63,715 nt of DNA. It comes from an uncultured Candidatus Actinomarina sp. Its GTDB lineage: Bacteria; Actinomycetota; Acidimicrobiia; Actinomarinales; Actinomarinaceae. Under the pieces are notes generated by a model. It was given only the letters and a program-made list of their open reading frames with translations. It was not told the origin of the DNA and made no database searches. Position 1 is the stretch's first letter. Each line of letters opens with the position of its first letter. Where the stretch lies: positions 103,820 to 167,534 of the forward strand of contig CACDQN010000001.1 of the NCBI GenBank assembly GCA_902555055.1, written 5' to 3'. Below are positions 1 to 63,715 of the stretch, one piece after another. The translations under genes and the position numbers were made by a program.

Positions 1-2
1 TT

Positions 3-1052
3 AGTACACCAGGTCCGTTAAGAGTAAACTCTTCAAATGTCTTTGAGAGGATTACCTCAGAGGAACTATGGGCTTGCACTTCCTGCAGAGCTTGCGATGA
101 GATATGCCCAGTAAACATAGAAATTCTAGACAAAATTTTGGATATGAGAAGACATTTAGCTTTGATGGAATCAGACTTTCCTTCAGAATTGGGAAAAGCA
201 TATGTAGCAATGGAAAACTCTTCCAACCCTTGGGGTGCTTCACAGAATGATAGGCTTAAATGGACGGAGGATTTAGATTTTGAAGTACCAATTCTTAATG
301 AAACTAACCATGAAGAATATGACTATTTGTATTGGGTAGGTTGTGCTGGTGCATTCGACGACAGAAATGTACCCGTCACTAAGGCAGTTGCAAAGCTACT
401 AGAAAGAGCTGGTGTTACTTATGCTGTCCTAGGACCAAAAGAAGTTTGCACGGGAGATTCTGCAAGAAGAACGGGTAACGAATTTGTATTTCAACAATTA
501 GCAATTCAAAATATTGAAAATATGAATAATTTAAAAGTTGAAAAAATTATAACCCAATGTCCACACTGCTTTAATACAATTTCAAATGAGTATCCTCAGT
601 TGGGAGGAAATTATGAAGTAATTCACCATAGTCAACTACTAACAGAGTTAGTACAGTCAGGAAGAATTGAAGTTGGCACAAGCGATAAGCCTTATAAAAT
701 CACTTATCACGATTCATGCTATTTAGGTAGACACAATGATATTTATACTGCACCTAGAGAGATTGTTGGGTCTATAGGCGGAATTGAAATTAGAGAGATG
801 AAGCGTCAAGGAACTAAAAGTTTTTGCTGCGGTGCTGGTGGAGGAAGAATGTGGATGGAAGAATCAACTGGCCAAAAAGTTAATATTGAACGCTCACAAG
901 AAGCTATTGACACTGGAGCAGATGAGGTAGCGGTAGCTTGTCCATTTTGCTACATCATGATGGATGATGGTGTAAAAGAACTGGGGTACGGAGATAATGT
1001 AAAAGTTCGTGATGTGTCATTGATATTATTAGACAATCTAAAGAAAGATTAA
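3..1052 (+). CDS. Fe-S binding oxidoreductase subunit with two CCG domains (5' end missing)
   Basis: The frame is open to the left edge, so the N-terminus lies outside the window; 349 residues remain. A ferredoxin-type 4Fe-4S motif C-x2-C-x2-C-x3-C-P sits at visible residues 25-35. Two cysteine-rich CCG domains follow, at roughly residues 113-205 and 235-330; the second keeps CCGAGGG and CPFC, while the first has CTG in place of CCG before the DSARR segment and ends in CPHC. This is the pattern of heterodisulfide-reductase-like (HdrD/GlpC-type) subunits; in actinobacteria such proteins are usually long and carry N-terminal membrane helices, which would be upstream. The likely role is electron transfer between a flavoprotein, perhaps ETF, and a quinone or disulfide. 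The partner is not known from this window. Its stop codon overlaps that of the convergent next gene by four bases. Confidence 0.85.
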   Translation, partial: STPGPLRVNSSNVFERITSEELWACTSCRACDEICPVNIEILDKILDMRRHLALMESDFPSELGKAYVAMENSSNPWGASQNDRLKWTEDLDFEVPILNETNHEEYDYLYWVGCAGAFDDRNVPVTKAVAKLLERAGVTYAVLGPKEVCTGDSARRTGNEFVFQQLAIQNIENMNNLKVEKIITQCPHCFNTISNEYPQLGGNYEVIHHSQLLTELVQSGRIEVGTSDKPYKITYHDSCYLGRHNDIYTAPREIVGSIGGIEIREMKRQGTKSFCCGAGGGRMWMEESTGQKVNIERSQEAIDTGADEVAVACPFCYIMMDDGVKELGYGDNVKVRDVSLILLDNLKKD

Positions 1053-1366
1053 GAGTTTCTGCCTAAGAAAAACTTATTTATATCTCCATTACTATTTTTA
1101 AGACTATACAAAATATAAATTGCAGTGGTAAGGTTTCCAAGGATCATTACAAAAAATATCCATATAATTGATTTATTTAATGGTTCTTTATAAAAAATCC
1201 AAATACTAAAAAGTGTAAAACCCGCATAGAGGTCAACAAGTGAAACAACTCCCCATGGTAATTGTGGAATGGGTGAGTCTAAAATAGATACTTGGCTTTG
1301 AGCCCACAAAATTACACCAATCATGGCTACAGTAATGATGTATGTAATTAACTTTGTTATAGTCAT
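1049..1366 (-). CDS. small membrane protein, DUF1475-like
   Basis: A 105-residue protein with an ATG start and three hydrophobic segments, at about residues 5-23, 38-58 and 65-88. Length, the tryptophan after the first helix and the spacing of helices resemble the DUF1475 family of short membrane proteins, whose function is unknown. It stands alone on the minus strand: the upstream neighbour diverges after 31 bases, and the downstream neighbour converges with both TAA stops sharing the palindrome TTAA at 1049-1052. No catalytic motif is visible. Confidence 0.6.
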   Translation of the reverse strand: MTITKLITYIITVAMIGVILWAQSQVSILDSPIPQLPWGVVSLVDLYAGFTLFSIWIFYKEPLNKSIIWIFFVMILGNLTTAIYILYSLKNSNGDINKFFLGRNS

Positions 1367-1397
1367 AATGTAGATTTTAAATTAATCAAAAAGAAAA

Positions 1398-2012
1398 ATG
1401 AAAGATAGCAAAATTATTTCAAGAATTTTAAGACTTGATAAAAATATATATAATGAACTTCTAGTTCAAAAAGATTCACTCCAAAAGTCTATATTTATTT
1501 ACTTAACAACATCTGTGTTACTTACCCTCGGTGTTTTTAGATTTATTAACGGCGTTTTAGATTTCATAAAAGAAAATTTAATGGCATTTCAGCAAGAACT
1601 ATCTACGCAGGAATTTTCGATGATTAGATCTTTAATTGACGAATTAGAAGTTGCTTTTAATAGTGAGAATGCTTTTTCTAACATAATATCTTCAATAACA
1701 TCATCTGTAATCTCAAGTGGTATAGGTCTTGTTATTATTTATTTTGTTCTTAAGTACCTATTGAGACAGGAATCTCAGCCAAAAAACTTACTTATTATAT
1801 ATTGCTATTCAAACATTCCAGGCCTGCTTATTGCACCAACATTTGTCATTTCATCAATTTTTGTGCAGGGTGTTCTGGTCACATTTGTAGCAGTATTCTC
1901 TATTGTGACCTTTGGGTCAGGCTTAAAACAGGTTTACTCACTTAGAAATATAGAAGTAATATTACTCCTTGTTTCATGGATGTTTGGTTCAACTATTCTA
2001 GGTTCAATCTAA
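1398..2012 (+). CDS. Yip1-like multi-pass membrane protein
   Basis: 204 residues with an ATG start. A short polar N-terminus is followed by about five hydrophobic segments: residues ~30-50, ~105-125, ~133-153, ~156-178 and ~184-204, with a long polar loop between the first two. The topology and the segment around residues 133-150 (tyrosines and proline in a helix) recall YIP1/YIF1-domain proteins in bacteria, whose role is not established. It reads into the MobA-like gene, whose ATG lies two bases after this stop. The family call is tentative; the membrane nature is clear. Confidence 0.5.
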   Translation: MKDSKIISRILRLDKNIYNELLVQKDSLQKSIFIYLTTSVLLTLGVFRFINGVLDFIKENLMAFQQELSTQEFSMIRSLIDELEVAFNSENAFSNIISSITSSVISSGIGLVIIYFVLKYLLRQESQPKNLLIIYCYSNIPGLLIAPTFVISSIFVQGVLVTFVAVFSIVTFGSGLKQVYSLRNIEVILLLVSWMFGSTILGSI

Positions 2013-2014
2013 TT

Positions 2015-2611
2015 ATGAATGCTGGAGTAATTCTTGCTGCTGGAGATTCTACCAGGATGGGTTTTCCTAAACAATTAGCTGAAATTAGAGATAAGTCCCT
2101 TCTTGAGTTAGTTGTTGAAAAAGTAAATAACTATTTTGAACTCTCTTCAGTAGTCTTGGGATTTGAAAATGAGACTATAACTGAGAAAATTAATTTTCAT
2201 AGTTCAAATATTTTGATTAATGAAAACTGGAGCGAGGGAATTATTTCATCTATAAGAACCGCATTGTTTTTTTATCAAAATCAAAAAGAAATTGACGGCC
2301 TTGTTTTCTTTCTTGGCGATCAACCCGATGTTAAGAACGAAGTTATTCAAAGTATTCAGAATAAGGAAGTCCATGATAATAAAGTTTTAATTCCTCAATA
2401 TAGATATAAGCTAGATTTTCCTGTTTTTGTACCGAGACAATTATGGCCAAAGCTTGAACTGTTAACACAAGAAGATAGTGTTGAGGTAGAGCCCTCTGTT
2501 TATAAAGATTTCGACTTAATTGATTATTTTATTTCTTCGGAGACAAAAGTTGAAAAGTTAAATTTCAATTTTCTTAGTCCAACTGATTATGATGAAGAAA
2601 AAGATTTTTGA
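2015..2611 (+). CDS. MobA/MocA-like nucleotidyltransferase
   Basis: 198 residues. The N-terminal signature ILAAG-x3-RMGFPKQ (residues 5-18) is the nucleotide-binding loop of the MobA-like NTP transferase family; a second element GDQPD near residue 105 holds the metal-binding aspartate typical of MocA/MobA. Family members attach CMP or GMP to molybdopterin or to related cofactors. The short length and the GDQP motif suit a molybdenum cofactor cytidylyltransferase, but no molybdenum enzyme is in the window, so the substrate is open. An upstream in-frame ATG at 1976 would lie inside the previous gene; the ATG at 2015 begins exactly at the conserved domain and is preferred. Confidence 0.7.
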   Translation: MNAGVILAAGDSTRMGFPKQLAEIRDKSLLELVVEKVNNYFELSSVVLGFENETITEKINFHSSNILINENWSEGIISSIRTALFFYQNQKEIDGLVFFLGDQPDVKNEVIQSIQNKEVHDNKVLIPQYRYKLDFPVFVPRQLWPKLELLTQEDSVEVEPSVYKDFDLIDYFISSETKVEKLNFNFLSPTDYDEEKDF

Positions 2612-2674
2612 GAGTGGGAAAATCTTATATAAAAAATCATTTGTTTATGTTGAAAATTTTGTAAAATTTAAAAC

Positions 2675-3079
2675 ATGAATTCAATTGATTCAATAAATGG
2701 CATGACTCATACTGAGGCTACAAAATTAAGAAGAGCAAGGGTCAGGACAACAACTACATTTTTACAAATAGCATCATCACGATCAGGAAGAGCATTATTA
2801 ACTAAAGAAACGGGAATTAGTTCTCCCAAACTTCTTCACTGGGCGCGCCGAGCTGAATTAATGAAAATCAAAAACTTAGGAAGAGATTATGCAGATCTTC
2901 TTGAAGCAGCCGGTGTGGAGAGTGTTTCAGAACTAAGAAGAAGAAATCCTGAATCTCTCCATGAGTCAATGGATCTTATAAATGTAAAAGCAAAAATTGT
3001 AGAAAGAATGCCATCACTTAAAAGAGTTAATAAATGGATAGAAGACTCAAAAGATATAGAGATCAAGGTTTCTTCTTAA
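2675..3079 (+). CDS. DUF4332-like helix-hairpin-helix protein
   Basis: 134 residues, ATG start, soluble and basic. The C-terminal half contains the run LKIKNLGRDYADLLEAAGVES-like pattern (residues ~62-85) of a helix-hairpin-helix fold, where a short helix ends in a GRxYA turn followed by LL-x-AGV, as in DUF4332 proteins. The N-terminal half is rich in arginine and threonine. DUF4332 proteins are thought to bind nucleic acid by analogy with other HhH folds, but none has an established role that I can cite. It lies between the MobA-like gene and nadE with 63 and 26 bases of spacing. Confidence 0.6.
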   Translation: MNSIDSINGMTHTEATKLRRARVRTTTTFLQIASSRSGRALLTKETGISSPKLLHWARRAELMKIKNLGRDYADLLEAAGVESVSELRRRNPESLHESMDLINVKAKIVERMPSLKRVNKWIEDSKDIEIKVSS

Positions 3080-3105
3080 TAATTCTTATTATCTATCATT
3101 AAGGT

Positions 3106-4812
3106 GTGAACAAAAGAACAGTTAGAATTACAGGAGCACAATGCTCCTTTTCTGTAGGGGCAATTCAACAGAACAAAAATAAAATTCTTGATTGTTTTGA
3201 AAAAGCTGAATCAGTTGAGTCAGATATTGTCATTTTTCCTGAACTTGCTATTACTGGATATCCACCAGAAGATTTACTTTTAAGAGATAGCTTTATAGGT
3301 AAAAATTTTGCAGTGCTTGAAGAAATTGCAGAATTTTCTACTAATACAAGTGGAATTATAGGATTTGTAGACAGAAAATTAGATAACCAAAGCTCAGATA
3401 AAAATAGTAGAACTATAGCTAATGCTGCTGCAATTGTTCAAAATGGTGACGTCAGAGGAATATATCATAAAACATTTTTACCGAATTATTCTGTATTCGA
3501 TGAAGCAAGATATTTTTCTAAAGGTTCAGAATCAGATCACTTGTTTTGGTATGAAGATGTTGCAATTGGGATTAATATTTGTGAGGATATTTGGATTGAA
3601 GACGGACCAGCCGAAGATCAAGTTAAAAATGGTGCCTCTTTAATTATTAATATTAATGCCTCTCCTTACGACATAAATAAAAGTGAATCGAGAAAAGAAA
3701 TTGTTAAAAATAAAGCAGCCAAATTAAAGGTACCAATTATTTACTTAAATATGGTTGGCGGTCAAGACGAACTTGTTTTTGATGGAGGCTCTTTTGTGGT
3801 CGATGAAACAGGAGAAATCATTTATCAAGCAAGTCAGTTTGACGAAGAGGTATTTCATTTAGATTTAGATCTACTTATCAAGAGGTCTGCAGATAAATCA
3901 AACCTAGAGTTAAGAACCAAATCATTAGAGTTAGAGAGTAGAGTCTCCGCCCCTACACTTACGGAAAATGAATCTATTTACTCAGCTTTAAAACTTGGTT
4001 TATTTGACTATGTTACAAAAAATAGCTTTAAAAAAGTACTCATCGGTATATCAGGAGGAATAGATTCTGCTTTAACCGCAGCTATATGTGTTGATGCTCT
4101 AGGATCTGAAAATGTAATTGGTGTTGCTATGCCATCAAAATATAATTCAACGGAATCTTTAGATGATGCTATAGAATTATCAAAAAATTTAAATATGGAG
4201 TTAAAAGTTATTGAAATTGAACCACTTGTGGAGACCTTCAGAAGCACCTTATCTTCAGCAGTGGTAGATAAATTATCTCAAGTTACGGATGAAAATATCC
4301 AATCTAGAGTTCGGGGTAATATTTTGATGGGGCTATCAAACCAAACTGGAGCTATGGTTGTTTCAACTGGGAATAAATCAGAAATGGCTGTTGGATATTC
4401 AACATTATATGGTGATTTAGCCGGTGGATACGCTTTACTTAAAGATCTTTATAAAACTAAGGTGTACGATTTATCTAATTTTAGGAATAGTCTTTCTGAA
4501 GTAATTCCTAAGAACATCATCCTGAAAGAACCTAGTGCAGAACTAAAACCAAACCAACTTGATAAAGATTCCCTGCCCGAGTATGAGGAACTAGACACCA
4601 TACTTAATTTGTATATAGAAAACGACAGTTCGTCAGAATCAATTATTGCAACAGGAATCAATGCTTCTTTAGTTTATGAAGTTTTAGAAAAAGTAGATAG
4701 GAATGAATACAAAAGAAAACAAGTAGCTCCCGGTGTAAAATTGACTGAAAAAGCATTCGGCAAAGACAGACGAATGCCAATTACCAATACCTACATAAGG
4801 CAAAGTGATTAA
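3106..4812 (+). CDS. nadE: glutamine-dependent NAD+ synthetase
   Basis: 568 residues with a GTG start. It makes NAD+ from deamido-NAD+, ATP and glutamine, the last step of NAD synthesis. The N-terminal nitrilase-type glutaminase domain (residues 1-260) shows the triad: E46 in FPEL, K122 in YHKTFLPNY and C159 in NICEDIW. The synthetase domain (about 285-568) has the ATP pyrophosphatase loop SGGIDS at 316-321, STGNKSEMAVGYST, and the C-terminal GRRMPITN-type tail seen here as DRRMPITN. The two-domain form lets glutamine replace free ammonia. It is the first gene of a tight series with the aminotransferase (2-base gap), selD, a hydrolase and a glycosyltransferase. Confidence 0.95.
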   Translation: MNKRTVRITGAQCSFSVGAIQQNKNKILDCFEKAESVESDIVIFPELAITGYPPEDLLLRDSFIGKNFAVLEEIAEFSTNTSGIIGFVDRKLDNQSSDKNSRTIANAAAIVQNGDVRGIYHKTFLPNYSVFDEARYFSKGSESDHLFWYEDVAIGINICEDIWIEDGPAEDQVKNGASLIININASPYDINKSESRKEIVKNKAAKLKVPIIYLNMVGGQDELVFDGGSFVVDETGEIIYQASQFDEEVFHLDLDLLIKRSADKSNLELRTKSLELESRVSAPTLTENESIYSALKLGLFDYVTKNSFKKVLIGISGGIDSALTAAICVDALGSENVIGVAMPSKYNSTESLDDAIELSKNLNMELKVIEIEPLVETFRSTLSSAVVDKLSQVTDENIQSRVRGNILMGLSNQTGAMVVSTGNKSEMAVGYSTLYGDLAGGYALLKDLYKTKVYDLSNFRNSLSEVIPKNIILKEPSAELKPNQLDKDSLPEYEELDTILNLYIENDSSSESIIATGINASLVYEVLEKVDRNEYKRKQVAPGVKLTEKAFGKDRRMPITNTYIRQSD

Positions 4813-4814
4813 TT

Positions 4815-5633
4815 GTGTATCTAATTAATAGTGTACAAGTGGAAAAAAATGATTTCACAATTCCAATAGAAAACATGGGAGTTTGGAGAGGTGATGGAGT
4901 ATTTGAAGCAATTAAGATTCACGATGGTTATCCATTTGCAATAGACCTCCATATTGATCGACTTGCAAGGTCTTGCTCAAAAGTATATTTTGAAAATATT
5001 GATTATGAAAAAATTAAAGAAGATATAATTTTCATTGCTAACAACTATGAAGATGGCTATGTTCGTACATTAATTTTACGAAGTGAAAAAAATAGTCACG
5101 ATATATTTTGTTTTTACCAACCACCAATCTCAATTTCGCAAAACTTTTCACTTCAAACACAAAAAGCCTTTTGGCAGAGTGGTGGGGATTATGATTTAGA
5201 CTCAACATTTAATATTGGAACAAAATCTACTTCATACGGAATGAATATAAGCCATACAAGGGCGGCGGAACAGGCTGGATTTACAGATGCACTTCTTTTA
5301 AACAAAGATGAAATTATTTTAGAAGGTCCTACATTTACATTTGGCTGGATTAATAATGATAAAATATATGTTCCAGATTTAAAATTGGGAATCTTGGACT
5401 CAATTACAAGGCAGTATCTAATTAAATTTGGAGTTGAAAAAAAACTTACGGTTTTAGAAGACAGAATCAAAACTAGTGATTTGGAAGAAATTGATGCTTG
5501 TTTTGTATTATCAACTGCTAAACATGCAGTCCCTGTGTTTAAAATTAATGAAATAGAATACGCAAATCATGATTTAATTACAGAAATTCAGAATGTATTT
5601 ATTGAGCAAATAAGGACAGAGCGGTTAAATTAA
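4815..5633 (+). CDS. class IV PLP aminotransferase (BCAT / aminodeoxychorismate lyase type)
   Basis: 272 residues, GTG start two bases after nadE. The fold IV signature is visible: GVWRGDGVFEAIK near residues 21-33 (the usual RGDGVFE), HIDRLARSC, the PLP lysine in GTKSTSY near residue 139, then EAGxTDALLL-like and EGPTFTF, and GILDSITRQ near the C-terminal third. Family members are branched-chain aminotransferase, D-amino acid transaminase and 4-amino-4-deoxychorismate lyase (PabC). The early RGDGVFE and short length favour a PabC-like or D-amino acid-type enzyme over a large BCAT, but the sequence alone does not settle this. It shares an operon with nadE and selD. Confidence 0.8.
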   Translation: MYLINSVQVEKNDFTIPIENMGVWRGDGVFEAIKIHDGYPFAIDLHIDRLARSCSKVYFENIDYEKIKEDIIFIANNYEDGYVRTLILRSEKNSHDIFCFYQPPISISQNFSLQTQKAFWQSGGDYDLDSTFNIGTKSTSYGMNISHTRAAEQAGFTDALLLNKDEIILEGPTFTFGWINNDKIYVPDLKLGILDSITRQYLIKFGVEKKLTVLEDRIKTSDLEEIDACFVLSTAKHAVPVFKINEIEYANHDLITEIQNVFIEQIRTERLN

Positions 5634-5640
5634 AAGGAGG
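5634..5640 (+). promoter_or_regulatory. strong ribosome binding site that fixes the selD start
   Basis: AAAGGAGG lies in 5633-5640, five bases before the GTG at 5645. The nearby ATG at 5643 is followed at once by a stop, so GTG at 5645 is the only sensible start upstream of the in-frame UGA. Confidence 0.7.
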
Positions 5641-5644
5641 TTAT

Positions 5645-6682
5645 GTGAGACTTACAGAATACTCTCATGGTGCTGGTTGAGCATGTAAACTTTCTCAGAA
5701 AGAACTTGCTCAGGTACTGAAGCACTTTAAACAACAAAATAAATCAGACTCTCACAAAATACTTGTTGGTCTTGACATCCCTGATGATGGAGGGGTAATT
5801 GAACTACAAAGTGGTATTAAAATTATACAGACTGTTGATTTCTTCACGCCAATATTAGATGATCCTTTTGATTGGGGAAGGGTTGCAGCAGCGAATGCTC
5901 TATCTGATATATATGCAATGGGAGGAAAGCCAATATCGGCTTTACAGCTTGTTTCTTGGCCAAGGGAAGACCTATCTTTCGAGATTCTTTCAGAGGTGCT
6001 AAGAGGTGGTTTGGAAATAATGAATAAAGCTGGCTGTACTATTATTGGCGGCCACAGTATTGATGATAAAGAACCAAAGTATGGTTTTGCAGTTACTGGA
6101 ATTATTGAAGAGAACATCTATAGAAAGACAAATATAAAAGAAGGTGATGTTTTATATTTAACTAAACCTCTTGGATCGGGAATTATCTCATCGGCAATCA
6201 AAAAAAATATAGCAAGCAAAGATTCTATTAAAGAAGTAACTGATTTAATGACAACTCTTAATGACAAAGCTCTTCAATTCGCTTCAGAAATGGGTGCTAA
6301 TGCAATTACAGATGTTACCGGTTTTGGCTTACTTGGACATTTACTTGAAATGATTGGTGAAAGTGACTTGTCAGTTAATTTATATTCAAATAAAATACCA
6401 ATTCTTAAATATGCAGAGCAATATTTAGAACAGGGTATTTATCCCTCTGGAAGTAAGAGAAACTTGGAGGCTGTTAGAGAAAATATTCAATTTGATAAAA
6501 GTGATGAATCAGTAGTAAATTTAATTGCAGATGCACAAACCAGTGGAGGATTACTATTTTCATCTCCTAAAAATACTTCTAAAAATATCGATGCTCTATG
6601 TCAGAAAATAGGAATTCAAGTATGGGAAATAGGAAATATTGTTTCTAAATATAAAAATAAAGTCAATATTATTAAGTCTTAA
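5645..6682 (+). CDS. selD: selenide, water dikinase, itself a selenoprotein (UGA = Sec12)
   Basis: Makes selenophosphate from selenide and ATP, the selenium donor for Sec-tRNA. Read from GTG 5645 the frame has one internal TGA at 5678-5680 and is then open to TAA at 6680-6682, giving 345 residues, the normal SelD length. The TGA falls in SHGAG-U-ACK, exactly where other SelD proteins have the catalytic Cys or Sec followed by the essential lysine (here K15). A gene finder without recoding would start at the internal ATG 5918 and lose the first 91 residues, including the active site. Later motifs are VDFFTPI, DPFDWGRVAAANALSDIYAMGG and TDVTGFGLLGH. A hairpin begins at the UGA. The stop overlaps the next start by one base. 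Confidence 0.93.
5678..5712 (+). promoter_or_regulatory. candidate bacterial SECIS hairpin beginning at the selD UGA
   Basis: TGAGCA at 5678-5683 pairs perfectly with TGCTCA at 5707-5712, and inside it CTTTC at 5690-5694 pairs with GAAAG at 5698-5702 around the loop TCA. A two-part stem with the UGA at its foot and an apical loop about 15-20 bases downstream is the known layout of bacterial SECIS elements bound by SelB. The fold was found by eye; no energy was computed. Confidence 0.65.
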
Positions 6683-7605
6683 TGATAAAAACAATCACAA
6701 AGATATTTGCATTTGTAACAATATTTAAAAACTTACTTGAAACTAAGAAGGGTGATATCACTGGAACGACCCAAATTCACCCTAGTAAGTATCCAGGTCG
6801 AACAGTGTTTATTCGAGAAAAAGAATATTTCATTAGAGAGTCCTATATTGAAGGTACAACCCCTGTAGTTCTTTTACATAGTTGGGGTTCAGATTCTTTA
6901 GGGAGTTGGTTTAAAGTTTTACCAAAGATTAAAGAAAAAAAATCTTTTATTGCTATTGATTTAAGAAACCATGGAAAATCTGATTCAAGTTGGAAAAGAT
7001 GGGATGTTGATGAAAATGCAGATATAGTGATAAGCATTTTAAAGCAATTAAATATAGAATCATGTGATTTAGTTGGATGGTCTATGGGAAGTGCTGTAGG
7101 CATGTCTATTGCAAAAAAACAAAAAAAACTATTAAGAAAACTTATTTTAATCACCCCTTTTAGTTGGCTTGGAGGAGCTGTTTATAATGAAAAAGTTGCA
7201 TTCAAAATCTTTGTAAGTTTTGTAAGAATTAGGGAAAGATTATTTCCAAATTTTAATCCTCAATCAAAATACTCATTTCTTAAAAAATCAAACTCTATTG
7301 AAGATGAATATACTGAATGGGCATGGAACAACTTACATAGATCAAAAGATGATTTTATTTATGCAGATGGGGGAAGGTTTGTAGTCCCATATGATGCAAG
7401 GCCATGGATTAATCAAATTGAATGTCCGACACTTGTAATTACTGGTGGAAAAGACAAATTAGTTCCTGAAGAAACATCTAATGAAGTAATTAATAATTTG
7501 CCAAATGTAGAATCTAAAATTATTGCAGATGCCGGACACTCGATTCCATGGACACATTCCGATGAACTCATGAAAGAAATAAACCATTTTCTAGATAATG
7601 AATAA
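6682..7605 (+). CDS. alpha/beta hydrolase
   Basis: 307 residues, ATG overlapping the selD stop. Alpha/beta-hydrolase fold elements are in order: oxyanion region LLHSWGSDS near residue 72, DLRNHGKSD near 95, nucleophile elbow GWSMGS near 132-137, acid aspartate in GGKDKLVPEE near 255, and the histidine in DAGHSIPWTH near 282. An N-terminal hydrophobic stretch of about 20 residues could be a membrane anchor or just a cap helix. The substrate cannot be told. The tight coupling with selD and a glycosyltransferase probably reflects operon packing rather than shared function. Confidence 0.8.
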   Translation: MIKTITKIFAFVTIFKNLLETKKGDITGTTQIHPSKYPGRTVFIREKEYFIRESYIEGTTPVVLLHSWGSDSLGSWFKVLPKIKEKKSFIAIDLRNHGKSDSSWKRWDVDENADIVISILKQLNIESCDLVGWSMGSAVGMSIAKKQKKLLRKLILITPFSWLGGAVYNEKVAFKIFVSFVRIRERLFPNFNPQSKYSFLKKSNSIEDEYTEWAWNNLHRSKDDFIYADGGRFVVPYDARPWINQIECPTLVITGGKDKLVPEETSNEVINNLPNVESKIIADAGHSIPWTHSDELMKEINHFLDNE

Positions 7606-8728
7606 AGTACTTTTTGTCGCACCCACCAAGTACAAGTATCCAATTAATGAAGATTTAAAAAGTAAATTTGTAATATTATCAGAGATTTGTAAACCTTTTA
7701 TATTTGCATTTAGTGATAAGAAAAAAACAACTACAGTTGGAAATACAAACTTAATTCTTAATAAAAAATTAAATAATAGATTGTTGAATTATCTTAAAAT
7801 AATTTACCTTTTTGCATTTATCGTACCTAAAAAAATAAAACAGTACCAGATTGATATTGTTTGCCTTCAAGATCCTGTTACAAGTTATTTTGCTATCAAA
7901 TCTTTAAAATTCAGAAACTCTAAAGTAAAAATTATCCTTGAGTCTCATGGAGATTTTATTGAAACAATTGCTCTTGAAAAAAAATTATTAGTTCCATCTA
8001 TTTATAAAATACTATTCAAACTTTTCTCTTCCTACTCTGTTAAAAATGCGGATCAAATTAGGTCCATCTCCTCCTTCACTGAAGAGCAAGTCAAAGCTTA
8101 TGGATATCAGGGAAATTTTGTTAGATTTCCAGCTTGGATAAATCTTGATAAGTTTTTAAATGCAAAAGTTACAAGAGATTCAAATAATGATTTTAAGATT
8201 ATATTTGTCGGCAGCGTTACTGACAGAAAGAACCCTGAATTAATTGTTAAGGCAATTAGTGCAATAGATGGTGAAATATCTTTAGAAATAATAGGCCCCA
8301 CCCCTAACAAGAGTTACCTTAATAAGTTGAAAGAATCTATACATAACTCACAACATAAAGAAAATATTTTGTTAACACCATTTACTGCTCTTGATGAACT
8401 TATAAAAAAATATTCAAATGCAAATCTATTTATACTGGCATCTAAATCAGAAGGTTTAGGTCGTGTAGTTATTGAAGCTCAAGCAACAGCATGTCCAGTA
8501 TTAGTTTCGAGTAATACGGGAGCAGTCGATTTAATAATTGATAATGAAACAGGTTATATTTTTGAAAATGATAATTTAAATGATCTAAAAGACAAAATTA
8601 AAAATATAATCGATAATCAGCTGTATTCAGTCCAAGTAGGTGTAAATGGAAAAAGTTTTGTAACCCAAAACCATACAATTGAAAATTTTAAATTTGGATA
8701 TAAAAAGCTGTTTGATTTAGTTAGCTAA
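7598..8728 (+). CDS. glycosyltransferase family 4
   Basis: 376 residues. The GT-B fold is supported by the C-terminal domain: FVGSVTDRKNPE near residue 205 (start of the second Rossmann domain), the nucleotide-sugar binding segment SKSEGLGRVVIEAQATACPV near 285-305 and SSNTGAVDLI followed by NETGYIFE. The N-terminal acceptor domain is poorly conserved and contains a hydrophobic stretch near residues 65-78 that may touch the membrane. GT4 enzymes use a nucleotide sugar with retention and typically build polysaccharide or glycolipid. The start overlaps the hydrolase stop by eight bases. Confidence 0.8.
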   Translation: MNKVLFVAPTKYKYPINEDLKSKFVILSEICKPFIFAFSDKKKTTTVGNTNLILNKKLNNRLLNYLKIIYLFAFIVPKKIKQYQIDIVCLQDPVTSYFAIKSLKFRNSKVKIILESHGDFIETIALEKKLLVPSIYKILFKLFSSYSVKNADQIRSISSFTEEQVKAYGYQGNFVRFPAWINLDKFLNAKVTRDSNNDFKIIFVGSVTDRKNPELIVKAISAIDGEISLEIIGPTPNKSYLNKLKESIHNSQHKENILLTPFTALDELIKKYSNANLFILASKSEGLGRVVIEAQATACPVLVSSNTGAVDLIIDNETGYIFENDNLNDLKDKIKNIIDNQLYSVQVGVNGKSFVTQNHTIENFKFGYKKLFDLVS

Positions 8729-8785
8729 AATTTATAAATCTAATAAGAAAATAAAATTGTCTATCTCTGTTGCTATTCTTTTAAT

Positions 8786-9808
8786 ATGGAAATTTTATTT
8801 TATGCTGTAGTTGTTTTACTATTAGCCGCAAATTTATATTTTGTAACACGGGAAAATGATAGTGACGAAAAAGAAGATGAATATTTAATAAAGGGAATTG
8901 TTAGTGAACTTATAGATAATGAAGAATCACAAATTAATAAACTATTAAATAAGTCAGATCAAACTGTAAGAGAGTTTCTAGAAAAAACAGGTGAAATAAA
9001 AAGTTCAATTACAGGTGTTGATCAACAAACTAGAAACTTGATATCAGTACTTAATAACAACCAAAGTAGGGGTCAATGGGCTGAATTTCAAGTCGAAGAC
9101 TTACTTGGAGTTATGGAGTATAAAGACGGAATTCACTATGAGACTCAAAAAATTATGAGTAGTGGAAATAAACCCGACTTTACTTTCTATCTTCCTGATG
9201 ACAAAACGATTAATATGGACTCTAAATTTCCTTTAACAATTTATATGGAAATATCAAAATTGAACAGAGATTTAGAAGATGATTCTTTAGATGAGATTTC
9301 TAGAAGAGAAATTACAGATTTAATAAAAATTAAAAATAAAGAGTTTTTAGATCGAGCAATAAAGAACAAAATTGACGAAACTTCAACAAGAGAAGGATAT
9401 ATATCTCCGGAAGAAGATACTGTTGATTTTGTTTTGATGTATATACCCTTGGAAAATCTGTATCATTTTCTTCTTACATCAACCATAGGAGCAAAGAATA
9501 CTCCAGTAATCCAATATGCCTTCGCTCAAAAAGTAATCTTGGTAAGCCCCCAAACTCTTATGGCATATTTAGAAACTATAAGACACTCAATGAAATTATT
9601 TAGCTTACAGACCGATACAAAAAATATTTTGTCAACTCATGAAAAAGTAAAGATCGAAATAAGAAAGTTTATAGATTCATTTGATGAAACTACAAAAAAA
9701 CTAGATCAGACCGTTAAAGCTTTTGACTCTTTAAAAACAACTCGTGTAAACAAACTAGAAAAGTCATTTGAAGAACTGGACGAGGTAAATAAGAAACTTA
9801 GTGACTAG
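8786..9808 (+). CDS. rmuC: RmuC-family DNA recombination protein
   Basis: 340 residues. An N-terminal membrane helix (residues ~2-19) is followed by a polar, coiled-coil-prone region to about residue 85, then the RmuC core: RGQWAEFQVEDLL near 92, the nuclease-fold segment KPDFTFYLPD...NMDSKFPL near 127-150, and VLMYIPLENLY...VSPQTLMAYL near 213-262. RmuC limits inversions at short inverted repeats in E. coli and has a PD-(D/E)XK-like core. The C-terminus is again coiled coil. It is shorter than E. coli RmuC (about 475). The TAG stop shares the palindrome CTAG with the convergent gene's stop. Confidence 0.88.
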   Translation: MEILFYAVVVLLLAANLYFVTRENDSDEKEDEYLIKGIVSELIDNEESQINKLLNKSDQTVREFLEKTGEIKSSITGVDQQTRNLISVLNNNQSRGQWAEFQVEDLLGVMEYKDGIHYETQKIMSSGNKPDFTFYLPDDKTINMDSKFPLTIYMEISKLNRDLEDDSLDEISRREITDLIKIKNKEFLDRAIKNKIDETSTREGYISPEEDTVDFVLMYIPLENLYHFLLTSTIGAKNTPVIQYAFAQKVILVSPQTLMAYLETIRHSMKLFSLQTDTKNILSTHEKVKIEIRKFIDSFDETTKKLDQTVKAFDSLKTTRVNKLEKSFEELDEVNKKLSD

Positions 9809-10197
9809 TAATTATCAGATAGCCTTGTAACTACCATTATGCACTTATCATCAATAAAATCTTTATTTTCTTGGGTTAACATATTAGATACATCTTCACT
9901 TTCTGCACCAGGCTGATACCAAAAATGATCGTATCCTTCTTCAACTAATTCTTTCGTGATACTAAGTCCAATCTCTGGTGGGACTACAAAATTAATAATC
10001 GAGGGATGATAGGGCAGATCTTGCACCCTCGAGTATGTTTTTAATCCAGCAATATAATCTTCTTTATCGTTAATGGGTACAACATTGTAGTTTTTTTCCA
10101 ATAGATCAAGAAGAATTTTATTTCCGTACTTATTTTTATTATTACTAGCACCAACTAAGGCAATTAGATTATTTTTATCTTTTAAGGAATCAATCAA
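9805..10197 (-). CDS. CoA-binding domain protein (YccU-like)
   Basis: 130 residues made of a single Rossmann-type CoA_binding_2 domain: LVGASNNKNKYGNKILLDLLEKN near residues 13-35, VVPIND near 39, and FVVPPEI near 70, with FWYQPGAES near 95 in place of the usual WLQPG. Similar small proteins bind CoA in structural studies, but no reaction is known. The start is TTG, placed directly after the stop of the acyl-CoA dehydrogenase, which suggests translation coupled to it and a link to acyl-CoA metabolism. Confidence 0.75.
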   Translation of the reverse strand: MIDSLKDKNNLIALVGASNNKNKYGNKILLDLLEKNYNVVPINDKEDYIAGLKTYSRVQDLPYHPSIINFVVPPEIGLSITKELVEEGYDHFWYQPGAESEDVSNMLTQENKDFIDDKCIMVVTRLSDNY

Positions 10198-11985
10198 TTA
10201 AAAATTTTCAGCCTTAATATTGTACAAGTCTTCTTTTCCTGCAGTGACTGCAGAAGCATAACCTGATGCAAGCGGTAAAAGTTGTTCAATATAAAATTTA
10301 GATAGTGTAATTTTTTCAGAGTAGTATTCATCGCCAGTTTCTTCATATTTTTTTGTAGCTAATAAAGCAGCTTTGCCCATATAATATCCACCTAATACTT
10401 GTCCAAACATTTTTATGTAAGGTGAAGCACCTGCGCTAGCATCAATAAGTTCACCTTCTAGCATTTTTGATCCAAGCCAAAGGGTAACTTCAGAGAGTTT
10501 ATCTACTTCTACTTTTAGTTTTTCCGACATTGATAAAAGAACATCACCTGCTTGACTCATCTCTTCAATAACACTGTTGACATCTCCTAAGAGCCTTTGC
10601 ATAGCCTGCCCACTATCAAGAGGAAGCTTTCTAAATATTAGATCTAATGCCTGAATGCCGTTTGTGCCCTCATATATTGGAGCTATTCGAGCATCTCGAA
10701 GATATTGAGCAACTCCAGTTTCTTCTACATAACCCATTCCGCCATAAACTTGAATAGCAATTGACGACAACTCAACACCAAGGTCGGAAATCCATGCTTT
10801 AGTTATTGGTGTTAAGATTCCACACCTCTCTTCACCAAACTCTTTTAGCTCCCCTTCACCAAAGTACTCTAAATCTAACATGAGTTGATTGTCATACATT
10901 AGATATCTCATTGCATCAACATATGATTTAATAGTTAAAAGCATTCTCCTTACATCAGCATGATCCATAATCGTAGAATTTTTGGCATCTTCTTTTGACA
11001 TTCCAACAGGTCTTCCCTGAACTCTATCACGAGCATATTGAGCTGCGCCTTGAAGTGCTCCAGAAGCACATGCTAAGCCTTGTCCACCAACCCACACCCT
11101 TGCTTCGTTCATCATTGTAAACATGTAGGTTAATCCTCTGTTCTCTTCTCCAACTAAGTAACCAACAGATCCGTCATACTCCATTACACAAGTTGGACTT
11201 GCATGAATACCAAGTTTTTCCTCAATTGAAATACATGAAACATTATTATTTTCACCCAAACTTCCATCGTCATTAACATGAAATTTTGGAACAATAAACA
11301 TAGATATTCCTTTTGTTCCCTCTGGTGATCCTGGAACTTTTGCTAAAACAAGATGGACAATATTTTCTGTCATATTATGCTCACCAAAAGTTATCCAAAC
11401 TTTTGTACCTGTAATTTTATAAGTACCATCTTCCTGTGGCTCTGCTTTTGTGGTGATGGTGCCTAGATCAGATCCTGATTGAGGTTCACTCAGATTCATA
11501 GTTCCGGTCCATTCTCCAGAAACTAATTTAGGTAAAAATTTATCTTTCTGTTCTTGGCTTCCATGAAAATTAATAGCAGAAATTGCTCCTGCACTAAGCC
11601 CTGGAGCCAATCCAAAAGCTAGGTTAGCAGTACTTAGGATTTCTAAAGTTCCTCCAGATAAAGTGATTGGCATACCTCCACCACCGATTTCTTCAGGTAG
11701 TGAGATTGATGCCCACCCAGCATCAGAAAATTTCTTATAAGCATCTACAAATTCTTCTGGCATAGTAACTACGCCATTGTCTATGGTAGCTCCTCGTTGA
11801 TCACCTATAGCGTTAATTGGAGCTAGGACTTCTTCAGAGAACTTTGCACATTCTTCCATTGTTGGCACAACAATATCTGCAGAGAAATCGCTAAAGGCAG
11901 ATATTTTATTTAATATATTGTATGAATCAATTACTTCATAACCAAAAACTATGTCTTTAACGGGAGCTTTGTATGCAACAGCCAT
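10198..11985 (-). CDS. acyl-CoA dehydrogenase, large C-terminal-domain type
   Basis: 595 residues, ATG start. FAD-dependent alpha,beta-dehydrogenation of an acyl-CoA, passing electrons to ETF. Motifs: SLPEEIGGGG near residue 95, NLSEPQSGSDLG near 165 (FAD and substrate loop), KVWITFGEHN near 195, and the catalytic base E439 in IYEGTNGIQALD. An extra C-terminal domain of about 150 residues marks the FadE5-like long form common in actinobacteria and proteobacteria rather than the 380-residue classical form. Chain-length preference cannot be read. It forms a two-gene unit with the CoA-binding protein. Confidence 0.93.
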   Translation of the reverse strand: MAVAYKAPVKDIVFGYEVIDSYNILNKISAFSDFSADIVVPTMEECAKFSEEVLAPINAIGDQRGATIDNGVVTMPEEFVDAYKKFSDAGWASISLPEEIGGGGMPITLSGGTLEILSTANLAFGLAPGLSAGAISAINFHGSQEQKDKFLPKLVSGEWTGTMNLSEPQSGSDLGTITTKAEPQEDGTYKITGTKVWITFGEHNMTENIVHLVLAKVPGSPEGTKGISMFIVPKFHVNDDGSLGENNNVSCISIEEKLGIHASPTCVMEYDGSVGYLVGEENRGLTYMFTMMNEARVWVGGQGLACASGALQGAAQYARDRVQGRPVGMSKEDAKNSTIMDHADVRRMLLTIKSYVDAMRYLMYDNQLMLDLEYFGEGELKEFGEERCGILTPITKAWISDLGVELSSIAIQVYGGMGYVEETGVAQYLRDARIAPIYEGTNGIQALDLIFRKLPLDSGQAMQRLLGDVNSVIEEMSQAGDVLLSMSEKLKVEVDKLSEVTLWLGSKMLEGELIDASAGASPYIKMFGQVLGGYYMGKAALLATKKYEETGDEYYSEKITLSKFYIEQLLPLASGYASAVTAGKEDLYNIKAENF

Positions 11986-12026
11986 AGATATTATCTTAGT
12001 CTAAATATTTAAAAACACTAAATCGA

Positions 12027-12878
12027 TTACCTTGGGTTGATCTCTACTAACTTACTTATTTCATCTATCATTTTTAAACTGGGCTTGTCATTAGTTCCAG
12101 CGACTATTGCACCAGCTGCACATGCTTTTTTCACTGAATCAATAACATCTTCAATTCCAAATGCAGAGATATAGGCCGCAGTAGCATCACCAGCACCTGT
12201 TGCATTAATTGTTTTGAAGTCAGGTGGCACAATTTCTAACACACCATCTGAACTCAGTAGTCTTGCAGGCAAGTTAGAAGAGGTAAGTAATATCCATTTT
12301 GCCATTCCCCTTTCAAGTATTTCATTTGCTTCTCTTACTTCAATTTCATTTTTGCTAACCACTAAAAAATCGATTTCATAATCAATTTCTTCTTCATAGC
12401 CAGCTTGAGTAAGAAAAATATCATTATTTTGTTTAACTTTTTTTAGTTCTTCCTTAACATATTTAATCGAATACCTATCAATTAACAAAGAGTCGTAGGT
12501 TTGAATATTATTTAGATTACTCCAGTTACTTTTCTCATAGCCTGAAGAGATAATAGTTCTTTCACCACTTTCATCTATATAAATTGAACAAGTTGGTGTT
12601 ATCGTATTGTCCTTGATAATATCTTTATGAACGATTTCTAAATTATTTAAGTGTTCAACTAAATAATTTCCTAACTCATCATTGCCAATACTGTTTCCTC
12701 TTACTGCAGTATTGATTTTCCACATTGCAATATTTTCAGCACAGTTTATTGCAGTTCCTCCAGGCCGAATAAAATATTTTTTACTTTGTATATCTCCACC
12801 CGGGCTTGGAAGTTTTTCTATAAAGTAAACTAAGTCTGGATTTAATGACCCAAAACAAAGAACATTTTTAAATGACAT
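12027..12878 (-). CDS. PfkB/ribokinase-family sugar or nucleoside kinase
   Basis: 283 residues, ATG start. Family features are the N-terminal GSLNPDLVYFIEKLPSPGG near residues 10-28 (first PfkB glycine motif), RPGGTAINCAENIAMW near 38-53, and the C-terminal anion hole with catalytic aspartate TINATGAGDATAAYISAF near 225-242. Enzymes of this family phosphorylate a hydroxymethyl group of sugars or nucleosides. Nothing fixes the substrate. It stands alone between the lipoprotein gene and the acyl-CoA dehydrogenase. Confidence 0.8.
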   Translation of the reverse strand: MSFKNVLCFGSLNPDLVYFIEKLPSPGGDIQSKKYFIRPGGTAINCAENIAMWKINTAVRGNSIGNDELGNYLVEHLNNLEIVHKDIIKDNTITPTCSIYIDESGERTIISSGYEKSNWSNLNNIQTYDSLLIDRYSIKYVKEELKKVKQNNDIFLTQAGYEEEIDYEIDFLVVSKNEIEVREANEILERGMAKWILLTSSNLPARLLSSDGVLEIVPPDFKTINATGAGDATAAYISAFGIEDVIDSVKKACAAGAIVAGTNDKPSLKMIDEISKLVEINPR

Positions 12879-12903
12879 TATTTCTATTTTTTAATTAAAA
12901 ATC

Positions 12904-14871
12904 TTAGACTAAGCCACTAATTATTGCACCAGCTACAAGAATGGCAATATAACTAAATAAACCGCCAATAATTGCTCCAAACTTCATAGCTTTAGATATA
13001 TTGCTTGGACCTGCAAGGTGATACGTTAAAACTCCAAAAAATGGAACCAAGTATACAATTGCAAGCCATACATATTTCATTCCACCTTGAACTTTGTCAT
13101 TAGTGTCAATATCTTTGATTGCTAAAGCTGCCCATGCTGCATACAACACAAACGGCATTAGATATCCATATAGTTGAAATAACAACTGCCACAAGGTTGG
13201 ACTTGAAATAGGTACTCCGCTCATAATTATCTCCTTTTCTGCTTTGTAGTAATTTTCAAAATCTTTTTCTAATAACTCAAAAGGAATTTCTATTTCCTTG
13301 GTATTTGGTATATAAAATAAGTTTATTGCAGGTGAGGGTGCAGATATATCCTGAAACTCCATAGTTACTTGTTCTTTTGGCCAAGGATATTCTTTATATA
13401 AATTTTTATCAAGATTTGCTGTTTGAGCATCAGCAAAAAACCCGGCAAGCATCATTAACCCTGAAGGATCTCCCTGCAAAGGAAGTCTTGCTAGTAAATT
13501 TGACGAGTTTAAATTACTACAGTTATGGAGTTGTTCAAGCATCGGAGGAGTACTTGTTTGATAAATATTTTCTTCAAAACAATTACCAGGACCCCACGGA
13601 CCAGCAAGTGCTAAATCTGTATACCCAGAATCAAGAACTACATTATTTTTAACATGTACATGTTGCGAAAAATATAAATTGGCATCAAGCATAGGACTTG
13701 CAACAATACCGTACCTGTTGTGGTTAATTACAAGATTCTTTTCAATTACATCTCCTACTCTTCCAGGAACAACAATTCCCATGCCTTTAGCAACAAGTCC
13801 AAATCTATTTGTCGGAGCTTCATAGTTATTATTATCTATTACTAAGTTGCCAACAATAGTTGTTTCACGACCAGGGGGGTTTAATTCTGAGTCAAGAGTA
13901 TTGGGTACAATGCCGGACATATTATCTCTCCATATATTATTAAATAGATATAAATGGCCCCCTGCATTCGTTCCGGAATACCCCAATGCATTACCTTCAA
14001 CTACATTATTAAAAATAAGAGAATTACATGGATAGCATTGTCCAATATAGATACCACTGTCCGGATGTCCAGATGCGTATACATTATCAAATACACCATC
14101 AGTTGAGTCAAATGCATACACTCCGTAATCTCCATTATTGTAAACAGTAAGATATGAACCTCTAAATCCTTTAGCGCCATTCCAGTAGACTCCATTTAAA
14201 GAAAAGTTTCTAACTGATAAGTTTTCAACAGTAACTCCATCAGTGTCATAAATCTGTATCCCATTCTCTCTCATGAACTCACCGTCAATAATCACCTTAT
14301 TTCTATTAGTTCCCCTGATAGTAAGGTAAGAAGTTGTAATAGTTACACTTTCGTTATAAACCCCTTCATTAATTAAAATCAAATCACCTTCTATAGCGGC
14401 GTCAACTGCATCTTGAATATTTGAAAAATTTTTAGATTCGCCTACCTCTAACACATTCTTACTTAACTCTACGATTATCTTTTCTGGCTCTGCTGTGTAT
14501 TCCACATCACCAACAATAATTGTTCCAACCATTCCTTTGTTGTTAGTTCCGTGGTAAGGGCAATAATATTCATAAACTCCAGGTTCATCAAAGGTATGTT
14601 CGTATTGATCTCCTTTTGTGATTATTCCATACTCAAAATAATCGGATGAAATAGCCTGCCAAGACCCATCACTTGCTATTACATTATGATTGTTAGCACC
14701 ACCAGATTCCCAAATTACAGTTGTTCCAGGCTCAACTCTTAGTACTTTTGGAGAAAACTCATCATCAACAACTTTGACAATTTGCGGGTCAATGCTAGCT
14801 GCGCTTTCAGACCCGCACGCAAATAGTAGTAAAAAAGTAGATAGAAGAACTAATTTAAGAAACTTGCTCAT
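12904..14871 (-). CDS. lipoprotein with cupredoxin, right-handed beta-helix and C-terminal membrane domain
   Basis: 655 residues from the ATG at 14871; an upstream TTG at 14895 is in frame but lies inside the SDR gene. A lipoprotein signal ends in LLLFACGS, with the lipid-bearing cysteine near residue 19. Residues ~30-120 form a plastocyanin-like domain with all four type 1 copper ligands: His in NNHNV and Cys, His and Met in YYCPYHGTNNKGMVG. Residues ~145-430 are repeats of the GI.ENN/VVxGN kind, a NosD-like parallel beta-helix. The last ~95 residues hold three membrane helices, the first two resembling the PLDc_N helical hairpin. The protein is thus tethered at both ends on the outer face. 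Function unknown; electron transfer or cell-surface polysaccharide binding are possible. Confidence 0.7.
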   Translation of the reverse strand: MSKFLKLVLLSTFLLLFACGSESAASIDPQIVKVVDDEFSPKVLRVEPGTTVIWESGGANNHNVIASDGSWQAISSDYFEYGIITKGDQYEHTFDEPGVYEYYCPYHGTNNKGMVGTIIVGDVEYTAEPEKIIVELSKNVLEVGESKNFSNIQDAVDAAIEGDLILINEGVYNESVTITTSYLTIRGTNRNKVIIDGEFMRENGIQIYDTDGVTVENLSVRNFSLNGVYWNGAKGFRGSYLTVYNNGDYGVYAFDSTDGVFDNVYASGHPDSGIYIGQCYPCNSLIFNNVVEGNALGYSGTNAGGHLYLFNNIWRDNMSGIVPNTLDSELNPPGRETTIVGNLVIDNNNYEAPTNRFGLVAKGMGIVVPGRVGDVIEKNLVINHNRYGIVASPMLDANLYFSQHVHVKNNVVLDSGYTDLALAGPWGPGNCFEENIYQTSTPPMLEQLHNCSNLNSSNLLARLPLQGDPSGLMMLAGFFADAQTANLDKNLYKEYPWPKEQVTMEFQDISAPSPAINLFYIPNTKEIEIPFELLEKDFENYYKAEKEIIMSGVPISSPTLWQLLFQLYGYLMPFVLYAAWAALAIKDIDTNDKVQGGMKYVWLAIVYLVPFFGVLTYHLAGPSNISKAMKFGAIIGGLFSYIAILVAGAIISGLV

Positions 14872-14876
14872 ACCGA

Positions 14877-15728
14877 TTATAAAGCTTGAATCCAATCTTC
14901 AGGATTATCATCGACAAAAAAGTCTGAAACTAGTGTCGCATCGGGGTCAATAGCATACTGATCAAAATCAGTAACCCCTTCTTCTTCTAGAACATCTTGG
15001 TCTAAAAAGAAATTTCCAGTACAGGTTGAGGAATCTCTTTTTAATACCGCATAGGCAGCATCCGCATAGATAGAAGGCTTTCGAGAACCTTTAATTAATT
15101 CAGATCCAATTACATTTCTAACAGCTGCTGTATCGAGAGAAGTTCTTGGCCACAAACAGTTAGAAGCTACATTATATTTTTGTAATTCTTCAGCCAGTCC
15201 ATGAGCAACAAGAGACATTCCGTATTTTGCTGTTGTATAAGCCAGGGTTAACCCAAACCACTTTCTATCAATATCAATTGGTGGAGATAGAGTTAAAATA
15301 TGAGGGTTGTTACCTTCTTTAAGATGAGGGATACATTTTTGGCTTAACATAAAGGTCCCCCTTACATTGATATTATGCATTAGATCGTATCTTTTCATAG
15401 GGGTATTGATTGTATCGGTTAAATGAATAGCACTTGCATTATTAATACAAATGTCTATTCCGCCAAACTTTTCTACAGCTTGAGCAACAGCACTTTCTAC
15501 TTGTTCTTCAAACCTTATGTCACAAACAACAGGTAAAGCAGTACCGCCAACTTCTTCTATTTCTTTAGCAGCAGTAAAAATGGTACCTGGAAGTGTTGGG
15601 TGAGGCTCAGTTGTTTTAGCAAGTATTACAACATTCGCTCCATCTTTTCCTAATGCTTTTGCGATTTCAAGACCTACACCCCTTGATCCGCCACTCATGA
15701 TTATTGTTTTGTTTTTAAAATTTGTCAT
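14877..15728 (-). CDS. short-chain dehydrogenase/reductase, HSDL2-like
   Basis: 283 residues, ATG start. Classical Rossmann features: SGGSRGVGLEIA near residues 12-23 for NAD(P), DIRFEEQV near 70, INNASA near 95 (NNAG variant), and the catalytic pair Y-x3-K in AYTTAKYGMSL near 164-168. The C-terminal segment around FFLDQDVLEEEGV and the final PDATLVSDFFVDD match the HSDL2 / NAD(P)-dependent oxidoreductase subgroup in which the active-site lid is extended. The substrate is unknown, although relatives act in lipid metabolism. It lies between aceA and the lipoprotein gene, 12 and 5 bases away. Confidence 0.85.
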   Translation of the reverse strand: MTNFKNKTIIMSGGSRGVGLEIAKALGKDGANVVILAKTTEPHPTLPGTIFTAAKEIEEVGGTALPVVCDIRFEEQVESAVAQAVEKFGGIDICINNASAIHLTDTINTPMKRYDLMHNINVRGTFMLSQKCIPHLKEGNNPHILTLSPPIDIDRKWFGLTLAYTTAKYGMSLVAHGLAEELQKYNVASNCLWPRTSLDTAAVRNVIGSELIKGSRKPSIYADAAYAVLKRDSSTCTGNFFLDQDVLEEEGVTDFDQYAIDPDATLVSDFFVDDNPEDWIQAL

Positions 15729-15740
15729 AGATATATTCTA

Positions 15741-17000
15741 TTAAAACTGATCAGTTTCTGTAGAGTCTTTTGTTGAAAGTAATTCGGATTCTTCGCCTAA
15801 AAGAACCTCTCCAATAGTTTCGTAGTAATTACTGCCAACTTCTTGCTGGTGCTTTATAGCGGTGTATCCTTCTTTTGATAGTTTTATTTCTTTTTCCTGA
15901 AGGCTTACAATTGCGCTCATGTCCCCGCCTTTATAATTTTTTGCCAGTTCATACATTGAGCTTGCTAATGAGTGAAAACCAGCAAGTGACACAAATTGCA
16001 GTTTGTATCCAAGTTCAAATAGCTTTTTTTGAAATTCTTTTATATCACTTTCATTAAATTTCCCAATCCAGTTAAAAGAAGGAGAACAATTATAAGCTAG
16101 TATTTTATTTGGAAACACCTTTTTGATTTCATCAGCAAATTCTTTAGCAAACCCTAGGTCCGGTGTATTTGTTTCGCACCATATAACATCAGCATATTCG
16201 GAATATCTCAAAGCTTTTTTTATAGCCAACCCATGGTTATCTTTAATTGAAAAATAGCCATCACTAGTTCTTTTATTACTTAAAAATTCTCTATCATCGT
16301 CATCAAAATCGGAAGTGATTAAAGAAGCGTGTAGTGCGTCGGTTCTTGCAATTAGAAGAACAGGGCTTCCAAGTACATCTGATGCAAGCCGTGAAGAATT
16401 TAATTTTTTTATGTACTCATGAGTAGGAATTACTACCTTGCCTCCCATATGACCACATTTTTTTTCAGAAGCAAGTTGGTCTTCAAAATGTAAACCAGAC
16501 ACACCAGCTTTAATAAATTGTGAAGTTAAATTAAAGACACTATAAACACCACCAAAACCTGACTCAGCATCAGCAACAATAGGAGGCAAGACACCTTCTT
16601 TATGTTCAGAAATTTTTCTAACGAGAGTATTGTTGATTTTATTAATAAAATTAGGCGTTGAGTTAGATGGATAGAGTGAAAGGTCAGGGTAAGTATTTTC
16701 ACCATTATTACTTTCTGCAGCAACTTGCCAGCCACTTATATAAATAATTTCGTAACTAAGATTAAACATCTGCACAGCCTGTTGTGTTGTAGCTGCACCT
16801 AATCCTGAAACCCAACAATCGTCTCTTTGAAGTAAGTTTAGTAAAGACTTAGACCCTTCTTCTGAAATAGTATTTACAACCCGGAAGGGACTCCTTAGCG
16901 AACTAATACCATTAGCATCGTAGTCTCTTTTAATATTGTCCCATCTTGGATCGGAAAGGTAAGAATCTACACTTTCTAAGCTATCAAAATTGTTATTCAT
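15741..17000 (-). CDS. aceA: isocitrate lyase
   Basis: 419 residues, ATG start. Cleaves isocitrate to succinate and glyoxylate. The signature KKCGHMGGKV carries catalytic C182; GWQVAAE near residue 90, DAESGFGG near 145, ARTDA near 218 and YNCSPSFNW near 305 are the other substrate and Mg sites. Length fits the ~430-residue bacterial class. With the acyl-CoA dehydrogenase nearby it suggests growth on two-carbon units from fatty acids or acetate, but malate synthase is not in the window. It is the seventh gene of the run starting at coxB, four bases after the previous stop. Confidence 0.95.
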   Translation of the reverse strand: MNNNFDSLESVDSYLSDPRWDNIKRDYDANGISSLRSPFRVVNTISEEGSKSLLNLLQRDDCWVSGLGAATTQQAVQMFNLSYEIIYISGWQVAAESNNGENTYPDLSLYPSNSTPNFINKINNTLVRKISEHKEGVLPPIVADAESGFGGVYSVFNLTSQFIKAGVSGLHFEDQLASEKKCGHMGGKVVIPTHEYIKKLNSSRLASDVLGSPVLLIARTDALHASLITSDFDDDDREFLSNKRTSDGYFSIKDNHGLAIKKALRYSEYADVIWCETNTPDLGFAKEFADEIKKVFPNKILAYNCSPSFNWIGKFNESDIKEFQKKLFELGYKLQFVSLAGFHSLASSMYELAKNYKGGDMSAIVSLQEKEIKLSKEGYTAIKHQQEVGSNYYETIGEVLLGEESELLSTKDSTETDQF

Positions 17001-17003
17001 TTA

Positions 17004-18137
17004 TTAATGCTGACTTGCTGCAACGCTTGCAATAATAATAATTAGAGTTAACACTCCAGCAGAAGCGATAATAACTTCACTTCTAGTTATTTTAATTTTT
17101 GGAGCAGAACTCATAACACTCGCAAATAACAAAATTGCTGCAGAAATTATTAGTGCAAAAAGAGGAGCATATTCATGAAAGTTAAGAAAAATTTGAGCAA
17201 TAGCTACCGCAATAATACCACCCACCACTATTGAGCCAAGAGGTATAACAATTGACCCGACTATCCTGCTCCGAATCTTATTTGCTTCAAGATCTTCATA
17301 TCTATCCAGTCCCTTAGGAACTCCAAGAAGCATTGAAATTATAGAAACTAAAGCTTGGATAATGGATGAAAGGATAACTATTCTCCATAAAGCTCCACTG
17401 ACACTTATTAAGTTAACAACCGGATCTTCTGGAAGAATTCCTTCAATTCTTTGACCAATACTACTTATAACATAAAAAGCGGTAGAAGAGCCAAAAACTA
17501 GACCCAGCCCTGCCCCGGTGTAGATTGACTCTCTGTCTGTTGTTAGTACTCCAAATCCTTCAAAATTTGAGTCAAGAATTTTTTTCAGATTTAGTGAGTT
17601 CAAAATACTAAAAAATGCTGTAGAAAGAGATACGATCGATACAAATGCTACTGGGTTATATTCAGCAATCAAGTTCTGTGTTTCAGCTTCAAGAATGAGT
17701 CCATCGTATAAGTAAGAACTTGCTATAAGACCTTGAATAAACCCCGCAACTACCCCAAAACCTATCCCGTATCTTAGAGATTTAATTATTTTTTGACTTA
17801 TTGTCACAGGAGGAGGTATATCTTCTACCATCACTGCAATTGAGGAAGAAGTTTCCTGATTTATATTTTCTTCAAATTCTGGTTCTTCAAGTTGTTCTTC
17901 TACAGTTTCACCATGACTATTAGGACTACTGATTGCTTCATTTGCAGCTTCTTCTACTACATCAACTTCTTCGTTAGAAACAGGAAGGGGATTAATAGCC
18001 TCACCACCAGACCAACTATTTAGTATATCCGCTGGAGTTACTCCAGAGGATTCAGCTCTTGCTTGAATTGATCTAGATAAAAGCTCTAAAGGTATCCCAC
18101 TGGAACTACTCAATTGTTCTAATTGTTTTTCATCCAT
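17004..18137 (-). CDS. unknown multi-pass membrane protein with acidic N-terminal region
   Basis: 377 residues, ATG start. I do not recognise a named family. Residues 1-45 form a short helical module (LEQLSSSSGIPLELLSRSI, then ARAESSGVTPADILNSW), ending in WSGGE; 46-110 are low-complexity and strongly acidic. From about residue 118 there are roughly eight hydrophobic segments, several with Gly-x-Gly patterns, to the C-terminus. It sits between ctaG and aceA on the same strand with 19- and 3-base gaps, so it is probably co-transcribed with the cytochrome oxidase genes. The N-terminal module looks like a protein-docking or targeting element attached to a membrane domain. Confidence 0.6.
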   Translation of the reverse strand: MDEKQLEQLSSSSGIPLELLSRSIQARAESSGVTPADILNSWSGGEAINPLPVSNEEVDVVEEAANEAISSPNSHGETVEEQLEEPEFEENINQETSSSIAVMVEDIPPPVTISQKIIKSLRYGIGFGVVAGFIQGLIASSYLYDGLILEAETQNLIAEYNPVAFVSIVSLSTAFFSILNSLNLKKILDSNFEGFGVLTTDRESIYTGAGLGLVFGSSTAFYVISSIGQRIEGILPEDPVVNLISVSGALWRIVILSSIIQALVSIISMLLGVPKGLDRYEDLEANKIRSRIVGSIVIPLGSIVVGGIIAVAIAQIFLNFHEYAPLFALIISAAILLFASVMSSAPKIKITRSEVIIASAGVLTLIIIIASVAASQH

Positions 18138-18156
18138 TTTAAAAATCTATATAATT

Positions 18157-18936
18157 CTAGTCAGATGTGTTATTTCTAACTACATCATCAAATGTTTTTT
18201 CATCTTGATACCACCTCATCCAAATTATTAATATGGAAATCCACAAAATAATCCCTCCACCAAGTTTTAGTATCAATCCAGCAAGTGTTTGATCGTTTAT
18301 AACTGAAATATTAAAAATATTGTCATTGTTTAAGTAAGCCGTATATAAAGGTTCGGTTCCAAAAGCAAGAAAACTCGCAGGGATTGTTGGTAAAAGGGAC
18401 TGGAGGAATAAGTAGCCAATTCTTGCTGCTGAATTTATTGGTCTTACTTCTTCATTAAATCCGATTACAGGAATCCACATATTTAATGAAACAAGAAGCA
18501 TCACTGAATGTATAAAGAAATGAAAAAGGGTATTTGTAACCATTAAATTTACAACGGAAGACCAGTGCATTCCTACCATAACAAAATTAAATAAGAAAAA
18601 TGCAACTACAGGCTTTGATGTGAATTTTAAAATAAGAATAAACGGTTTTATTGATATTATTTTCTTCATTTCTTTATGCATGCCAAGTAATAAAAGTGGT
18701 GGGGAGACTAATGCCAAAACTAGGTGCTCAACCGAGTGAACAGAGAAGAGATATTTCTCCCCAATATCATGCAATGGATAATCAGTAAAAATCCAAAGTA
18801 TAATTATTCCTGAGTACCATAATTTTCTTTTTTCACTCTTTATAGATTTATTTTTTGTTGAAAACTCAAAAAATATTACAAGAGAAAAAATTAATGCCCA
18901 TACATCGTAATGTGGGTGCCATGGTAAGTTTTGCAT
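18157..18936 (-). CDS. ctaG: CtaG-type cytochrome c oxidase assembly factor
   Basis: 259 residues, ATG start, about seven membrane helices. Family marks are WHPHYDVW at residues 6-13, DYPLHDIGEKYLFSVHSVEHLVL near 50-73 and the histidine-rich MVGMHWSSVVN near 120, as in the caa3_CtaG proteins of Bacillus and actinobacteria, which help assemble the copper centre of caa3 oxidase. This is not the Cox11 type. The gene follows the oxidase subunit IV gene by five bases, which supports the role. Confidence 0.88.
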   Translation of the reverse strand: MQNLPWHPHYDVWALIFSLVIFFEFSTKNKSIKSEKRKLWYSGIIILWIFTDYPLHDIGEKYLFSVHSVEHLVLALVSPPLLLLGMHKEMKKIISIKPFILILKFTSKPVVAFFLFNFVMVGMHWSSVVNLMVTNTLFHFFIHSVMLLVSLNMWIPVIGFNEEVRPINSAARIGYLFLQSLLPTIPASFLAFGTEPLYTAYLNNDNIFNISVINDQTLAGLILKLGGGIILWISILIIWMRWYQDEKTFDDVVRNNTSD

Positions 18937-18941
18937 TTATT

Positions 18942-19241
18942 CTAGAAAAAATTTGCCGATGCTCGTTCAAACATCACAATAGCGAATAGGATTAATGCAA
19001 GAATCATCCCACCGGTAAAGAACCTGTTAATAAGTTTATTTTCAAAACGTAAGTGCATAAACCAGCCAACAACTATTACGAACTTGCCTACAGCTAAAAT
19101 TATCAATAAAGGATCAGTAAATACACCTACAATATCTTCTGTGTAGTACAACGCAATCTCGATGGCTGTAAGCACTCCAAGCACAATAGCTATTTGTACA
19201 TATTTTTTTGGCGTGGGATGTTCTACATGAATTTCAGACAT
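18942..19241 (-). CDS. cytochrome c oxidase subunit IV
   Basis: 99 residues with three membrane helices (residues ~14-33, ~42-62 and ~72-93). The segments HPTPKKYVQIAIVLGVLTAIE and VVGWFMHLRFENKL are typical of prokaryotic COX4 subunits that stabilise the CuA/subunit III region in caa3 oxidases. It follows coxC by one base and precedes ctaG, the usual caa3 cluster order. Confidence 0.88.
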   Translation of the reverse strand: MSEIHVEHPTPKKYVQIAIVLGVLTAIEIALYYTEDIVGVFTDPLLIILAVGKFVIVVGWFMHLRFENKLINRFFTGGMILALILFAIVMFERASANFF

Positions 19242-19242
19242 A

Positions 19243-19827
19243 CTAAATTAAATAAACAACTGTAAACAATACTATCCAAACTATATCCACAAAGTGCCAA
19301 TATAGAGCTACAAACTCTAGGTTCATCCCACCTTCTAAAGTTAAACCCTGTTGTCTTTGTCCAATACTCCATAAAGCTAGTAGAAGAACTACACCTATAA
19401 AAACGTGTAGTCCATGAAAACCTGTCAAAACATAAAATGTAGAACTAAAAATGTTAGTACCTAATTCAAATCCCTTATGATAGAACTCGGTAAATTCATA
19501 TATTTGACCCGCTAAAAAAACTGCTCCAAGCATTGCTGTTGCTAGTAGCCACACTCTCGTTTTTTCCTGATCATTTGCCTCAAGGGCATTGTGAGCAAGT
19601 ACCATTGTTAAAGAACTCATTAGCAAGATAAAAGAGCTAATAGAAGTAAAAGGAATGTCATAAACATCTGTGAGCTTTATTCCAGGAAAATCTCTTCCTT
19701 TAAAAATCATAAACGTAGTGATTAGTGTTCCGAAAAATAGAATTTCAGTAGATAAAAATACCCACATACCGAGTTTTCTAGTTTCTACCCCTGTAGGTTC
19801 GTGCGGGTAGGCATGAGAGCTACTCAT
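19243..19827 (-). CDS. coxC: cytochrome c oxidase subunit III
   Basis: 194 residues with five membrane helices, the short form found in caa3 enzymes. GMWVFLSTEILFFGTLI at residues 20-36, TGFHGLHVFIGV near 133-145 and LYWHFVDIVWIVLFTVVY at the C-terminus are diagnostic of subunit III. The start overlaps the end of coxA by eight bases, so translation is likely coupled. Confidence 0.95.
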   Translation of the reverse strand: MSSSHAYPHEPTGVETRKLGMWVFLSTEILFFGTLITTFMIFKGRDFPGIKLTDVYDIPFTSISSFILLMSSLTMVLAHNALEANDQEKTRVWLLATAMLGAVFLAGQIYEFTEFYHKGFELGTNIFSSTFYVLTGFHGLHVFIGVVLLLALWSIGQRQQGLTLEGGMNLEFVALYWHFVDIVWIVLFTVVYLI

Positions 19828-21778
19828 GTTCTGATTCTTCTATATGTTCTTCTAATGGCTCAGTACCCCAACCAAAACCACCGATTAGCAATAAGAGCGA
19901 TCCAATAATTGCTAGGGGTACAGAGTAGTATATGACTGCATAGCCTAAAAATGGCAATCCAGAAGCCAATATGATTGGATAATAGGAAGGATTTGGTAGC
20001 TCGATATTTTCGCTTGGATTAAGGCCTTCTTCTTCTAATTCTTGAAGAAGTTGATCAGCACTCTCTCTTCTTACCGCTCTTCCCTCATCATCTTCACTAT
20101 ATTTTGCGTGCCAAAAATCATCTAACGATTTTACAATTGGTGCCTTTGAAAAATTCCAAACAGGAGTTGGAGATGGAATTGTCCATTCAATTGTTCTTGC
20201 ATCCCATGGGTCAAAAGGCGCTTCCTCACCATTCCGTTTAGAAAAAATCCAATTTACCATAAACACAATAATTGATATTGCAATTATGAACGCCCCTACA
20301 GTAACCACAACATTCCAGAATGCTAAGTTCGTTTCTTCTGCATAAACCCACGTACGTCTAACTTGTCCTTGAAGACCTAGCCAATGCATAGGTCCAAAGG
20401 TGAGATTAAAACCAATTAACATTAGCCAAAAATGAATTTTTCCAAGTGTTTCGTTATACATTTTGCCCCACACTTTAGGAAACCAATAATAAAGTCCGGA
20501 AAATATTCCAAAAAGTGCGCCGCCAAATAATACATAATGAAAATGAGCAACTACATAGTAAGTATCAGTTTGTTGTGTGTCTGCTGGTACTACAGAGTGT
20601 GTGACCCCACTAAGGCCTCCTATTACAAACATTCCTATAAAACCAAGGGAAAATAGCATTGGCGTGTTTAACTTAAGCTTTCCTCCCCATATGGTTCCAA
20701 GCCAATTAAATATTTTTACACCCGTGGGTACCGCAATGACCATTGTTGATAAACCAAAACCAGCTTGTGCAACTGGACTGATTGCAGATGCAAACATGTG
20801 ATGGGCCCAAACTCCAAAACCTATAAAAGCTATTCCAAAACCAGCAAATACTATTGCAGCGTAGCCAAATAGTGGTTTACGTGAAAATGTTGGCAAGACT
20901 TCAGAGACTATACCAAATGCTGGAAGTATTAGAATATAAACCTCCGGATGTCCAAATAGCCAGAAAAGATGTTGCCATAAAACTGGATCACCGCCACCTT
21001 CCGTTAAGAAAAATGTAGTTCCAAATTTTCTATCAAACGTTACGTAGAAAAGAGCAATAGCAATTATTGGTAAAGAAAAAGCTAAAAGAAAAGAAACAGC
21101 AAATGTCATCCAAGTAAATACTGGCATCCTCATAAACCTCATGCCTTCAGTTCTCATATTTATGATTGTTGTTATGAAGTTGAATGCAGATATTAAGGAA
21201 GCTATACCAAGAATCTGAAGACCTATTGCCCAATAGTCCATTGCTGTTCCAGGAGAATACTGCATTCCTGCATTAGGCTGGTAGCCAAACCAACCACCAT
21301 TCGGTGCTGAACCAAGCCAACCAACTTCCTCAGCTAAATATCCACCTTCTGGTGCTCCAGCTGTACCGAATATAAATGTTGAATAAAGAAAAGCACCTCC
21401 GAATATGAAAATCCAAAAGGATAGAGCATTTAATCTTGGAAATGCAACATCTCTAGCACCAATCTGAAGTGGCAATAAATAATTGAAAAAAGCAGCACTT
21501 ATTGGCATAATTGCAAGAAAAATCATGGTAGTTCCATGCATGGTGAACATAGCGTTATATTCAGCTGCAGTAAGGAAATTATTATCAGGTTGTGAAAGTT
21601 GAATTCTAAGAACTAATGCTTCAAGCCCCCCTATTAAAAGGAAAAAGAATGCAGCATATCCATACATAATACCAATTCGCTTGTGATCTACAGTTGTGAT
21701 CCAGCTCCATATACCAGTTTCTGATGATGGTCTTCTAAAGATATTACTCTGTTTTTTTGGTTCAATAATTTTTGTCAT
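19820..21778 (-). CDS. coxA: cytochrome c oxidase subunit I
   Basis: 652 residues, catalytic subunit of a heme-copper oxygen reductase that pumps protons. Visible ligands: FTMHGTTMIF (heme a), FWLFGHPEVYILILPAFG with the CuB histidine and cross-linked tyrosine, HHMFAS (CuB pair), and HFHYVLFGG (heme a3 and heme a). The glutamate of the D-channel is present in the GHPEVYI element, placing it with A-type enzymes. After the twelve standard helices there is a C-terminal extension of ~100 residues with two more helices and an acidic tail, as in several actinobacterial and Chloroflexi CtaD proteins. Starts with ATG, overlapping coxB by four bases. Confidence 0.96.
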   Translation of the reverse strand: MTKIIEPKKQSNIFRRPSSETGIWSWITTVDHKRIGIMYGYAAFFFLLIGGLEALVLRIQLSQPDNNFLTAAEYNAMFTMHGTTMIFLAIMPISAAFFNYLLPLQIGARDVAFPRLNALSFWIFIFGGAFLYSTFIFGTAGAPEGGYLAEEVGWLGSAPNGGWFGYQPNAGMQYSPGTAMDYWAIGLQILGIASLISAFNFITTIINMRTEGMRFMRMPVFTWMTFAVSFLLAFSLPIIAIALFYVTFDRKFGTTFFLTEGGGDPVLWQHLFWLFGHPEVYILILPAFGIVSEVLPTFSRKPLFGYAAIVFAGFGIAFIGFGVWAHHMFASAISPVAQAGFGLSTMVIAVPTGVKIFNWLGTIWGGKLKLNTPMLFSLGFIGMFVIGGLSGVTHSVVPADTQQTDTYYVVAHFHYVLFGGALFGIFSGLYYWFPKVWGKMYNETLGKIHFWLMLIGFNLTFGPMHWLGLQGQVRRTWVYAEETNLAFWNVVVTVGAFIIAISIIVFMVNWIFSKRNGEEAPFDPWDARTIEWTIPSPTPVWNFSKAPIVKSLDDFWHAKYSEDDEGRAVRRESADQLLQELEEEGLNPSENIELPNPSYYPIILASGLPFLGYAVIYYSVPLAIIGSLLLLIGGFGWGTEPLEEHIEESEHE

Positions 21779-22794
21779 TTAAGTGTCTCCAGATAAGCAA
21801 TTAAAGCATTTATTTCTGATTCGGTCAATTCAAGGTTAGGCATAAATGTACCAGGTTTTATTTCTGCAGGATTGGCTAACCACCTTGTTAAATTCTCTCT
21901 ATTGTTTTCTAACGCAGCTCCAGCAAAAACATTTCTAACCGCAAAATGTGTAAGGTTTGGAGCAATCCTATCACCTTGTACATCCCAGACTCCGTTAACA
22001 ACGTGACACTGTGTACAACCAGCATTGAGATATACCTGTTGCCCCTCAGCAGCTAGAGAAAGATCTTCATTACTAAATGCAGTTGCATTTTTTTGCTCAT
22101 TTTCGACCCAGCTATCAAAATCTTTTTGTGATAATGACAAGACCCTACCCCTCATTTTTGAATGACTTAATCCACAATATTCTCCACACTGAGCCCAAAA
22201 CTCATCTGGAGAATCAGCATGAAGGTTTAAATATGTTGTCTGTCCGGGCACAAGGTATCTTTTCCCATTAAGCTTTGGAACCCAGTAGTTATGAAGAACA
22301 TCATTAGACCACATTTCAAGTCGAACTGGTTTATCGGCTGGGATTACTAAAACATTTGCTGTTGTAATTCCATAATCTGGATATTTATACTCAAACCACC
22401 ATTGGTGACCAATTACCTCTATTTTTAAAGCATCTTCTGGCTCTCTAGCTAAATCAAAAATTGTTTGAACAGTTGGAACCGCAATTGCAGCGAGAATTAA
22501 AACAGGGATTACAGTCCACAATATTTCTAATTTTGTATTCCCATGAATTTGTTTCGGCTCGGGGCTTTCTGGTTTTTCCTTGAAAACAAAAACAGATAAA
22601 AGTAATGCTCCTTGAACAATTACAAAGACACCTACAGCTATCCAAAAAGTTATCCAGAATAGTTCATCTATAGATCTTGCATATGGTCCTTCAGGACTTA
22701 ATGAGTCCAATGGTGCATTTTCAATACATGCAGATAGAAAAATAAATGGAGTAAATTTAAGGTTTTTAACTTTTAAAATTTTTTTCACAAGCAT
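21775..22794 (-). CDS. coxB: cytochrome c oxidase subunit II with fused cytochrome c domain (caa3 type)
   Basis: 339 residues. A lipoprotein-like N-terminus ends in FIFLSAC (Cys near residue 23), then two membrane helices (~45-68, ~90-112). The CuA domain carries H in HNYWVPKL and the ligand set in CGEYCGLSHSKMRG. A C-terminal class I cytochrome c domain has C260-x2-C263-H264 and a methionine ligand in GTFMPNL near the end. The fusion identifies a caa3 oxidase fed by a bound cytochrome c. It is the first gene of the oxidase run; 73 bases separate it from divergent ctaB, so both promoters must lie there. Confidence 0.95.
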   Translation of the reverse strand: MLVKKILKVKNLKFTPFIFLSACIENAPLDSLSPEGPYARSIDELFWITFWIAVGVFVIVQGALLLSVFVFKEKPESPEPKQIHGNTKLEILWTVIPVLILAAIAVPTVQTIFDLAREPEDALKIEVIGHQWWFEYKYPDYGITTANVLVIPADKPVRLEMWSNDVLHNYWVPKLNGKRYLVPGQTTYLNLHADSPDEFWAQCGEYCGLSHSKMRGRVLSLSQKDFDSWVENEQKNATAFSNEDLSLAAEGQQVYLNAGCTQCHVVNGVWDVQGDRIAPNLTHFAVRNVFAGAALENNRENLTRWLANPAEIKPGTFMPNLELTESEINALIAYLETLK

Positions 22795-22867
22795 ATTTTA
22801 TATTATCAACAATATTTAAGGATAGCGTTGAAACAATATATAGTGTAATTTTAAGTACTATGTCAGT

Positions 22868-23749
22868 ATGAAAGTTGATAGTAAAAAAATAGCAATTAAG
22901 TATTTAAAACTTTCCAAATTGCGAATTGTTGAATTATTACTGATCACTACTGTACCCTCAATGGTTGTCTCTATTTATGGATTTCCACCTCTGGAGCTTA
23001 TTTTATTTACTGTACTAGGGGGAACTCTGCTTGCAGTTAGTGCAAATGTTTTGAATCAAATATTTGAAATCTCAACTGACAGCTTAATGGAGAGAACAGT
23101 AAACAGGCCACTAGTAACTGGAGAAGTAAGTAAAAAAAATGCTTATATTTACTCAATTTCACTTGGACTGTTTGGATATTTGATTCTATACACTCAGTCC
23201 ACAACCCTTGCAGCAAATATTGCCCTATCTGCAAATATTTTTTACTCATTTATTTATACATTAATTCTAAAACCAAGAACTAATCAAAATATTGTTATAG
23301 GAGGTGCAGCAGGTGCAGCACCAGTATTAATTGGGTGGTCTGCAACCGGTGCTGAACTTGAAATTGGATCTTGGTTATTATTTCTATTGGTATTTTTATG
23401 GACACCAGCTCACTTCTGGGCTTTGTCATTAGAAAATATAGATGATTATAAAGATGCTGATTTCCCAATGTTGCCAACTCAGGAATCTAAAAAGAGAACT
23501 GCTATCTTTATTGGAGTTTATTCATGTGCAACAGTAATAACCTCAATACTCTTAGCACCTATACTTCAGTTAGGAATTACCTATCTTGTTCTAGCACTTT
23601 TATTTGGAATATATTTAATGTATAAATCTTATGGACTTTACATTGACAAAGTGAAACCTATTTCATACTTCATATTTTCAAATACTTATTTAGCTGTCAT
23701 ATTTTTATCAATGGTTGGTGACATTTTTATTACGTTAGGTAGTATCTAA
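22868..23749 (+). CDS. ctaB: protoheme IX farnesyltransferase (heme O synthase)
   Basis: 293 residues, ATG start, about nine membrane helices. UbiA-superfamily prenyltransferase that turns heme B into heme O. The first Asp-rich-like motif is seen as NVLNQIFEISTDSLMERTVNRPLVTGEV in part (residues ~60-85, with N-x3-E-x3-D and the RT-x2-RP motif), and the second as DDYKDADFPMLP near residue 190. ctaA, which converts heme O to heme A, is at 32644. It is divergent from the oxidase genes it serves and is followed two bases later by lgt. Confidence 0.93.
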   Translation: MKVDSKKIAIKYLKLSKLRIVELLLITTVPSMVVSIYGFPPLELILFTVLGGTLLAVSANVLNQIFEISTDSLMERTVNRPLVTGEVSKKNAYIYSISLGLFGYLILYTQSTTLAANIALSANIFYSFIYTLILKPRTNQNIVIGGAAGAAPVLIGWSATGAELEIGSWLLFLLVFLWTPAHFWALSLENIDDYKDADFPMLPTQESKKRTAIFIGVYSCATVITSILLAPILQLGITYLVLALLFGIYLMYKSYGLYIDKVKPISYFIFSNTYLAVIFLSMVGDIFITLGSI

Positions 23750-23751
23750 AC

Positions 23752-24585
23752 ATGCAAGAAGTATTGCTATCAATTACCTATCCTCCAATCCCAATTACTC
23801 AAGTTGGGCCTATCTCTCTTTCATTACACGGAGTGTTTGCTGCTATAGGATTTTATATTGGAGCAAGTCACGCATTAAAGTTATCTGATAAAGATGGTGC
23901 TGACAGCATTTTGTTTTCGGATGCTCTTACTTGGGCAATTTTTGGTGCCATATTAGGTGCACGATTCTTTACAATACCAGCTCAATTGTACAACAGTCCA
24001 AACTATGGTTGGGGCGATATATTTACTCTTACTGGAAGTTATTCAATTATGGGTGGAATGGCTGGCGGGATAATTGCTGCTTACATCAAAATTAGTATCT
24101 TAAACAAACAAGACTTTAAACAATATGGGGACTATGCAGCTACAGGCCTTATCTTAGGAACAGTTGTTGGAAGAATCGGTGATTTAGCGATCGTTGAACA
24201 CCTAGGTCGACAAACAGATTCCTTTTTAGGATATGAAGTCAAACCTGGTTATGATTTAGCCCCACAACATAATTCTTTAGAGTGTGCGGAACCTTTGCTT
24301 ACCTGTGGTACCTATCACCATGTAGCTATGTATGATTTAGTTCTTGCGCTAGGAGTATTTTTTATTTTTAGATATTTTCAACAAAAATTTACTTTTGGAA
24401 AAGGAGCTTGGATCGGTTTGTGGGCTTTTTGGTACGGAACCCAAAGGGCGTTTCTTGATACACTAAGGTTCGGAATGGGGGATGCAACTATCGGAACCCT
24501 CACATGGAATCAGGTTGGTGGAACTCTGTTAGCAATATTAGGAATTATTTTTTTCTTTAAAAATAAAAATATTAAAACAAACTAA
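23752..24585 (+). CDS. lgt: prolipoprotein diacylglyceryl transferase
   Basis: 277 residues, ATG start. Moves diacylglycerol from phosphatidylglycerol to the lipobox cysteine of prolipoproteins. Family marks: HGVFAAIGFYIGA near residue 27, ALTWAIFGAILGARFF near 63, GSYSIMGGMAGGIIAAY near 93, GRIGDLAIVEHLGRQTD near 140 (the usual GRxGNxxN region, here GD in place of GN), and the C-terminal R-x2-LD-x2-R seen as RAFLDTLRFG. About seven membrane helices. Substrates in this window include CoxB and the cupredoxin lipoprotein. The stop overlaps the convergent exchanger by 14 bases. Confidence 0.92.
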   Translation: MQEVLLSITYPPIPITQVGPISLSLHGVFAAIGFYIGASHALKLSDKDGADSILFSDALTWAIFGAILGARFFTIPAQLYNSPNYGWGDIFTLTGSYSIMGGMAGGIIAAYIKISILNKQDFKQYGDYAATGLILGTVVGRIGDLAIVEHLGRQTDSFLGYEVKPGYDLAPQHNSLECAEPLLTCGTYHHVAMYDLVLALGVFFIFRYFQQKFTFGKGAWIGLWAFWYGTQRAFLDTLRFGMGDATIGTLTWNQVGGTLLAILGIIFFFKNKNIKTN

Positions 24586-25495
24586 TTAGAAATAATACGT
24601 AAAGGCTCATTAGCACATACCCCAAAACCCCATTTCTCTTAAGGGTGTTTCGTGATAGAAAAATTACCAAGAATGATACAAAATACATCAGGAATAATTG
24701 ATAGTCTACTTGTGCTTCAATCTCTCCAGGGCTTACTAATATTGCAACACCGCCAACTAAGCCAATGTTAAAAAGGTTTGAACCAAATATATTCCCAAAA
24801 ACAATATCTGGCTTTTTTAACTTTGCTGCCGCTATTGTTCCAGCAACCTCAGGAAGGCTTGTGCCAATAGCAATAATTGTAGAGCCTACGACAAGAGAGG
24901 AAACTCCAAATACTTCAGCAAGTTTTACTGCATTATCAACTACAAGCTGACTACCATACAAAGTTGCAGCTAAAGAAAGAAAGCCTCTAAGCCATAAATA
25001 TTTTTTTTCATCAACAAATAACTCATCGTCCTCAACACCTTCGCTATTAACCATTTTGTATGTTACATAAATTACAAGAACTAAAAGAACAACTCCTAAC
25101 CCCAAAGGGAAACTTTTAGTAAATATATATGTTGAAACGAAAATAGTTGTTAAGACAGCCATCCACAATGGGCTTGTATGATTGATTTTAATTTTTTTAT
25201 TGAAATCTTTTGGAATCGTCAAAAACAAGACAGCTACAACTAGTAAAGAATTGGCAATATTCGAACCAATAATATTACCAATTGCTAAATCTAAGTCCCC
25301 ATTTATGGCTGCACCGGTACTTGCAAATAATTCAGGTGCAGAGGTACCAAACCCAATAAAGGTAGCTCCTATAATTGAGTTAGGAATTTTAAACTTCATT
25401 GCAATCTGAACTGCTGAGCTAACCATTTCGTCAGCACCCTTTACAAGAAAAATTAATCCAAGTGAAAAACCAAATAAGAGAATTAATATGTCCAT
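24572..25495 (-). CDS. calcium/sodium antiporter, CaCA family (YrbG-like)
   Basis: 307 residues, ATG start, about ten membrane helices in two inverted halves. Each half has an alpha repeat: GATFIGFGTSAPELFASTGA near residues 43-62 and GSTIIAIGTSLPEVAGTIAA near 203-222, with the ion-binding Glu in the APE and LPE segments and Asn in GNIIGSNIAN / GNIFGSNLFN. These are diagnostic of K-independent Na+/Ca2+ exchangers of the YrbG group. It is a single gene between lgt (convergent) and the LLM oxidoreductase. Confidence 0.92.
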   Translation of the reverse strand: MDILILLFGFSLGLIFLVKGADEMVSSAVQIAMKFKIPNSIIGATFIGFGTSAPELFASTGAAINGDLDLAIGNIIGSNIANSLLVVAVLFLTIPKDFNKKIKINHTSPLWMAVLTTIFVSTYIFTKSFPLGLGVVLLVLVIYVTYKMVNSEGVEDDELFVDEKKYLWLRGFLSLAATLYGSQLVVDNAVKLAEVFGVSSLVVGSTIIAIGTSLPEVAGTIAAAKLKKPDIVFGNIFGSNLFNIGLVGGVAILVSPGEIEAQVDYQLFLMYFVSFLVIFLSRNTLKRNGVLGYVLMSLYVLFLISLF

Positions 25496-25505
25496 ACTTA
25501 GTTAT

Positions 25506-26324
25506 CTACTTTTTTGAATCTCTCCAAGAAATCCATTCTTTAACTTTAGTTAAATCATAGCCTGGTCCATTAACTGCTAGAGTAACCTCCGTGGCACCCG
25601 CTGCTAAAAGTTCATCTGCTAGGTCAATTCTATTTATGTCTATACCAATTGATCTTTGGATATCATTGGGATTCCTTCCAACTTCATCACACCACTTGTT
25701 TAATACAGAGTTTTTATGAGCAACTGTTTCAATCCCACTCCTGTCTTCTGTTTTTGTTGCAAACCCATGCCATATATCAGCGTATTGAGCCACTAGTCTC
25801 AAGGTAACTTTCTCACCACCACCACCAATTAATATAGGAATTTTTCTTTTAGGTTGAGGGTCTAATTTTTGCATTCTGCTTACTATTCGTTCGAGTGACT
25901 TCTCAAGCTCTTTTAGTCTCCAAATCGCTGTACCAAACTCATATCCGTATTCCTCATAGTCTTGTTCAAACCATCCTGAGCCAATACCTAAAATTAATCT
26001 ACCATCAGAAATGTGGTCAACAGTTCTCGCCATATCAGCTAATAATTCTGGATTACGATAAGAGTTACAAGTAACAAGTGGCCCTATATCAGCTTTACTG
26101 GTAACTTCGGCCCAGCTGGCAAGCATAGTCCAGCATTCAAAATGTTTTCCTTCTCTTTTTTCACCCTCAGACCACTGAGTTCCATCTTCTTTGTAAAGGG
26201 GATAGAAATGGTCCCAGTTGTAAATCACATCAGCTCCAATCTGCTCTGCTTCCAAAGCAGCAGATCTAATTTGGTCATACTCTGCATGTTGTGGTTGTAA
26301 AAATACGGCTATTCTTGGTTTCAT
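25506..26324 (-). CDS. LLM-class (luciferase-like) F420-dependent oxidoreductase
   Basis: 272 residues, ATG start. TIM-barrel of the bacterial luciferase superfamily: IYNWDHFYP near residue 35, LVTCNSYRNPELLADMARTVDHISDGRLILGIGSGWFEQDY across ~83-123 seen in parts, and the phosphate-binding IPILIGGGGEKVTLRLVAQYADIWH near 162-188. The pattern belongs to the subgroup (Rv0791c-like) annotated as F420-dependent in actinobacteria, where no FMN-specific feature is present. The substrate is unknown. The gene follows the aminopeptidase gene by 12 bases on the same strand. Confidence 0.85.
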   Translation of the reverse strand: MKPRIAVFLQPQHAEYDQIRSAALEAEQIGADVIYNWDHFYPLYKEDGTQWSEGEKREGKHFECWTMLASWAEVTSKADIGPLVTCNSYRNPELLADMARTVDHISDGRLILGIGSGWFEQDYEEYGYEFGTAIWRLKELEKSLERIVSRMQKLDPQPKRKIPILIGGGGEKVTLRLVAQYADIWHGFATKTEDRSGIETVAHKNSVLNKWCDEVGRNPNDIQRSIGIDINRIDLADELLAAGATEVTLAVNGPGYDLTKVKEWISWRDSKK

Positions 26325-26336
26325 TTTTCTCCTCTA

Positions 26337-28847
26337 TTATTCAAATTTAGTCTTTTTAAGTGAATTAATAATTGAATTTTTAAATTTAATATTTGCATTT
26401 AAGCGTTCTATTTTTTGTTTGGTAATTTTTTCAGCTGACGGAAGGGGGTTTGACTTTACAAACTTCTCTATATCGTTTCCAAGCACTTCGTTATATATTG
26501 AAGGAAGCCCATCAAGTATCCTTGATGATGTCCATTCAGGCATAACTTTTAATAGTTTGTCCCAGCTATCTTTTACAGCCATCCAAGCAGTTTCACCATT
26601 TTCAGTATGAGAAATTAACCCCGAAACAATATATGGTGCATCTGCTCCACGGATAGTACCTTCTAAGATTGCATTTAAAACAATTTCTGGAGTTTTTGGG
26701 TCACTTAATCCCCACAACATTGCTCTATATCTTCCTTCAATCTGGGGAGTCTCAGCCTGTATGAACTTATCAAGAAATTTTGTAACAGAAACTGATGGAT
26801 CCATACCAGCAATTGAAAGGACTAGATTGTAATAATTGCCATCGTTGTATTCTGCATATTTGTTAGTTTCAAATAAATTTACAAAATAGTTGTTAAATTC
26901 TTTATCATTTGAATATTTTGCATACAAGCCACATACTATTGATCTGAGTTGAGATTCTTCTTGGCTTGAATTTTCATTGTATTCTTTACCTAAAATTTCT
27001 AAGCTTGGTTTACAAAATCGTCCAATGAAGGTCCCCAGGTTTTGATCAGGAAAAATTTTATACATTGTTGAAAATATTCCAGATACAAGGGCCCAAATAT
27101 TTTTATCTTTTTCATATTTATATAGTTCTAATAAATCCATGAAGTCATCAAGAGATATCTGGCTAATTCTTAATGACATCCAGGAGTCTTCTAAAAGACG
27201 ATATCTTTCATTTATGTCAAGTTCTTCAAAATGGATAGATATCTCCTGAAGAAGCTCACTACTGTATGCAGTATGGAAAAAGGCCCACCCCCCATTATTA
27301 ATATAAGGAACACTTCCTTTACTTTCAAAATTTTCGGATACACTTGCAAGTAATAATTTATTTTCACTCTTTGTATCTAAATATTTAATATTTATTGGTA
27401 TATGCCAGAGTGAGTCATCAGTACTCCCATCAATAAGAAATTTTCTTTGAGATAATTTCAAAGAAGAATCTTGGATTTCTACCGAAACAATTGGATATCC
27501 CTCTTGTTTAATCCATGTTGGGAGTATTTTATTTATCTCATACTCTGAAGTCTCAGTTAACTCATTCCAAAGATCTGTTGAGTGAGTGTTTTTATATTGA
27601 TATTTTTTTAAATATTTTCTGACTCCAGATTTAAAATTGTCCTCTCCAATAAACGTTTCAAACATTCTCAAAACAGTTGAGCCTTTTTGATAGGTTAAGA
27701 CATCAAACATTTCCTCGGCTTCTTCAGGTGTTGCTACTTCAAACTCGACAGGTCTAGATGATTTCAGAGAGTCTACATTAAAGCCTTGACTTCTCGCCAA
27801 ATTTAATTCATTCCATAACTTGAATTCTGGATATGTAGCTTCAGATGCTATCACTTCCATTAAACTCGCAAATGCTTCATTAAGCCAAATTCCATCCCAC
27901 CATTTCATTGTTACTAAATCACCAAACCACATATGTGCTAATTCATGTGCAACCACCTCTACAGATCTCGATAGTTCCGCTCTTGTAGCTTTTTCTACGT
28001 CAATTAATAGCAGAGTCTCACGGAATGTAACTGCACCCACATTTTCCATAGCACCCATTGCAAAATCAGGAATTGCTATCAAGTCAAGTTTTGAACCAGG
28101 ATATTTTATGTCATAATAGTCTTCAAAAAAATCCAAAATTTTCATTGCAGCTTCACCGGCAAATTTGGTTTGGTGACTGAATCCTGGCCTGTGCACAACT
28201 CTGACATTAGTTGATTTAGATTTTCCAATTTCCGTAATCTCAAGTGGTCCAACAATAAAAGCTACCAAATAAGTGGACATTCGCATTGAATCAACAAACT
28301 TCGTAGTGGTTCTTCCGTCTTTATTTGATTCACTCAATACAGCTTCATTACTAATTCTTATATCGCTTTCACCTGAAGTTAAAGTAATAGAAAATACTGA
28401 TTTAAATTCAGGTTCATCCCAACAAGGAAATGCCATTCTTGCAGCAGTTGGTTCAAACTGTGTTGTCGCAATCCACTTTTCTTGATCATCTTTATCTATA
28501 AATTTACTTCTATAAAAACCTCTTAAGTCATCAACAACATTTCCAGTAAAGTCTATGTACAACTTCCAGTCGCCAGTCTCTATGCTATCTTCAAAGTTAA
28601 GAAGAATTTTCTCATCATCTTTGAGATAATTTACTGATCCATCAATATGTGCTCCGTTGTCATTTTCAACAAAACAGCTATTTATCGCTAGCCCAACTGA
28701 ATGAAGTTGTAATTCTGTTGTGTCTTCAACAACTTCAATAAAGACAGTTTCTGAACCGTTGTAAGTAAAATTTTCAAGGTTAATATCTAAATGAACTTCG
28801 TATCTGTTTGGAATTGCTAATTTTGGAAGTAATATATTTTGATTCAT
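26337..28847 (-). CDS. pepN: M1 family aminopeptidase N-like metallopeptidase
   Basis: 836 residues from the ATG at 28847; a TTG two codons upstream is also in frame. Removes N-terminal amino acids from peptides. The exopeptidase motif GAMENVG lies near residue 265 and the zinc site is H301-E302-LA-H305 with E324 in WLNEAFAS. N-terminal beta domain, catalytic domain and a long alpha-helical C-terminal (ERAP1-like) domain are all present, so the length matches the 850-residue class. It has no signal peptide and is likely cytoplasmic. Confidence 0.93.
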   Translation of the reverse strand: MNQNILLPKLAIPNRYEVHLDINLENFTYNGSETVFIEVVEDTTELQLHSVGLAINSCFVENDNGAHIDGSVNYLKDDEKILLNFEDSIETGDWKLYIDFTGNVVDDLRGFYRSKFIDKDDQEKWIATTQFEPTAARMAFPCWDEPEFKSVFSITLTSGESDIRISNEAVLSESNKDGRTTTKFVDSMRMSTYLVAFIVGPLEITEIGKSKSTNVRVVHRPGFSHQTKFAGEAAMKILDFFEDYYDIKYPGSKLDLIAIPDFAMGAMENVGAVTFRETLLLIDVEKATRAELSRSVEVVAHELAHMWFGDLVTMKWWDGIWLNEAFASLMEVIASEATYPEFKLWNELNLARSQGFNVDSLKSSRPVEFEVATPEEAEEMFDVLTYQKGSTVLRMFETFIGEDNFKSGVRKYLKKYQYKNTHSTDLWNELTETSEYEINKILPTWIKQEGYPIVSVEIQDSSLKLSQRKFLIDGSTDDSLWHIPINIKYLDTKSENKLLLASVSENFESKGSVPYINNGGWAFFHTAYSSELLQEISIHFEELDINERYRLLEDSWMSLRISQISLDDFMDLLELYKYEKDKNIWALVSGIFSTMYKIFPDQNLGTFIGRFCKPSLEILGKEYNENSSQEESQLRSIVCGLYAKYSNDKEFNNYFVNLFETNKYAEYNDGNYYNLVLSIAGMDPSVSVTKFLDKFIQAETPQIEGRYRAMLWGLSDPKTPEIVLNAILEGTIRGADAPYIVSGLISHTENGETAWMAVKDSWDKLLKVMPEWTSSRILDGLPSIYNEVLGNDIEKFVKSNPLPSAEKITKQKIERLNANIKFKNSIINSLKKTKFE

Positions 28848-28872
28848 TAACAAATATTAGTTAATTTTGAAA

Positions 28873-30237
28873 TCAATCCCAGTTCAAGTGTAAAAATTCA
28901 TCACTTTCATGAAGCTGAACTGTATGGGCACCAAAGTAATCTCTTTGGGCTTGGATCAAAGATGATGGATTGAACTCTGAAGATGAATTGATATACCAGT
29001 TGAGAGATGAGTACATTACAGGTGTGGGTATGTTGTTTTTAATACAATTTGATAACAAAAACTTTGTATTTTCGAGTCTTATATCTAAATTTTTTTGTAT
29101 TTGTTTTAATTCAACTATAGACCTACCTGGAGGACCATCTTTCAAAATTGATTTGATTTCTTTTAATAGATCTGAACGAATAATGCATCCCTCTAACCAA
29201 TTTTGCATAACGTCCTCAATTTTAATTTCAAGATTTTCCTGTTTACTAAAGTACTCAATAAATAAAATTCCTTGAGTTAGGGTTGAAAGGCGAGAAAAAT
29301 AAATAGCTTCTTTCAATTCATTGGGATTAAGTTCTATTTTTATATTTTTGGCAGTGATTGGCCAAATTTTTTGGTAATTGCTTTCAACCCTTGCATTGAA
29401 TGCTTCAAAAATGCTAGGCAGAGGAAAACCGTAATTTAAACTAGTTTCAACAGTCAGTTTGCCTGTTCCTTTATGATTTGCAATGGGTTTAATTTTATCT
29501 ATTAAGTACACACCATCTTTTTGAGTATTTAATATGCTAGATGTTATTTCAATCAAGTATGAAGACTGTTGCTCTTTTTTTAAGTTATCAAAAAATTCTG
29601 ATGCAGCTACATTATTAAAGCCCGCAGCTCTCAATATGTTATACGCTTCAGCAAGTATTTGCATTTCAGCATATTCAATTCCGTTGTGAAGCATTTTAAT
29701 AAAATGACCAGTACCAAATCCTTCATATAGCCCAACACATTCCAGACCGTCAGCTTTTGCTGCAATTTTCCTCATCATAGATATCAAATCTTCAGGAATT
29801 TTTTTTTCATAGCCAAGCATCAATGCAGGACCTGTCCTAGCCCCGGTCTCGCCACCAGAAATACCCATTCCAATAAATTCTATTCCTTGCTTATTACACC
29901 TCTTCCCTAAATCGATACTGTCTAGATAATATGCATTACCCCCATCAATTAATGTATCTTTTTCTTCAATAAAATTAAATAAATTTTCTACAACACTATT
30001 AGTCGCTTCTCCAGATGGAACAAGCATTAAAATCTTTCTAGGCTTTGGAATGCTTTTAACAAATTCTTCTAAATCTGTAAAACCATAAATATTTTTAGAT
30101 GAGTCTTCTGAAATGAGTTGATTAATTTTGTTTTGAGATTTGTTATAAACACTCACATTTATGTCATTGTCAGAAAAATTAAGAGCAATATTACTGCCCA
30201 TTACTCCTATTCCAACAATTCCAATATGGTTGTTCAT
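28873..30237 (-). CDS. gnd: 6-phosphogluconate dehydrogenase, decarboxylating
   Basis: 454 residues, ATG start. Oxidises 6-phosphogluconate to ribulose 5-phosphate and CO2 with NADP+. Rossmann loop GIVGIGVMGSNIALN at 5-19, LVPSGEATNSVVENL near 72, DGGNAYYLDS near 98, GISGGETGARTGPALMLG near 126-143 (the usual GVSGGEEGAR), and the catalytic lysine in FIKMLHNGIEYAEMQ near 183. The C-terminal domain has NHKGTGKLT (usually GTGKWT). Its ATG overlaps the hflX TGA by four bases, so the two are translated together. Confidence 0.94.
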   Translation of the reverse strand: MNNHIGIVGIGVMGSNIALNFSDNDINVSVYNKSQNKINQLISEDSSKNIYGFTDLEEFVKSIPKPRKILMLVPSGEATNSVVENLFNFIEEKDTLIDGGNAYYLDSIDLGKRCNKQGIEFIGMGISGGETGARTGPALMLGYEKKIPEDLISMMRKIAAKADGLECVGLYEGFGTGHFIKMLHNGIEYAEMQILAEAYNILRAAGFNNVAASEFFDNLKKEQQSSYLIEITSSILNTQKDGVYLIDKIKPIANHKGTGKLTVETSLNYGFPLPSIFEAFNARVESNYQKIWPITAKNIKIELNPNELKEAIYFSRLSTLTQGILFIEYFSKQENLEIKIEDVMQNWLEGCIIRSDLLKEIKSILKDGPPGRSIVELKQIQKNLDIRLENTKFLLSNCIKNNIPTPVMYSSLNWYINSSSEFNPSSLIQAQRDYFGAHTVQLHESDEFLHLNWD

Positions 30238-31553
30238 GATAAGATTTTAACAACTTCTCTTTCAAGTAAATTGTTAAGGTAGTAATTTCTTATTTCAACA
30301 TCAACTTCAAGCTGATTTTCATTATTAATTACGTTTATAATTTTTGAGTACTTGTGAAGGGAGTCAAGATTTTTTGGAGAGGTTAAAAGTGTAACTGTTC
30401 GTAAATCTCCAAGAATTTGAAATATAATTTCTGAAACCAATTTATCTAAATTAGTACCTTCTGTTGATGAAATAAAATGTGCATCTTCATATTTTTCTTT
30501 TAAAAAATTTAAAGAAGCTGTATCAATTCTGTCTATTTTATTAAAAACTAGTATTTCCTGAACGCTAGATTCAATCTGATCTAATATTTCATGAACTATA
30601 TTTATGTGCATTTGTGGGATTGCTGATGCGGCATCGACTACATGAATAAGTAAATTAGCATCTTTAACTACTGTGAGTGTGGACTTAAAAGATTCAATTA
30701 ATGTAGTAGGTAGGTTTTGAATAAAGCCAACTGTATCTGAGATAATAATAGGCTCGGTGATTTCATCTATCCTTAATTCCCTCTGCAGAGAATCAACAGT
30801 AGCAAATAATTCGTTTGCAACGTAGGTTTTCGAGGATGTAATCTTTTCAAGCAAAGTTGATTTTCCTGCATTTGTGTAACCCACAATTGATACAAGCGGT
30901 GTATTGTTTTTTCTTCTGAAACTAGATTGAACCTGTCTTTGTTTTGCTACTTTTTTAATTTCCTTTTTAAGTCTGTTAATTCTATTGTCAATTAATCTAC
31001 TATCAGTTTCAAGCTTTGCTTCCCCAGGACCCCTTGTGCCAATTCCACCACCTTGTTGGTTTAGTGTTTTGCCCAAACCAGCCAAACGTGGTTTTAAATA
31101 AGTAGTTAAAGCCAATTCAACTTGCAAGGTTGCTTCTTTCGACTGGGCATGAAGTGCAAATATATCAAGAATTAATCCCGTTCTATCTACAACATCACAC
31201 TGGAACAAAGTTCGTAATTCTTTTTGCTGATTGGGTGTTAGCTCACAATCAAATAAGACTACATCAATATCATTTGCTTTTGATATATCAACTAATTCAG
31301 CAACTGACCCTTTTCCAATAAATGTTTTTGGGTCAACTTTTTCTACTCGTTTCGTTTGTATGATAGTGGGACTAGATCCTGCGGTTTTGACTAAATTTAC
31401 CAATTCTTTTAAGGACTCTTCTTTATCTGCTCTTGTTTCGTTTTTAAGAATTATGCCAACTAACAAGGCTTTTTGAGTTGTTACAAATATATCTCTATCT
31501 GATACCGTAAGTAACTTTTTATCAGATTGATTTGGATTATTTCTTTGATTCAA
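30234..31553 (-). CDS. hflX: GTPase HflX
   Basis: 439 residues. Ribosome-associated GTPase that splits stalled ribosomes. The N-terminal HflX domain has VDPKTFIGKGSVAEL near residue 70, DVVLFDCELTPNQQ near 96, RTGLILDIFALHAQS near 122 and the glycine-rich linker TLNQQGGGIGTRGPGEAKLE seen near 160-180. The G domain has VGYTNAGKSTL (G1) near 225, DTVGFI (G3) near 275 and NKID (G4) near 340. The start is TTG, immediately after the stop of the GroES-like gene, with no ATG nearby that keeps the domain whole. Confidence 0.94.
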   Translation of the reverse strand: MNQRNNPNQSDKKLLTVSDRDIFVTTQKALLVGIILKNETRADKEESLKELVNLVKTAGSSPTIIQTKRVEKVDPKTFIGKGSVAELVDISKANDIDVVLFDCELTPNQQKELRTLFQCDVVDRTGLILDIFALHAQSKEATLQVELALTTYLKPRLAGLGKTLNQQGGGIGTRGPGEAKLETDSRLIDNRINRLKKEIKKVAKQRQVQSSFRRKNNTPLVSIVGYTNAGKSTLLEKITSSKTYVANELFATVDSLQRELRIDEITEPIIISDTVGFIQNLPTTLIESFKSTLTVVKDANLLIHVVDAASAIPQMHINIVHEILDQIESSVQEILVFNKIDRIDTASLNFLKEKYEDAHFISSTEGTNLDKLVSEIIFQILGDLRTVTLLTSPKNLDSLHKYSKIINVINNENQLEVDVEIRNYYLNNLLEREVVKILS

Positions 31554-31883
31554 TTATTTCATTATTGGTAGTTGACCATTATCAGATGTATTTGAAATCT
31601 CTTCTTCTGCAATAATTTGTGATTCTCTTACAGCTAAAACCACCTTCCCTGTTGGTGGCCAAATAAATTTCCAAGCGCCGCTTGCAACAGCCCAGAATTG
31701 CTTTTCAGTATCCACATCAATTAGAGGAAGAGCTTCTGAAGTTTTTTCACTTCCTGCAGGAACTAATAGCCCCGACTTTGTAATTGTTTCTTCTCTTAAG
31801 TGTCCAACCCTCCAACCTGGAGAAACTTTAAAACCTGCCGGAGCAAACTTAATGTCTTCTAATAAATCTTTATCTTCTGTCAT
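31554..31883 (-). CDS. small protein with GroES-like features
   Basis: 109 residues, ATG start. No firm family. Residues ~22-75 follow the outline of a chaperonin-10: WRVGHLREETITKSGLLVPA resembles the opening DRV-x-V-K-x2-EEx-TKGGIxLP strand and mobile loop, and the end KVVLAVRESQIIAEEE resembles the closing strand of GroES (..IVRESDILA..). The middle (FWAVASGAWKFIWPP) is unlike GroES and contains several tryptophans. It could be a divergent Cpn10 fold rather than a working GroEL partner. It lies between the tRNA-Sec gene and hflX on one strand. Confidence 0.45.
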   Translation of the reverse strand: MTEDKDLLEDIKFAPAGFKVSPGWRVGHLREETITKSGLLVPAGSEKTSEALPLIDVDTEKQFWAVASGAWKFIWPPTGKVVLAVRESQIIAEEEISNTSDNGQLPIMK

Positions 31884-31918
31884 TTTCTTATAATAAACAT
31901 GAAAAAACTATAAATTAG

Positions 31919-32010
31919 CGGAGGTGGACAGGAATCGAACCTGCCAAAGACTATTACACCTTTCAACAGTTTTGAAGACTGTGGAGCCCACCAGGCGCTC
32001 ATTCACCTCC
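31919..32010 (-). tRNA. selC: tRNA-Sec, anticodon TCA (UGA)
   Basis: Read on the minus strand from 32010, 92 bases fold into a selenocysteine tRNA. The acceptor stem starts GGAGGTG and closes with CACCTCC plus discriminator G (31919); an eighth pair would be A-C. The D arm has stem GAGC/GCTC, the anticodon stem ACAGT/ACTGT encloses CTTCAAA with TCA at 31975-31973, the long variable arm has AAAG/CTTT, and the T arm is GCAGG-TTCGATT-CCTGT. The following bases are CTA, so CCA is not fully encoded. The long extra arm and UCA anticodon separate it from tRNA-Ser. It reads the UGA found in selD. Confidence 0.93.
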
Positions 32011-32062
32011 ATTATTAAGAGTAGTTATATAAAAAAATATTAATGGAATAGAATTAAGATTA

Positions 32063-32647
32063 ATGAGTAATTTTCAAAATACATTTAATAGATTAAAGAA
32101 GGATAGACAACTTAGTAATAAGCAGGTAGCTTCTTTTACTGGCGTAAAGGTAAAAGATGTAAAGATGTGGGAAACAGGCATGAGTTTTCCTACCGATAGC
32201 AAAGTTGTTGATGCCTTAGAGGGCATATTAGGAACCGAGATAATTAAGTCGCTTGAAGGGTTTAAAACTGAAGAAAATAATTTCTCTTCCCTAACTAGTT
32301 CAGAAGATGAGATATTTAAAGTTAATAACGAAAAGCTTGAGATTTCCAATACGAGAATCGATCGGCTTAGAAATATTTTCCAACGTGAAACTCAATCTAA
32401 TAATGAGTTCAATTACGATTCAGATTTTGACACCTCTTTTCTAGATCAAGAAGTACCAAATAAAGTTTTAATTAACGAAGAAGGCGATCTAGAGCAACCT
32501 TATTTGTATGATGACAAGCAACTTGGATTTTATTTATCTAGAAATATTAAAACTTTGAGTTTACTTTCTGTTTTAGGTGTTGTTGTTATTAGTTTTTTCC
32601 GACTCTTTTGGGAATCGCTCAATCTTTTTATTAACAATATATTGTGA
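32063..32647 (+). CDS. HTH (XRE-like) protein with C-terminal membrane anchor
   Basis: 194 residues, ATG start. Residues ~6-65 look like a Cro/CI-type helix-turn-helix (RLKKDRQLSNKQVASFTGV, then KDVKMWETGMSFPT), with the WE-x-G that usually ends recognition helices in this family. An acidic, low-complexity middle follows, then one hydrophobic helix near residues 170-190. The arrangement of HTH plus single C-terminal helix is reminiscent of RodZ-like or membrane-bound regulators. Its TGA overlaps the GTG of ctaA (GTGA at 32644), suggesting a shared message with heme A synthase. Specific function unknown. Confidence 0.6.
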   Translation: MSNFQNTFNRLKKDRQLSNKQVASFTGVKVKDVKMWETGMSFPTDSKVVDALEGILGTEIIKSLEGFKTEENNFSSLTSSEDEIFKVNNEKLEISNTRIDRLRNIFQRETQSNNEFNYDSDFDTSFLDQEVPNKVLINEEGDLEQPYLYDDKQLGFYLSRNIKTLSLLSVLGVVVISFFRLFWESLNLFINNIL

Positions 32648-33522
32648 AACTAATATCTTATACAAAGCTTGGAATTGTCCTATCAATATTATCTATTTTG
32701 GCGGGAGCATTTGTTAGGGCCACTGGGTCAGGAGATGGCTGTGGATCAACATGGCCTACATGTAAAGGAAAAATTATTCCCCAATTATCAGACACGTCTG
32801 AAGTAATAGAGTTTTCCCATAGATCGGTTAGCGGAATCCTACTTATTGTCACGCTCATAATTTTTATTAAGTCAAGAAACATGAGTAAAGGAAGCATCGT
32901 CAGGACAACGGTAAATTTTTTAACATTTTTTGTTCTCTTTGAAGCTGCAATTGGAGCGGTAATTGTTTTATATGAATGGGTCGGGTTAAATAGTTCTCTC
33001 CCACGCATAATTGCTGTTCCAATACACTTGGTTAACACTTTTGGATTGCTGGCATGTTACGCCATACTTTACAAAGTTTTACTTAATAATTTTAAAAACA
33101 TTAAACAGCTTTGGGATAGAAGATTTGTTTTCATTGCTTTTTTATTTTTACTCAGTGGCGCTACTGGTTCAATCACAGCTTTAGCAGATGTTTTATTTCC
33201 AAGTGCTTCATTCTATGAAGGATTGATGGAAGACTTTGATAGGACCTCCGAGCTGTTAACAAGATTAAGAATTTTACACCCCATGGTGGCAACGGGATTA
33301 TCAGTAGCATTAATAATTGAATCAAGAAAAGTTCAAAAAGATTACAAAATCGATGTTAAGTTTTTTCAGATTTTAGTATTTATTGCCGTAATTCTTGGAG
33401 TATTGAATGTTTTGTCTAATATCTTGCTTTTATTGAGCATTTTGCACCTTGCGATTGCTGATTTATTGTGGATTACATATATATATGTAAGCATGGATAA
33501 GATAAAAATAAATCATCAATAA
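32644..33522 (+). CDS. ctaA: heme A synthase
   Basis: 292 residues, GTG start, eight membrane helices. Oxidises heme O to heme A for the caa3 oxidase. Marks: AGAFVRATGSGDGCGSTWPTC near residues 20-40 (conserved RATGSG and the Cys pair GCGSTWPTC of actinobacterial and Bacillus CtaA), the heme histidine in EFSHRSVSG near 57, PIHLVNT near 125 and RLHP-like seen as RILHPMVATG near 213. A final histidine is in LLSILHLAIADL near 270. Far from ctaB but part of the same pathway. Confidence 0.92.
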   Translation: MKLISYTKLGIVLSILSILAGAFVRATGSGDGCGSTWPTCKGKIIPQLSDTSEVIEFSHRSVSGILLIVTLIIFIKSRNMSKGSIVRTTVNFLTFFVLFEAAIGAVIVLYEWVGLNSSLPRIIAVPIHLVNTFGLLACYAILYKVLLNNFKNIKQLWDRRFVFIAFLFLLSGATGSITALADVLFPSASFYEGLMEDFDRTSELLTRLRILHPMVATGLSVALIIESRKVQKDYKIDVKFFQILVFIAVILGVLNVLSNILLLLSILHLAIADLLWITYIYVSMDKIKINHQ

Positions 33523-33596
33523 ATTAGCTTTAATTTCAACATAGTTATACACTTCATCTTTGTAACTAGATACAACTATGGAAAGTCAAAATACTA

Positions 33597-34652
33597 ATGG
33601 TAACTAAAACAATACCCTCAAAGCCAAAGCCTAATACTAAAGAGGCTGATTTTTCTAATGAAGACACAACTTTAACTCCAGAACAGGAGAAAGCAGCAAG
33701 GGAAAAAGCTAAATCACTCACAAAGAAACTTGCAGACGATAAAGGAAAGTTAACTACTGACTTAGTAAGCCAATATTTAACTGCAATTGGAAATTTTGAT
33801 CTTTTGACAGCTGAGCAAGAAGTTGAGTTGGCTCAGAAAATTGAATCTGGAGAAAAAGCATCTATTAAGCTTGGAAAAAAACAATTCAAAGATAAAAAAG
33901 GTGAAATAAGATTAAAAAGAGATAGAAAAAAAGGTGCTGAGGCAAAAGATGCATTTCTTACAGCAAACCTAAGGTTAGTTGTTGCAAATGCAAGACGATA
34001 CGCAAACACCTCTGGTATCGATTTTCTTGACCTAATTCAAGAAGGAAACCTTGGATTAATTAGAGCAGTAGAAAAATTTGACTGGCGTAAAGGATTTAAA
34101 TTTTCCACTTATGCAACATGGTGGATAAGACAAGCAATTACTAGAGCAATTGCTGACAAGTCTAGAACAGTAAGAATTCCAGTACATCTTCATGACACAA
34201 TGGCGGCTGTTAGAGCTGCACAAGCTCAACTCAAAGCAGAATTAGGTAGAGATCCGAAGCCACAAGAAATAGCAAAAGAAGCTGGTGTCGGAGTTGATAA
34301 GGTTGAACTTGCTTTAAGTGTTGCTGATACAGTTTCATTAGAACAGCCTGTTGGTGAAGATGGAGCACAACTAGGTGATTTCATCCAAGATGAAGACGCT
34401 AGTGACCCATCGTTAATTGTTCAAGATTTAGATGTAGCTGAAAGCCTCAGAGATAGTATTAGTAGACTTCCTGAAAGAGAAGGTAGAATACTAGCTTTAA
34501 GATATGGTTTTTATGATGGCGTACCTAGGACACTCGAAGAAATAGGTGAAGAGTTTGATCTAACTCGTGAGAGGATTAGACAGCTAGAAAAATTAGCATT
34601 ATGTAGATTAAGACATCCTTCATTTGGAATTAGAGAACAAGACTTAGTCTAA
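33597..34652 (+). CDS. sigma-70 family RNA polymerase sigma factor (primary-like)
   Basis: 351 residues. After a basic, lysine-rich N-terminus (1-55) comes region 1.2 ([29 protein letters not shown]), region 2 with [19 protein letters not shown] and [16 protein letters not shown] (2.3-2.4), then [10 protein letters not shown], region 3, and region 4 with [13 protein letters not shown]...[18 protein letters not shown]. These are features of group 1 or group 2 sigma factors; there is no large region 1.1, as in many small actinobacterial genomes. It may be the housekeeping factor or a close homologue. A single gene 50 bases before tldD. Confidence 0.92.
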
Positions 34653-34703
34653 TTTTTAATATTTAATTTCATTACTTTTTATTAAATTGTTAATCTATAT
34701 TAC

Positions 34704-36140
34704 ATGTTCGAATATCTCGAAATCGCAATAGACTCAGCTATCGAAAGTGGTGCAAAATACTCTGATGCACGAGTATTGATTTCAAAATCTAGAAGCATTG
34801 CAGCAAAAAATGGAGAAATTGAAAATTTTAATGAAAATGAAAAAATTGGTATTGGAATAAGGGCATTAGTTGGGTCTTCGTGGGGGTTTTATTCAACTTA
34901 TAACCTATCAAATGAATCATTAAAACTAGCTGGTAAGAAATCATACGAAATTGCTAAAGCATCAGCTATGGTTTCTGGTGACGACATGCCCTTTGCCGAT
35001 GTACCTGTAGTTCAAGATAGCTACACCACACCTCATGATGAAAATCCTTTTTCTGTATCAAGTTCTGACCAAATTAATTTATTAATCGAATCTACTGAAA
35101 AAATGAAAAAGTTAGGTAGTTCGCGCGCGTTTGGAAGACTTGATTTTTGGGATACAGAAAAATGGTTTGCCTCAAGTCAGGGTCATGAAATTTATCAAAA
35201 TATAATTGAATCAGGTGGTGGCATTTCTTCCCTATCAGTTGGTGATGGTGAAACTCAAATTAGATCTTATCCACAATCTTTTGGTGAATATAGAACTGGG
35301 GGCTGGGAGGTAGTAAAAAGTTTTGAATTCGAAAATCATGTAGAAAGATTGGCTGAAGAGTCTCAAAGATTATTGGTTGCTCCGCAGTGCCCAGAAGGAT
35401 CAATGGATTTAATTTTAGAAGGAAGTCAACTAGCTCTTCAAATACACGAGTCAGTTGGACATGCAATTGAACTCGATAGAATTTTAGGTTGGGAAGCTGC
35501 TTATGCTGGCACTTCTCATTTACAGTTAGAAAAATTAAATAAACACAGATATGGTTCTGAGTTAATGAACATTGTTGCAGATGCAACTCTCCCAGGAGCA
35601 TTAGCAACCTTTAAGTATGACGATGAGGGAACCCCAGCTCAACGAGTAGACATTGTTAAAGAAGGAATATGGACCGGTGTACTTTCAGGACGTGACAGCG
35701 CAGCTGTAGCAGGTGTAGATCCCGGAGGTATGGTTCGCGCGGATGGTTTTGGAAGATTACCAATGGTAAGAATGACAAATGTAGGGCTACTTCCAGGAGA
35801 TTCATCATTAGATGAAATTATACAGGCTACTGATAATGGAATTTACATGGAAACTAACAGATCTTGGTCCATTGATGACATAAGATTAAATTTTCAGTTT
35901 GGTTGTGAGGTTGGCTGGTTAGTAAAAAATGGAAAAATTATCGATATGGTCAAAAACCCAACATATACGGGAATTACTCCTGAATTCTGGGGAAATATGG
36001 ACATGCTATCAGGAGAAGATGAGTGGGTTTTTTGGGGAACTCCAAACTGTGGCAAAGGTCAGCCAAGTCAGATAGGACATACTGGACATCCCGCATCACC
36101 CGCTAGATTTAAAAATACACGAATTGGAGTCCGAGGATGA
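34704..36140 (+). CDS. tldD: TldD metalloprotease subunit
   Basis: 478 residues, ATG start. TldD holds the active site of the TldD/TldE peptidase that trims unfolded or leader peptides. The zinc and catalytic motif HE-x3-H is H248-E249-SVG-H253 in IHESVGHAIELDR. A third ligand region is near the C-terminal CG (FQFGCEVGWL near residue 397, and PNCGKGQP near 452). The stop overlaps tldE in ATGA, which fits a 1:1 complex. Confidence 0.94.
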   Translation: MFEYLEIAIDSAIESGAKYSDARVLISKSRSIAAKNGEIENFNENEKIGIGIRALVGSSWGFYSTYNLSNESLKLAGKKSYEIAKASAMVSGDDMPFADVPVVQDSYTTPHDENPFSVSSSDQINLLIESTEKMKKLGSSRAFGRLDFWDTEKWFASSQGHEIYQNIIESGGGISSLSVGDGETQIRSYPQSFGEYRTGGWEVVKSFEFENHVERLAEESQRLLVAPQCPEGSMDLILEGSQLALQIHESVGHAIELDRILGWEAAYAGTSHLQLEKLNKHRYGSELMNIVADATLPGALATFKYDDEGTPAQRVDIVKEGIWTGVLSGRDSAAVAGVDPGGMVRADGFGRLPMVRMTNVGLLPGDSSLDEIIQATDNGIYMETNRSWSIDDIRLNFQFGCEVGWLVKNGKIIDMVKNPTYTGITPEFWGNMDMLSGEDEWVFWGTPNCGKGQPSQIGHTGHPASPARFKNTRIGVRG

Positions 36141-37462
36141 AAATTTGGGAGGACTTGCTGCAAGATATTAAAAAAAACATTCCATCTGGGACAGAATGTG
36201 AATTAAAAATGATGCACTCTAAAAGTGCTCTAACTAGGTTTGCTAATTCGCAAATTCATCAAAATGTAGATGAAGAATCTGCTGATGTGTTTTTGACATT
36301 ACATAACGATTCTAAAACTATAACTATTTCAACAAACTTAACCGCATTAAAAAATCCCAAGGATTTTGTTTCTAGAGCATTAGATTCTCTAAATGATAGC
36401 CCATTAGATAAAGGGTGGGCTGGTTTTCCAGATTCTTCGGAATCATTCAACGGTCTTTCCAATATTGATGAATCAACACCTGATGAAAGAGCCAATAAAG
36501 TTAATGATTTTGTTTCCCAAGGAAAGAAAATGAATGCAGCAGGATATTGTTCAAGTTATATAAATAATTATTTTGTTTGGAATACAAATGGTCTAAATTC
36601 ATCTGATTCCTCTAGCAGTGCATTTATTGATGGGATTTTTAGAACTGAATCATCAGCTGGTTCTTCTCATAGGGGAGGAATATTATTATCAGACATTGAT
36701 GCTCAACAAGCCGGTAGCGAGGCAGCAAAACTAGCTATTGATGGAGAGAATCCGAAAGATATTGAGCCAGGAAATTATGAAGTAATTCTTGGCCATGAAG
36801 CAGTGAGTACAATATTAGTTTTTCTTGGCGTTTACGGTTTTAATGCAAAAAGCAAAATTGATGGCATGAGTCCAATAAACATAAACGAAAAGCAGTTTGA
36901 CGATCAAATAAATTTAGTCGATACACCAGAAGATGATGATTCAATCGGATTTAAAATAGATGCTTCTGGATCAAAGAAAAGAAATTTAGAAATTGTAAAA
37001 GATGGAGTTTCAAAAACGTACTTCCATACTCGACGAACCTCAAAAGAATTAAATGCAAAAAATACTTTCCATGAATTATTCGGCTGGGGAGAAAATTTTG
37101 GGGGAATTGGTACAAATATAAAACTTTTAGAAGGAAATGTCTCCCAAGAAGAAATGATTAAAAGTGTTAAAAGGGGCATATACATAAATGAGTTTTGGTA
37201 TTGCAGAGTTTTAGATCCAATTACCCAAGTTGTAACTGGCCTCAATCGAAATGGTTCTTTTTTAATTGAAAATGGAAAAATTATAAAACCAGTTGGTAGA
37301 TTACGATTTACGCAAAGCTTCATGGCTTCACTTGCTCCGGGAAATATTTTATCTATTGGAAATAAGTCTAGATATGCAGATTCAGAATTTGGAGAAGGAA
37401 TGTTGAAAGTTCCAGCTTTGCATCTAAAGGAGTTCAATTTTACAGGTGGGGTTTCTGGATAA
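36137..37462 (+). CDS. tldE: TldE/PmbA-like peptidase subunit
   Basis: 441 residues, ATG start. Non-catalytic partner of TldD: it shares the fold but lacks HE-x3-H, having LGHEAVSTILVFLGVYGFNAK near residue 223. Other marks are GNYEVILG before it, SGSKKRNLEIVKDGV near 275 and FWYCRVLDPITQVVTGLNRNG across ~353-373 in parts. The gene order tldD-tldE with four bases of overlap is the common bacterial arrangement. Possible roles include antibiotic-peptide maturation and general peptide turnover. Confidence 0.92.
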   Translation: MKIWEDLLQDIKKNIPSGTECELKMMHSKSALTRFANSQIHQNVDEESADVFLTLHNDSKTITISTNLTALKNPKDFVSRALDSLNDSPLDKGWAGFPDSSESFNGLSNIDESTPDERANKVNDFVSQGKKMNAAGYCSSYINNYFVWNTNGLNSSDSSSSAFIDGIFRTESSAGSSHRGGILLSDIDAQQAGSEAAKLAIDGENPKDIEPGNYEVILGHEAVSTILVFLGVYGFNAKSKIDGMSPININEKQFDDQINLVDTPEDDDSIGFKIDASGSKKRNLEIVKDGVSKTYFHTRRTSKELNAKNTFHELFGWGENFGGIGTNIKLLEGNVSQEEMIKSVKRGIYINEFWYCRVLDPITQVVTGLNRNGSFLIENGKIIKPVGRLRFTQSFMASLAPGNILSIGNKSRYADSEFGEGMLKVPALHLKEFNFTGGVSG

Positions 37463-38219
37463 TAAATCATATTTTGATGGTGATAAACCATTAATAATTC
37501 CTCACCGGGGAGGCTCAAATCTAGTACCAGAGAACACACTTCATGGTCTAGAACTAGCGATTACAGAAGATTTTTCACACTTTGAAACTGATTTAAGAAT
37601 GTCTAAAGATGGAGAAATATTTCTTCATCATGATGAAACTTTTGATAGAACGACAAATGTTTCTGGAAAAGTTCAAGATTTCAATTGGAGTGAAATTTCT
37701 AAAATTAATGCTGGTTATAAATTTTATGAAAAAACTAATCAAAAAGGTAAAAAAACAACGTTTGTGAGATTAGTCGATGCATTAATGATGAATAATAAGT
37801 TGAAATTCAATCTAGATTTAAAGCAAACAGGGATGGCAAAAAAAGTTGTAGAAATTATCAACTCACTTAATGCAAAAGAAAGAGTTTTAGTTTCATCTTT
37901 CAGTCCAAGAAGATTAGATGAGTTCTTGAGGGAAAGTAGAGGAGATATATTAACTTCAGGAACTTTTAGAGAGAACGCCATTGCGCGATTTCTTCCTTTG
38001 AAAAAAAGAAACTTTAAAGTTCAAGCATTACAGGCACCTTTTAGGTGGAAAGGAATTCAAGTTCATTCCAAAAAGCTTGTTGAATTTTGTAAAATAAATA
38101 ATCTTCAACTGCATATATGGACAGTAAATTCCATTGAAAACCTTAAAACCTGTTTAGAAATTGGATGTGACGGTGTTATAACTGATGAACCAATTTTGTT
38201 TCGTGAATACTTAAAATAA
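37446..38219 (+). CDS. glycerophosphodiester phosphodiesterase
   Basis: 257 residues from GTG at 37446, overlapping tldE by 17 bases; AAAGGAG lies about 14 bases upstream. The GDPD TIM-barrel is clear: PHRGG near residue 20 and PENTLHGLELAI near 27, metal-binding FETDLRMSKDGEIFLHHDETFDRTTN near 42-67 seen in parts, NLDLKQT near 118, VLVSSFSPRRL near 145, and WTVNSIE plus GCDGVITDEP at the end. Hydrolyses glycerophosphodiesters to glycerol 3-phosphate and alcohol. No signal peptide, so likely cytoplasmic. Confidence 0.92.
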   Translation: MGFLDNKSYFDGDKPLIIPHRGGSNLVPENTLHGLELAITEDFSHFETDLRMSKDGEIFLHHDETFDRTTNVSGKVQDFNWSEISKINAGYKFYEKTNQKGKKTTFVRLVDALMMNNKLKFNLDLKQTGMAKKVVEIINSLNAKERVLVSSFSPRRLDEFLRESRGDILTSGTFRENAIARFLPLKKRNFKVQALQAPFRWKGIQVHSKKLVEFCKINNLQLHIWTVNSIENLKTCLEIGCDGVITDEPILFREYLK

Positions 38220-38230
38220 TCCAAGTATCG

Positions 38231-39724
38231 TTAAATGGTATTTTGTTTTATAAAATTTTTAGCTTGTATGAAAATATGTTTTTTTCTTGATGGTTCAAGC
38301 CTGTCAAGAGATCTCACTAGCAAAGCTAACCTGGGATTGTTTTCATAAAATTTTCTGTTTTTTTCTGTAAATTTCCAATATAACCCATCGACGGTGTCAC
38401 ACCAGTCTCCTCTTTTATAGTTACTCATTTTTAAAATATAGTTTGAACCACATGTGTAAGGTTTTGTTGACATCATTCCACCGTCAGCATAGGTTGCCAT
38501 ACCAAATACGTTTGGTACCATTACCCAATCTGAAGAGTCTATATACATTTCCATAAACCATTTGTATATTTCTCTTGGATCTATTCCACACAAATTCATA
38601 ATATTACTAATGACCATAAGACGAGGAATATGATGTATATAACCATCTTTAAGAGTTGTTTTAATACAATCATCAAGTGGGTCAATACCAGTAGTTCCGT
38701 CATACCAAGATTGAGTTAATTTCTTTGTATGTTTCCAATAATTACTGTTAATTTGTACCTCGCCTTCTTCATGATATATTCCTCTAATAAATTCTCTCCA
38801 GCCAATTATTTGTCTCACAAAACCTTCTACAGAGTTCATGGGAATGCGGTTCTTTTCAGCATATTGTAAAGTTTTACCTATTACCTTATCAGGAGTTAGA
38901 AGACCAATATTCAGAAAAGGACTTATACAACTATGAAAAAGAAAATTTTTGTTTTCAAGCATCGCGTCTTCATAAATACCAAAGTTTTCGAAACGAACTT
39001 TAAGAAAATTATCAAGTTGTTTTTGCGCCCCTGCTCTGTCAACAGGAAACCATATATCATTTAAATTTCCGGGGTGATCATCAAAGTTACTATTTATTAG
39101 ATTTTTCACTTCATCACTATATTTTGATTCTTTAAAAGTAGTCATTTCAGGAGGGGTCACATTTTTGGGTATTTTTTTTCTATTCTCTTCATCAAAAGAC
39201 CACTTTCCACCAATCGGTTTATTATTTTCATCTATTAAAATCTTCATATTTTTTCTAGCTTTTTGATAAAAAGAAGACATTCTGTAAACCTTTTTACCTT
39301 TTGCCATAGAAACGAAGTCATTTCTTTCAAACAAAAACATCGGCGACTTAATAATGTTTACTTCTACACCTACTTCAGCTAATGCTTTGAGGAAGTGTTT
39401 TTCAAAACTTGTATCTTCAATTTCAAAAATATTGATCTCCAATATTTCCCTATCTTTTAAAAATTTTATGAGGCAGTCAATGTAAGTTTCATTAACTTTT
39501 CGATTTGATAATTCAAAATAATTTACAGAAATAGATTTGTTTTTTAATTCGTCTCTATATTCGCGCATGGCTGTGAGAAAGAGGAAAAGTTTTAATTTAT
39601 GGTGTTTAAAGTATGTGCAAAACTCATAATCTTCAGCCATAAAGACTTCATTACAATTATTTTTTTTTAAAATTTTAGGATCAAATAATTGATTTCCAAG
39701 TATTACAAAAAATTTACTTTCCAT
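38231..39724 (-). CDS. cryptochrome/photolyase-family protein (PhrB-related clade)
   Basis: 497 residues from ATG 39724 (a TTG at 39733 is in frame but the ATG starts right at the domain). The N-terminal photolyase domain begins KFFVILGNQLFD; the FAD domain has MNSVEGFVRQIIGWREFIRG near residue 300, HHIPRLMVISNIMNL near 370, IDSSDWVMVPNVFGMATYADGG near 400 and SNYILKMSNYK near 435. This is the bacterial (6-4) photolyase / deoxyribodipyrimidine photolyase-related clade. The C-x2-C that binds the 4Fe-4S cluster in PhrB-type members is absent here (MSNYKRGD in its place), although other cysteines remain. Its role is probably light-driven repair or signalling. Confidence 0.88.
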   Translation of the reverse strand: MESKFFVILGNQLFDPKILKKNNCNEVFMAEDYEFCTYFKHHKLKLFLFLTAMREYRDELKNKSISVNYFELSNRKVNETYIDCLIKFLKDREILEINIFEIEDTSFEKHFLKALAEVGVEVNIIKSPMFLFERNDFVSMAKGKKVYRMSSFYQKARKNMKILIDENNKPIGGKWSFDEENRKKIPKNVTPPEMTTFKESKYSDEVKNLINSNFDDHPGNLNDIWFPVDRAGAQKQLDNFLKVRFENFGIYEDAMLENKNFLFHSCISPFLNIGLLTPDKVIGKTLQYAEKNRIPMNSVEGFVRQIIGWREFIRGIYHEEGEVQINSNYWKHTKKLTQSWYDGTTGIDPLDDCIKTTLKDGYIHHIPRLMVISNIMNLCGIDPREIYKWFMEMYIDSSDWVMVPNVFGMATYADGGMMSTKPYTCGSNYILKMSNYKRGDWCDTVDGLYWKFTEKNRKFYENNPRLALLVRSLDRLEPSRKKHIFIQAKNFIKQNTI

Positions 39725-39788
39725 CTTTATCAAGAATAGTTTACCATTGTAATGTAGAAGCTATAATTCTACTCAGCATAGGGGGGGA

Positions 39789-40904
39789 ATGAATCAAGAA
39801 ATATTAGATAGCGGCTTTATACCAAATGAAATATGCGAAAAGCTTCCATCAGGTTTTGATGATATAGAAAAATTAGCAAGCGAGCTTCCAAAAGTTCTCG
39901 CTAATGAACAAATTGTTCAAAGAGTAAAACAATTGGAATCAAATAAAGATATTAGCCAACTTACTTTAAGCGAGCTTGAAAGGGCAATGCTTTTATACTC
40001 TTACATTGCACATGCATATATGTGGGGAAAAAAAGAGGTTGAAAATATAATCCCATCCCAACTTTCTCTAACTTGGTTCGCTATCTCTGAAAAGCTAGAT
40101 AGACCTCCAATATTGTCCTATGCATCCTACGCTTTAAATAATTGGAAGATGCTTGATGAAACTAAACCTTTTGATTTAGAAAATATTGTGATTATGCAAA
40201 ATTTTTTAGGAGGGGTTGATGAAGATTGGTTTATTATGATTCATGTAGCAATTGAGTACGAAGCAAAAGAAATACTTTCAAATTTAAAATCCTATTTTTT
40301 GGAGGAAAAGTTAGACCAATCTTATTTACTTAACTCATTAGAAAGTATCCAAAAAATTAATTCAATTATGAATAGAATGCCTGAAAAATGTGACCCTTTC
40401 ATCTATTACAACCGAGTAAGACCCTATATTTTTGGATGGAAGAATAATCCAGCTACTCCTGATGGAGTAATTTATGAAGGTGTAGAACAATTTTCTGGAG
40501 AGCCACAACTTTTCCGAGGTGAAACGGGTGCTCAAAGTTCTATCGTTCCTGCATTGGACGCGCTTCTTGGTATTACACACTCAAACGATCCATTAAAAGA
40601 GTATCTAGACGAAATGAGACTCTACATGCCTAAAGAGCACAGGGATCTTCTTAACGGACTAGATAAATGGTCAGAAAAGGATAGAAGAAAATTAGACATT
40701 GATGAAGAATCAATCAAATCCATAAATGACTTGATAAAGGAAGTACATATCTTCAGAAATAAGCACCTCGAATATGCGAGGGTATATATTTATGAGCAGT
40801 CTTTAACAAATAATTCAAACTCAAATATTGTTGGTACAGGAGGAACTCCGTTTATGAAATATTTAGATAAGCATTTACAGGAGACTGTACCAACAAATGA
40901 TTAA
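39789..40904 (+). CDS. indoleamine 2,3-dioxygenase-family heme enzyme
   Basis: 371 residues, ATG start with an unusual seven-G tract just upstream as its ribosome site. IDO features: YALNNWKMLD near residue 120, WFIMIHVAIEYEAKE near 146, YNRVRPYIFGWKN near 204, QLFRGETGAQSSIVPALDALLGI near 240-262 seen in parts, YMPKEHRDLL near 275, the proximal heme histidine H326 in RNKHLEYARVYI, and VGTGGTPFMKYLDKHL near the end. IDO opens the indole ring of tryptophan to N-formylkynurenine. The substrate may be another indole. It overlaps ald by eight bases. Confidence 0.9.
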   Translation: MNQEILDSGFIPNEICEKLPSGFDDIEKLASELPKVLANEQIVQRVKQLESNKDISQLTLSELERAMLLYSYIAHAYMWGKKEVENIIPSQLSLTWFAISEKLDRPPILSYASYALNNWKMLDETKPFDLENIVIMQNFLGGVDEDWFIMIHVAIEYEAKEILSNLKSYFLEEKLDQSYLLNSLESIQKINSIMNRMPEKCDPFIYYNRVRPYIFGWKNNPATPDGVIYEGVEQFSGEPQLFRGETGAQSSIVPALDALLGITHSNDPLKEYLDEMRLYMPKEHRDLLNGLDKWSEKDRRKLDIDEESIKSINDLIKEVHIFRNKHLEYARVYIYEQSLTNNSNSNIVGTGGTPFMKYLDKHLQETVPTND

Positions 40905-42000
40905 AAAGCTTGGCATTCCAAAAGAAGTAAAAAAAGATGAGGGAAGAATTTCGTTAATCCCTCAACACATAACTCAATTTACTGGTTTAGCTGATATTTT
41001 CGTAGAAACTAAAGCTGGGTTGGGTTCTGGTTTCACAGACAAAGATTATGAAGCTGCTGGAGCAAAAATAGTACCTACCGCAAAGGAGCTTTACGAAGTT
41101 TCTGAAATTATATGTAAGGTGAAGGAACCTCAACCCGAAGAGCTCGAAATGTTAAATTCCTCACATGTTCTATTTGGATACCTTCATTTAGCCTCAAACT
41201 TATCATTGACAAAGACACTCTTAGAAAAAAAGTTAACAGGTATCGCTACTGAAATGATAATGGAAGGTAAAGAGTATCCATTATTGATACCAATGTCAAA
41301 GATTGCTGGTAATTTAGCTGTTCAAAAAGGTATGCAATTTTTAGAGTATTCATCTCAAGGAAAAGGCGTTCTTCTGTCTTCAATTTCAGAAGAAAGAAAT
41401 TCCAAAGTAACAGTGATTGGATGTGGTGAGGTTGGTCAAAGTTCAATACATAAATCTATACAAGTTGGAGCTTCAGTAACTGCAATTGACTTAAATGAAA
41501 ATATTTTGAAAGATTTAAAAAATAAATATGGGGAAAACATTAGAACACTATTAAGCGGAACAGATGAAGCGGTAAGTGCAATCCGATCAGCTGATTTAGT
41601 CATAGGTGCAGTCCTATTACCAGGAAGAAAACCACCAACTGTCATTACTGAAGAAGATATTAAATATATGGAAAAAGGAACAGTGATTATAGATGTTGCA
41701 ATTGACCAAGGTGGTTGTGTCGAAGGGGTAAGTCCAAACACTCACAGTGATCCTTTTGAAATTCGAAATGGTGTAATAGTATCTGCAATTGCAAACTTGC
41801 CTGGTGCGGTACCCAGAACTTCATCTATGGAGCTTTCAACAAATTTACAAAATTATGTTGATAATCTTTTAGTTGAGAACTGGTTTGAAAAATACAAAAA
41901 TAATGAAAGCTTGATGCCTTCTCTACAGATACACAATGGTCTTTTACTTTCAGAAGAGGTCGCTGATAGCTTAAGTTTAACTCTATCTAAGCTAGTTTAG
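40897..42000 (+). CDS. ald: alanine dehydrogenase
   Basis: 367 residues, ATG start within the end of the IDO gene. NAD-dependent interconversion of alanine with pyruvate and ammonia. Marks: GIPKEVKKDEGRISLIP at 6-22, VKEPQPEE near 73, GYLHLASN near 91, the NAD loop VIGCGEVGQSSIHKS near 171-185, and VDVAIDQGGCVEG near 266 seen here as IDVAIDQGGC. ANLPGAVPRTSS near 300 is typical. Coupled with IDO it may serve catabolism of tryptophan, whose kynureninase step releases alanine, but kynureninase is not in the window. Confidence 0.92.
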   Translation: MIKKLGIPKEVKKDEGRISLIPQHITQFTGLADIFVETKAGLGSGFTDKDYEAAGAKIVPTAKELYEVSEIICKVKEPQPEELEMLNSSHVLFGYLHLASNLSLTKTLLEKKLTGIATEMIMEGKEYPLLIPMSKIAGNLAVQKGMQFLEYSSQGKGVLLSSISEERNSKVTVIGCGEVGQSSIHKSIQVGASVTAIDLNENILKDLKNKYGENIRTLLSGTDEAVSAIRSADLVIGAVLLPGRKPPTVITEEDIKYMEKGTVIIDVAIDQGGCVEGVSPNTHSDPFEIRNGVIVSAIANLPGAVPRTSSMELSTNLQNYVDNLLVENWFEKYKNNESLMPSLQIHNGLLLSEEVADSLSLTLSKLV

Positions 42001-42574
42001 GCATCCATTTTTTTCTAGATTTACTAAAGCTATCTATTTGATCTGTGTACCCCAATGTTATATCAATTTTGTCTAAACCTTCGAGGATACGTTTTTGAGA
42101 AAAATCATCTAAATCGAATGAAAATGCTATTTCCTCACATTGAACTGTTTTGTTTTCTATAGAAATTTTAATGTTAGTCCTTGGATCAGCTTCAATTTTT
42201 GTAAAAAGTCCATCTACAATTTCTTTACTTGTTTCTATAGGTACAAGACCGATATTGATTGAATTTAATCTAAAAATATCAGCAAATTTTGTTGAAATTA
42301 TTGCATCGAATCCCCAATCTTGTAGGCCCCAAGGTGCATGCTCCCTAGAAGAACCAGTTCCAAAATTATCTCCGGCAACTAAAACTTTTGACCCTTGATA
42401 TGCTTCATTGTTTAAAGGAAATTCAGGTTCTTTCTTCCAATCGTAAAACAGGAACTCACCATAACCTGAGCGTTCAACACGCTTAAGAAATTGTTTTGGC
42501 ATTATTTGATCAGTGTCAACATTAGACATATTAAGTGGAAGCATTGTTGAATTAATGGTGTTTAATTTCTTCAT
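41987..42574 (-). CDS. leuD: 3-isopropylmalate dehydratase small subunit
   Basis: 195 residues, ATG start, the aconitase swivel domain of isopropylmalate isomerase in leucine synthesis. Seen: NVDTDQIMPKQFLKRVERSGYG near residues 19-40 in parts, GDNFGTGSSREHAPWGLQDWGFDAIIS near 68-94 with the catalytic serine in GSSREHA. It follows leuC with no spacer. The stop overlaps the stop of convergent ald by 14 bases. Confidence 0.95.
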   Translation of the reverse strand: MKKLNTINSTMLPLNMSNVDTDQIMPKQFLKRVERSGYGEFLFYDWKKEPEFPLNNEAYQGSKVLVAGDNFGTGSSREHAPWGLQDWGFDAIISTKFADIFRLNSINIGLVPIETSKEIVDGLFTKIEADPRTNIKISIENKTVQCEEIAFSFDLDDFSQKRILEGLDKIDITLGYTDQIDSFSKSRKKWMPKLA

Positions 42575-43972
42575 TTACAGGTTCCTAATATCAACAAATT
42601 TTCCGTATAGAGCTGCAGCCGCTGCCATTTTTGGACTCACTAAGTGTGTTCGACCTCCAGCCCCTTGCCTACCTTCATAGTTTCTATTTGATGTGGAGGC
42701 ACACCTTTCACCGGGACTTAAAATATCCGGATTCATTCCTAAACACATTGAGCAACCTGCTTCTCTCCAGTCAAAACCAGCTTCAATAAAGACTTCATCT
42801 AACCCTTCTTCTTCTGCTTGTTTTTTAACAAGTGTTGACCCAGGAACAATCATTGCGCCAATCGTTTCCGAAACCTTTTTCCCCTTCACTACTTCTGCAG
42901 CTTCTCTTAAGTCTTCGATTCTCCCATTGGTGCAGCTACCAATAAAAACTCTATCCAATTGGATTTCACTAATTTTGTCCCCAGGCTTCAAATCCATATA
43001 TTCTAAAGCTCTTGATGCCGCTTCTTTTTCAGATTCTTCATTGAAATCATTTGGATGGGGAATAGTATCATTCACAAAAATTACCTGTGAAGGATTTGTT
43101 CCCCATGATATAGATGGTTCAAGTTCATTAGCGTTTATTGTTACAACTCTATCAAACTCAGCATCTTCATCAGAATATAATTTCCCCCATTCTTGAATTG
43201 CATCATCCCAGTCAGAACCTTTCGGAGCATAATTTTTTTCTTTTAGATAATTGAACGTTACTTCATCTGGTGCAATCATTCCTGCACGTGCACCACCTTC
43301 AATTGACATATTACAGATAGTCATTCTGTTTTCCATGCTCATATTTTGTATAACATCACCTACATATTCGATAACATGGCCAGCGCCTCCACCAGTTCCA
43401 ATTTTTCTTATTATTCCTAAAATTATATCTTTTGGCCCTACACCCTCGGATACATCACCAATTACTTCAACTTTCATTGTTTTAGGTTTTTCCATTGCCA
43501 ATGTTTGTGTAGCTAAAACATGTTCTACTTCTGAAGTTCCTATACCAAAAGCCAATGCTCCAAATGCTCCATGAGTTGCTGTATGGCTATCACCACACAC
43601 AATTGTCATTCCTGGTTGGGTTATTCCTTGTTCTGGTCCTATAACATGTACAATTCCTTGACGTGGATCATTTATACCAAATAATGTAACTCCAAATTCC
43701 TCACAATTATTTTCTAAAGCTTCAATCTGGATTTTAGAGAGCGGATCCTTTATTCCCAGTAGTCTATTTGAAGTTGGGACACCATGGTCTACTGTTGCAA
43801 GAGTCATTTCTGGATGTTTAACTTCTCTACCAGCTAGTCTCAAGCTATCAAATGCCTGAGGGGATGTTACTTCATGTACAAGATGTAAATCTATAAATAC
43901 TAAATTTGTACTCTCGTCTATAGACGCAACTAAGTGTCTATCCCAGATTTTTTCAAATAATGTTTTTCCCAT
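42575..43972 (-). CDS. leuC: 3-isopropylmalate dehydratase large subunit
   Basis: 465 residues, ATG start. Binds the 4Fe-4S cluster and dehydrates/rehydrates isopropylmalate with LeuD. Marks: [11 protein letters not shown] near 4, [14 protein letters not shown] near 28, [32 protein letters not shown] near 128-160 in parts, [14 protein letters not shown] near 345, and the cluster cysteines in [11 protein letters not shown] near 408. No leucine leader peptide or T-box is seen in the 97-base spacer before the divergent antiporter. Confidence 0.96.
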
Positions 43973-44069
43973 TTCAGATATAAATTATATATTTTTTTCT
44001 GTATTTAATCCATACTCCATATTTTTAATTTATTATCATTTAATCTGTGCTCATTTAGAATAAAGCATC

Positions 44070-45296
44070 ATGGAAACAATTATTGAAAAGTTCTTAGAAA
44101 TAGCGATTATATTAGTAGCTGCTAAGTTCGGTGCAGAAGTAATGAGAAGAATTAATCAACCTGCAGTAATAGGAGAGTTAGTCATCGGAATCATTATTGG
44201 CTATTACGGACTAGGTCTTCTTCCACATTTTGAATCTGGAGATGTTGTATCTACTTTAGCTGAGATAGGAGTAGTTCTTTTGCTGTTTGAAGTAGGATTA
44301 GAAACTAATTTAGACGAATTTATAGAATTAGGCTCAACCTCTCTTCTTGTAGCATTGATAGGTGTTTTAGCACCATTTGCTTTGGGCTTCGGTTCAATTT
44401 ATGCACTCAATTTAGGAGGAGAAGATCAGTTTGGAATTGCTTTATTCGTAGGTGCAGCAATGACAGCAACCTCAGTAGGTATTACCGCTAGAGTGTTTGG
44501 AGACTTAGGTGCTTTAAAATCAAGAGAAGCAAAAACAATCATTGGCGCAGCAGTTGTAGATGATATTTTAGGTTTACTAATTCTTACTGTTGTTGCAGGG
44601 GTTTTAGGAAGTTCAGGAGATTTCTCAATTGTTGATCTTGGAGTAATCAGCGCAAAGGCAGTCGGTTTTTTAATTGCAGTAGTAATTGTTGGAAGAAAAC
44701 TTTCAAAACCAATATTTAACTTCTTTGTAAAAATTCCATCACCAGGAACATTCGTAACAGGAAGCTTTATTTTTGCAATGCTGCTTGGTGCGGCAGCCCA
44801 CTTTGTAGGACTTCATCCTATTGTAGGAGCTTTTGCAGGAGGTGTAGTTGCTGGTGAATCAGGCATGACTCATAGAATTAGAGACGAGATGAAGCCTCTA
44901 AACTTTTTACTTGTTCCAATATTTTTTGTATATATTGGTTCGGAAGTAAACATTCAAACTTTAGCTTCACTTGATGTATTTTTATATGGAATGTTGGTCA
45001 GTCTTTTAGCGTTTGTTGGTAAATATGTATCAGCTTTAGGAGCTATGGGCAAAGGATTAAATACTTCTTTAATTGGAATTGGAATGTCTCCAAGAGGAGA
45101 GGTTGGGCTGATATTTGTTGCTGTTGCTACAACCACATTATCAGACATAATTACAGGTGATATTATCTCAATAATTATCTGGATGGTAATAGTTACAACA
45201 GTAATAGCTCCTATATTGTTAAATAGAATCTTACAAAAAGTACCTTTATCAGAAAGAGATGATGATGAAAGGTTTGAAACACCTGTCGTTGAGTAG
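44070..45296 (+). CDS. CPA2-family cation:proton antiporter
   Basis: 408 residues, ATG start, about 12-13 membrane helices. Family marks: NQPAVIGELVIGIIIG near residue 29-45, LAEIGVVLLLFEVGLETNLDE near 65-85 (TM with GLE), the acidic pair region GAAMTATSVGITARVFGD near 127-145, VVDDILGLLILTVV near 160 (the DD-like element VDD), and SPRGEVGLIF near 343. These match Na+/H+ or K+/H+ exchangers of the NapA/KefB kind. No TrkA-N or TrkA-C domain follows, so this is the short type. Promoter must lie in the 97 bases shared with leuC. Confidence 0.9.
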   Translation: METIIEKFLEIAIILVAAKFGAEVMRRINQPAVIGELVIGIIIGYYGLGLLPHFESGDVVSTLAEIGVVLLLFEVGLETNLDEFIELGSTSLLVALIGVLAPFALGFGSIYALNLGGEDQFGIALFVGAAMTATSVGITARVFGDLGALKSREAKTIIGAAVVDDILGLLILTVVAGVLGSSGDFSIVDLGVISAKAVGFLIAVVIVGRKLSKPIFNFFVKIPSPGTFVTGSFIFAMLLGAAAHFVGLHPIVGAFAGGVVAGESGMTHRIRDEMKPLNFLLVPIFFVYIGSEVNIQTLASLDVFLYGMLVSLLAFVGKYVSALGAMGKGLNTSLIGIGMSPRGEVGLIFVAVATTTLSDIITGDIISIIIWMVIVTTVIAPILLNRILQKVPLSERDDDERFETPVVE

Positions 45297-45361
45297 TAAA
45301 AACACTCCAATAAATTAGATTTTTAGTATCATATTATGAGTCACAATAAGGGGAAAAATAA

Positions 45362-47395
45362 ATGCTAATTAATTCTATGATTGCTGCCGCCGCCGGGCTT
45401 ATACTTGCAGCTTTTTACGCAAATAAAGTTTTATCAATAAAAGTAACCGACTTAAGAGTAGAAGAGCTTTCTACAGCCATCAGACAGGGTTCAATGGCTT
45501 TTTTAAAAAGAATGTACTCATGGATTAGTGTCTTTGTCGTAATTTTGGCTATCTTGATTTCCACACTTACTGAGTGGGGCTATCCGTGGGGTTCTGTAGC
45601 ATTCGTTGCGGGTGCATTACTTTCTTCACTGGCAGGATTTGTTGGTATGAGAATTGCAACTGCTGCAAACGGTAGAACTACAGAAGCTGCCAGGGATGGG
45701 GGAACTCTTAAGGCATTACCTGTAGCATTTAGAGGTGGAGCAGTTATGGGTTTCACAGTTGCAGGCTTGGGTTTATTGGGAGTAGCTCTAGGATATTTTT
45801 TATTTATTGAAGTACTAGATCTTCCTAATGGATATGACGTACTAGCAGCAATAGGTCTCGGAGGTTCATCAATAGCTCTTTTTGCCAGAGTTGGTGGTGG
45901 AATTTATACAAAAGCGGCAGATGTTGGGGCAGACTTGGTAGGTAAGGTGGAAGCAGGAATTCCTGAGGACGATCCAAGAAACCCTGCAACTATAGCTGAC
46001 AATGTTGGAGACAATGTAGGTGACGTTGCAGGAATGGGTGCAGATCTATTTGAAAGCTATGTCGGCTCACTTGTTGCTCCGCTTGCCTACGCTGCAATTG
46101 TTTTTGCTGGGCAAAGCGTACTTCCCTCTTTACTACTTTTCCCACTAGCTGTAGGCACAATAGGGATGGGGGCATCAATTCTCTCCTCATTTTTAGTTGT
46201 TCCTAAAGAAGGAAAGCTTGCACAAGCGCTTCATAGAGGTACATACAGTGCTGCACTTTTAACTGTTATTGGTGTTTATTTTCTTAGTGACTTCATGTTT
46301 GCTGATTATGCAGAAAATCCTCTAGGATTATTTTTCTCAGTAATTATCGGACTTGGTGTTGGACTATTAGTAGGTCAAATTTCAGAATGGTTTACATCTG
46401 ATCATTATTCAATTGTTAAAAATATTGCAGATCAAGCAAAGACTGGTCCAGCAACTCTTGTGTTATCAGGCATATCTGAAGGCATGAGATCAGCAGCTTT
46501 TTCAGTGGTTGTAGTTGTTTTTGGAATTTACGGCGCTTATACAGCAGGAGACTGGGCATTAGGTGCTGATGGTGGAATCTATGGTATTGCTATTGCAGCA
46601 ATTGGAGTTTTGTCTACATTAGGCATAACAGTAGCAGTAGATGCTTATGGTCCAATCGCTGACAATGCTGGTGGAATTGCTGAAATGGCACACCTACCTC
46701 CTGAAGTAAGAGAAGCTACTGATGAATTAGACTCTCTAGGAAATACAACAGCAGCAATTGCAAAAGGGTTTGCAATTGGCTCCGCAGCAGTTACGGCATT
46801 AGCTTTATTCTCAGCTTTTGTACAAAGTGCGGGGATTGAAAAATTAGATATTACAGAGGTGGAAGTAACTTTAGGTTTATTTTTGGGAGGTATGTTCCCA
46901 TTTTTGTTTGCTGCTATGACCATTAACGCAGTGGGAAGGGCAGCATTTAAAATGATCGAAGAAGTTAGACGACAGTTTAATGAAATTCCTGGCTTGAGAG
47001 AAGGAAAAGAAGGAGTTGTTCCTGACTATACGAAATGTGTAGATATAGCCACAACGGCGGCATTAAAGGAAATGTTATTACCAGGTGGCTTAGCTATTGC
47101 ACTTCCATTAATAATTGGTTTTTGGGATAAGGAAGCACTTGGAGGTTTCTTAGCTGGATCATTGGTTACTGGATTTCTCTTAGCAATATTTATGGCAAAC
47201 TCTGGTGGGGCTTGGGATAATGCTAAAAAATATATTGAAGCTGGAGGTGGAGCAGGTAAAGGTTCTGACGAACATAAAGCTGCTGTGATTGGCGATACTA
47301 TTGGTGATCCATTTAAAGACACTTCTGGTCCCGCAATGAATATTGTTATAAAAGTTATGACTATTGTAAGTCTTATATTTGCATCTGCTTTTTAA
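45362..47395 (+). CDS. hppA: membrane-bound pyrophosphatase, K+-dependent type
   Basis: 677 residues, ATG start after AAGGGG. Couples PPi hydrolysis to cation pumping through about 16 helices. The substrate-binding loops are clear: GGGIYTKAADVGADLVGKVEAGIPEDDPRNPATIADNVGDNVGD in parts (residues ~180-225), DAYGPIADNAGGIAEM near 425, and the C-terminal DTIGDPFKDTSGP. The K+ dependence site reads GNTTAAIAKG at 460-469, with Ala464 where K+-independent enzymes have Lys, so it should be potassium-stimulated. Whether it moves H+ or Na+ cannot be read with confidence. Likely a separate transcript from the antiporter. Confidence 0.95.
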   Translation: MLINSMIAAAAGLILAAFYANKVLSIKVTDLRVEELSTAIRQGSMAFLKRMYSWISVFVVILAILISTLTEWGYPWGSVAFVAGALLSSLAGFVGMRIATAANGRTTEAARDGGTLKALPVAFRGGAVMGFTVAGLGLLGVALGYFLFIEVLDLPNGYDVLAAIGLGGSSIALFARVGGGIYTKAADVGADLVGKVEAGIPEDDPRNPATIADNVGDNVGDVAGMGADLFESYVGSLVAPLAYAAIVFAGQSVLPSLLLFPLAVGTIGMGASILSSFLVVPKEGKLAQALHRGTYSAALLTVIGVYFLSDFMFADYAENPLGLFFSVIIGLGVGLLVGQISEWFTSDHYSIVKNIADQAKTGPATLVLSGISEGMRSAAFSVVVVVFGIYGAYTAGDWALGADGGIYGIAIAAIGVLSTLGITVAVDAYGPIADNAGGIAEMAHLPPEVREATDELDSLGNTTAAIAKGFAIGSAAVTALALFSAFVQSAGIEKLDITEVEVTLGLFLGGMFPFLFAAMTINAVGRAAFKMIEEVRRQFNEIPGLREGKEGVVPDYTKCVDIATTAALKEMLLPGGLAIALPLIIGFWDKEALGGFLAGSLVTGFLLAIFMANSGGAWDNAKKYIEAGGGAGKGSDEHKAAVIGDTIGDPFKDTSGPAMNIVIKVMTIVSLIFASAF

Positions 47396-47400
47396 ATTAA

Positions 47401-48630
47401 TTGAAAACAGTTCATTTAATAAGACACGGTGAAACTGAACAGAATGTTTTAAGAGTTTGGCAAGGTCATACAGATACCCCATTAAATAAAACTGGGTTGA
47501 GACAGGCAAAGCTATTAGCTTCAAGATTGAGGGATTCAAACGCAACTATTTATTCATCTGATTTAAAAAGAGCTTCAGAAACAGCTTCATTTCTCTCAGA
47601 AAAAATTGAACTTAGGACAACACTAAGGGAGATTAATGTTGGTGATTTTACAGGAATGCCTGTGGGTCAAACATATTCATCAAATAATGAAATTTTTCAG
47701 TCTCTTCAAGATGATTCTTATCAGTTTCCTAATGGAGAAACGGTAAAAGAGTTTAAACAAAGAGTAAATAATGAACTTGAGTACATTTTTAGAAATATAG
47801 AAAATGGCTCAGAGGCCTTAGTTATTACCCATGGTTTTTTTATTGGAACTGCAATAGGGCTTTCGATTGGTTTTAACCATTACCCTTTTCCTATTGGGAA
47901 TATAGAAAATACTTCTATTTCAACACTTATTAAAAGGGATTCAATTACTCAAGTAAATAAATTTAATGATTCACTTCACCTTTCTGAATTAAATATTGAT
48001 TTTCCCAGAGAAACAACAGAAAACAAGATTACATTCATAAGACACGGCCAAACAGATTCTAATACAAGTGGGATATGGCAGGGGCATGTTGACAATCCAT
48101 TAAATGAAACAGGAAAAAATACCGCTCATAAACTTAGAAATACATTTGATGAGTATGATGTGTATCTCTCATCAACATATCAGAGAGCACTGGAAACCTT
48201 ATCTATAGTGATAGAAGACAAGGATATATTAACTTCAAAAAATTTAATTGAAATGAATTTAGGAAAATGGGAAGGGTTGACAACTTCAGAAATCCTAGAA
48301 CAATATCGTGATAATTTTATCAAGTCACTTTTTTTAGATTATAAATGTAAATATGGGATTAATGGTGAATCTACGTATGAAGCTGGTATCCGAGTAGAAG
48401 ATCTTTTAAAAGAATATCCTAAAAAAAATCTTTTAATGGCTAGCCATGGCGGAACAATTAAAGCTGCAGTTACAAACTTACTTAAAGCCCCAGAGAAAAA
48501 AGCAGCTTCTTCATTTACTATTCCTAATAATTTGGGTGTTAGTTGCTTAGTTATGAAAGAAAACAAATATTTTCTTTGGTCATATAATGTAGGAAAAATA
48601 GGATATGAAAACATTAGTTATAACGAATGA
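47401..48630 (+). CDS. tandem histidine phosphatase (two phosphoglycerate-mutase-like domains)
   Basis: 409 residues with a TTG start six bases after hppA. Two complete histidine-phosphatase domains in one chain: the first starts HLIRHGETEQN (residues 5-15) with the second-half histidine in VITHGFFIG near 141; the second starts FIRHGQTDSN near 211 with MASHGGTIKA near 346. Each domain also shows WQGH-x-D-x-PLN-x-TG, so they are a true duplication. Family members hydrolyse phosphate esters such as alpha-ribazole 5'-phosphate or sugar phosphates. The cofactor-dependent mutase function is less likely in the tandem form. Overlaps the glycosyltransferase start by 26 bases. Confidence 0.82.
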   Translation: MKTVHLIRHGETEQNVLRVWQGHTDTPLNKTGLRQAKLLASRLRDSNATIYSSDLKRASETASFLSEKIELRTTLREINVGDFTGMPVGQTYSSNNEIFQSLQDDSYQFPNGETVKEFKQRVNNELEYIFRNIENGSEALVITHGFFIGTAIGLSIGFNHYPFPIGNIENTSISTLIKRDSITQVNKFNDSLHLSELNIDFPRETTENKITFIRHGQTDSNTSGIWQGHVDNPLNETGKNTAHKLRNTFDEYDVYLSSTYQRALETLSIVIEDKDILTSKNLIEMNLGKWEGLTTSEILEQYRDNFIKSLFLDYKCKYGINGESTYEAGIRVEDLLKEYPKKNLLMASHGGTIKAAVTNLLKAPEKKAASSFTIPNNLGVSCLVMKENKYFLWSYNVGKIGYENISYNE

Positions 48631-49648
48631 TTACCCACCTAAAAAAGGTGGAATATCAACGTACATTAAATCTTTTGAAGACAACTTAGAATTCGAAACA
48701 ATCATTTATGCTCCTAATTGGGCTGAGGGTGAAAATGTAATTAGATCAAAGTCCAAATTTATTTTTTCTACAAAAAAATTTATTAGAGAAATAAATGAAA
48801 TTGTCATTCAGAATAATATTGAGATTATTCTCCATGCTTCTAGTAATCCACAATTTCTGCTCGTAAGTAAATTAAATTATTTAGGAATTAAACAGTTTAT
48901 GTTAATACATGGGGCTGAATTTAATATTATCAACTCAATTCCAATATTTAAAAAAATCATGCAAAAAAGCTTCAATTCTCTTGAAAAAATATTCACAGTT
49001 AGCTTTTTTACTTCAAGAAAATTAGAGGAGATTACAGAAACAGATATTGTTTTGATAGGAGCAGGTGTTGAAAAAAATGAATTTAAAAAAGAGTACAAAG
49101 CAAATGAAAAAATATCTGTAGGTGTTAGTAGTAGGTTCGTTTCTAGAAAAAAAATTGATTGGGTTATAGATGCCCTCCATGAGTTACAACAGGATGGAAT
49201 AAATGTAGAGTTAAAAATATTTGGTTTTGGCAAATTAGAAAAATATTTAAAAAAATTAGGTGAAGTGTCTTCACAAGACGTCAGTTTTTATGATGATGAA
49301 AATGAAGACTCTCTTGTAGAATTTTACAAAAATTTAGATGTATTTGTTATGCCGGCAAAATCTAGATTTTTTGGTAAAGAGTATGAAGGACTAGGGTTAG
49401 TTTATTTAGAGGCAGCAAGTTTTGGACTGCCACTACTTGTAGGAACTTCTGGTGGAGCATTTGAAACTATCATTCCTGGTAAAACCGGGTTTATTGTTGA
49501 TTCAAGAAAAGAAATCTATGATGGAGTGAAATTTTTTGCAGAAAATAATGAACAAATAGAAAAATTTGGTACTAGTTCAAAAAAATTTGTTGAAGAAAAA
49601 TTTTCCTGGGAAAGCACAATAGAGAAGTTTATAACTGAAGTTAATTAG
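48605..49648 (+). CDS. glycosyltransferase family 4, PimB-like
   Basis: 347 residues, ATG start. The opening VITNDYPPKKGGISTYIKSF and the donor-site stretch MPAKSRFFGKEYEGLGLVYLEA in parts (near residue 245-266), followed by ASFGLPLLVGTSGGAFETI, closely follow PimB', the actinobacterial GDP-mannose transferase that adds the second mannose to phosphatidylinositol mannoside. SRFVSRKKID near 178 begins the second Rossmann domain. The substrate in this organism is inferred. Stop overlaps topA by eight bases. Confidence 0.82.
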   Translation: MKTLVITNDYPPKKGGISTYIKSFEDNLEFETIIYAPNWAEGENVIRSKSKFIFSTKKFIREINEIVIQNNIEIILHASSNPQFLLVSKLNYLGIKQFMLIHGAEFNIINSIPIFKKIMQKSFNSLEKIFTVSFFTSRKLEEITETDIVLIGAGVEKNEFKKEYKANEKISVGVSSRFVSRKKIDWVIDALHELQQDGINVELKIFGFGKLEKYLKKLGEVSSQDVSFYDDENEDSLVEFYKNLDVFVMPAKSRFFGKEYEGLGLVYLEAASFGLPLLVGTSGGAFETIIPGKTGFIVDSRKEIYDGVKFFAENNEQIEKFGTSSKKFVEEKFSWESTIEKFITEVN

Positions 49649-52331
49649 AGACAGCATCTCCAAACAATAACATTATCTCTGTAGACTCGACAGTTAAGGC
49701 ATCTCTTGGATTCTCTAGCGGCTTATTCTTTTTTTCTACCAGAATTTTATTTATAAGATTATCTTTTGTAGCATCCTCTGGTTTCATACGAAATCTTCCT
49801 CTATAGAAAATGATTTCAAGTGACTTTGCAAGTCCAACTAGGTGTTCTTTTGAAAGTTTTTTTATAAATTTTTCATCTAATTTATAGTGGTCAAAAATTA
49901 AATCAATCATTTTTTGTTTTGTAAAGCTTTTAGGGATTTTAAGAATTTCTCCACCAAGATAATTCGATATTTTTTTATATTTTTCATTTTCAAGAAGTTC
50001 TCTAATTTCCTCTTTTGAAAGCTCAGCAAGTTCTTCTTTGTTAAAAACTGTTCTGTCTCTTTGCTTCATAGCATACCCTCCGTATGGGCCAACAGCAGAT
50101 GAGTATGTCCATTCTTCATTTTCAGTTACTTTTCTTGGGTTTTTAGCTGATAGCGAAAACCTACTTTTACATTCCTCAGGGGACAGTGTGTCAGGATCTT
50201 CATCTTCAAAAATTGGGCCAATGAGATTTTTATACTCACATCTTTCTTGTCTGACACCTTTTTGCTTAATACCGTGTTGGATATAAAAACTTCCATTTGG
50301 ACCAAGTTTTATATATATTGATGATGAGCAGTCACCACATGCAGACACAGTTCTTTCTTTTTTTAAACTCTCTTCCTGATTTTGTTCAAGTTCCTTAATA
50401 TAATCTTTTTCAATTTCTTCAAGAGTAATCTCAGGTGGAAGACCTACTTTAAACTCATCATCTCTTAATAAATAAGGATAAGGAACCTTTCCCTGAATTC
50501 TTCCAGTTTTAACTACGTATCTAGATTGAAATGGAAGATTAACAGTTGTCAAAGCTAAAGGATCTTGAATTCCATAACTATTTATATGATTTTTAATACT
50601 GTTGTGAGAGCTTTCTAGAAAGTCTATTTTGGATTTTTCAGGACTATTGCTTTCAAGAATTTTATCGAGCTCATCTTCCATAGATTTTGAAAATTCATAA
50701 TCTATATAATTATTAAAGTAAGGCTTCATAAAATTATTAATTAAAGCAATAGCTAGAATTCTTGGTTTTAGACTCGAGTCGGAATTAATAAATACTGAAG
50801 TTATACTTTCAATTATAGAAACATACGTTGAAGGCCTTCCAATTCCCAGTTCTTCAAGTTTATTAATTAAAGAAGTAGACGAGTATCTGTTTGGTGGGTT
50901 GGTATATTTTTCTTCACTGCTTGCATGTATTATTTTAATTTCATCATTCTCTTTAAGTTCTGGAAGCTCTTGAGATTTTTCAGTTGCATCTTTGATTAGG
51001 TCTCTGTATCCACCAAAAGTCCATGTTGTACCAGAGATACTTAGTATTAATGGTGAAAAATCAGTGTCAGAAACTTCGATTTCTATTGTTTTTGTAATCC
51101 CTTTCGCATCTGTCATTTGTGAAGCAACTGTAGTATTGAATATTAATTTATATAATTTGTATTCATCACTTTCTTCTTTGTGCCTAGAAAGAAGTTCCTC
51201 TGGAGTAATAAATTTATCACCTGATGGTCTAATAGCTTCATGTGCTGCCTGAGCATTTTTACTATCACCGTATAAATTAGGCTCATTTGGTAGGTGAGCT
51301 TTTGAAAAGTTTCCTGAAATATATTCCCTAGCTGCTTTGATTGCTACATCAGATAAGCGAATTGAATCTGTTCTCATGTAAGTAATTAAACCTTCTTGAT
51401 AAAGCCTCTGTGCGATACCCATAGTTTTACGAGGTTGAAAACCTAAGTTACTTCTTGCTGATGTCTGAAGACTAGTTGTTTTAAATGGCTTAGGAGGCTT
51501 TCCGCTTCTTGATGATTCTTTAATTTTTGATATTTTGGCTACGGAACTCGAAAGAATTTTTACAACTTCGTTAACCTCTACTTCATCTAAGTAACGTTTT
51601 TCTTTACTAGTTTTATTACCTCTGTCGTCAAAGTCTGATGATGTTGCTATTCTCAAATCTTGAACTTTTTTTAAGGATGCATTAAATTCAGAATTGTTGC
51701 TGGCGCACTTTGCGTGAATTTCAAAATATTTTGCCTTAACAAATTTAATTCTTTCTTCCTCTCGCTCTACAATCAGTCTTATTGCAGGACCCTGCACTCG
51801 CCCTGTTGATATAAAAGCACCACCAAGATCTCTTACTTTAGGAGAAATTTCGTATCCAATCATTCTGTCTAATGTTCTTCTTGCCTCATAAGATTTAAAT
51901 TTTCCTATATCTAATTTTTCAGGATTATTAATAGCATTTGTAACTGCTGCTTTTGTTATTTCATTAAACTTTATCCGCTTTGGTTCCCCCTTAAGCTCCA
52001 AAGCTTCTTTAAGGTGATAAGCGATAGCTTCTCCCTCTCTATCATCATCAGTTGCTAGATAAACTTCTGGTGCTATATCCGCTAACTCTTTTAATTCATT
52101 TACAATCTTTTTTCTATCTTCTGGAATTACATATATATTTTCAAAATCTTTTGGTTTTACAGCACCCCATAGAATTTCTTTACTGTCAAATTGAGGTGGA
52201 ATAGCTTTTGAGTTTCTAGGAAGGTCTCTGATGTGTCCAACACTTGATTTTACGATATATTCAGAACCAAGAATTTTGGATATAGTCTTAACTTTTGTTG
52301 GAGACTCGACAATTACTAAAGGTTTTGTCAT
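49641..52331 (-). CDS. topA: DNA topoisomerase I
   Basis: 896 residues, ATG start. Relaxes negative supercoils by single-strand passage. TOPRIM domain PLVIVESPTKVKTI at 4-17 with the acidic DDDREGEA near 113; active-site Y318 in LITYMRTDS. The C-terminal third is the actinobacterial kind with GPYGGYAMKQRD repeats in place of the E. coli zinc fingers; one degenerate CGDC...GPNGSFYI unit remains near residue 665. Divergent MFS, tmk and holB follow on the other strand, a common actinobacterial neighbourhood. Confidence 0.95.
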   Translation of the reverse strand: MTKPLVIVESPTKVKTISKILGSEYIVKSSVGHIRDLPRNSKAIPPQFDSKEILWGAVKPKDFENIYVIPEDRKKIVNELKELADIAPEVYLATDDDREGEAIAYHLKEALELKGEPKRIKFNEITKAAVTNAINNPEKLDIGKFKSYEARRTLDRMIGYEISPKVRDLGGAFISTGRVQGPAIRLIVEREEERIKFVKAKYFEIHAKCASNNSEFNASLKKVQDLRIATSSDFDDRGNKTSKEKRYLDEVEVNEVVKILSSSVAKISKIKESSRSGKPPKPFKTTSLQTSARSNLGFQPRKTMGIAQRLYQEGLITYMRTDSIRLSDVAIKAAREYISGNFSKAHLPNEPNLYGDSKNAQAAHEAIRPSGDKFITPEELLSRHKEESDEYKLYKLIFNTTVASQMTDAKGITKTIEIEVSDTDFSPLILSISGTTWTFGGYRDLIKDATEKSQELPELKENDEIKIIHASSEEKYTNPPNRYSSTSLINKLEELGIGRPSTYVSIIESITSVFINSDSSLKPRILAIALINNFMKPYFNNYIDYEFSKSMEDELDKILESNSPEKSKIDFLESSHNSIKNHINSYGIQDPLALTTVNLPFQSRYVVKTGRIQGKVPYPYLLRDDEFKVGLPPEITLEEIEKDYIKELEQNQEESLKKERTVSACGDCSSSIYIKLGPNGSFYIQHGIKQKGVRQERCEYKNLIGPIFEDEDPDTLSPEECKSRFSLSAKNPRKVTENEEWTYSSAVGPYGGYAMKQRDRTVFNKEELAELSKEEIRELLENEKYKKISNYLGGEILKIPKSFTKQKMIDLIFDHYKLDEKFIKKLSKEHLVGLAKSLEIIFYRGRFRMKPEDATKDNLINKILVEKKNKPLENPRDALTVESTEIMLLFGDAVSN

Positions 52332-52418
52332 GCCCTTATTGATAACACCATTTTTGTGAAATGTACAGGATTTAAGAAAAAAAGTATTCCAAACCTTTAC
52401 TAGGATGATGTAAAGACA

Positions 52419-53750
52419 ATGAATTCAGTAAAAATATTTTCTAGATCACAGTTTTCCATACTTTGGTGGTCAGGTACCCTTTCGAGTTTTGGGGATTGGG
52501 CTACATTATTTGCTTCAGTTGCTTTGGCAAGTTATTTAGGGGCTGAAGGAGGCAATTCCGAATTAACCTCTGTTGTACCAGTAATTGCACGTATTATTCC
52601 AGCTTTTATGTCTTCATTTGCTGGAATATTGGCTGACAGATTCAATAAAAGAAATGTAATGATTATATGTGATATCTCAAGAATGTTAATTGTCCTTGGA
52701 TTGTTTTTTACTACCACTCTTATTCAACTATTCATAATTAATTTCATTTCAGAGATATTTTCTTTAACAAGACAACCATCAAGAGAATCAATAGTTCCTG
52801 ACATAGTAAGTGATGAATATTTAGTCAAAGCCAATTCATTATTTACTGTTGGTACCTATGCGATGTTACCTACCGCATCTTTATTCTTTGGGTTTATATC
52901 TGACAATAGAGTTATAGAAAATATTGTTTCTTATGGGAATAGCTGGAATGGCTCAATAGTGTTTCTTATTGATGCTTTCACTTTTCTTATCTCCTCTTAC
53001 TTACTCCTGTTTCTCAAAGCAGATAATTCATACCAAAAAGTTAAAAAGAAAAACAACGTAATAGGGGATCTTAAAGAGGGAATAAAATACTTTTATAGTG
53101 TTTATGAATTAAGATCTGTAACAACTTCTATATCACTTAGTTTAATCGGAGCCGGTGCATTATTTGTTCTTGGCAATACCTACTTGACACAGTCATTGAA
53201 CTTTTCTCAAAGTTCATTTGGCTTTATGATTGCTTCCTTTGGATTTGGAATTATTTTTACAATGGTTATTTTGAGTTATTTTGTTACAACATTCAGTAGA
53301 ATCCCTTTCTTTATTGGACTAAGTATGATAATTACAGGAGTTTCCCTATTGTTTGCTTTTAACTCTTCAGAGTTTCCTACAATAATTTTTTCAATATTTA
53401 TTTCAGGAATTGGTTCCGGATCTGTTTACTTACTAACAATAAGTTATTTACAGAGCACAACTGAAAAAAAGTTAAGAGGTAGGGTTTTTGGAAATTTTTA
53501 TACGATAGGCAGACTTTCTATATTGATTTCTTTGTTAATTTCTGGTTTTGTTGCAAATTTTGCAAATCAGTACCTTGAAGTTGATGGCGTTCTTTTGGTT
53601 CTTAGAATAAGTGCTTGTTTTATTCTCCTTTCGGGATTAATTACTTTTCTAAGGGGATACAAACAAATATTTCAAGATTTTGGATTTGAAAATTCCAATT
53701 TCAACAAGTTAACATTAAACCTTAATAGGGAAGAGGACGAACCTTTATGA
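52419..53750 (+). CDS. MFS transporter
   Basis: 443 residues, ATG start, twelve hydrophobic segments. The loop between helices 2 and 3 has GILADRFNKRNVMI near residue 66, the MFS signature, and the loop 4-5 contains LTRQPSRESIVPDIV. It resembles the MFS_3 (enterobactin exporter/DUF894) group. Substrate unknown. It overlaps tmk in ATGA at 53747-53750 and is probably the promoter-proximal gene of the tmk-holB unit. Its divergent neighbour is topA, 87 bases away. Confidence 0.85.
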   Translation: MNSVKIFSRSQFSILWWSGTLSSFGDWATLFASVALASYLGAEGGNSELTSVVPVIARIIPAFMSSFAGILADRFNKRNVMIICDISRMLIVLGLFFTTTLIQLFIINFISEIFSLTRQPSRESIVPDIVSDEYLVKANSLFTVGTYAMLPTASLFFGFISDNRVIENIVSYGNSWNGSIVFLIDAFTFLISSYLLLFLKADNSYQKVKKKNNVIGDLKEGIKYFYSVYELRSVTTSISLSLIGAGALFVLGNTYLTQSLNFSQSSFGFMIASFGFGIIFTMVILSYFVTTFSRIPFFIGLSMIITGVSLLFAFNSSEFPTIIFSIFISGIGSGSVYLLTISYLQSTTEKKLRGRVFGNFYTIGRLSILISLLISGFVANFANQYLEVDGVLLVLRISACFILLSGLITFLRGYKQIFQDFGFENSNFNKLTLNLNREEDEPL

Positions 53751-54358
53751 TTTGTAATTATTTAGCTTTCGAGGGAATTGATGGATCAGGAAAATCAAGT
53801 CTTATTAAAGGCTTATCCGAAGTGCTGAGTAATCAACAGGTTGAGAACAAAATAGTTCGTGAACCTGGAGGAACAAAAGTTGGTGAAGGTGTAAGAGAAT
53901 TACTCTTAAGTCATGATTATGAAGTCGACGCACTTACTGAAGCTTTACTTTTTTGCTCCCAGAGATCACAACTCGTTTCTGAAGTAATAAAGCCAGAAAT
54001 TAATAAAGGTACCAAAATTCTTTCAGACAGAAGTGCATATTCATCAGTTGCCTATCAAGGAGTTGGAAGGGGGCTAGGTTATGAAACTATTTATCAGTTA
54101 AATGATATTGCAGTAAATTCATTTTGGCCTGAAAAGGTTGTTTTACTTGATATTGATCCTAAAATTTCTCTCTCAAGACAAAAGATAGCAGATCGCATCG
54201 GTAGTGATAAAGTTGATTTTTTTAATAAAGTAAGAGAAGGATATTTAAGATTAGCTGAACAATTTGATAATAATTTTCTAATTATCAATGCTGAAGAAGA
54301 TTTAAAGCAAAACCTACAAAGAATTTGCACATGGTTAAAAGTTGACAACTCTAAATAA
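53747..54358 (+). CDS. tmk: thymidylate kinase
   Basis: 203 residues, ATG start. Phosphorylates dTMP to dTDP. P-loop FEGIDGSGKSSLI at residues 8-20, EPGGTKVGEGVRELLL near 41 (dTMP-binding R), DRSAYSSVAYQG near 93 (the DR motif) and a lid segment RIGSDKVDFF near 150. Length is typical. Transcribed with MFS upstream and holB downstream, overlapping the latter by 17 bases. Confidence 0.95.
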   Translation: MICNYLAFEGIDGSGKSSLIKGLSEVLSNQQVENKIVREPGGTKVGEGVRELLLSHDYEVDALTEALLFCSQRSQLVSEVIKPEINKGTKILSDRSAYSSVAYQGVGRGLGYETIYQLNDIAVNSFWPEKVVLLDIDPKISLSRQKIADRIGSDKVDFFNKVREGYLRLAEQFDNNFLIINAEEDLKQNLQRICTWLKVDNSK

Positions 54359-55178
54359 TTCCCTCCTTAAAGAATTAGACAATCCGTTCCATGCGTATCT
54401 AATTTTCTCAAATTCATCAACCGAATTATTTAGTCAAGCAAAAAAATTTGCTAGCTTACTTACTTTTGATGAAGAAAACATTGAAGATCATCCAGATATT
54501 AAAGTAGTTGAATCAGAAAATTTATACACCTTAGGCGTTGATGACATTAGGGATATTATTAGTAAAGATAATCTTTCTCCGCTTGAAGGAAGGTATAAAG
54601 TAGTTATCTTTCCACCTCTCAAATCTTTAACCGAAGAAGCATCGAATGCATTATTAAAAACCATAGAAGAACCATCTCAATCAAGTATTTTTCTTATTCT
54701 ATCTGCTGGAGTATTTTGGTCTCACGCACGTGACGATTCTAACAATCAAATACTTTCAACTATTAAAAGTCGATGCAGGCCTATTTATCTAGATACTGAA
54801 AGAGATTTAAAATTTGATTATTCTTCAGACGATTTTATAAAATTTGTAGATAATCAGCATATTGATTCAAACTTAAGCTTTAAAAAATTGTTAACTCTGC
54901 TTTCAGAGTGGAAAAATGACATTAAAAATTTATCAAAAGCATTCCAAATTATTAATGCGTGTAAAGACATTATTGATGAAATCAATGAAAATTCTAGTAT
55001 GACTACAAATTTTTTAATAGTTAAGAGTATTTCATACCTGACAAATTCTTTAATTTATAATTCTGAAATAACAAAACAATCATTCAGAGATGCAGAAGCA
55101 ATTGAAAAAGCCATGCTCGATATAAATTTGGGAATGAGACCCCAGACAGTATTTGCAAAGCTCTCAGTGGAAATGTAA
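54342..55178 (+). CDS. holB: DNA polymerase III delta' subunit
   Basis: 278 residues with a TTG start inside the end of tmk. Clamp-loader ATPase-fold subunit. HAYLIFSNSS near residue 14, the P-loop region is degenerate as usual for delta', then VDDIRDIISKDNLSPLEGRYKVVIFPPLKSLTEEASNALLKTIEEP in parts (residues ~67-112, the sensor and SRC region), and STIKSRCRPIYLD near 145 with the SRC motif. Typically 300-330 residues; here slightly short. The tmk-holB pair is widely conserved. Confidence 0.85.
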   Translation: MTTLNNSLLKELDNPFHAYLIFSNSSTELFSQAKKFASLLTFDEENIEDHPDIKVVESENLYTLGVDDIRDIISKDNLSPLEGRYKVVIFPPLKSLTEEASNALLKTIEEPSQSSIFLILSAGVFWSHARDDSNNQILSTIKSRCRPIYLDTERDLKFDYSSDDFIKFVDNQHIDSNLSFKKLLTLLSEWKNDIKNLSKAFQIINACKDIIDEINENSSMTTNFLIVKSISYLTNSLIYNSEITKQSFRDAEAIEKAMLDINLGMRPQTVFAKLSVEM

Positions 55179-55182
55179 TTCG

Positions 55183-56007
55183 TTGAATAAAATTATTTTA
55201 CTTGGAACTGGTTGCCCGAGCCCAAGTCATATTAGGTATGGGCCGAGCACATTAGTTTCATATCAAGGAACGAATTTACTAATCGATGCTGGTTCTGGAG
55301 TAACACAAAGACTAAGTGAGATTGGAATAAAACCGTCTGAAATTAATCATATACTCATTACACATATGCACTCAGATCATGTAGTTGATTTATATCAGTT
55401 GTATATTTCTGGATGGCATACAGGTCGAACCGAACCATTTACAGTACACGGACCAAAGGGTCTCAAAGCTTTTTTTGAGAAAACACTGGAGGCGTATAAT
55501 CCTGAATTATCTTTAAGAAAAGATTGGGAGATCAGACCAAATGAATCAGGATTAAATTATCTAGTAAACGAAATTGACTCTACTTCAGTTTTGACACTAG
55601 ATAATATTTCTGTCAACAAGATTGATGTAGATCACTACCCAGTTGAGCCAGCATTTGGTTATGAAATTAAACTAGATTCCTCCAAAGTAATCTACTCAGG
55701 AGATACAAGATATTGTAAAAATCTTGAACAAGCAGCACTTAATGCTGACTTTCTTATTCACGAGGTATTAGTTGATCTGACTTTAAATGAAACAAGAATG
55801 ACAGAAGAGACTGTTACAAACATAACTGATTATCATACAAGTCCAAAAGAAGTTGGAATTTTGGCTGAAAATGCAAAAGTTAAGAAACTAATTTTGAACC
55901 ATTTTGTACCCCCAGTCTTTAATGAAGAGGAACTATATAGGGAAGTAAAAGAATACTATTCAGGGGAAGTTGTAGTTGGAAAAGATCTTTTAGAAATCAA
56001 TCTTTAA
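55183..56007 (+). CDS. metallo-beta-lactamase-fold hydrolase (RNase Z/arylsulfatase-like)
   Basis: 274 residues from TTG 55183, four bases after holB; the ATG at 55153 lies inside holB and would add ten residues of no homology. Motifs in order: IILLGTGCPSP (start), DAGSGVTQRL near 37, zinc site THMHSDHVVDL near 60-70 (HxHxDH), VDHYPVEPAFGYEI near 150, YSGDTRYC near 172 and the last histidine in LILNHFVPP near 237. Members act on esters or tRNA 3' ends; the form fits the arylsulfatase/RNase Z-like branch. No signal peptide. Confidence 0.85.
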   Translation: MNKIILLGTGCPSPSHIRYGPSTLVSYQGTNLLIDAGSGVTQRLSEIGIKPSEINHILITHMHSDHVVDLYQLYISGWHTGRTEPFTVHGPKGLKAFFEKTLEAYNPELSLRKDWEIRPNESGLNYLVNEIDSTSVLTLDNISVNKIDVDHYPVEPAFGYEIKLDSSKVIYSGDTRYCKNLEQAALNADFLIHEVLVDLTLNETRMTEETVTNITDYHTSPKEVGILAENAKVKKLILNHFVPPVFNEEELYREVKEYYSGEVVVGKDLLEINL

Positions 56008-56051
56008 AACACAAATATTCTATTTTGAACTCAGAATTGTCTATGTAAAAT

Positions 56052-57326
56052 ATGAATATGTTAATGCCTAAAGTACCTGGACTACCTATTATTGGTCATT
56101 CAATTCCTTTTCAGAGAAATGCTTTACAATTTACATCAGCAAAACAAAAAAAGTATGGAGATGTTTTTGAAATATCCCTACTAAATGAAAAATTTATAGT
56201 CATGCTCACACCAGAGTCAACAAAAGAAATTTTTCTAGATAAAGATGATAATTTTTCATCAAAAGAGGGTTGGGCTGTAGTTTTAGGAAAACCTTTTGAG
56301 AATGGTCTTATGCTAAGAGACTTTGAAGATCATAAATACCATAGATCTCTACTCCAAGATTCTTTTAGGCATGAAGCTATTCATGGCTATTTAGAAATTA
56401 TCCAACCAATAATTGATAATTGGGTACAAAATTTAAATGCTAATAAATCATTTGATTTATATAAATCTGTTAAACAGTTAATGTTCGATATTTCATTAAG
56501 CTTATTTTTTCTAGATGTGCAAAAAGATGAATCCGAAAGGTTGAATAATCTATTTATGGATTCAATTGCTTCTGCGACATCAGCTATAAGGTGGCCTTTA
56601 CCTTTTACAAAAATGAAGAAAGGCCTACAAGCAAGAGAGTATCTACTTCAATACTTTCAGGAAAAGTCAGGTTTGGTATCTCAAGATAGTAAAAAAACAT
56701 TATTTGCAGAACTCGTAAATACTAATAAGGGTGAAGTAAAATTAAACAACTTAGAGATCGCAGAACACATGATCTTTCTACTATTAGCAGCTCATGACAC
56801 AACGACCATAACTCTTACTAATTCGATATATAATCTTTCTAAAAACAAAGATTACGCCTCTGATCTTTTTAATGAGGCCAGTGAGGTTGACCACCTAGAT
56901 GTATCATCTCTAAAAAATGGTATAGTTGCAGAATCTATTTTCAAAGAAGCAATAAGGTATTACCCCCCGGTTCCATTTTCCGTCAGACAAGTCGTGAGAG
57001 ATACAAAAATTGAAAACTATAACTTAACAAAAGGTTCATACTTAACAATTAGTCCGTTATTGCTTCACCATGATGATAGATACTGGGATGACCCACAAAA
57101 GTTCGATCCATATAGGTTTATTGATCCAGCCTATATAAACCAAGCGTATTTCCCTTTTGCTGGTGGAGCACATACTTGCATAGGAAAATTTTTCGCAAGT
57201 TATCTATTTAAAAATGTAATTTATAAATACATACAAAGTATTCAAAACCCACAAATTGACCATTTGTTGGATATCAGGCCAACACCGATTCCACACCCCG
57301 TTAAAGACGTCAAAGTTTTAATTTAA
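56052..57326 (+). CDS. cytochrome P450
   Basis: 424 residues, ATG start. Heme thiolate mono-oxygenase. I-helix oxygen site AAHDTTT near residue 255, E-x2-R in KEAIRYYPP near 300, and the heme loop FAGGAHTCIGKFF with C376 as the axial ligand. The N-terminus has PGLPIIGHSIPF without a membrane anchor, so it is soluble. The sequence resembles CYP51/CYP120-like bacterial forms. No ferredoxin or reductase lies beside it. It shares the TTAA palindrome with the convergent glycosylase stop. Confidence 0.92.
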   Translation: MNMLMPKVPGLPIIGHSIPFQRNALQFTSAKQKKYGDVFEISLLNEKFIVMLTPESTKEIFLDKDDNFSSKEGWAVVLGKPFENGLMLRDFEDHKYHRSLLQDSFRHEAIHGYLEIIQPIIDNWVQNLNANKSFDLYKSVKQLMFDISLSLFFLDVQKDESERLNNLFMDSIASATSAIRWPLPFTKMKKGLQAREYLLQYFQEKSGLVSQDSKKTLFAELVNTNKGEVKLNNLEIAEHMIFLLLAAHDTTTITLTNSIYNLSKNKDYASDLFNEASEVDHLDVSSLKNGIVAESIFKEAIRYYPPVPFSVRQVVRDTKIENYNLTKGSYLTISPLLLHHDDRYWDDPQKFDPYRFIDPAYINQAYFPFAGGAHTCIGKFFASYLFKNVIYKYIQSIQNPQIDHLLDIRPTPIPHPVKDVKVLI

Positions 57327-57928
57327 GATTCAATCATATGCCATAAGTGCAAACAGGCGACTGTTTTATATGGACTCCATTTTTCAGAGTACTGATCGTA
57401 GCTATCTAAATTTGATTCGTAATTTACCATTCCTAGTTGAACCATAGATTCTCTCAAAGCTGCATCACCAGATGAAAAAATATTTAGGTTTCGCATACAA
57501 AACATTTCAAACATATCTACGCTCCACTGCCCAATTCCAAAAATACTCTTTAATTCTTTCTCTCGATCAGCCTTAGGTATTTCAAAAATATACTTGCTGG
57601 AAGGTTTTGTATTGCTCCAAGCAATAATATCTTTTATTGACTTTGCTTTATTGTTACTTAACCCTAGATTTTTAATTTCCAATGTACTAAGATTTTTGAA
57701 ATTCTCTATTTTAAAAACTTCTACCTTAAACTTAGACAACATATTATTTTTAATTGCTTTAGCAGCTTTTGTTGAAATAAACTGTGAGATAACAATACTC
57801 ACTAGTTCATTGAAGACATCAGTTTTCTTATTTGAAAATGTTATATGGCCATTAAGTTTTATAACTGGTGCTAATAATTTATCATTTTCAATTAAAAAAA
57901 GCTCCGATTTACCAAATGGTTTACTCAT
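57323..57928 (-). CDS. AlkA-like DNA-3-methyladenine glycosylase (HhH-GPD)
   Basis: 201 residues, ATG start. HhH-GPD fold: LVSIVISQFISTKAAKAI near residue 44 (the QQ-like substrate loop reads SQF), the helix-hairpin-helix KSIFGIGQWSVDMFEM near 128-143, and the catalytic aspartate in FSSGDAALRESMVQLG near 155. Enzymes of this group excise alkylated purines. It lacks the N-terminal TBP-like domain of E. coli AlkA, like many short bacterial forms. It follows the MFS gene with no spacer. Confidence 0.85.
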   Translation of the reverse strand: MSKPFGKSELFLIENDKLLAPVIKLNGHITFSNKKTDVFNELVSIVISQFISTKAAKAIKNNMLSKFKVEVFKIENFKNLSTLEIKNLGLSNNKAKSIKDIIAWSNTKPSSKYIFEIPKADREKELKSIFGIGQWSVDMFEMFCMRNLNIFSSGDAALRESMVQLGMVNYESNLDSYDQYSEKWSPYKTVACLHLWHMIES

Positions 57929-59110
57929 TTATTCAATATCAAGCTTCTTTAAATTCTTTAAATTCAAAAATAAATACACACTAACTAACATTCCAACTAT
58001 AACAAGACCTTTATATCCAATAAGCATATAACTTAAACCTAGGGTTGTGTGTGCAGTAAAACTACCTAAAAATACAAAAGAGTCACTCCTTATATTTAAT
58101 GGTGACTTGTACTTTATCGAAAATTTAGAAATTGCTGCACTGATAGCAACATAATTAAAATTCCAACCAAGGCCAAGAAGATATAATCCAATTTTTAAAG
58201 CAGTGGGTCCAGAGTTAATAAATGTTATAAGGCAGCTTATGAATAATATTCCTGTTCCAATGTAAGTAAATCTTCGGTAACCATACCTATCAACATAATT
58301 CCCTAATATAGGTGATAGCAAAAACATTCCTAATGTGTGATAGCTAATAATAACTCCGACAAGCTGAACAGTCTCACCTATATCTTGAACATGTAATGGT
58401 GTTGCAGACATTATGACAACCATGGTGAAGTGATTTAGTACCAATAATAAAGTTAGGGTTCTTCCACCTACTTTTGAATTAGAAAATTTTTGGGTATCAT
58501 TTACTTCTATTTCTGCTGGATTTCTCAACGAACTCTTTGAAGAGGTAAATATTATTACAGATGCAGATGCAAAAAGCATACCAACCATTGCAACAATGTA
58601 GCCTACAATGAGCTCTGATTCAAAAAGTTTATTAAAGTACTCAGAGTATAAACTCACAAGCCTTGGTCCAAAAACTGATCCAAAAACAGAACACCAAACT
58701 GCGAGGGAAAGAGCAGTAGCTTTGAAATTTTCATTTGCCACAAAGGATGCCGCATATCTTGATTGAAGTGTTGCAGATTGACCAAAGCCTAAAATCAGTG
58801 CACCCATCATTAATAATATAAAGGAGTCAATTATTAAGCTATAAAAAAGAACGATGCTACCTATTGCACCAATTAAAAAAGTTATTGATAATGCTGCAAG
58901 TCTCGAATATTTTTTAGAAATCTTATAAAACATTTGTGTACCAATAAATGCACCACCAACACCTACAGCATTTGGAAAACCTAAAAATAGTGGATTATTT
59001 GATACTTCTCTAGCTGCTAAAACAGTCACAGTTATAGCAGCAATAAAACCAATTGAAGAAAAAGCAACTGAAAAAAGTAATCCAAAAATTTTACGTGATT
59101 CAGAAATCAT
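57929..59110 (-). CDS. MFS transporter
   Basis: 393 residues, ATG start, twelve hydrophobic segments. Marks include NAVGVGGAFIGTQMF near residue 43, KISKKYSRLAALSI near 60, and the second-half loop NYVDRYGYRRFTYIG near 270, an MFS pattern of D-R-x-G-x-R. The charged linker between the halves is at ~175-200. Substrate unknown. Divergent from metK; the 202 bases between them hold the SAM riboswitch on the plus strand. Confidence 0.82.
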   Translation of the reverse strand: MISESRKIFGLLFSVAFSSIGFIAAITVTVLAAREVSNNPLFLGFPNAVGVGGAFIGTQMFYKISKKYSRLAALSITFLIGAIGSIVLFYSLIIDSFILLMMGALILGFGQSATLQSRYAASFVANENFKATALSLAVWCSVFGSVFGPRLVSLYSEYFNKLFESELIVGYIVAMVGMLFASASVIIFTSSKSSLRNPAEIEVNDTQKFSNSKVGGRTLTLLLVLNHFTMVVIMSATPLHVQDIGETVQLVGVIISYHTLGMFLLSPILGNYVDRYGYRRFTYIGTGILFISCLITFINSGPTALKIGLYLLGLGWNFNYVAISAAISKFSIKYKSPLNIRSDSFVFLGSFTAHTTLGLSYMLIGYKGLVIVGMLVSVYLFLNLKNLKKLDIE

Positions 59111-59193
59111 ACAAAAAGATTAGCTATCGAATAGATTAAAGTTTTCTTTATCTATTAATTGAAAAAGAAAATAATCTTATTACCATATTATTT

Positions 59194-59289
59194 GCATAAA
59201 GAGAGGGAAACCTCAGCAACCTAGAATGCCAACTAAGGTGCTTTTTGATGTGGTTTTACAACAAAAAATGGTAGTTCCGAATCTTTAGC
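59194..59289 (+). ncRNA. SAM riboswitch (SAM-I/IV superfamily) before metK
   Basis: The conserved core GCAACC (59216-59221) and GGTGC (59237-59241) of SAM-I/SAM-IV aptamers is present. Helices: P1 TAAAGA (59197-59202) with TCTTTA (59282-59287); P2 GAGG-GAAA-CCTC (59203-59214); P3 GCAACC with GGTGC; a small hairpin GTT-TTAC-AAC; pseudoknot AACTA (59231-59235) with TAGTT (59272-59276). GATGTGG follows P3, as in the marine SAM-I/IV variant. Placed 14 bases before the metK ribosome site. Likely turns metK off when SAM is abundant. Confidence 0.88.
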
Positions 59290-59312
59290 AAAAAATTTAA
59301 TTGGAGGAAAAA

Positions 59313-60401
59313 TTGACTAAATTTGTAACAGCTGAAACAGTTTCACCTGGCCATCCAGATAAAATTGCAGATTTAATCTCAGATTATGTCTTGACAAAGG
59401 CATTAGAAAATAATAATTCATCGAGAGTTGCAGTAGAGACTTTTCTTACTGGTACAAAAAAAGGCGGTTTAGTTCTTGTTGGAGGGGAAATAAGTGAAAT
59501 TGCTAATATCACAACAGAAGATGTAATCAACATTGTTACAGAAGCTTTAAATAAAACAATAAAAACGAGTTTTGAAGATTTTGATTTACAAAATTTATCT
59601 ATTTTCAACGAGCTAACACCACAGTCTGAAGAAATCCGTGCAGCAGTTGAAGATGATGAAGACCAAGGTGCTGGAGATCAGGGAATCATGGTAGGATTTG
59701 CTACAAATAAGACAGAATCATTTATGCCACCAACATTTGATAAATCAAGAAATATACAAAAAGACTTATGGGACCTTCAAAACTCAAATGAATTGCTAGA
59801 CCTTGATTCAAAAGTACAAGTTACAAGTGGAGGAGAGAAAACAAAAGTAGTTGTCTCAACTCAGCACCACAAAGATATTGACATGGAAGCTCTTCAAAAT
59901 GAAGTTTCTGAAATTGTTTCTAAACATGTTTCAGGAGAGTATGAATTAGATTTAAATCCGTCTGGCTCATTTGTCAAAGGAGGACCAGCTGGAGATACAG
60001 GTTTAACAGGAAGAAAAATAGTTGTTGACGCATACGGTCCTTCAGTACCAGTTGGTGGGGGAGCATTTTCAGGCAAAGATCCTAGCAAAGTAGACAGATC
60101 TGCTGCTTATGCAGCTAGGCATTTAGCTAAAAATATTGTAGCCCATGAACTTGCAGAGGAATGCCTTGTGAGAGTTTCTTATGCAATTGGAAAAGCTGAA
60201 CCTTACGAATTGACTATCGAAACTTTCGATACTCTTAAAGTTGATGAAAAGAAACTTAATGATTTTGTAAAAGCTTTTGATATGAAACCCGGTGCAATTA
60301 TTGAAAGACTAAATTTAACAAGCGTTAATTATAGAACTGATACACTTTTTTCTCATTTTGGACATTCAAATAGAAACTGGGAAAAAATAGAAAATATTTA
60401 G
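59313..60401 (+). CDS. metK: S-adenosylmethionine synthetase
   Basis: 362 residues from TTG 59313, placed five bases after GGAGG (59303-59307); an upstream TTG at 59301 would overlap that ribosome site. Makes SAM from methionine and ATP. Marks: ETVSPGHPDKIADLISD at 8-24, GAGDQGIMVGFATN near 118 (ATP and Mg), PSGSFVKGGPAGDTGLTGRKIVVDAYGP near 214-240 in parts and GGGAFSGKDPSKVDRSAAYAAR near 244-265. The length is slightly short of the 380-400 norm, with a brief N-terminus. Its leader is a SAM riboswitch, closing a feedback loop. Confidence 0.96.
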   Translation: MTKFVTAETVSPGHPDKIADLISDYVLTKALENNNSSRVAVETFLTGTKKGGLVLVGGEISEIANITTEDVINIVTEALNKTIKTSFEDFDLQNLSIFNELTPQSEEIRAAVEDDEDQGAGDQGIMVGFATNKTESFMPPTFDKSRNIQKDLWDLQNSNELLDLDSKVQVTSGGEKTKVVVSTQHHKDIDMEALQNEVSEIVSKHVSGEYELDLNPSGSFVKGGPAGDTGLTGRKIVVDAYGPSVPVGGGAFSGKDPSKVDRSAAYAARHLAKNIVAHELAEECLVRVSYAIGKAEPYELTIETFDTLKVDEKKLNDFVKAFDMKPGAIIERLNLTSVNYRTDTLFSHFGHSNRNWEKIENI

Positions 60402-60420
60402 TTAAATCAAAATATTTTGA

Positions 60421-60426
60421 TATAAT
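60421..60426 (+). promoter_or_regulatory. putative -10 element of the metY leader
   Basis: A perfect TATAAT lies 8 bases before the conserved start of the riboswitch (GCATAAAGAG at 60435). It would put transcription near 60433. No good -35 element is seen 17 bases upstream, so confidence is limited. Confidence 0.4.
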
Positions 60427-60434
60427 TTTTGTAA

Positions 60435-60531
60435 GCATAAAGAGAAGGTTAAGACCTCGGCAACCTGGAAGACTATCCAAGGTGCCTGAAGATGTGGCAG
60501 AAATGCAACTAAATAGTCAAAGTCCTTCTCC
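60435..60531 (+). ncRNA. SAM riboswitch (SAM-I/IV superfamily) before metY
   Basis: Second copy of the same aptamer: GCAACC (60460-60465) and GGTGC (60481-60485), followed by the GATGTGG element at 60491-60497; P2 AGGT-TAAG-ACCT (60446-60457); a hairpin GCA-GAAA-TGC; pseudoknot GACTAT (60471-60476) with ATAGTC (60513-60518). It shares the leading GCATAAAGAGA with the metK copy. The 3' strand TTCTCC (60526-60531) can pair with the metY ribosome site GGAGAA (60540-60545), or instead with GAGAAGG (60442-60448). Control of translation start is therefore likely. Confidence 0.88.
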
Positions 60532-60549
60532 AAATTAAAGGAGAAATTT

Positions 60550-61830
60550 ATGAAGTTTAATTCAAAACTAATACATGCAGGTTGGGATTCTGATGAGAAT
60601 TCTGAAGGATCAATAACAGTTCCTATCTACAGAACAACGGCTTATCAATTTAACAATACCGAACACGCTGCAAACCTATTTGGCTTAAAAGAGTTTGGAA
60701 ATATTTATTCTAGATTAGGCAACCCAACAGTTGGAGCATTGGAAGCCAGGTTAACAGCCCTTGAAGAAGGTGCTATGTGTGTAGCATTAGCTTCAGGAAC
60801 CTCTGCTGTGATGTACTCACTAATCAACATCATGAGTCAGGGGGACAATTTTGTTACTGCAAATCAACTTTACGGTGGAACCTATACAATGTTTGATAAT
60901 ATCTTGCCAGAATATGGTATCAATTCTAAAAAAGTCGACATTACTGATTTAGAAGCTGTTGAAGCAGCAATTGATGAAAAGACTCGAGCAATTTATTGTG
61001 AAACAATAACCAACCCAGGATTAGTTGTTGCTGACATATCTGCTTTAGCAGATATCGCACATTCAAAGGGAATTCCTTTAATTGTTGACGCTACTTTCAC
61101 AACATCAGCCATACTAAAACCTTTTGAATATGGTGCGGACATCGTCGTCTACTCATTAACTAAATGGATGTCTGGTCATGGAAGAGTTATTGCCGGTGCA
61201 GTGATTGAAAAAGGTGGTTTTGATTGGGGTAATGGTAATTTCCCACTTTATGATAAACCCGATACCAGCTATGGAGGTATGAGATGGGGTCATGACCTTG
61301 GTGATCTAGGAAATGTTGCATACTCACTCAGATTGAGAACAGTTCCTTTGAGAAATCTTGGTGCAAACATGTCTCCAGATACTGCTTTTGAAGTTATGAG
61401 TGGCCTTGAAACACTAGCTCTAAGAATGGAGCGTCATTGTGAGAATGCAATTAAAGCTGCGGAATATTTGACTGAACACGAGCTTGTAGAGTGGGTTAGG
61501 TTTCCTGGACTCAAAGATGATCCAGCATATGATCTGTCAGAAAAGTATTTAAAAGGTACTGGTGGAACAATGGTGGTCTTTGGGATTAAAGGCGGAAAAG
61601 ATGGTGGACAAAAATTTATAGACAATTTAAAAATGTTCAGACATGTTGCTAATGTTGGAGACACTAGATCTTTGGCTATTCATCCAGCAACAACTACACA
61701 TTCCCAATTAAATGATGACCAACTTATTGAAGCAGGCTCACCACCTGAACTAATAAGACTTTCAATAGGTATTGAAGATATTGATGATATTATTGAGGAT
61801 CTTTCACAAGCACTTGAAAGTACAAAATAG
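60550..61830 (+). CDS. metY: O-acetylhomoserine sulfhydrylase / aminocarboxypropyltransferase
   Basis: 426 residues, ATG start with AAAGGAG. PLP enzyme forming homocysteine from O-acetylhomoserine and sulfide. Fold I gamma-family marks: VPIYRTTAYQF near 24, IYSRLGNPTVGALEARLTALEEG near 55-77 in parts, ALASGTSAVMYS near 79, YCETITNPG near 150, VDATFTT near 177, the PLP lysine K205 in YSLTKWMSGHG, and GLETLALRMERHCENA near 283. The size and SGLETL motif fit MetY more than cystathionine gamma-synthase. Next gene metX makes its substrate, overlapping by 17 bases. Confidence 0.94.
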   Translation: MKFNSKLIHAGWDSDENSEGSITVPIYRTTAYQFNNTEHAANLFGLKEFGNIYSRLGNPTVGALEARLTALEEGAMCVALASGTSAVMYSLINIMSQGDNFVTANQLYGGTYTMFDNILPEYGINSKKVDITDLEAVEAAIDEKTRAIYCETITNPGLVVADISALADIAHSKGIPLIVDATFTTSAILKPFEYGADIVVYSLTKWMSGHGRVIAGAVIEKGGFDWGNGNFPLYDKPDTSYGGMRWGHDLGDLGNVAYSLRLRTVPLRNLGANMSPDTAFEVMSGLETLALRMERHCENAIKAAEYLTEHELVEWVRFPGLKDDPAYDLSEKYLKGTGGTMVVFGIKGGKDGGQKFIDNLKMFRHVANVGDTRSLAIHPATTTHSQLNDDQLIEAGSPPELIRLSIGIEDIDDIIEDLSQALESTK

Positions 61831-62893
61831 CTCTAATAAGTTTTTCATTCCACAATTTACACTTGAAACGGGTGAGATACTTAAAGAGGTTGAAATTGCC
61901 TACTCAACATATGGAGAATTATCAAAAGATGGAAAAAATGGTGTCTTAATCTTCCATGCTTTAACTGGAAGCCAATTGTTGTCGGGCAACTTTTCTAGTG
62001 AAGATTTTCCAAAAATTCCCTGGAATGAAGAACTAGAGACGGGTTGGTGGGATGAATTCGTTGGACCAAATAAAATAATTGATACCAACAAATACTTTGT
62101 TGTTTGTGCCAATTACTTGGGTGGGTGTTACGGCTCTACTGGTCCCAACTCTAAAAATTCAACTACAGGAGATATTTATGGATATGATTTTCCACATATT
62201 TCATTTAAAGATATTGAAGAATCGCAAAAATTACTCCTAGACGATATTGGAGTCACTCATTTAGAGGCTGTAATTGGCCCTTCTATTGGAGGGTTAATGG
62301 CTCTTGAGTTTTGTACTTTATATCCTGACTTTGTAAACAAGCTTATATCTATATCAAGTGGATATAAGCTATCTACTTTACAGCTTTTACATAATCTTGA
62401 GCAAGGATATATATTAGATCTAAGCAGGGATTCAAGAAATCGTCAGGATGAATATCTGTCTCTTGCGAGAATGATCGCTCATAAAACATATATTTCCTTG
62501 GAGTTGCTTTCTACAAGAGCTAAAAATAAAAGCTTATATAGTGAAGATACAGTTGAGGGGTTTTTAGCTACTTCACAGGAATCTTATATGATGCATCAAG
62601 GCGAAAAATTCATTGAGAGGTTTACTGCAGAATCATATAATTCAATAATTAAAGGCTGGCAAAATTTTAATTTAGAAATAGAAAGCATATACAACCTAAG
62701 AGATATTAAAACTTTAGTAATTTCTGTTGATTCAGATGTCTGTTTTTATCCTGAAGAGCAAAAAGAGTTTGTTGAAATTTTAAGAGAATATGATGTAAAA
62801 ACTGAATATAAAACTATTGAGTCTACAAAAGGTCATGATTGTTTTCTTCTAGAACCAGAATTATTCAAAAAAATAATTAAAAACTTCTTATAA
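61814..62893 (+). CDS. metX: homoserine O-acetyltransferase
   Basis: 359 residues from TTG 61814; an upstream ATG at 61772 would overlap metY by 59 bases and add residues without homology. Alpha/beta-hydrolase fold enzyme that activates homoserine for sulfur uptake. Marks: VEIAYSTYGEL near 24, VLIFHALTG near 44, NYLGGCYGSTGP near 100, the nucleophile S157 in GPSIGGLMALEF (usually GGSMGG), and late D and H in VISVDSDVCFYP near 300 and KGHDCFLLEP near 338. Acetyl and succinyl donors cannot be separated with certainty; partnership with metY favours acetyl. Confidence 0.9.
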   Translation: MKVQNSSNKFFIPQFTLETGEILKEVEIAYSTYGELSKDGKNGVLIFHALTGSQLLSGNFSSEDFPKIPWNEELETGWWDEFVGPNKIIDTNKYFVVCANYLGGCYGSTGPNSKNSTTGDIYGYDFPHISFKDIEESQKLLLDDIGVTHLEAVIGPSIGGLMALEFCTLYPDFVNKLISISSGYKLSTLQLLHNLEQGYILDLSRDSRNRQDEYLSLARMIAHKTYISLELLSTRAKNKSLYSEDTVEGFLATSQESYMMHQGEKFIERFTAESYNSIIKGWQNFNLEIESIYNLRDIKTLVISVDSDVCFYPEEQKEFVEILREYDVKTEYKTIESTKGHDCFLLEPELFKKIIKNFL

Positions 62894-62922
62894 ACTTCGC
62901 GAAAAATACATTAGTAAATGTC

Positions 62923-62951
62923 TTGCATAAGAACAAAAACTAACGTATATT
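62923..62951 (+). promoter_or_regulatory. sigma-70 type promoter upstream of the small RNA candidate
   Basis: -35 TTGCAT at 62923-62928, a 17-base spacer, and -10 TATATT at 62946-62951. Element match and ideal spacing suggest transcription from about 62957-62959. It lies 30 bases after metX. Confidence 0.5.
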
Positions 62952-62956
62952 TATAG

Positions 62957-63045
62957 AACACTATCGGAAAAGAAATCGAAAGATGGAAAAGAAGATAGAA
63001 TAAAAAATCCCGGAGGGTCGCAAGATCAACTGGGATTTTTGCTTT
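62957..63045 (+). ncRNA. candidate small structured RNA with repeated GGAAAAGAA internal loop
   Basis: From the predicted start to the terminator the sequence forms a symmetrical hairpin: CTATC (62961-62965), GGAAAAGAA (62966-62974), ATC-GAAA-GAT (62975-62984), GGAAAAGAA (62985-62993), GATAG (62994-62998). The two nine-base strands are identical and would face each other as a purine-rich internal loop, and the tip is a GNRA tetraloop. A terminator-like hairpin with a second GNRA loop follows. No coding frame longer than a few codons is present. I match it to no known RNA family. Confidence 0.5.
63003..63040 (+). terminator. intrinsic terminator-like hairpin
   Basis: AAAAATCCC (63003-63011) pairs with GGGATTTTT (63032-63040). 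The 20-base loop contains GGTC-GCAA-GATC (63016-63027), another GNRA hairpin. The U-run is part of the stem, as in bidirectional terminators. It ends the metX/small RNA region before the exonuclease gene. Confidence 0.6.
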
Positions 63046-63082
63046 CTATGATTAGTTGTAATTTTTAAATTAACATTTAATC

Positions 63083-63715
63083 ATGGATCTTTATATTGTT
63101 GATGGAACTTATGAATTATTTAGGGCCCACTTTGGATACCCAAGTAGAAAAAGTAATGAAGGGAAAGAAGTAGGTGCACTAAAAGGGTATATCAATCACC
63201 TACAGTCTCTTAGAAAAAACAATAATTATCTTTGCGTTTCATTCGATTCGACAGTTGAGTCTTTCAGAAACCAACTGTTTACTGAATACAAATCAAGTAA
63301 TCATATTGATCCTGAAATTCTTCAACAGTTTCCATTAGCTGAAGAGGTTACGGAATTACTTGGTATTACTCTCTTGTCGATGAAGGAGTATGAAGCTGAT
63401 GATGGAATAGCATCGGTCTGTTCGTTACTTGAAAGTGAGTTCAATAAAATAATTATTGGATCACTAGACAAAGATTTGATGCAGTGTGTAAAAAAAGACA
63501 AAATCATAATGTACTCAACGAGGTATAAAAATTTTACAAATGAAAATGGAGTATTTGAAAAGTTTGGTGTAAGCCCAGAACAAATACCGGATTTCCTTGC
63601 TTTAATTGGGGATTCATCAGATGGCATACCTGGCATGAAAGGAATAGGACAGAAAACTGCAGCGGAGCTTTTACAGAAATATAAAAACATAGAGGCAATT
63701 TATGAAAACATCGAA
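63083..63715 (+). CDS. 5'-3' exonuclease, PolA N-terminal type (3' end missing)
   Basis: ATG at 63083 and an open frame to the right edge, 211 residues visible. It starts MDLYIVDGTYELFRAHFG, with the first metal aspartate D7 and the R of FRAHF; then FDSTVESFRNQLFTEYKS near 54-71 (usually FD-x3-FR-x-xL...YK), YEADDGIAS near 103 with the acidic pair, GSLDKDLMQCV near 127, and the helix-3-turn DSSDGIPGMKGIGQKTAAELL near 177-197. This is the flap-endonuclease domain found at the start of DNA polymerase I or as a stand-alone protein. Which one applies is cut off by the edge. Confidence 0.88.
   Translation, partial: MDLYIVDGTYELFRAHFGYPSRKSNEGKEVGALKGYINHLQSLRKNNNYLCVSFDSTVESFRNQLFTEYKSSNHIDPEILQQFPLAEEVTELLGITLLSMKEYEADDGIASVCSLLESEFNKIIIGSLDKDLMQCVKKDKIIMYSTRYKNFTNENGVFEKFGVSPEQIPDFLALIGDSSDGIPGMKGIGQKTAAELLQKYKNIEAIYENIE

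Follow-up and report, generated by a model that had tools for sequence, protein, structure and literature searches.

What kind of element lies between metX and a 5'-3' exonuclease gene in this stretch of Candidatus Actinomarina DNA, where two identical purine-rich strands face each other inside one hairpin, and why would it be kept? The question is pressing in an organism reported to have 1 Mb genomes, 97% coding density, median intergenic spacers of 2-3 bp, and little regulation (PMC7771536). Against such spacers, 150 conserved non-coding bases present in several copies are costly to keep, and the reported streamlining makes a stronger case that they have been retained by selection (PMC7771536). 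Here "the window" denotes the whole stretch of 63,715 nucleotides that was analysed.

Positions 62892-63045 of the window are a self-contained small-RNA (sRNA) gene, a member of an uncatalogued, multi-copy Ca. Actinomarina sRNA family—the gene, its copies, its structure, its promoter, and a shared regulatory box were all established by computation. The conserved unit starts ~65 nt further upstream than the transcript originally proposed, at 62892, because it includes the promoter and the regulatory box. The box, the multi-copy family, and the shared regulon are new here; all were missed by the original prediction, which had been made from the letters of the window. The features of the locus are as follows.

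62896..62906, + strand: TTCGCGAAAAA regulatory box, a putative activator site; the best-conserved block outside the RNA in 81 copies
Ending 17 nt before the -35 element, + strand: box core TCGCGAAAA, also found at WhiB3-like and dnaA promoters
62923..62928, + strand: -35 element TTGCAT, with TTGC kept across copies
62946..62951, + strand: -10 element TATATT after a spacer of 17, with TAnnTT kept across copies
62960..63045, + strand: small RNA gene, type 1 copy; matched by covariance model R1 at 108.6 bits
62961..62998, + strand: hairpin 1 (fold; compensatory changes at columns 6-35 and 16-25)
62961-62965/62994-62998, + strand: hairpin 1 outer stem (fold)
62966-62974 and 62985-62993, + strand: hairpin 1 purine loop strands (fold)
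62975-62977/62982-62984, + strand: hairpin 1 inner stem (fold)
62978-62981, + strand: hairpin 1 GAAA tip (fold)
63003..63040, + strand: hairpin 2 and intrinsic terminator (fold; 100% of cells paired; double changes at columns 53-72, 54-71, and 59-66)
63003-63013/63030-63040, + strand: hairpin 2 stem of 11 bp (fold)
Tip 63016-63027, + strand: hairpin 2 AG/AA 2x2 loop, then a GGUC-GCAA-GAUC tip with an invariant G-U pair (fold)

The nested hairpin, CTATC-GGAAAAGAA-ATC-GAAA-GAT-GGAAAAGAA-GATAG, sits exactly at 62961-62998 and folds as it had been drawn. The minimum free energy (MFE) fold of 62957-63045 contains the claimed stems and the terminator hairpin (-26.2 kcal/mol, z -5.1), and hairpin 1 reaches a z of -4.2 when folded alone; the terminator with a second GNRA hairpin, also foreseen, is predicted with a GCAA tip. 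Only one place in the window has the 5-9-3-4-3-9-5 geometry with two identical strands of 9 nt, and 20 shuffled windows have none. Across copies the conserved core runs from ACUAUC to GCUUU (62960..63045), and the RNA start may lie 0-3 nt upstream of it. Comparison with the families of Rfam 15 returned no covariance-model match at gathering score—the best sub-threshold matches had E values of ~1 and above—in keeping with the earlier suspicion that no known RNA family has this arrangement, and a literature search found no paper describing an sRNA in Actinomarina.

The gene is widespread within its genus. We used 62880-63085 as the BLASTN query for the genus search and built a covariance model from 47 distinct copies; with this model the 86-nt sequence of window positions 62960-63045 was found 81 times, in 36 of the 42 Ca. 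Actinomarina genomes, at one to four copies per genome and usually two or three. All six genomes that gave no match are incomplete assemblies (51-87% complete), and at least one, G014, has a piece of the promoter cut at a contig end. Beyond the genus, the model found no convincing copy in ~350 other Acidimicrobiia (five weak terminator-like matches, E 0.001-0.01) and none in ~395 other Actinomycetota; the exact apex pattern, searched in 84,980 species, matched only in Actinomarina, OCS155, or Actinomycetota/Acidimicrobiia bins.

Two settings account for the loci described here, with neighbour-gene identities taken partly from translated ORFs read by eye and supported by Pfam for some. On the metX side, another clade has the gene flanked by metX and by the gene of a small membrane protein, after which comes tilS; the second locus comes after the gene of a 150-aa protein, divergent from a histidine-phosphatase-like gene, and here two same-direction copies often have variable cargo genes between them (cytochrome P450, acetyltransferase, lipoprotein). 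The direct sRNA pairs around cargo beside the phosphatase-like gene at L065, L069, L090, and L083 resemble a small gene-exchange hot spot. Genomes with at least two copies mostly hold one copy whose inner pair is A-U and one whose inner pair is G-C. Hairpin-2 haplotypes agree within a genome in 41 of 58 paralogue pairs, against a shuffle mean of 25, which suggests gene conversion or co-adaptation to one partner, or simply shared ancestry.

The copies also bear on coding capacity: across them, no reading frame common to the paralogue types was found, which speaks against a small coding gene or leader peptide. One G-C-type subtype (L061:3700-3921 and similar) has an ATG-initiated frame that runs through the RNA and beyond; this frame is probably due to chance, its downstream part seeming unconserved by eye in the few copies read.

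Selection on the structure is evident from the alignment of copies. Standard pairs occupy 99.0% of 1080 pair cells, and double changes occur at six pairs. In 500 shuffles the covariation score, the paired fraction, and the numbers of double changes never came up to the observed values; only the number of additional pair types is unexceptional against the shuffles (436/500). With a tree from which the tested columns had been left out, parsimony counts ~11 double changes that arose independently: columns 54-71 account for five, 16-25 and 6-35 for two each, and 53-72 and 59-66 for one each. The stems are conserved with covariation in relatives, as the original prediction anticipated, and losses of pairing are confined to columns 5-36 and 6-35, the inner end of the outer stem in hairpin 1. 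Every hairpin tip in the 81 copies is a GNRA tetraloop, and both hairpins share the tip UC-GNRA-GA. The hairpin-2 apex, ARGGUCGCAAGAUCAA, is near-invariant and its G-U pair invariant; this conservation exceeds the needs of a terminator. The linker between the hairpins—the sole long unpaired stretch—is variable.

The twin strands, which had been read as the essence of the design, hold up in part: purine-rich facing strands are conserved, but exact symmetry does not stand as a functional principle. The strands are identical (9/9) in only nine of the 81 copies, agree at 8/9 in 26, and at 3-7/9 in the rest. What the copies keep is instead a symmetric 9x9 loop rich in purines (on average 89% of the bases in its strands), and identical GGAAAAGAA strands are a special case of it, belonging to one paralogue type. 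Bases that face each other in the loop are most often G-A, A-G, or A-A; at columns 15-26, the innermost position, A-C and A-U lead instead. T substitutions are almost always opposite A. This pattern fits a stacked non-canonical helix, although it is not statistical proof of one because the A columns are nearly constant. Stacking of the loop is probably through tandem sheared G-A and A-A pairs; the tandem G-A pairs suggested earlier are plausible.

The predicted promoter with 17-base spacing, TTGCAT-17-TATATT at 62923-62951, was too weak for a generic consensus scan, which missed it, yet it is conserved across the copies (-35 TTGC, 17 nt, -10 TAnnTT)—a limit of consensus scans in this setting. 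Outside the RNA, conservation in the alignment of all copies is concentrated in this -35, this -10, and the TTCGCGAAAAA box. The box itself is invariant, and in 78 of the 81 copies 17 nt separate its core from the -35 TTG. With its own -35, -10, and box at several unrelated loci, the gene fits the description of the stand-alone, non-coding transcript of ~90 nt that had been proposed; neither a lack of conservation nor read-through from metX, the two outcomes that were to refute it, describes what was found.

The box reaches beyond the sRNA. Pattern searches in ten genomes, with site classes assigned by reading the surroundings, found the 10-mer TCGCGAAAAA to be rare: 40 exact sites, of which 23 belong to sRNA copies, 10 to a WhiB paralogue, 4 to the region upstream of dnaA, and 3 to coding sequence, so that 37 of 40 lie at sRNA, WhiB3-like, or dnaA promoters. 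A reversed control pattern occurs ~2 times per genome. The WhiB3-like promoter carries the box in 10 of 10 genomes, before the same paralogue each time, and its box core stands 7 nt above the -35, against 17 nt at the sRNA promoters, a shift towards the -35 of 10 bp or one helical turn. The encoded protein has M. tuberculosis WhiB3 as its best PDB match (E 3e-16) and also matches Pfam WhiB. At this gene (box G000:C8:29426-29435, L229, with nine orthologous sites) the ATG follows the putative -10 by a few bases, and the mRNA is possibly leaderless. A double box, CGCGAAAA-N12-CGCGAAAA with a 20-bp period, is present as a single site in each of 30 genomes out of 42 (L264-L293), with 0 control matches; it sits in the dnaA-rpmH intergenic region wherever dnaA is readable downstream, and the remainder share similar flanks. 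Because of its upstream position and helical phasing, we infer that the TTCGCGAAAAA box binds an activator, and it assigns the sRNA to the same regulon as dnaA and a WhiB3-like iron-sulphur regulator. Among the literature matches listed, none describes TTCGCGAA as an actinobacterial operator. That an sRNA family, a WhiB regulator, and dnaA have this box in common points to a replication-linked RNA regulon among the smallest free-living cells.

How might such an RNA work? A transcription factor on TTCGCGAAAAA would switch on the sigma-70-type promoter, and an RNA of ~86-90 nt would be made, ending at its own terminator and folding into two hairpins that are both capped by a UC-GNRA-GA tip, the first of them with its symmetric purine internal loop. 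The RNA would then act in trans as a regulatory RNA, presumably by binding or sequestering a protein. We regard it as fairly likely that the family is a box-activated, structured sRNA of the WhiB3/dnaA regulon that acts in trans, with protein binding favoured. Protein binding or sequestration is judged more likely than antisense pairing because the hairpin tips and loops are conserved while the one long unpaired linker varies, and also because Hfq was not found in 10 genomes and a limited antisense scan, of 57 window genes, was null.

Antisense pairing is how most terminator-ended bacterial sRNAs act, and it is the main competing account: the purine strands GAAAWGAA, two per RNA, would serve as seeds for U/C-rich mRNA stretches, and the hairpins mostly as scaffold and terminator. 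The energy model predicts the purine loops to be unpaired, and the first strand has A9, A10, A11, and A14 in 47 of 47 distinct sequences and G13 in 43; however, the second strand differs among paralogue types (5/9 letters alike in most G-C-type copies), the starts of the 57 window genes show no signal (mean z 0.24), and pairing has no need of a near-invariant hairpin-2 apex. Hfq was not found in the 10 genomes searched, nor CsrA in any of the 42, and we consider antisense action possible but rather unlikely. An Hfq-dependent antisense sRNA in particular does not fit the lack of an Hfq match in those 10 genomes or the variable inter-hairpin linker. The original prediction had also raised GGA motifs exposed to a protein, which in the CsrA sense would make the RNA a CsrB/RsmZ-like sponge. 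Both strands of the window copy do contain GGA, but 49 of the 81 copies have it in neither strand, and CsrA gave no match in the 42 genomes while control genomes did; the absence of CsrA and the loss of GGA exclude CsrA-type sequestration, and the chance that such a sponge explains the family is negligible.

If the copies were only regulated terminators or 3' UTR elements of the genes before them (metX; the 150-aa protein gene), they would be expected to start shortly after the stop codons of those genes and to finish with an intrinsic terminator, as they do. This reading is improbable, since the conserved -35, -10, and box are positioned for a start at hairpin 1, copies follow unrelated genes, and hairpin 1 and the GNRA apexes are kept beyond any terminator need. 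A small mobile, MITE-like repeat, spreading with its promoter and terminator and serving no cell function, would account for the multiple copies, for the two that flank variable cargo at one locus, and for the within-genome sharing of hairpin 2 by gene conversion, which may simply reflect ancestry. Yet copies occupy few conserved loci rather than being scattered, largely at orthologous positions across clades with constant copy number; each genome keeps two stable paralogue types, selection preserves the structure of the RNA, viral contigs gave 0 matches, and Actinomarina genomes reportedly contain no mobile elements (PMC7771536). We hold this reading to be slighter still.

Several known systems offer partial likenesses. 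Trans-acting sibling sRNAs are likewise intergenic, with a regulated sigma-70-type promoter, a length of 85-90 nt, a Rho-independent terminator, and several paralogues per genome; in contrast, the Actinomarina RNA has no exposed conserved seed, is genus-restricted, lacks a family match and a detected Hfq, and combines two identically tipped GNRA hairpins with a long symmetric purine internal loop. CsrB/CsrC/RsmX/Y/Z are also multi-copy small RNAs with repeated purine-rich hairpin motifs, whereas here the motifs lie in an internal loop, GGA is not conserved, and there is no CsrA. The Rsm RNAs under GacA have a palindromic upstream activating site, a likeness to the Actinomarina box. The RNA polymerase-binding 6S RNA and Ms1 share a hairpin with a central symmetric opening; the Actinomarina RNA is far shorter, has two independent hairpins, and lacks an Rfam match. 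The 6S RNA itself, a ~180-nt single hairpin with a central bubble, is ruled out by the 86-nt length, the two hairpins, and the lack of an RF00013 match. By description, Yfr103 of marine Synechococcus and Prochlorococcus is another multi-copy, structured ncRNA of unknown function in a marine picoplankter; its promoter has a conserved palindromic site ahead of the start, but the RNA is cyanobacterial and ~290-328 nt long against ~86 nt here (PMC5069720).

Building on the favoured protein-binding account, a bolder and distinctly doubtful version can be sketched: in the most streamlined marine Actinobacteria, a WhiB3-like redox/growth regulon marked by TTCGCGAAAAA might control replication initiation through dnaA, the WhiB3-like gene, and a dosage-amplified sRNA pair, whose RNAs would sequester or steer a protein through their twin GNRA tips and all-purine non-canonical helix—a non-Hfq, non-CsrA, cell-cycle-tied system. 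The covariance model and promoter motif can now be checked in ocean metatranscriptomes.

Other RNA features of the window deserve mention. Two SAM-I/IV riboswitches, at 59189-59278 (before metK) and 60430-60522 (before metY), as paired in that order, belong to the gene cluster whose last members are metX and the sRNA. A selenocysteine tRNA lies at 31920-32010 on the - strand, in a streamlined marine actinobacterium of 1 Mb.
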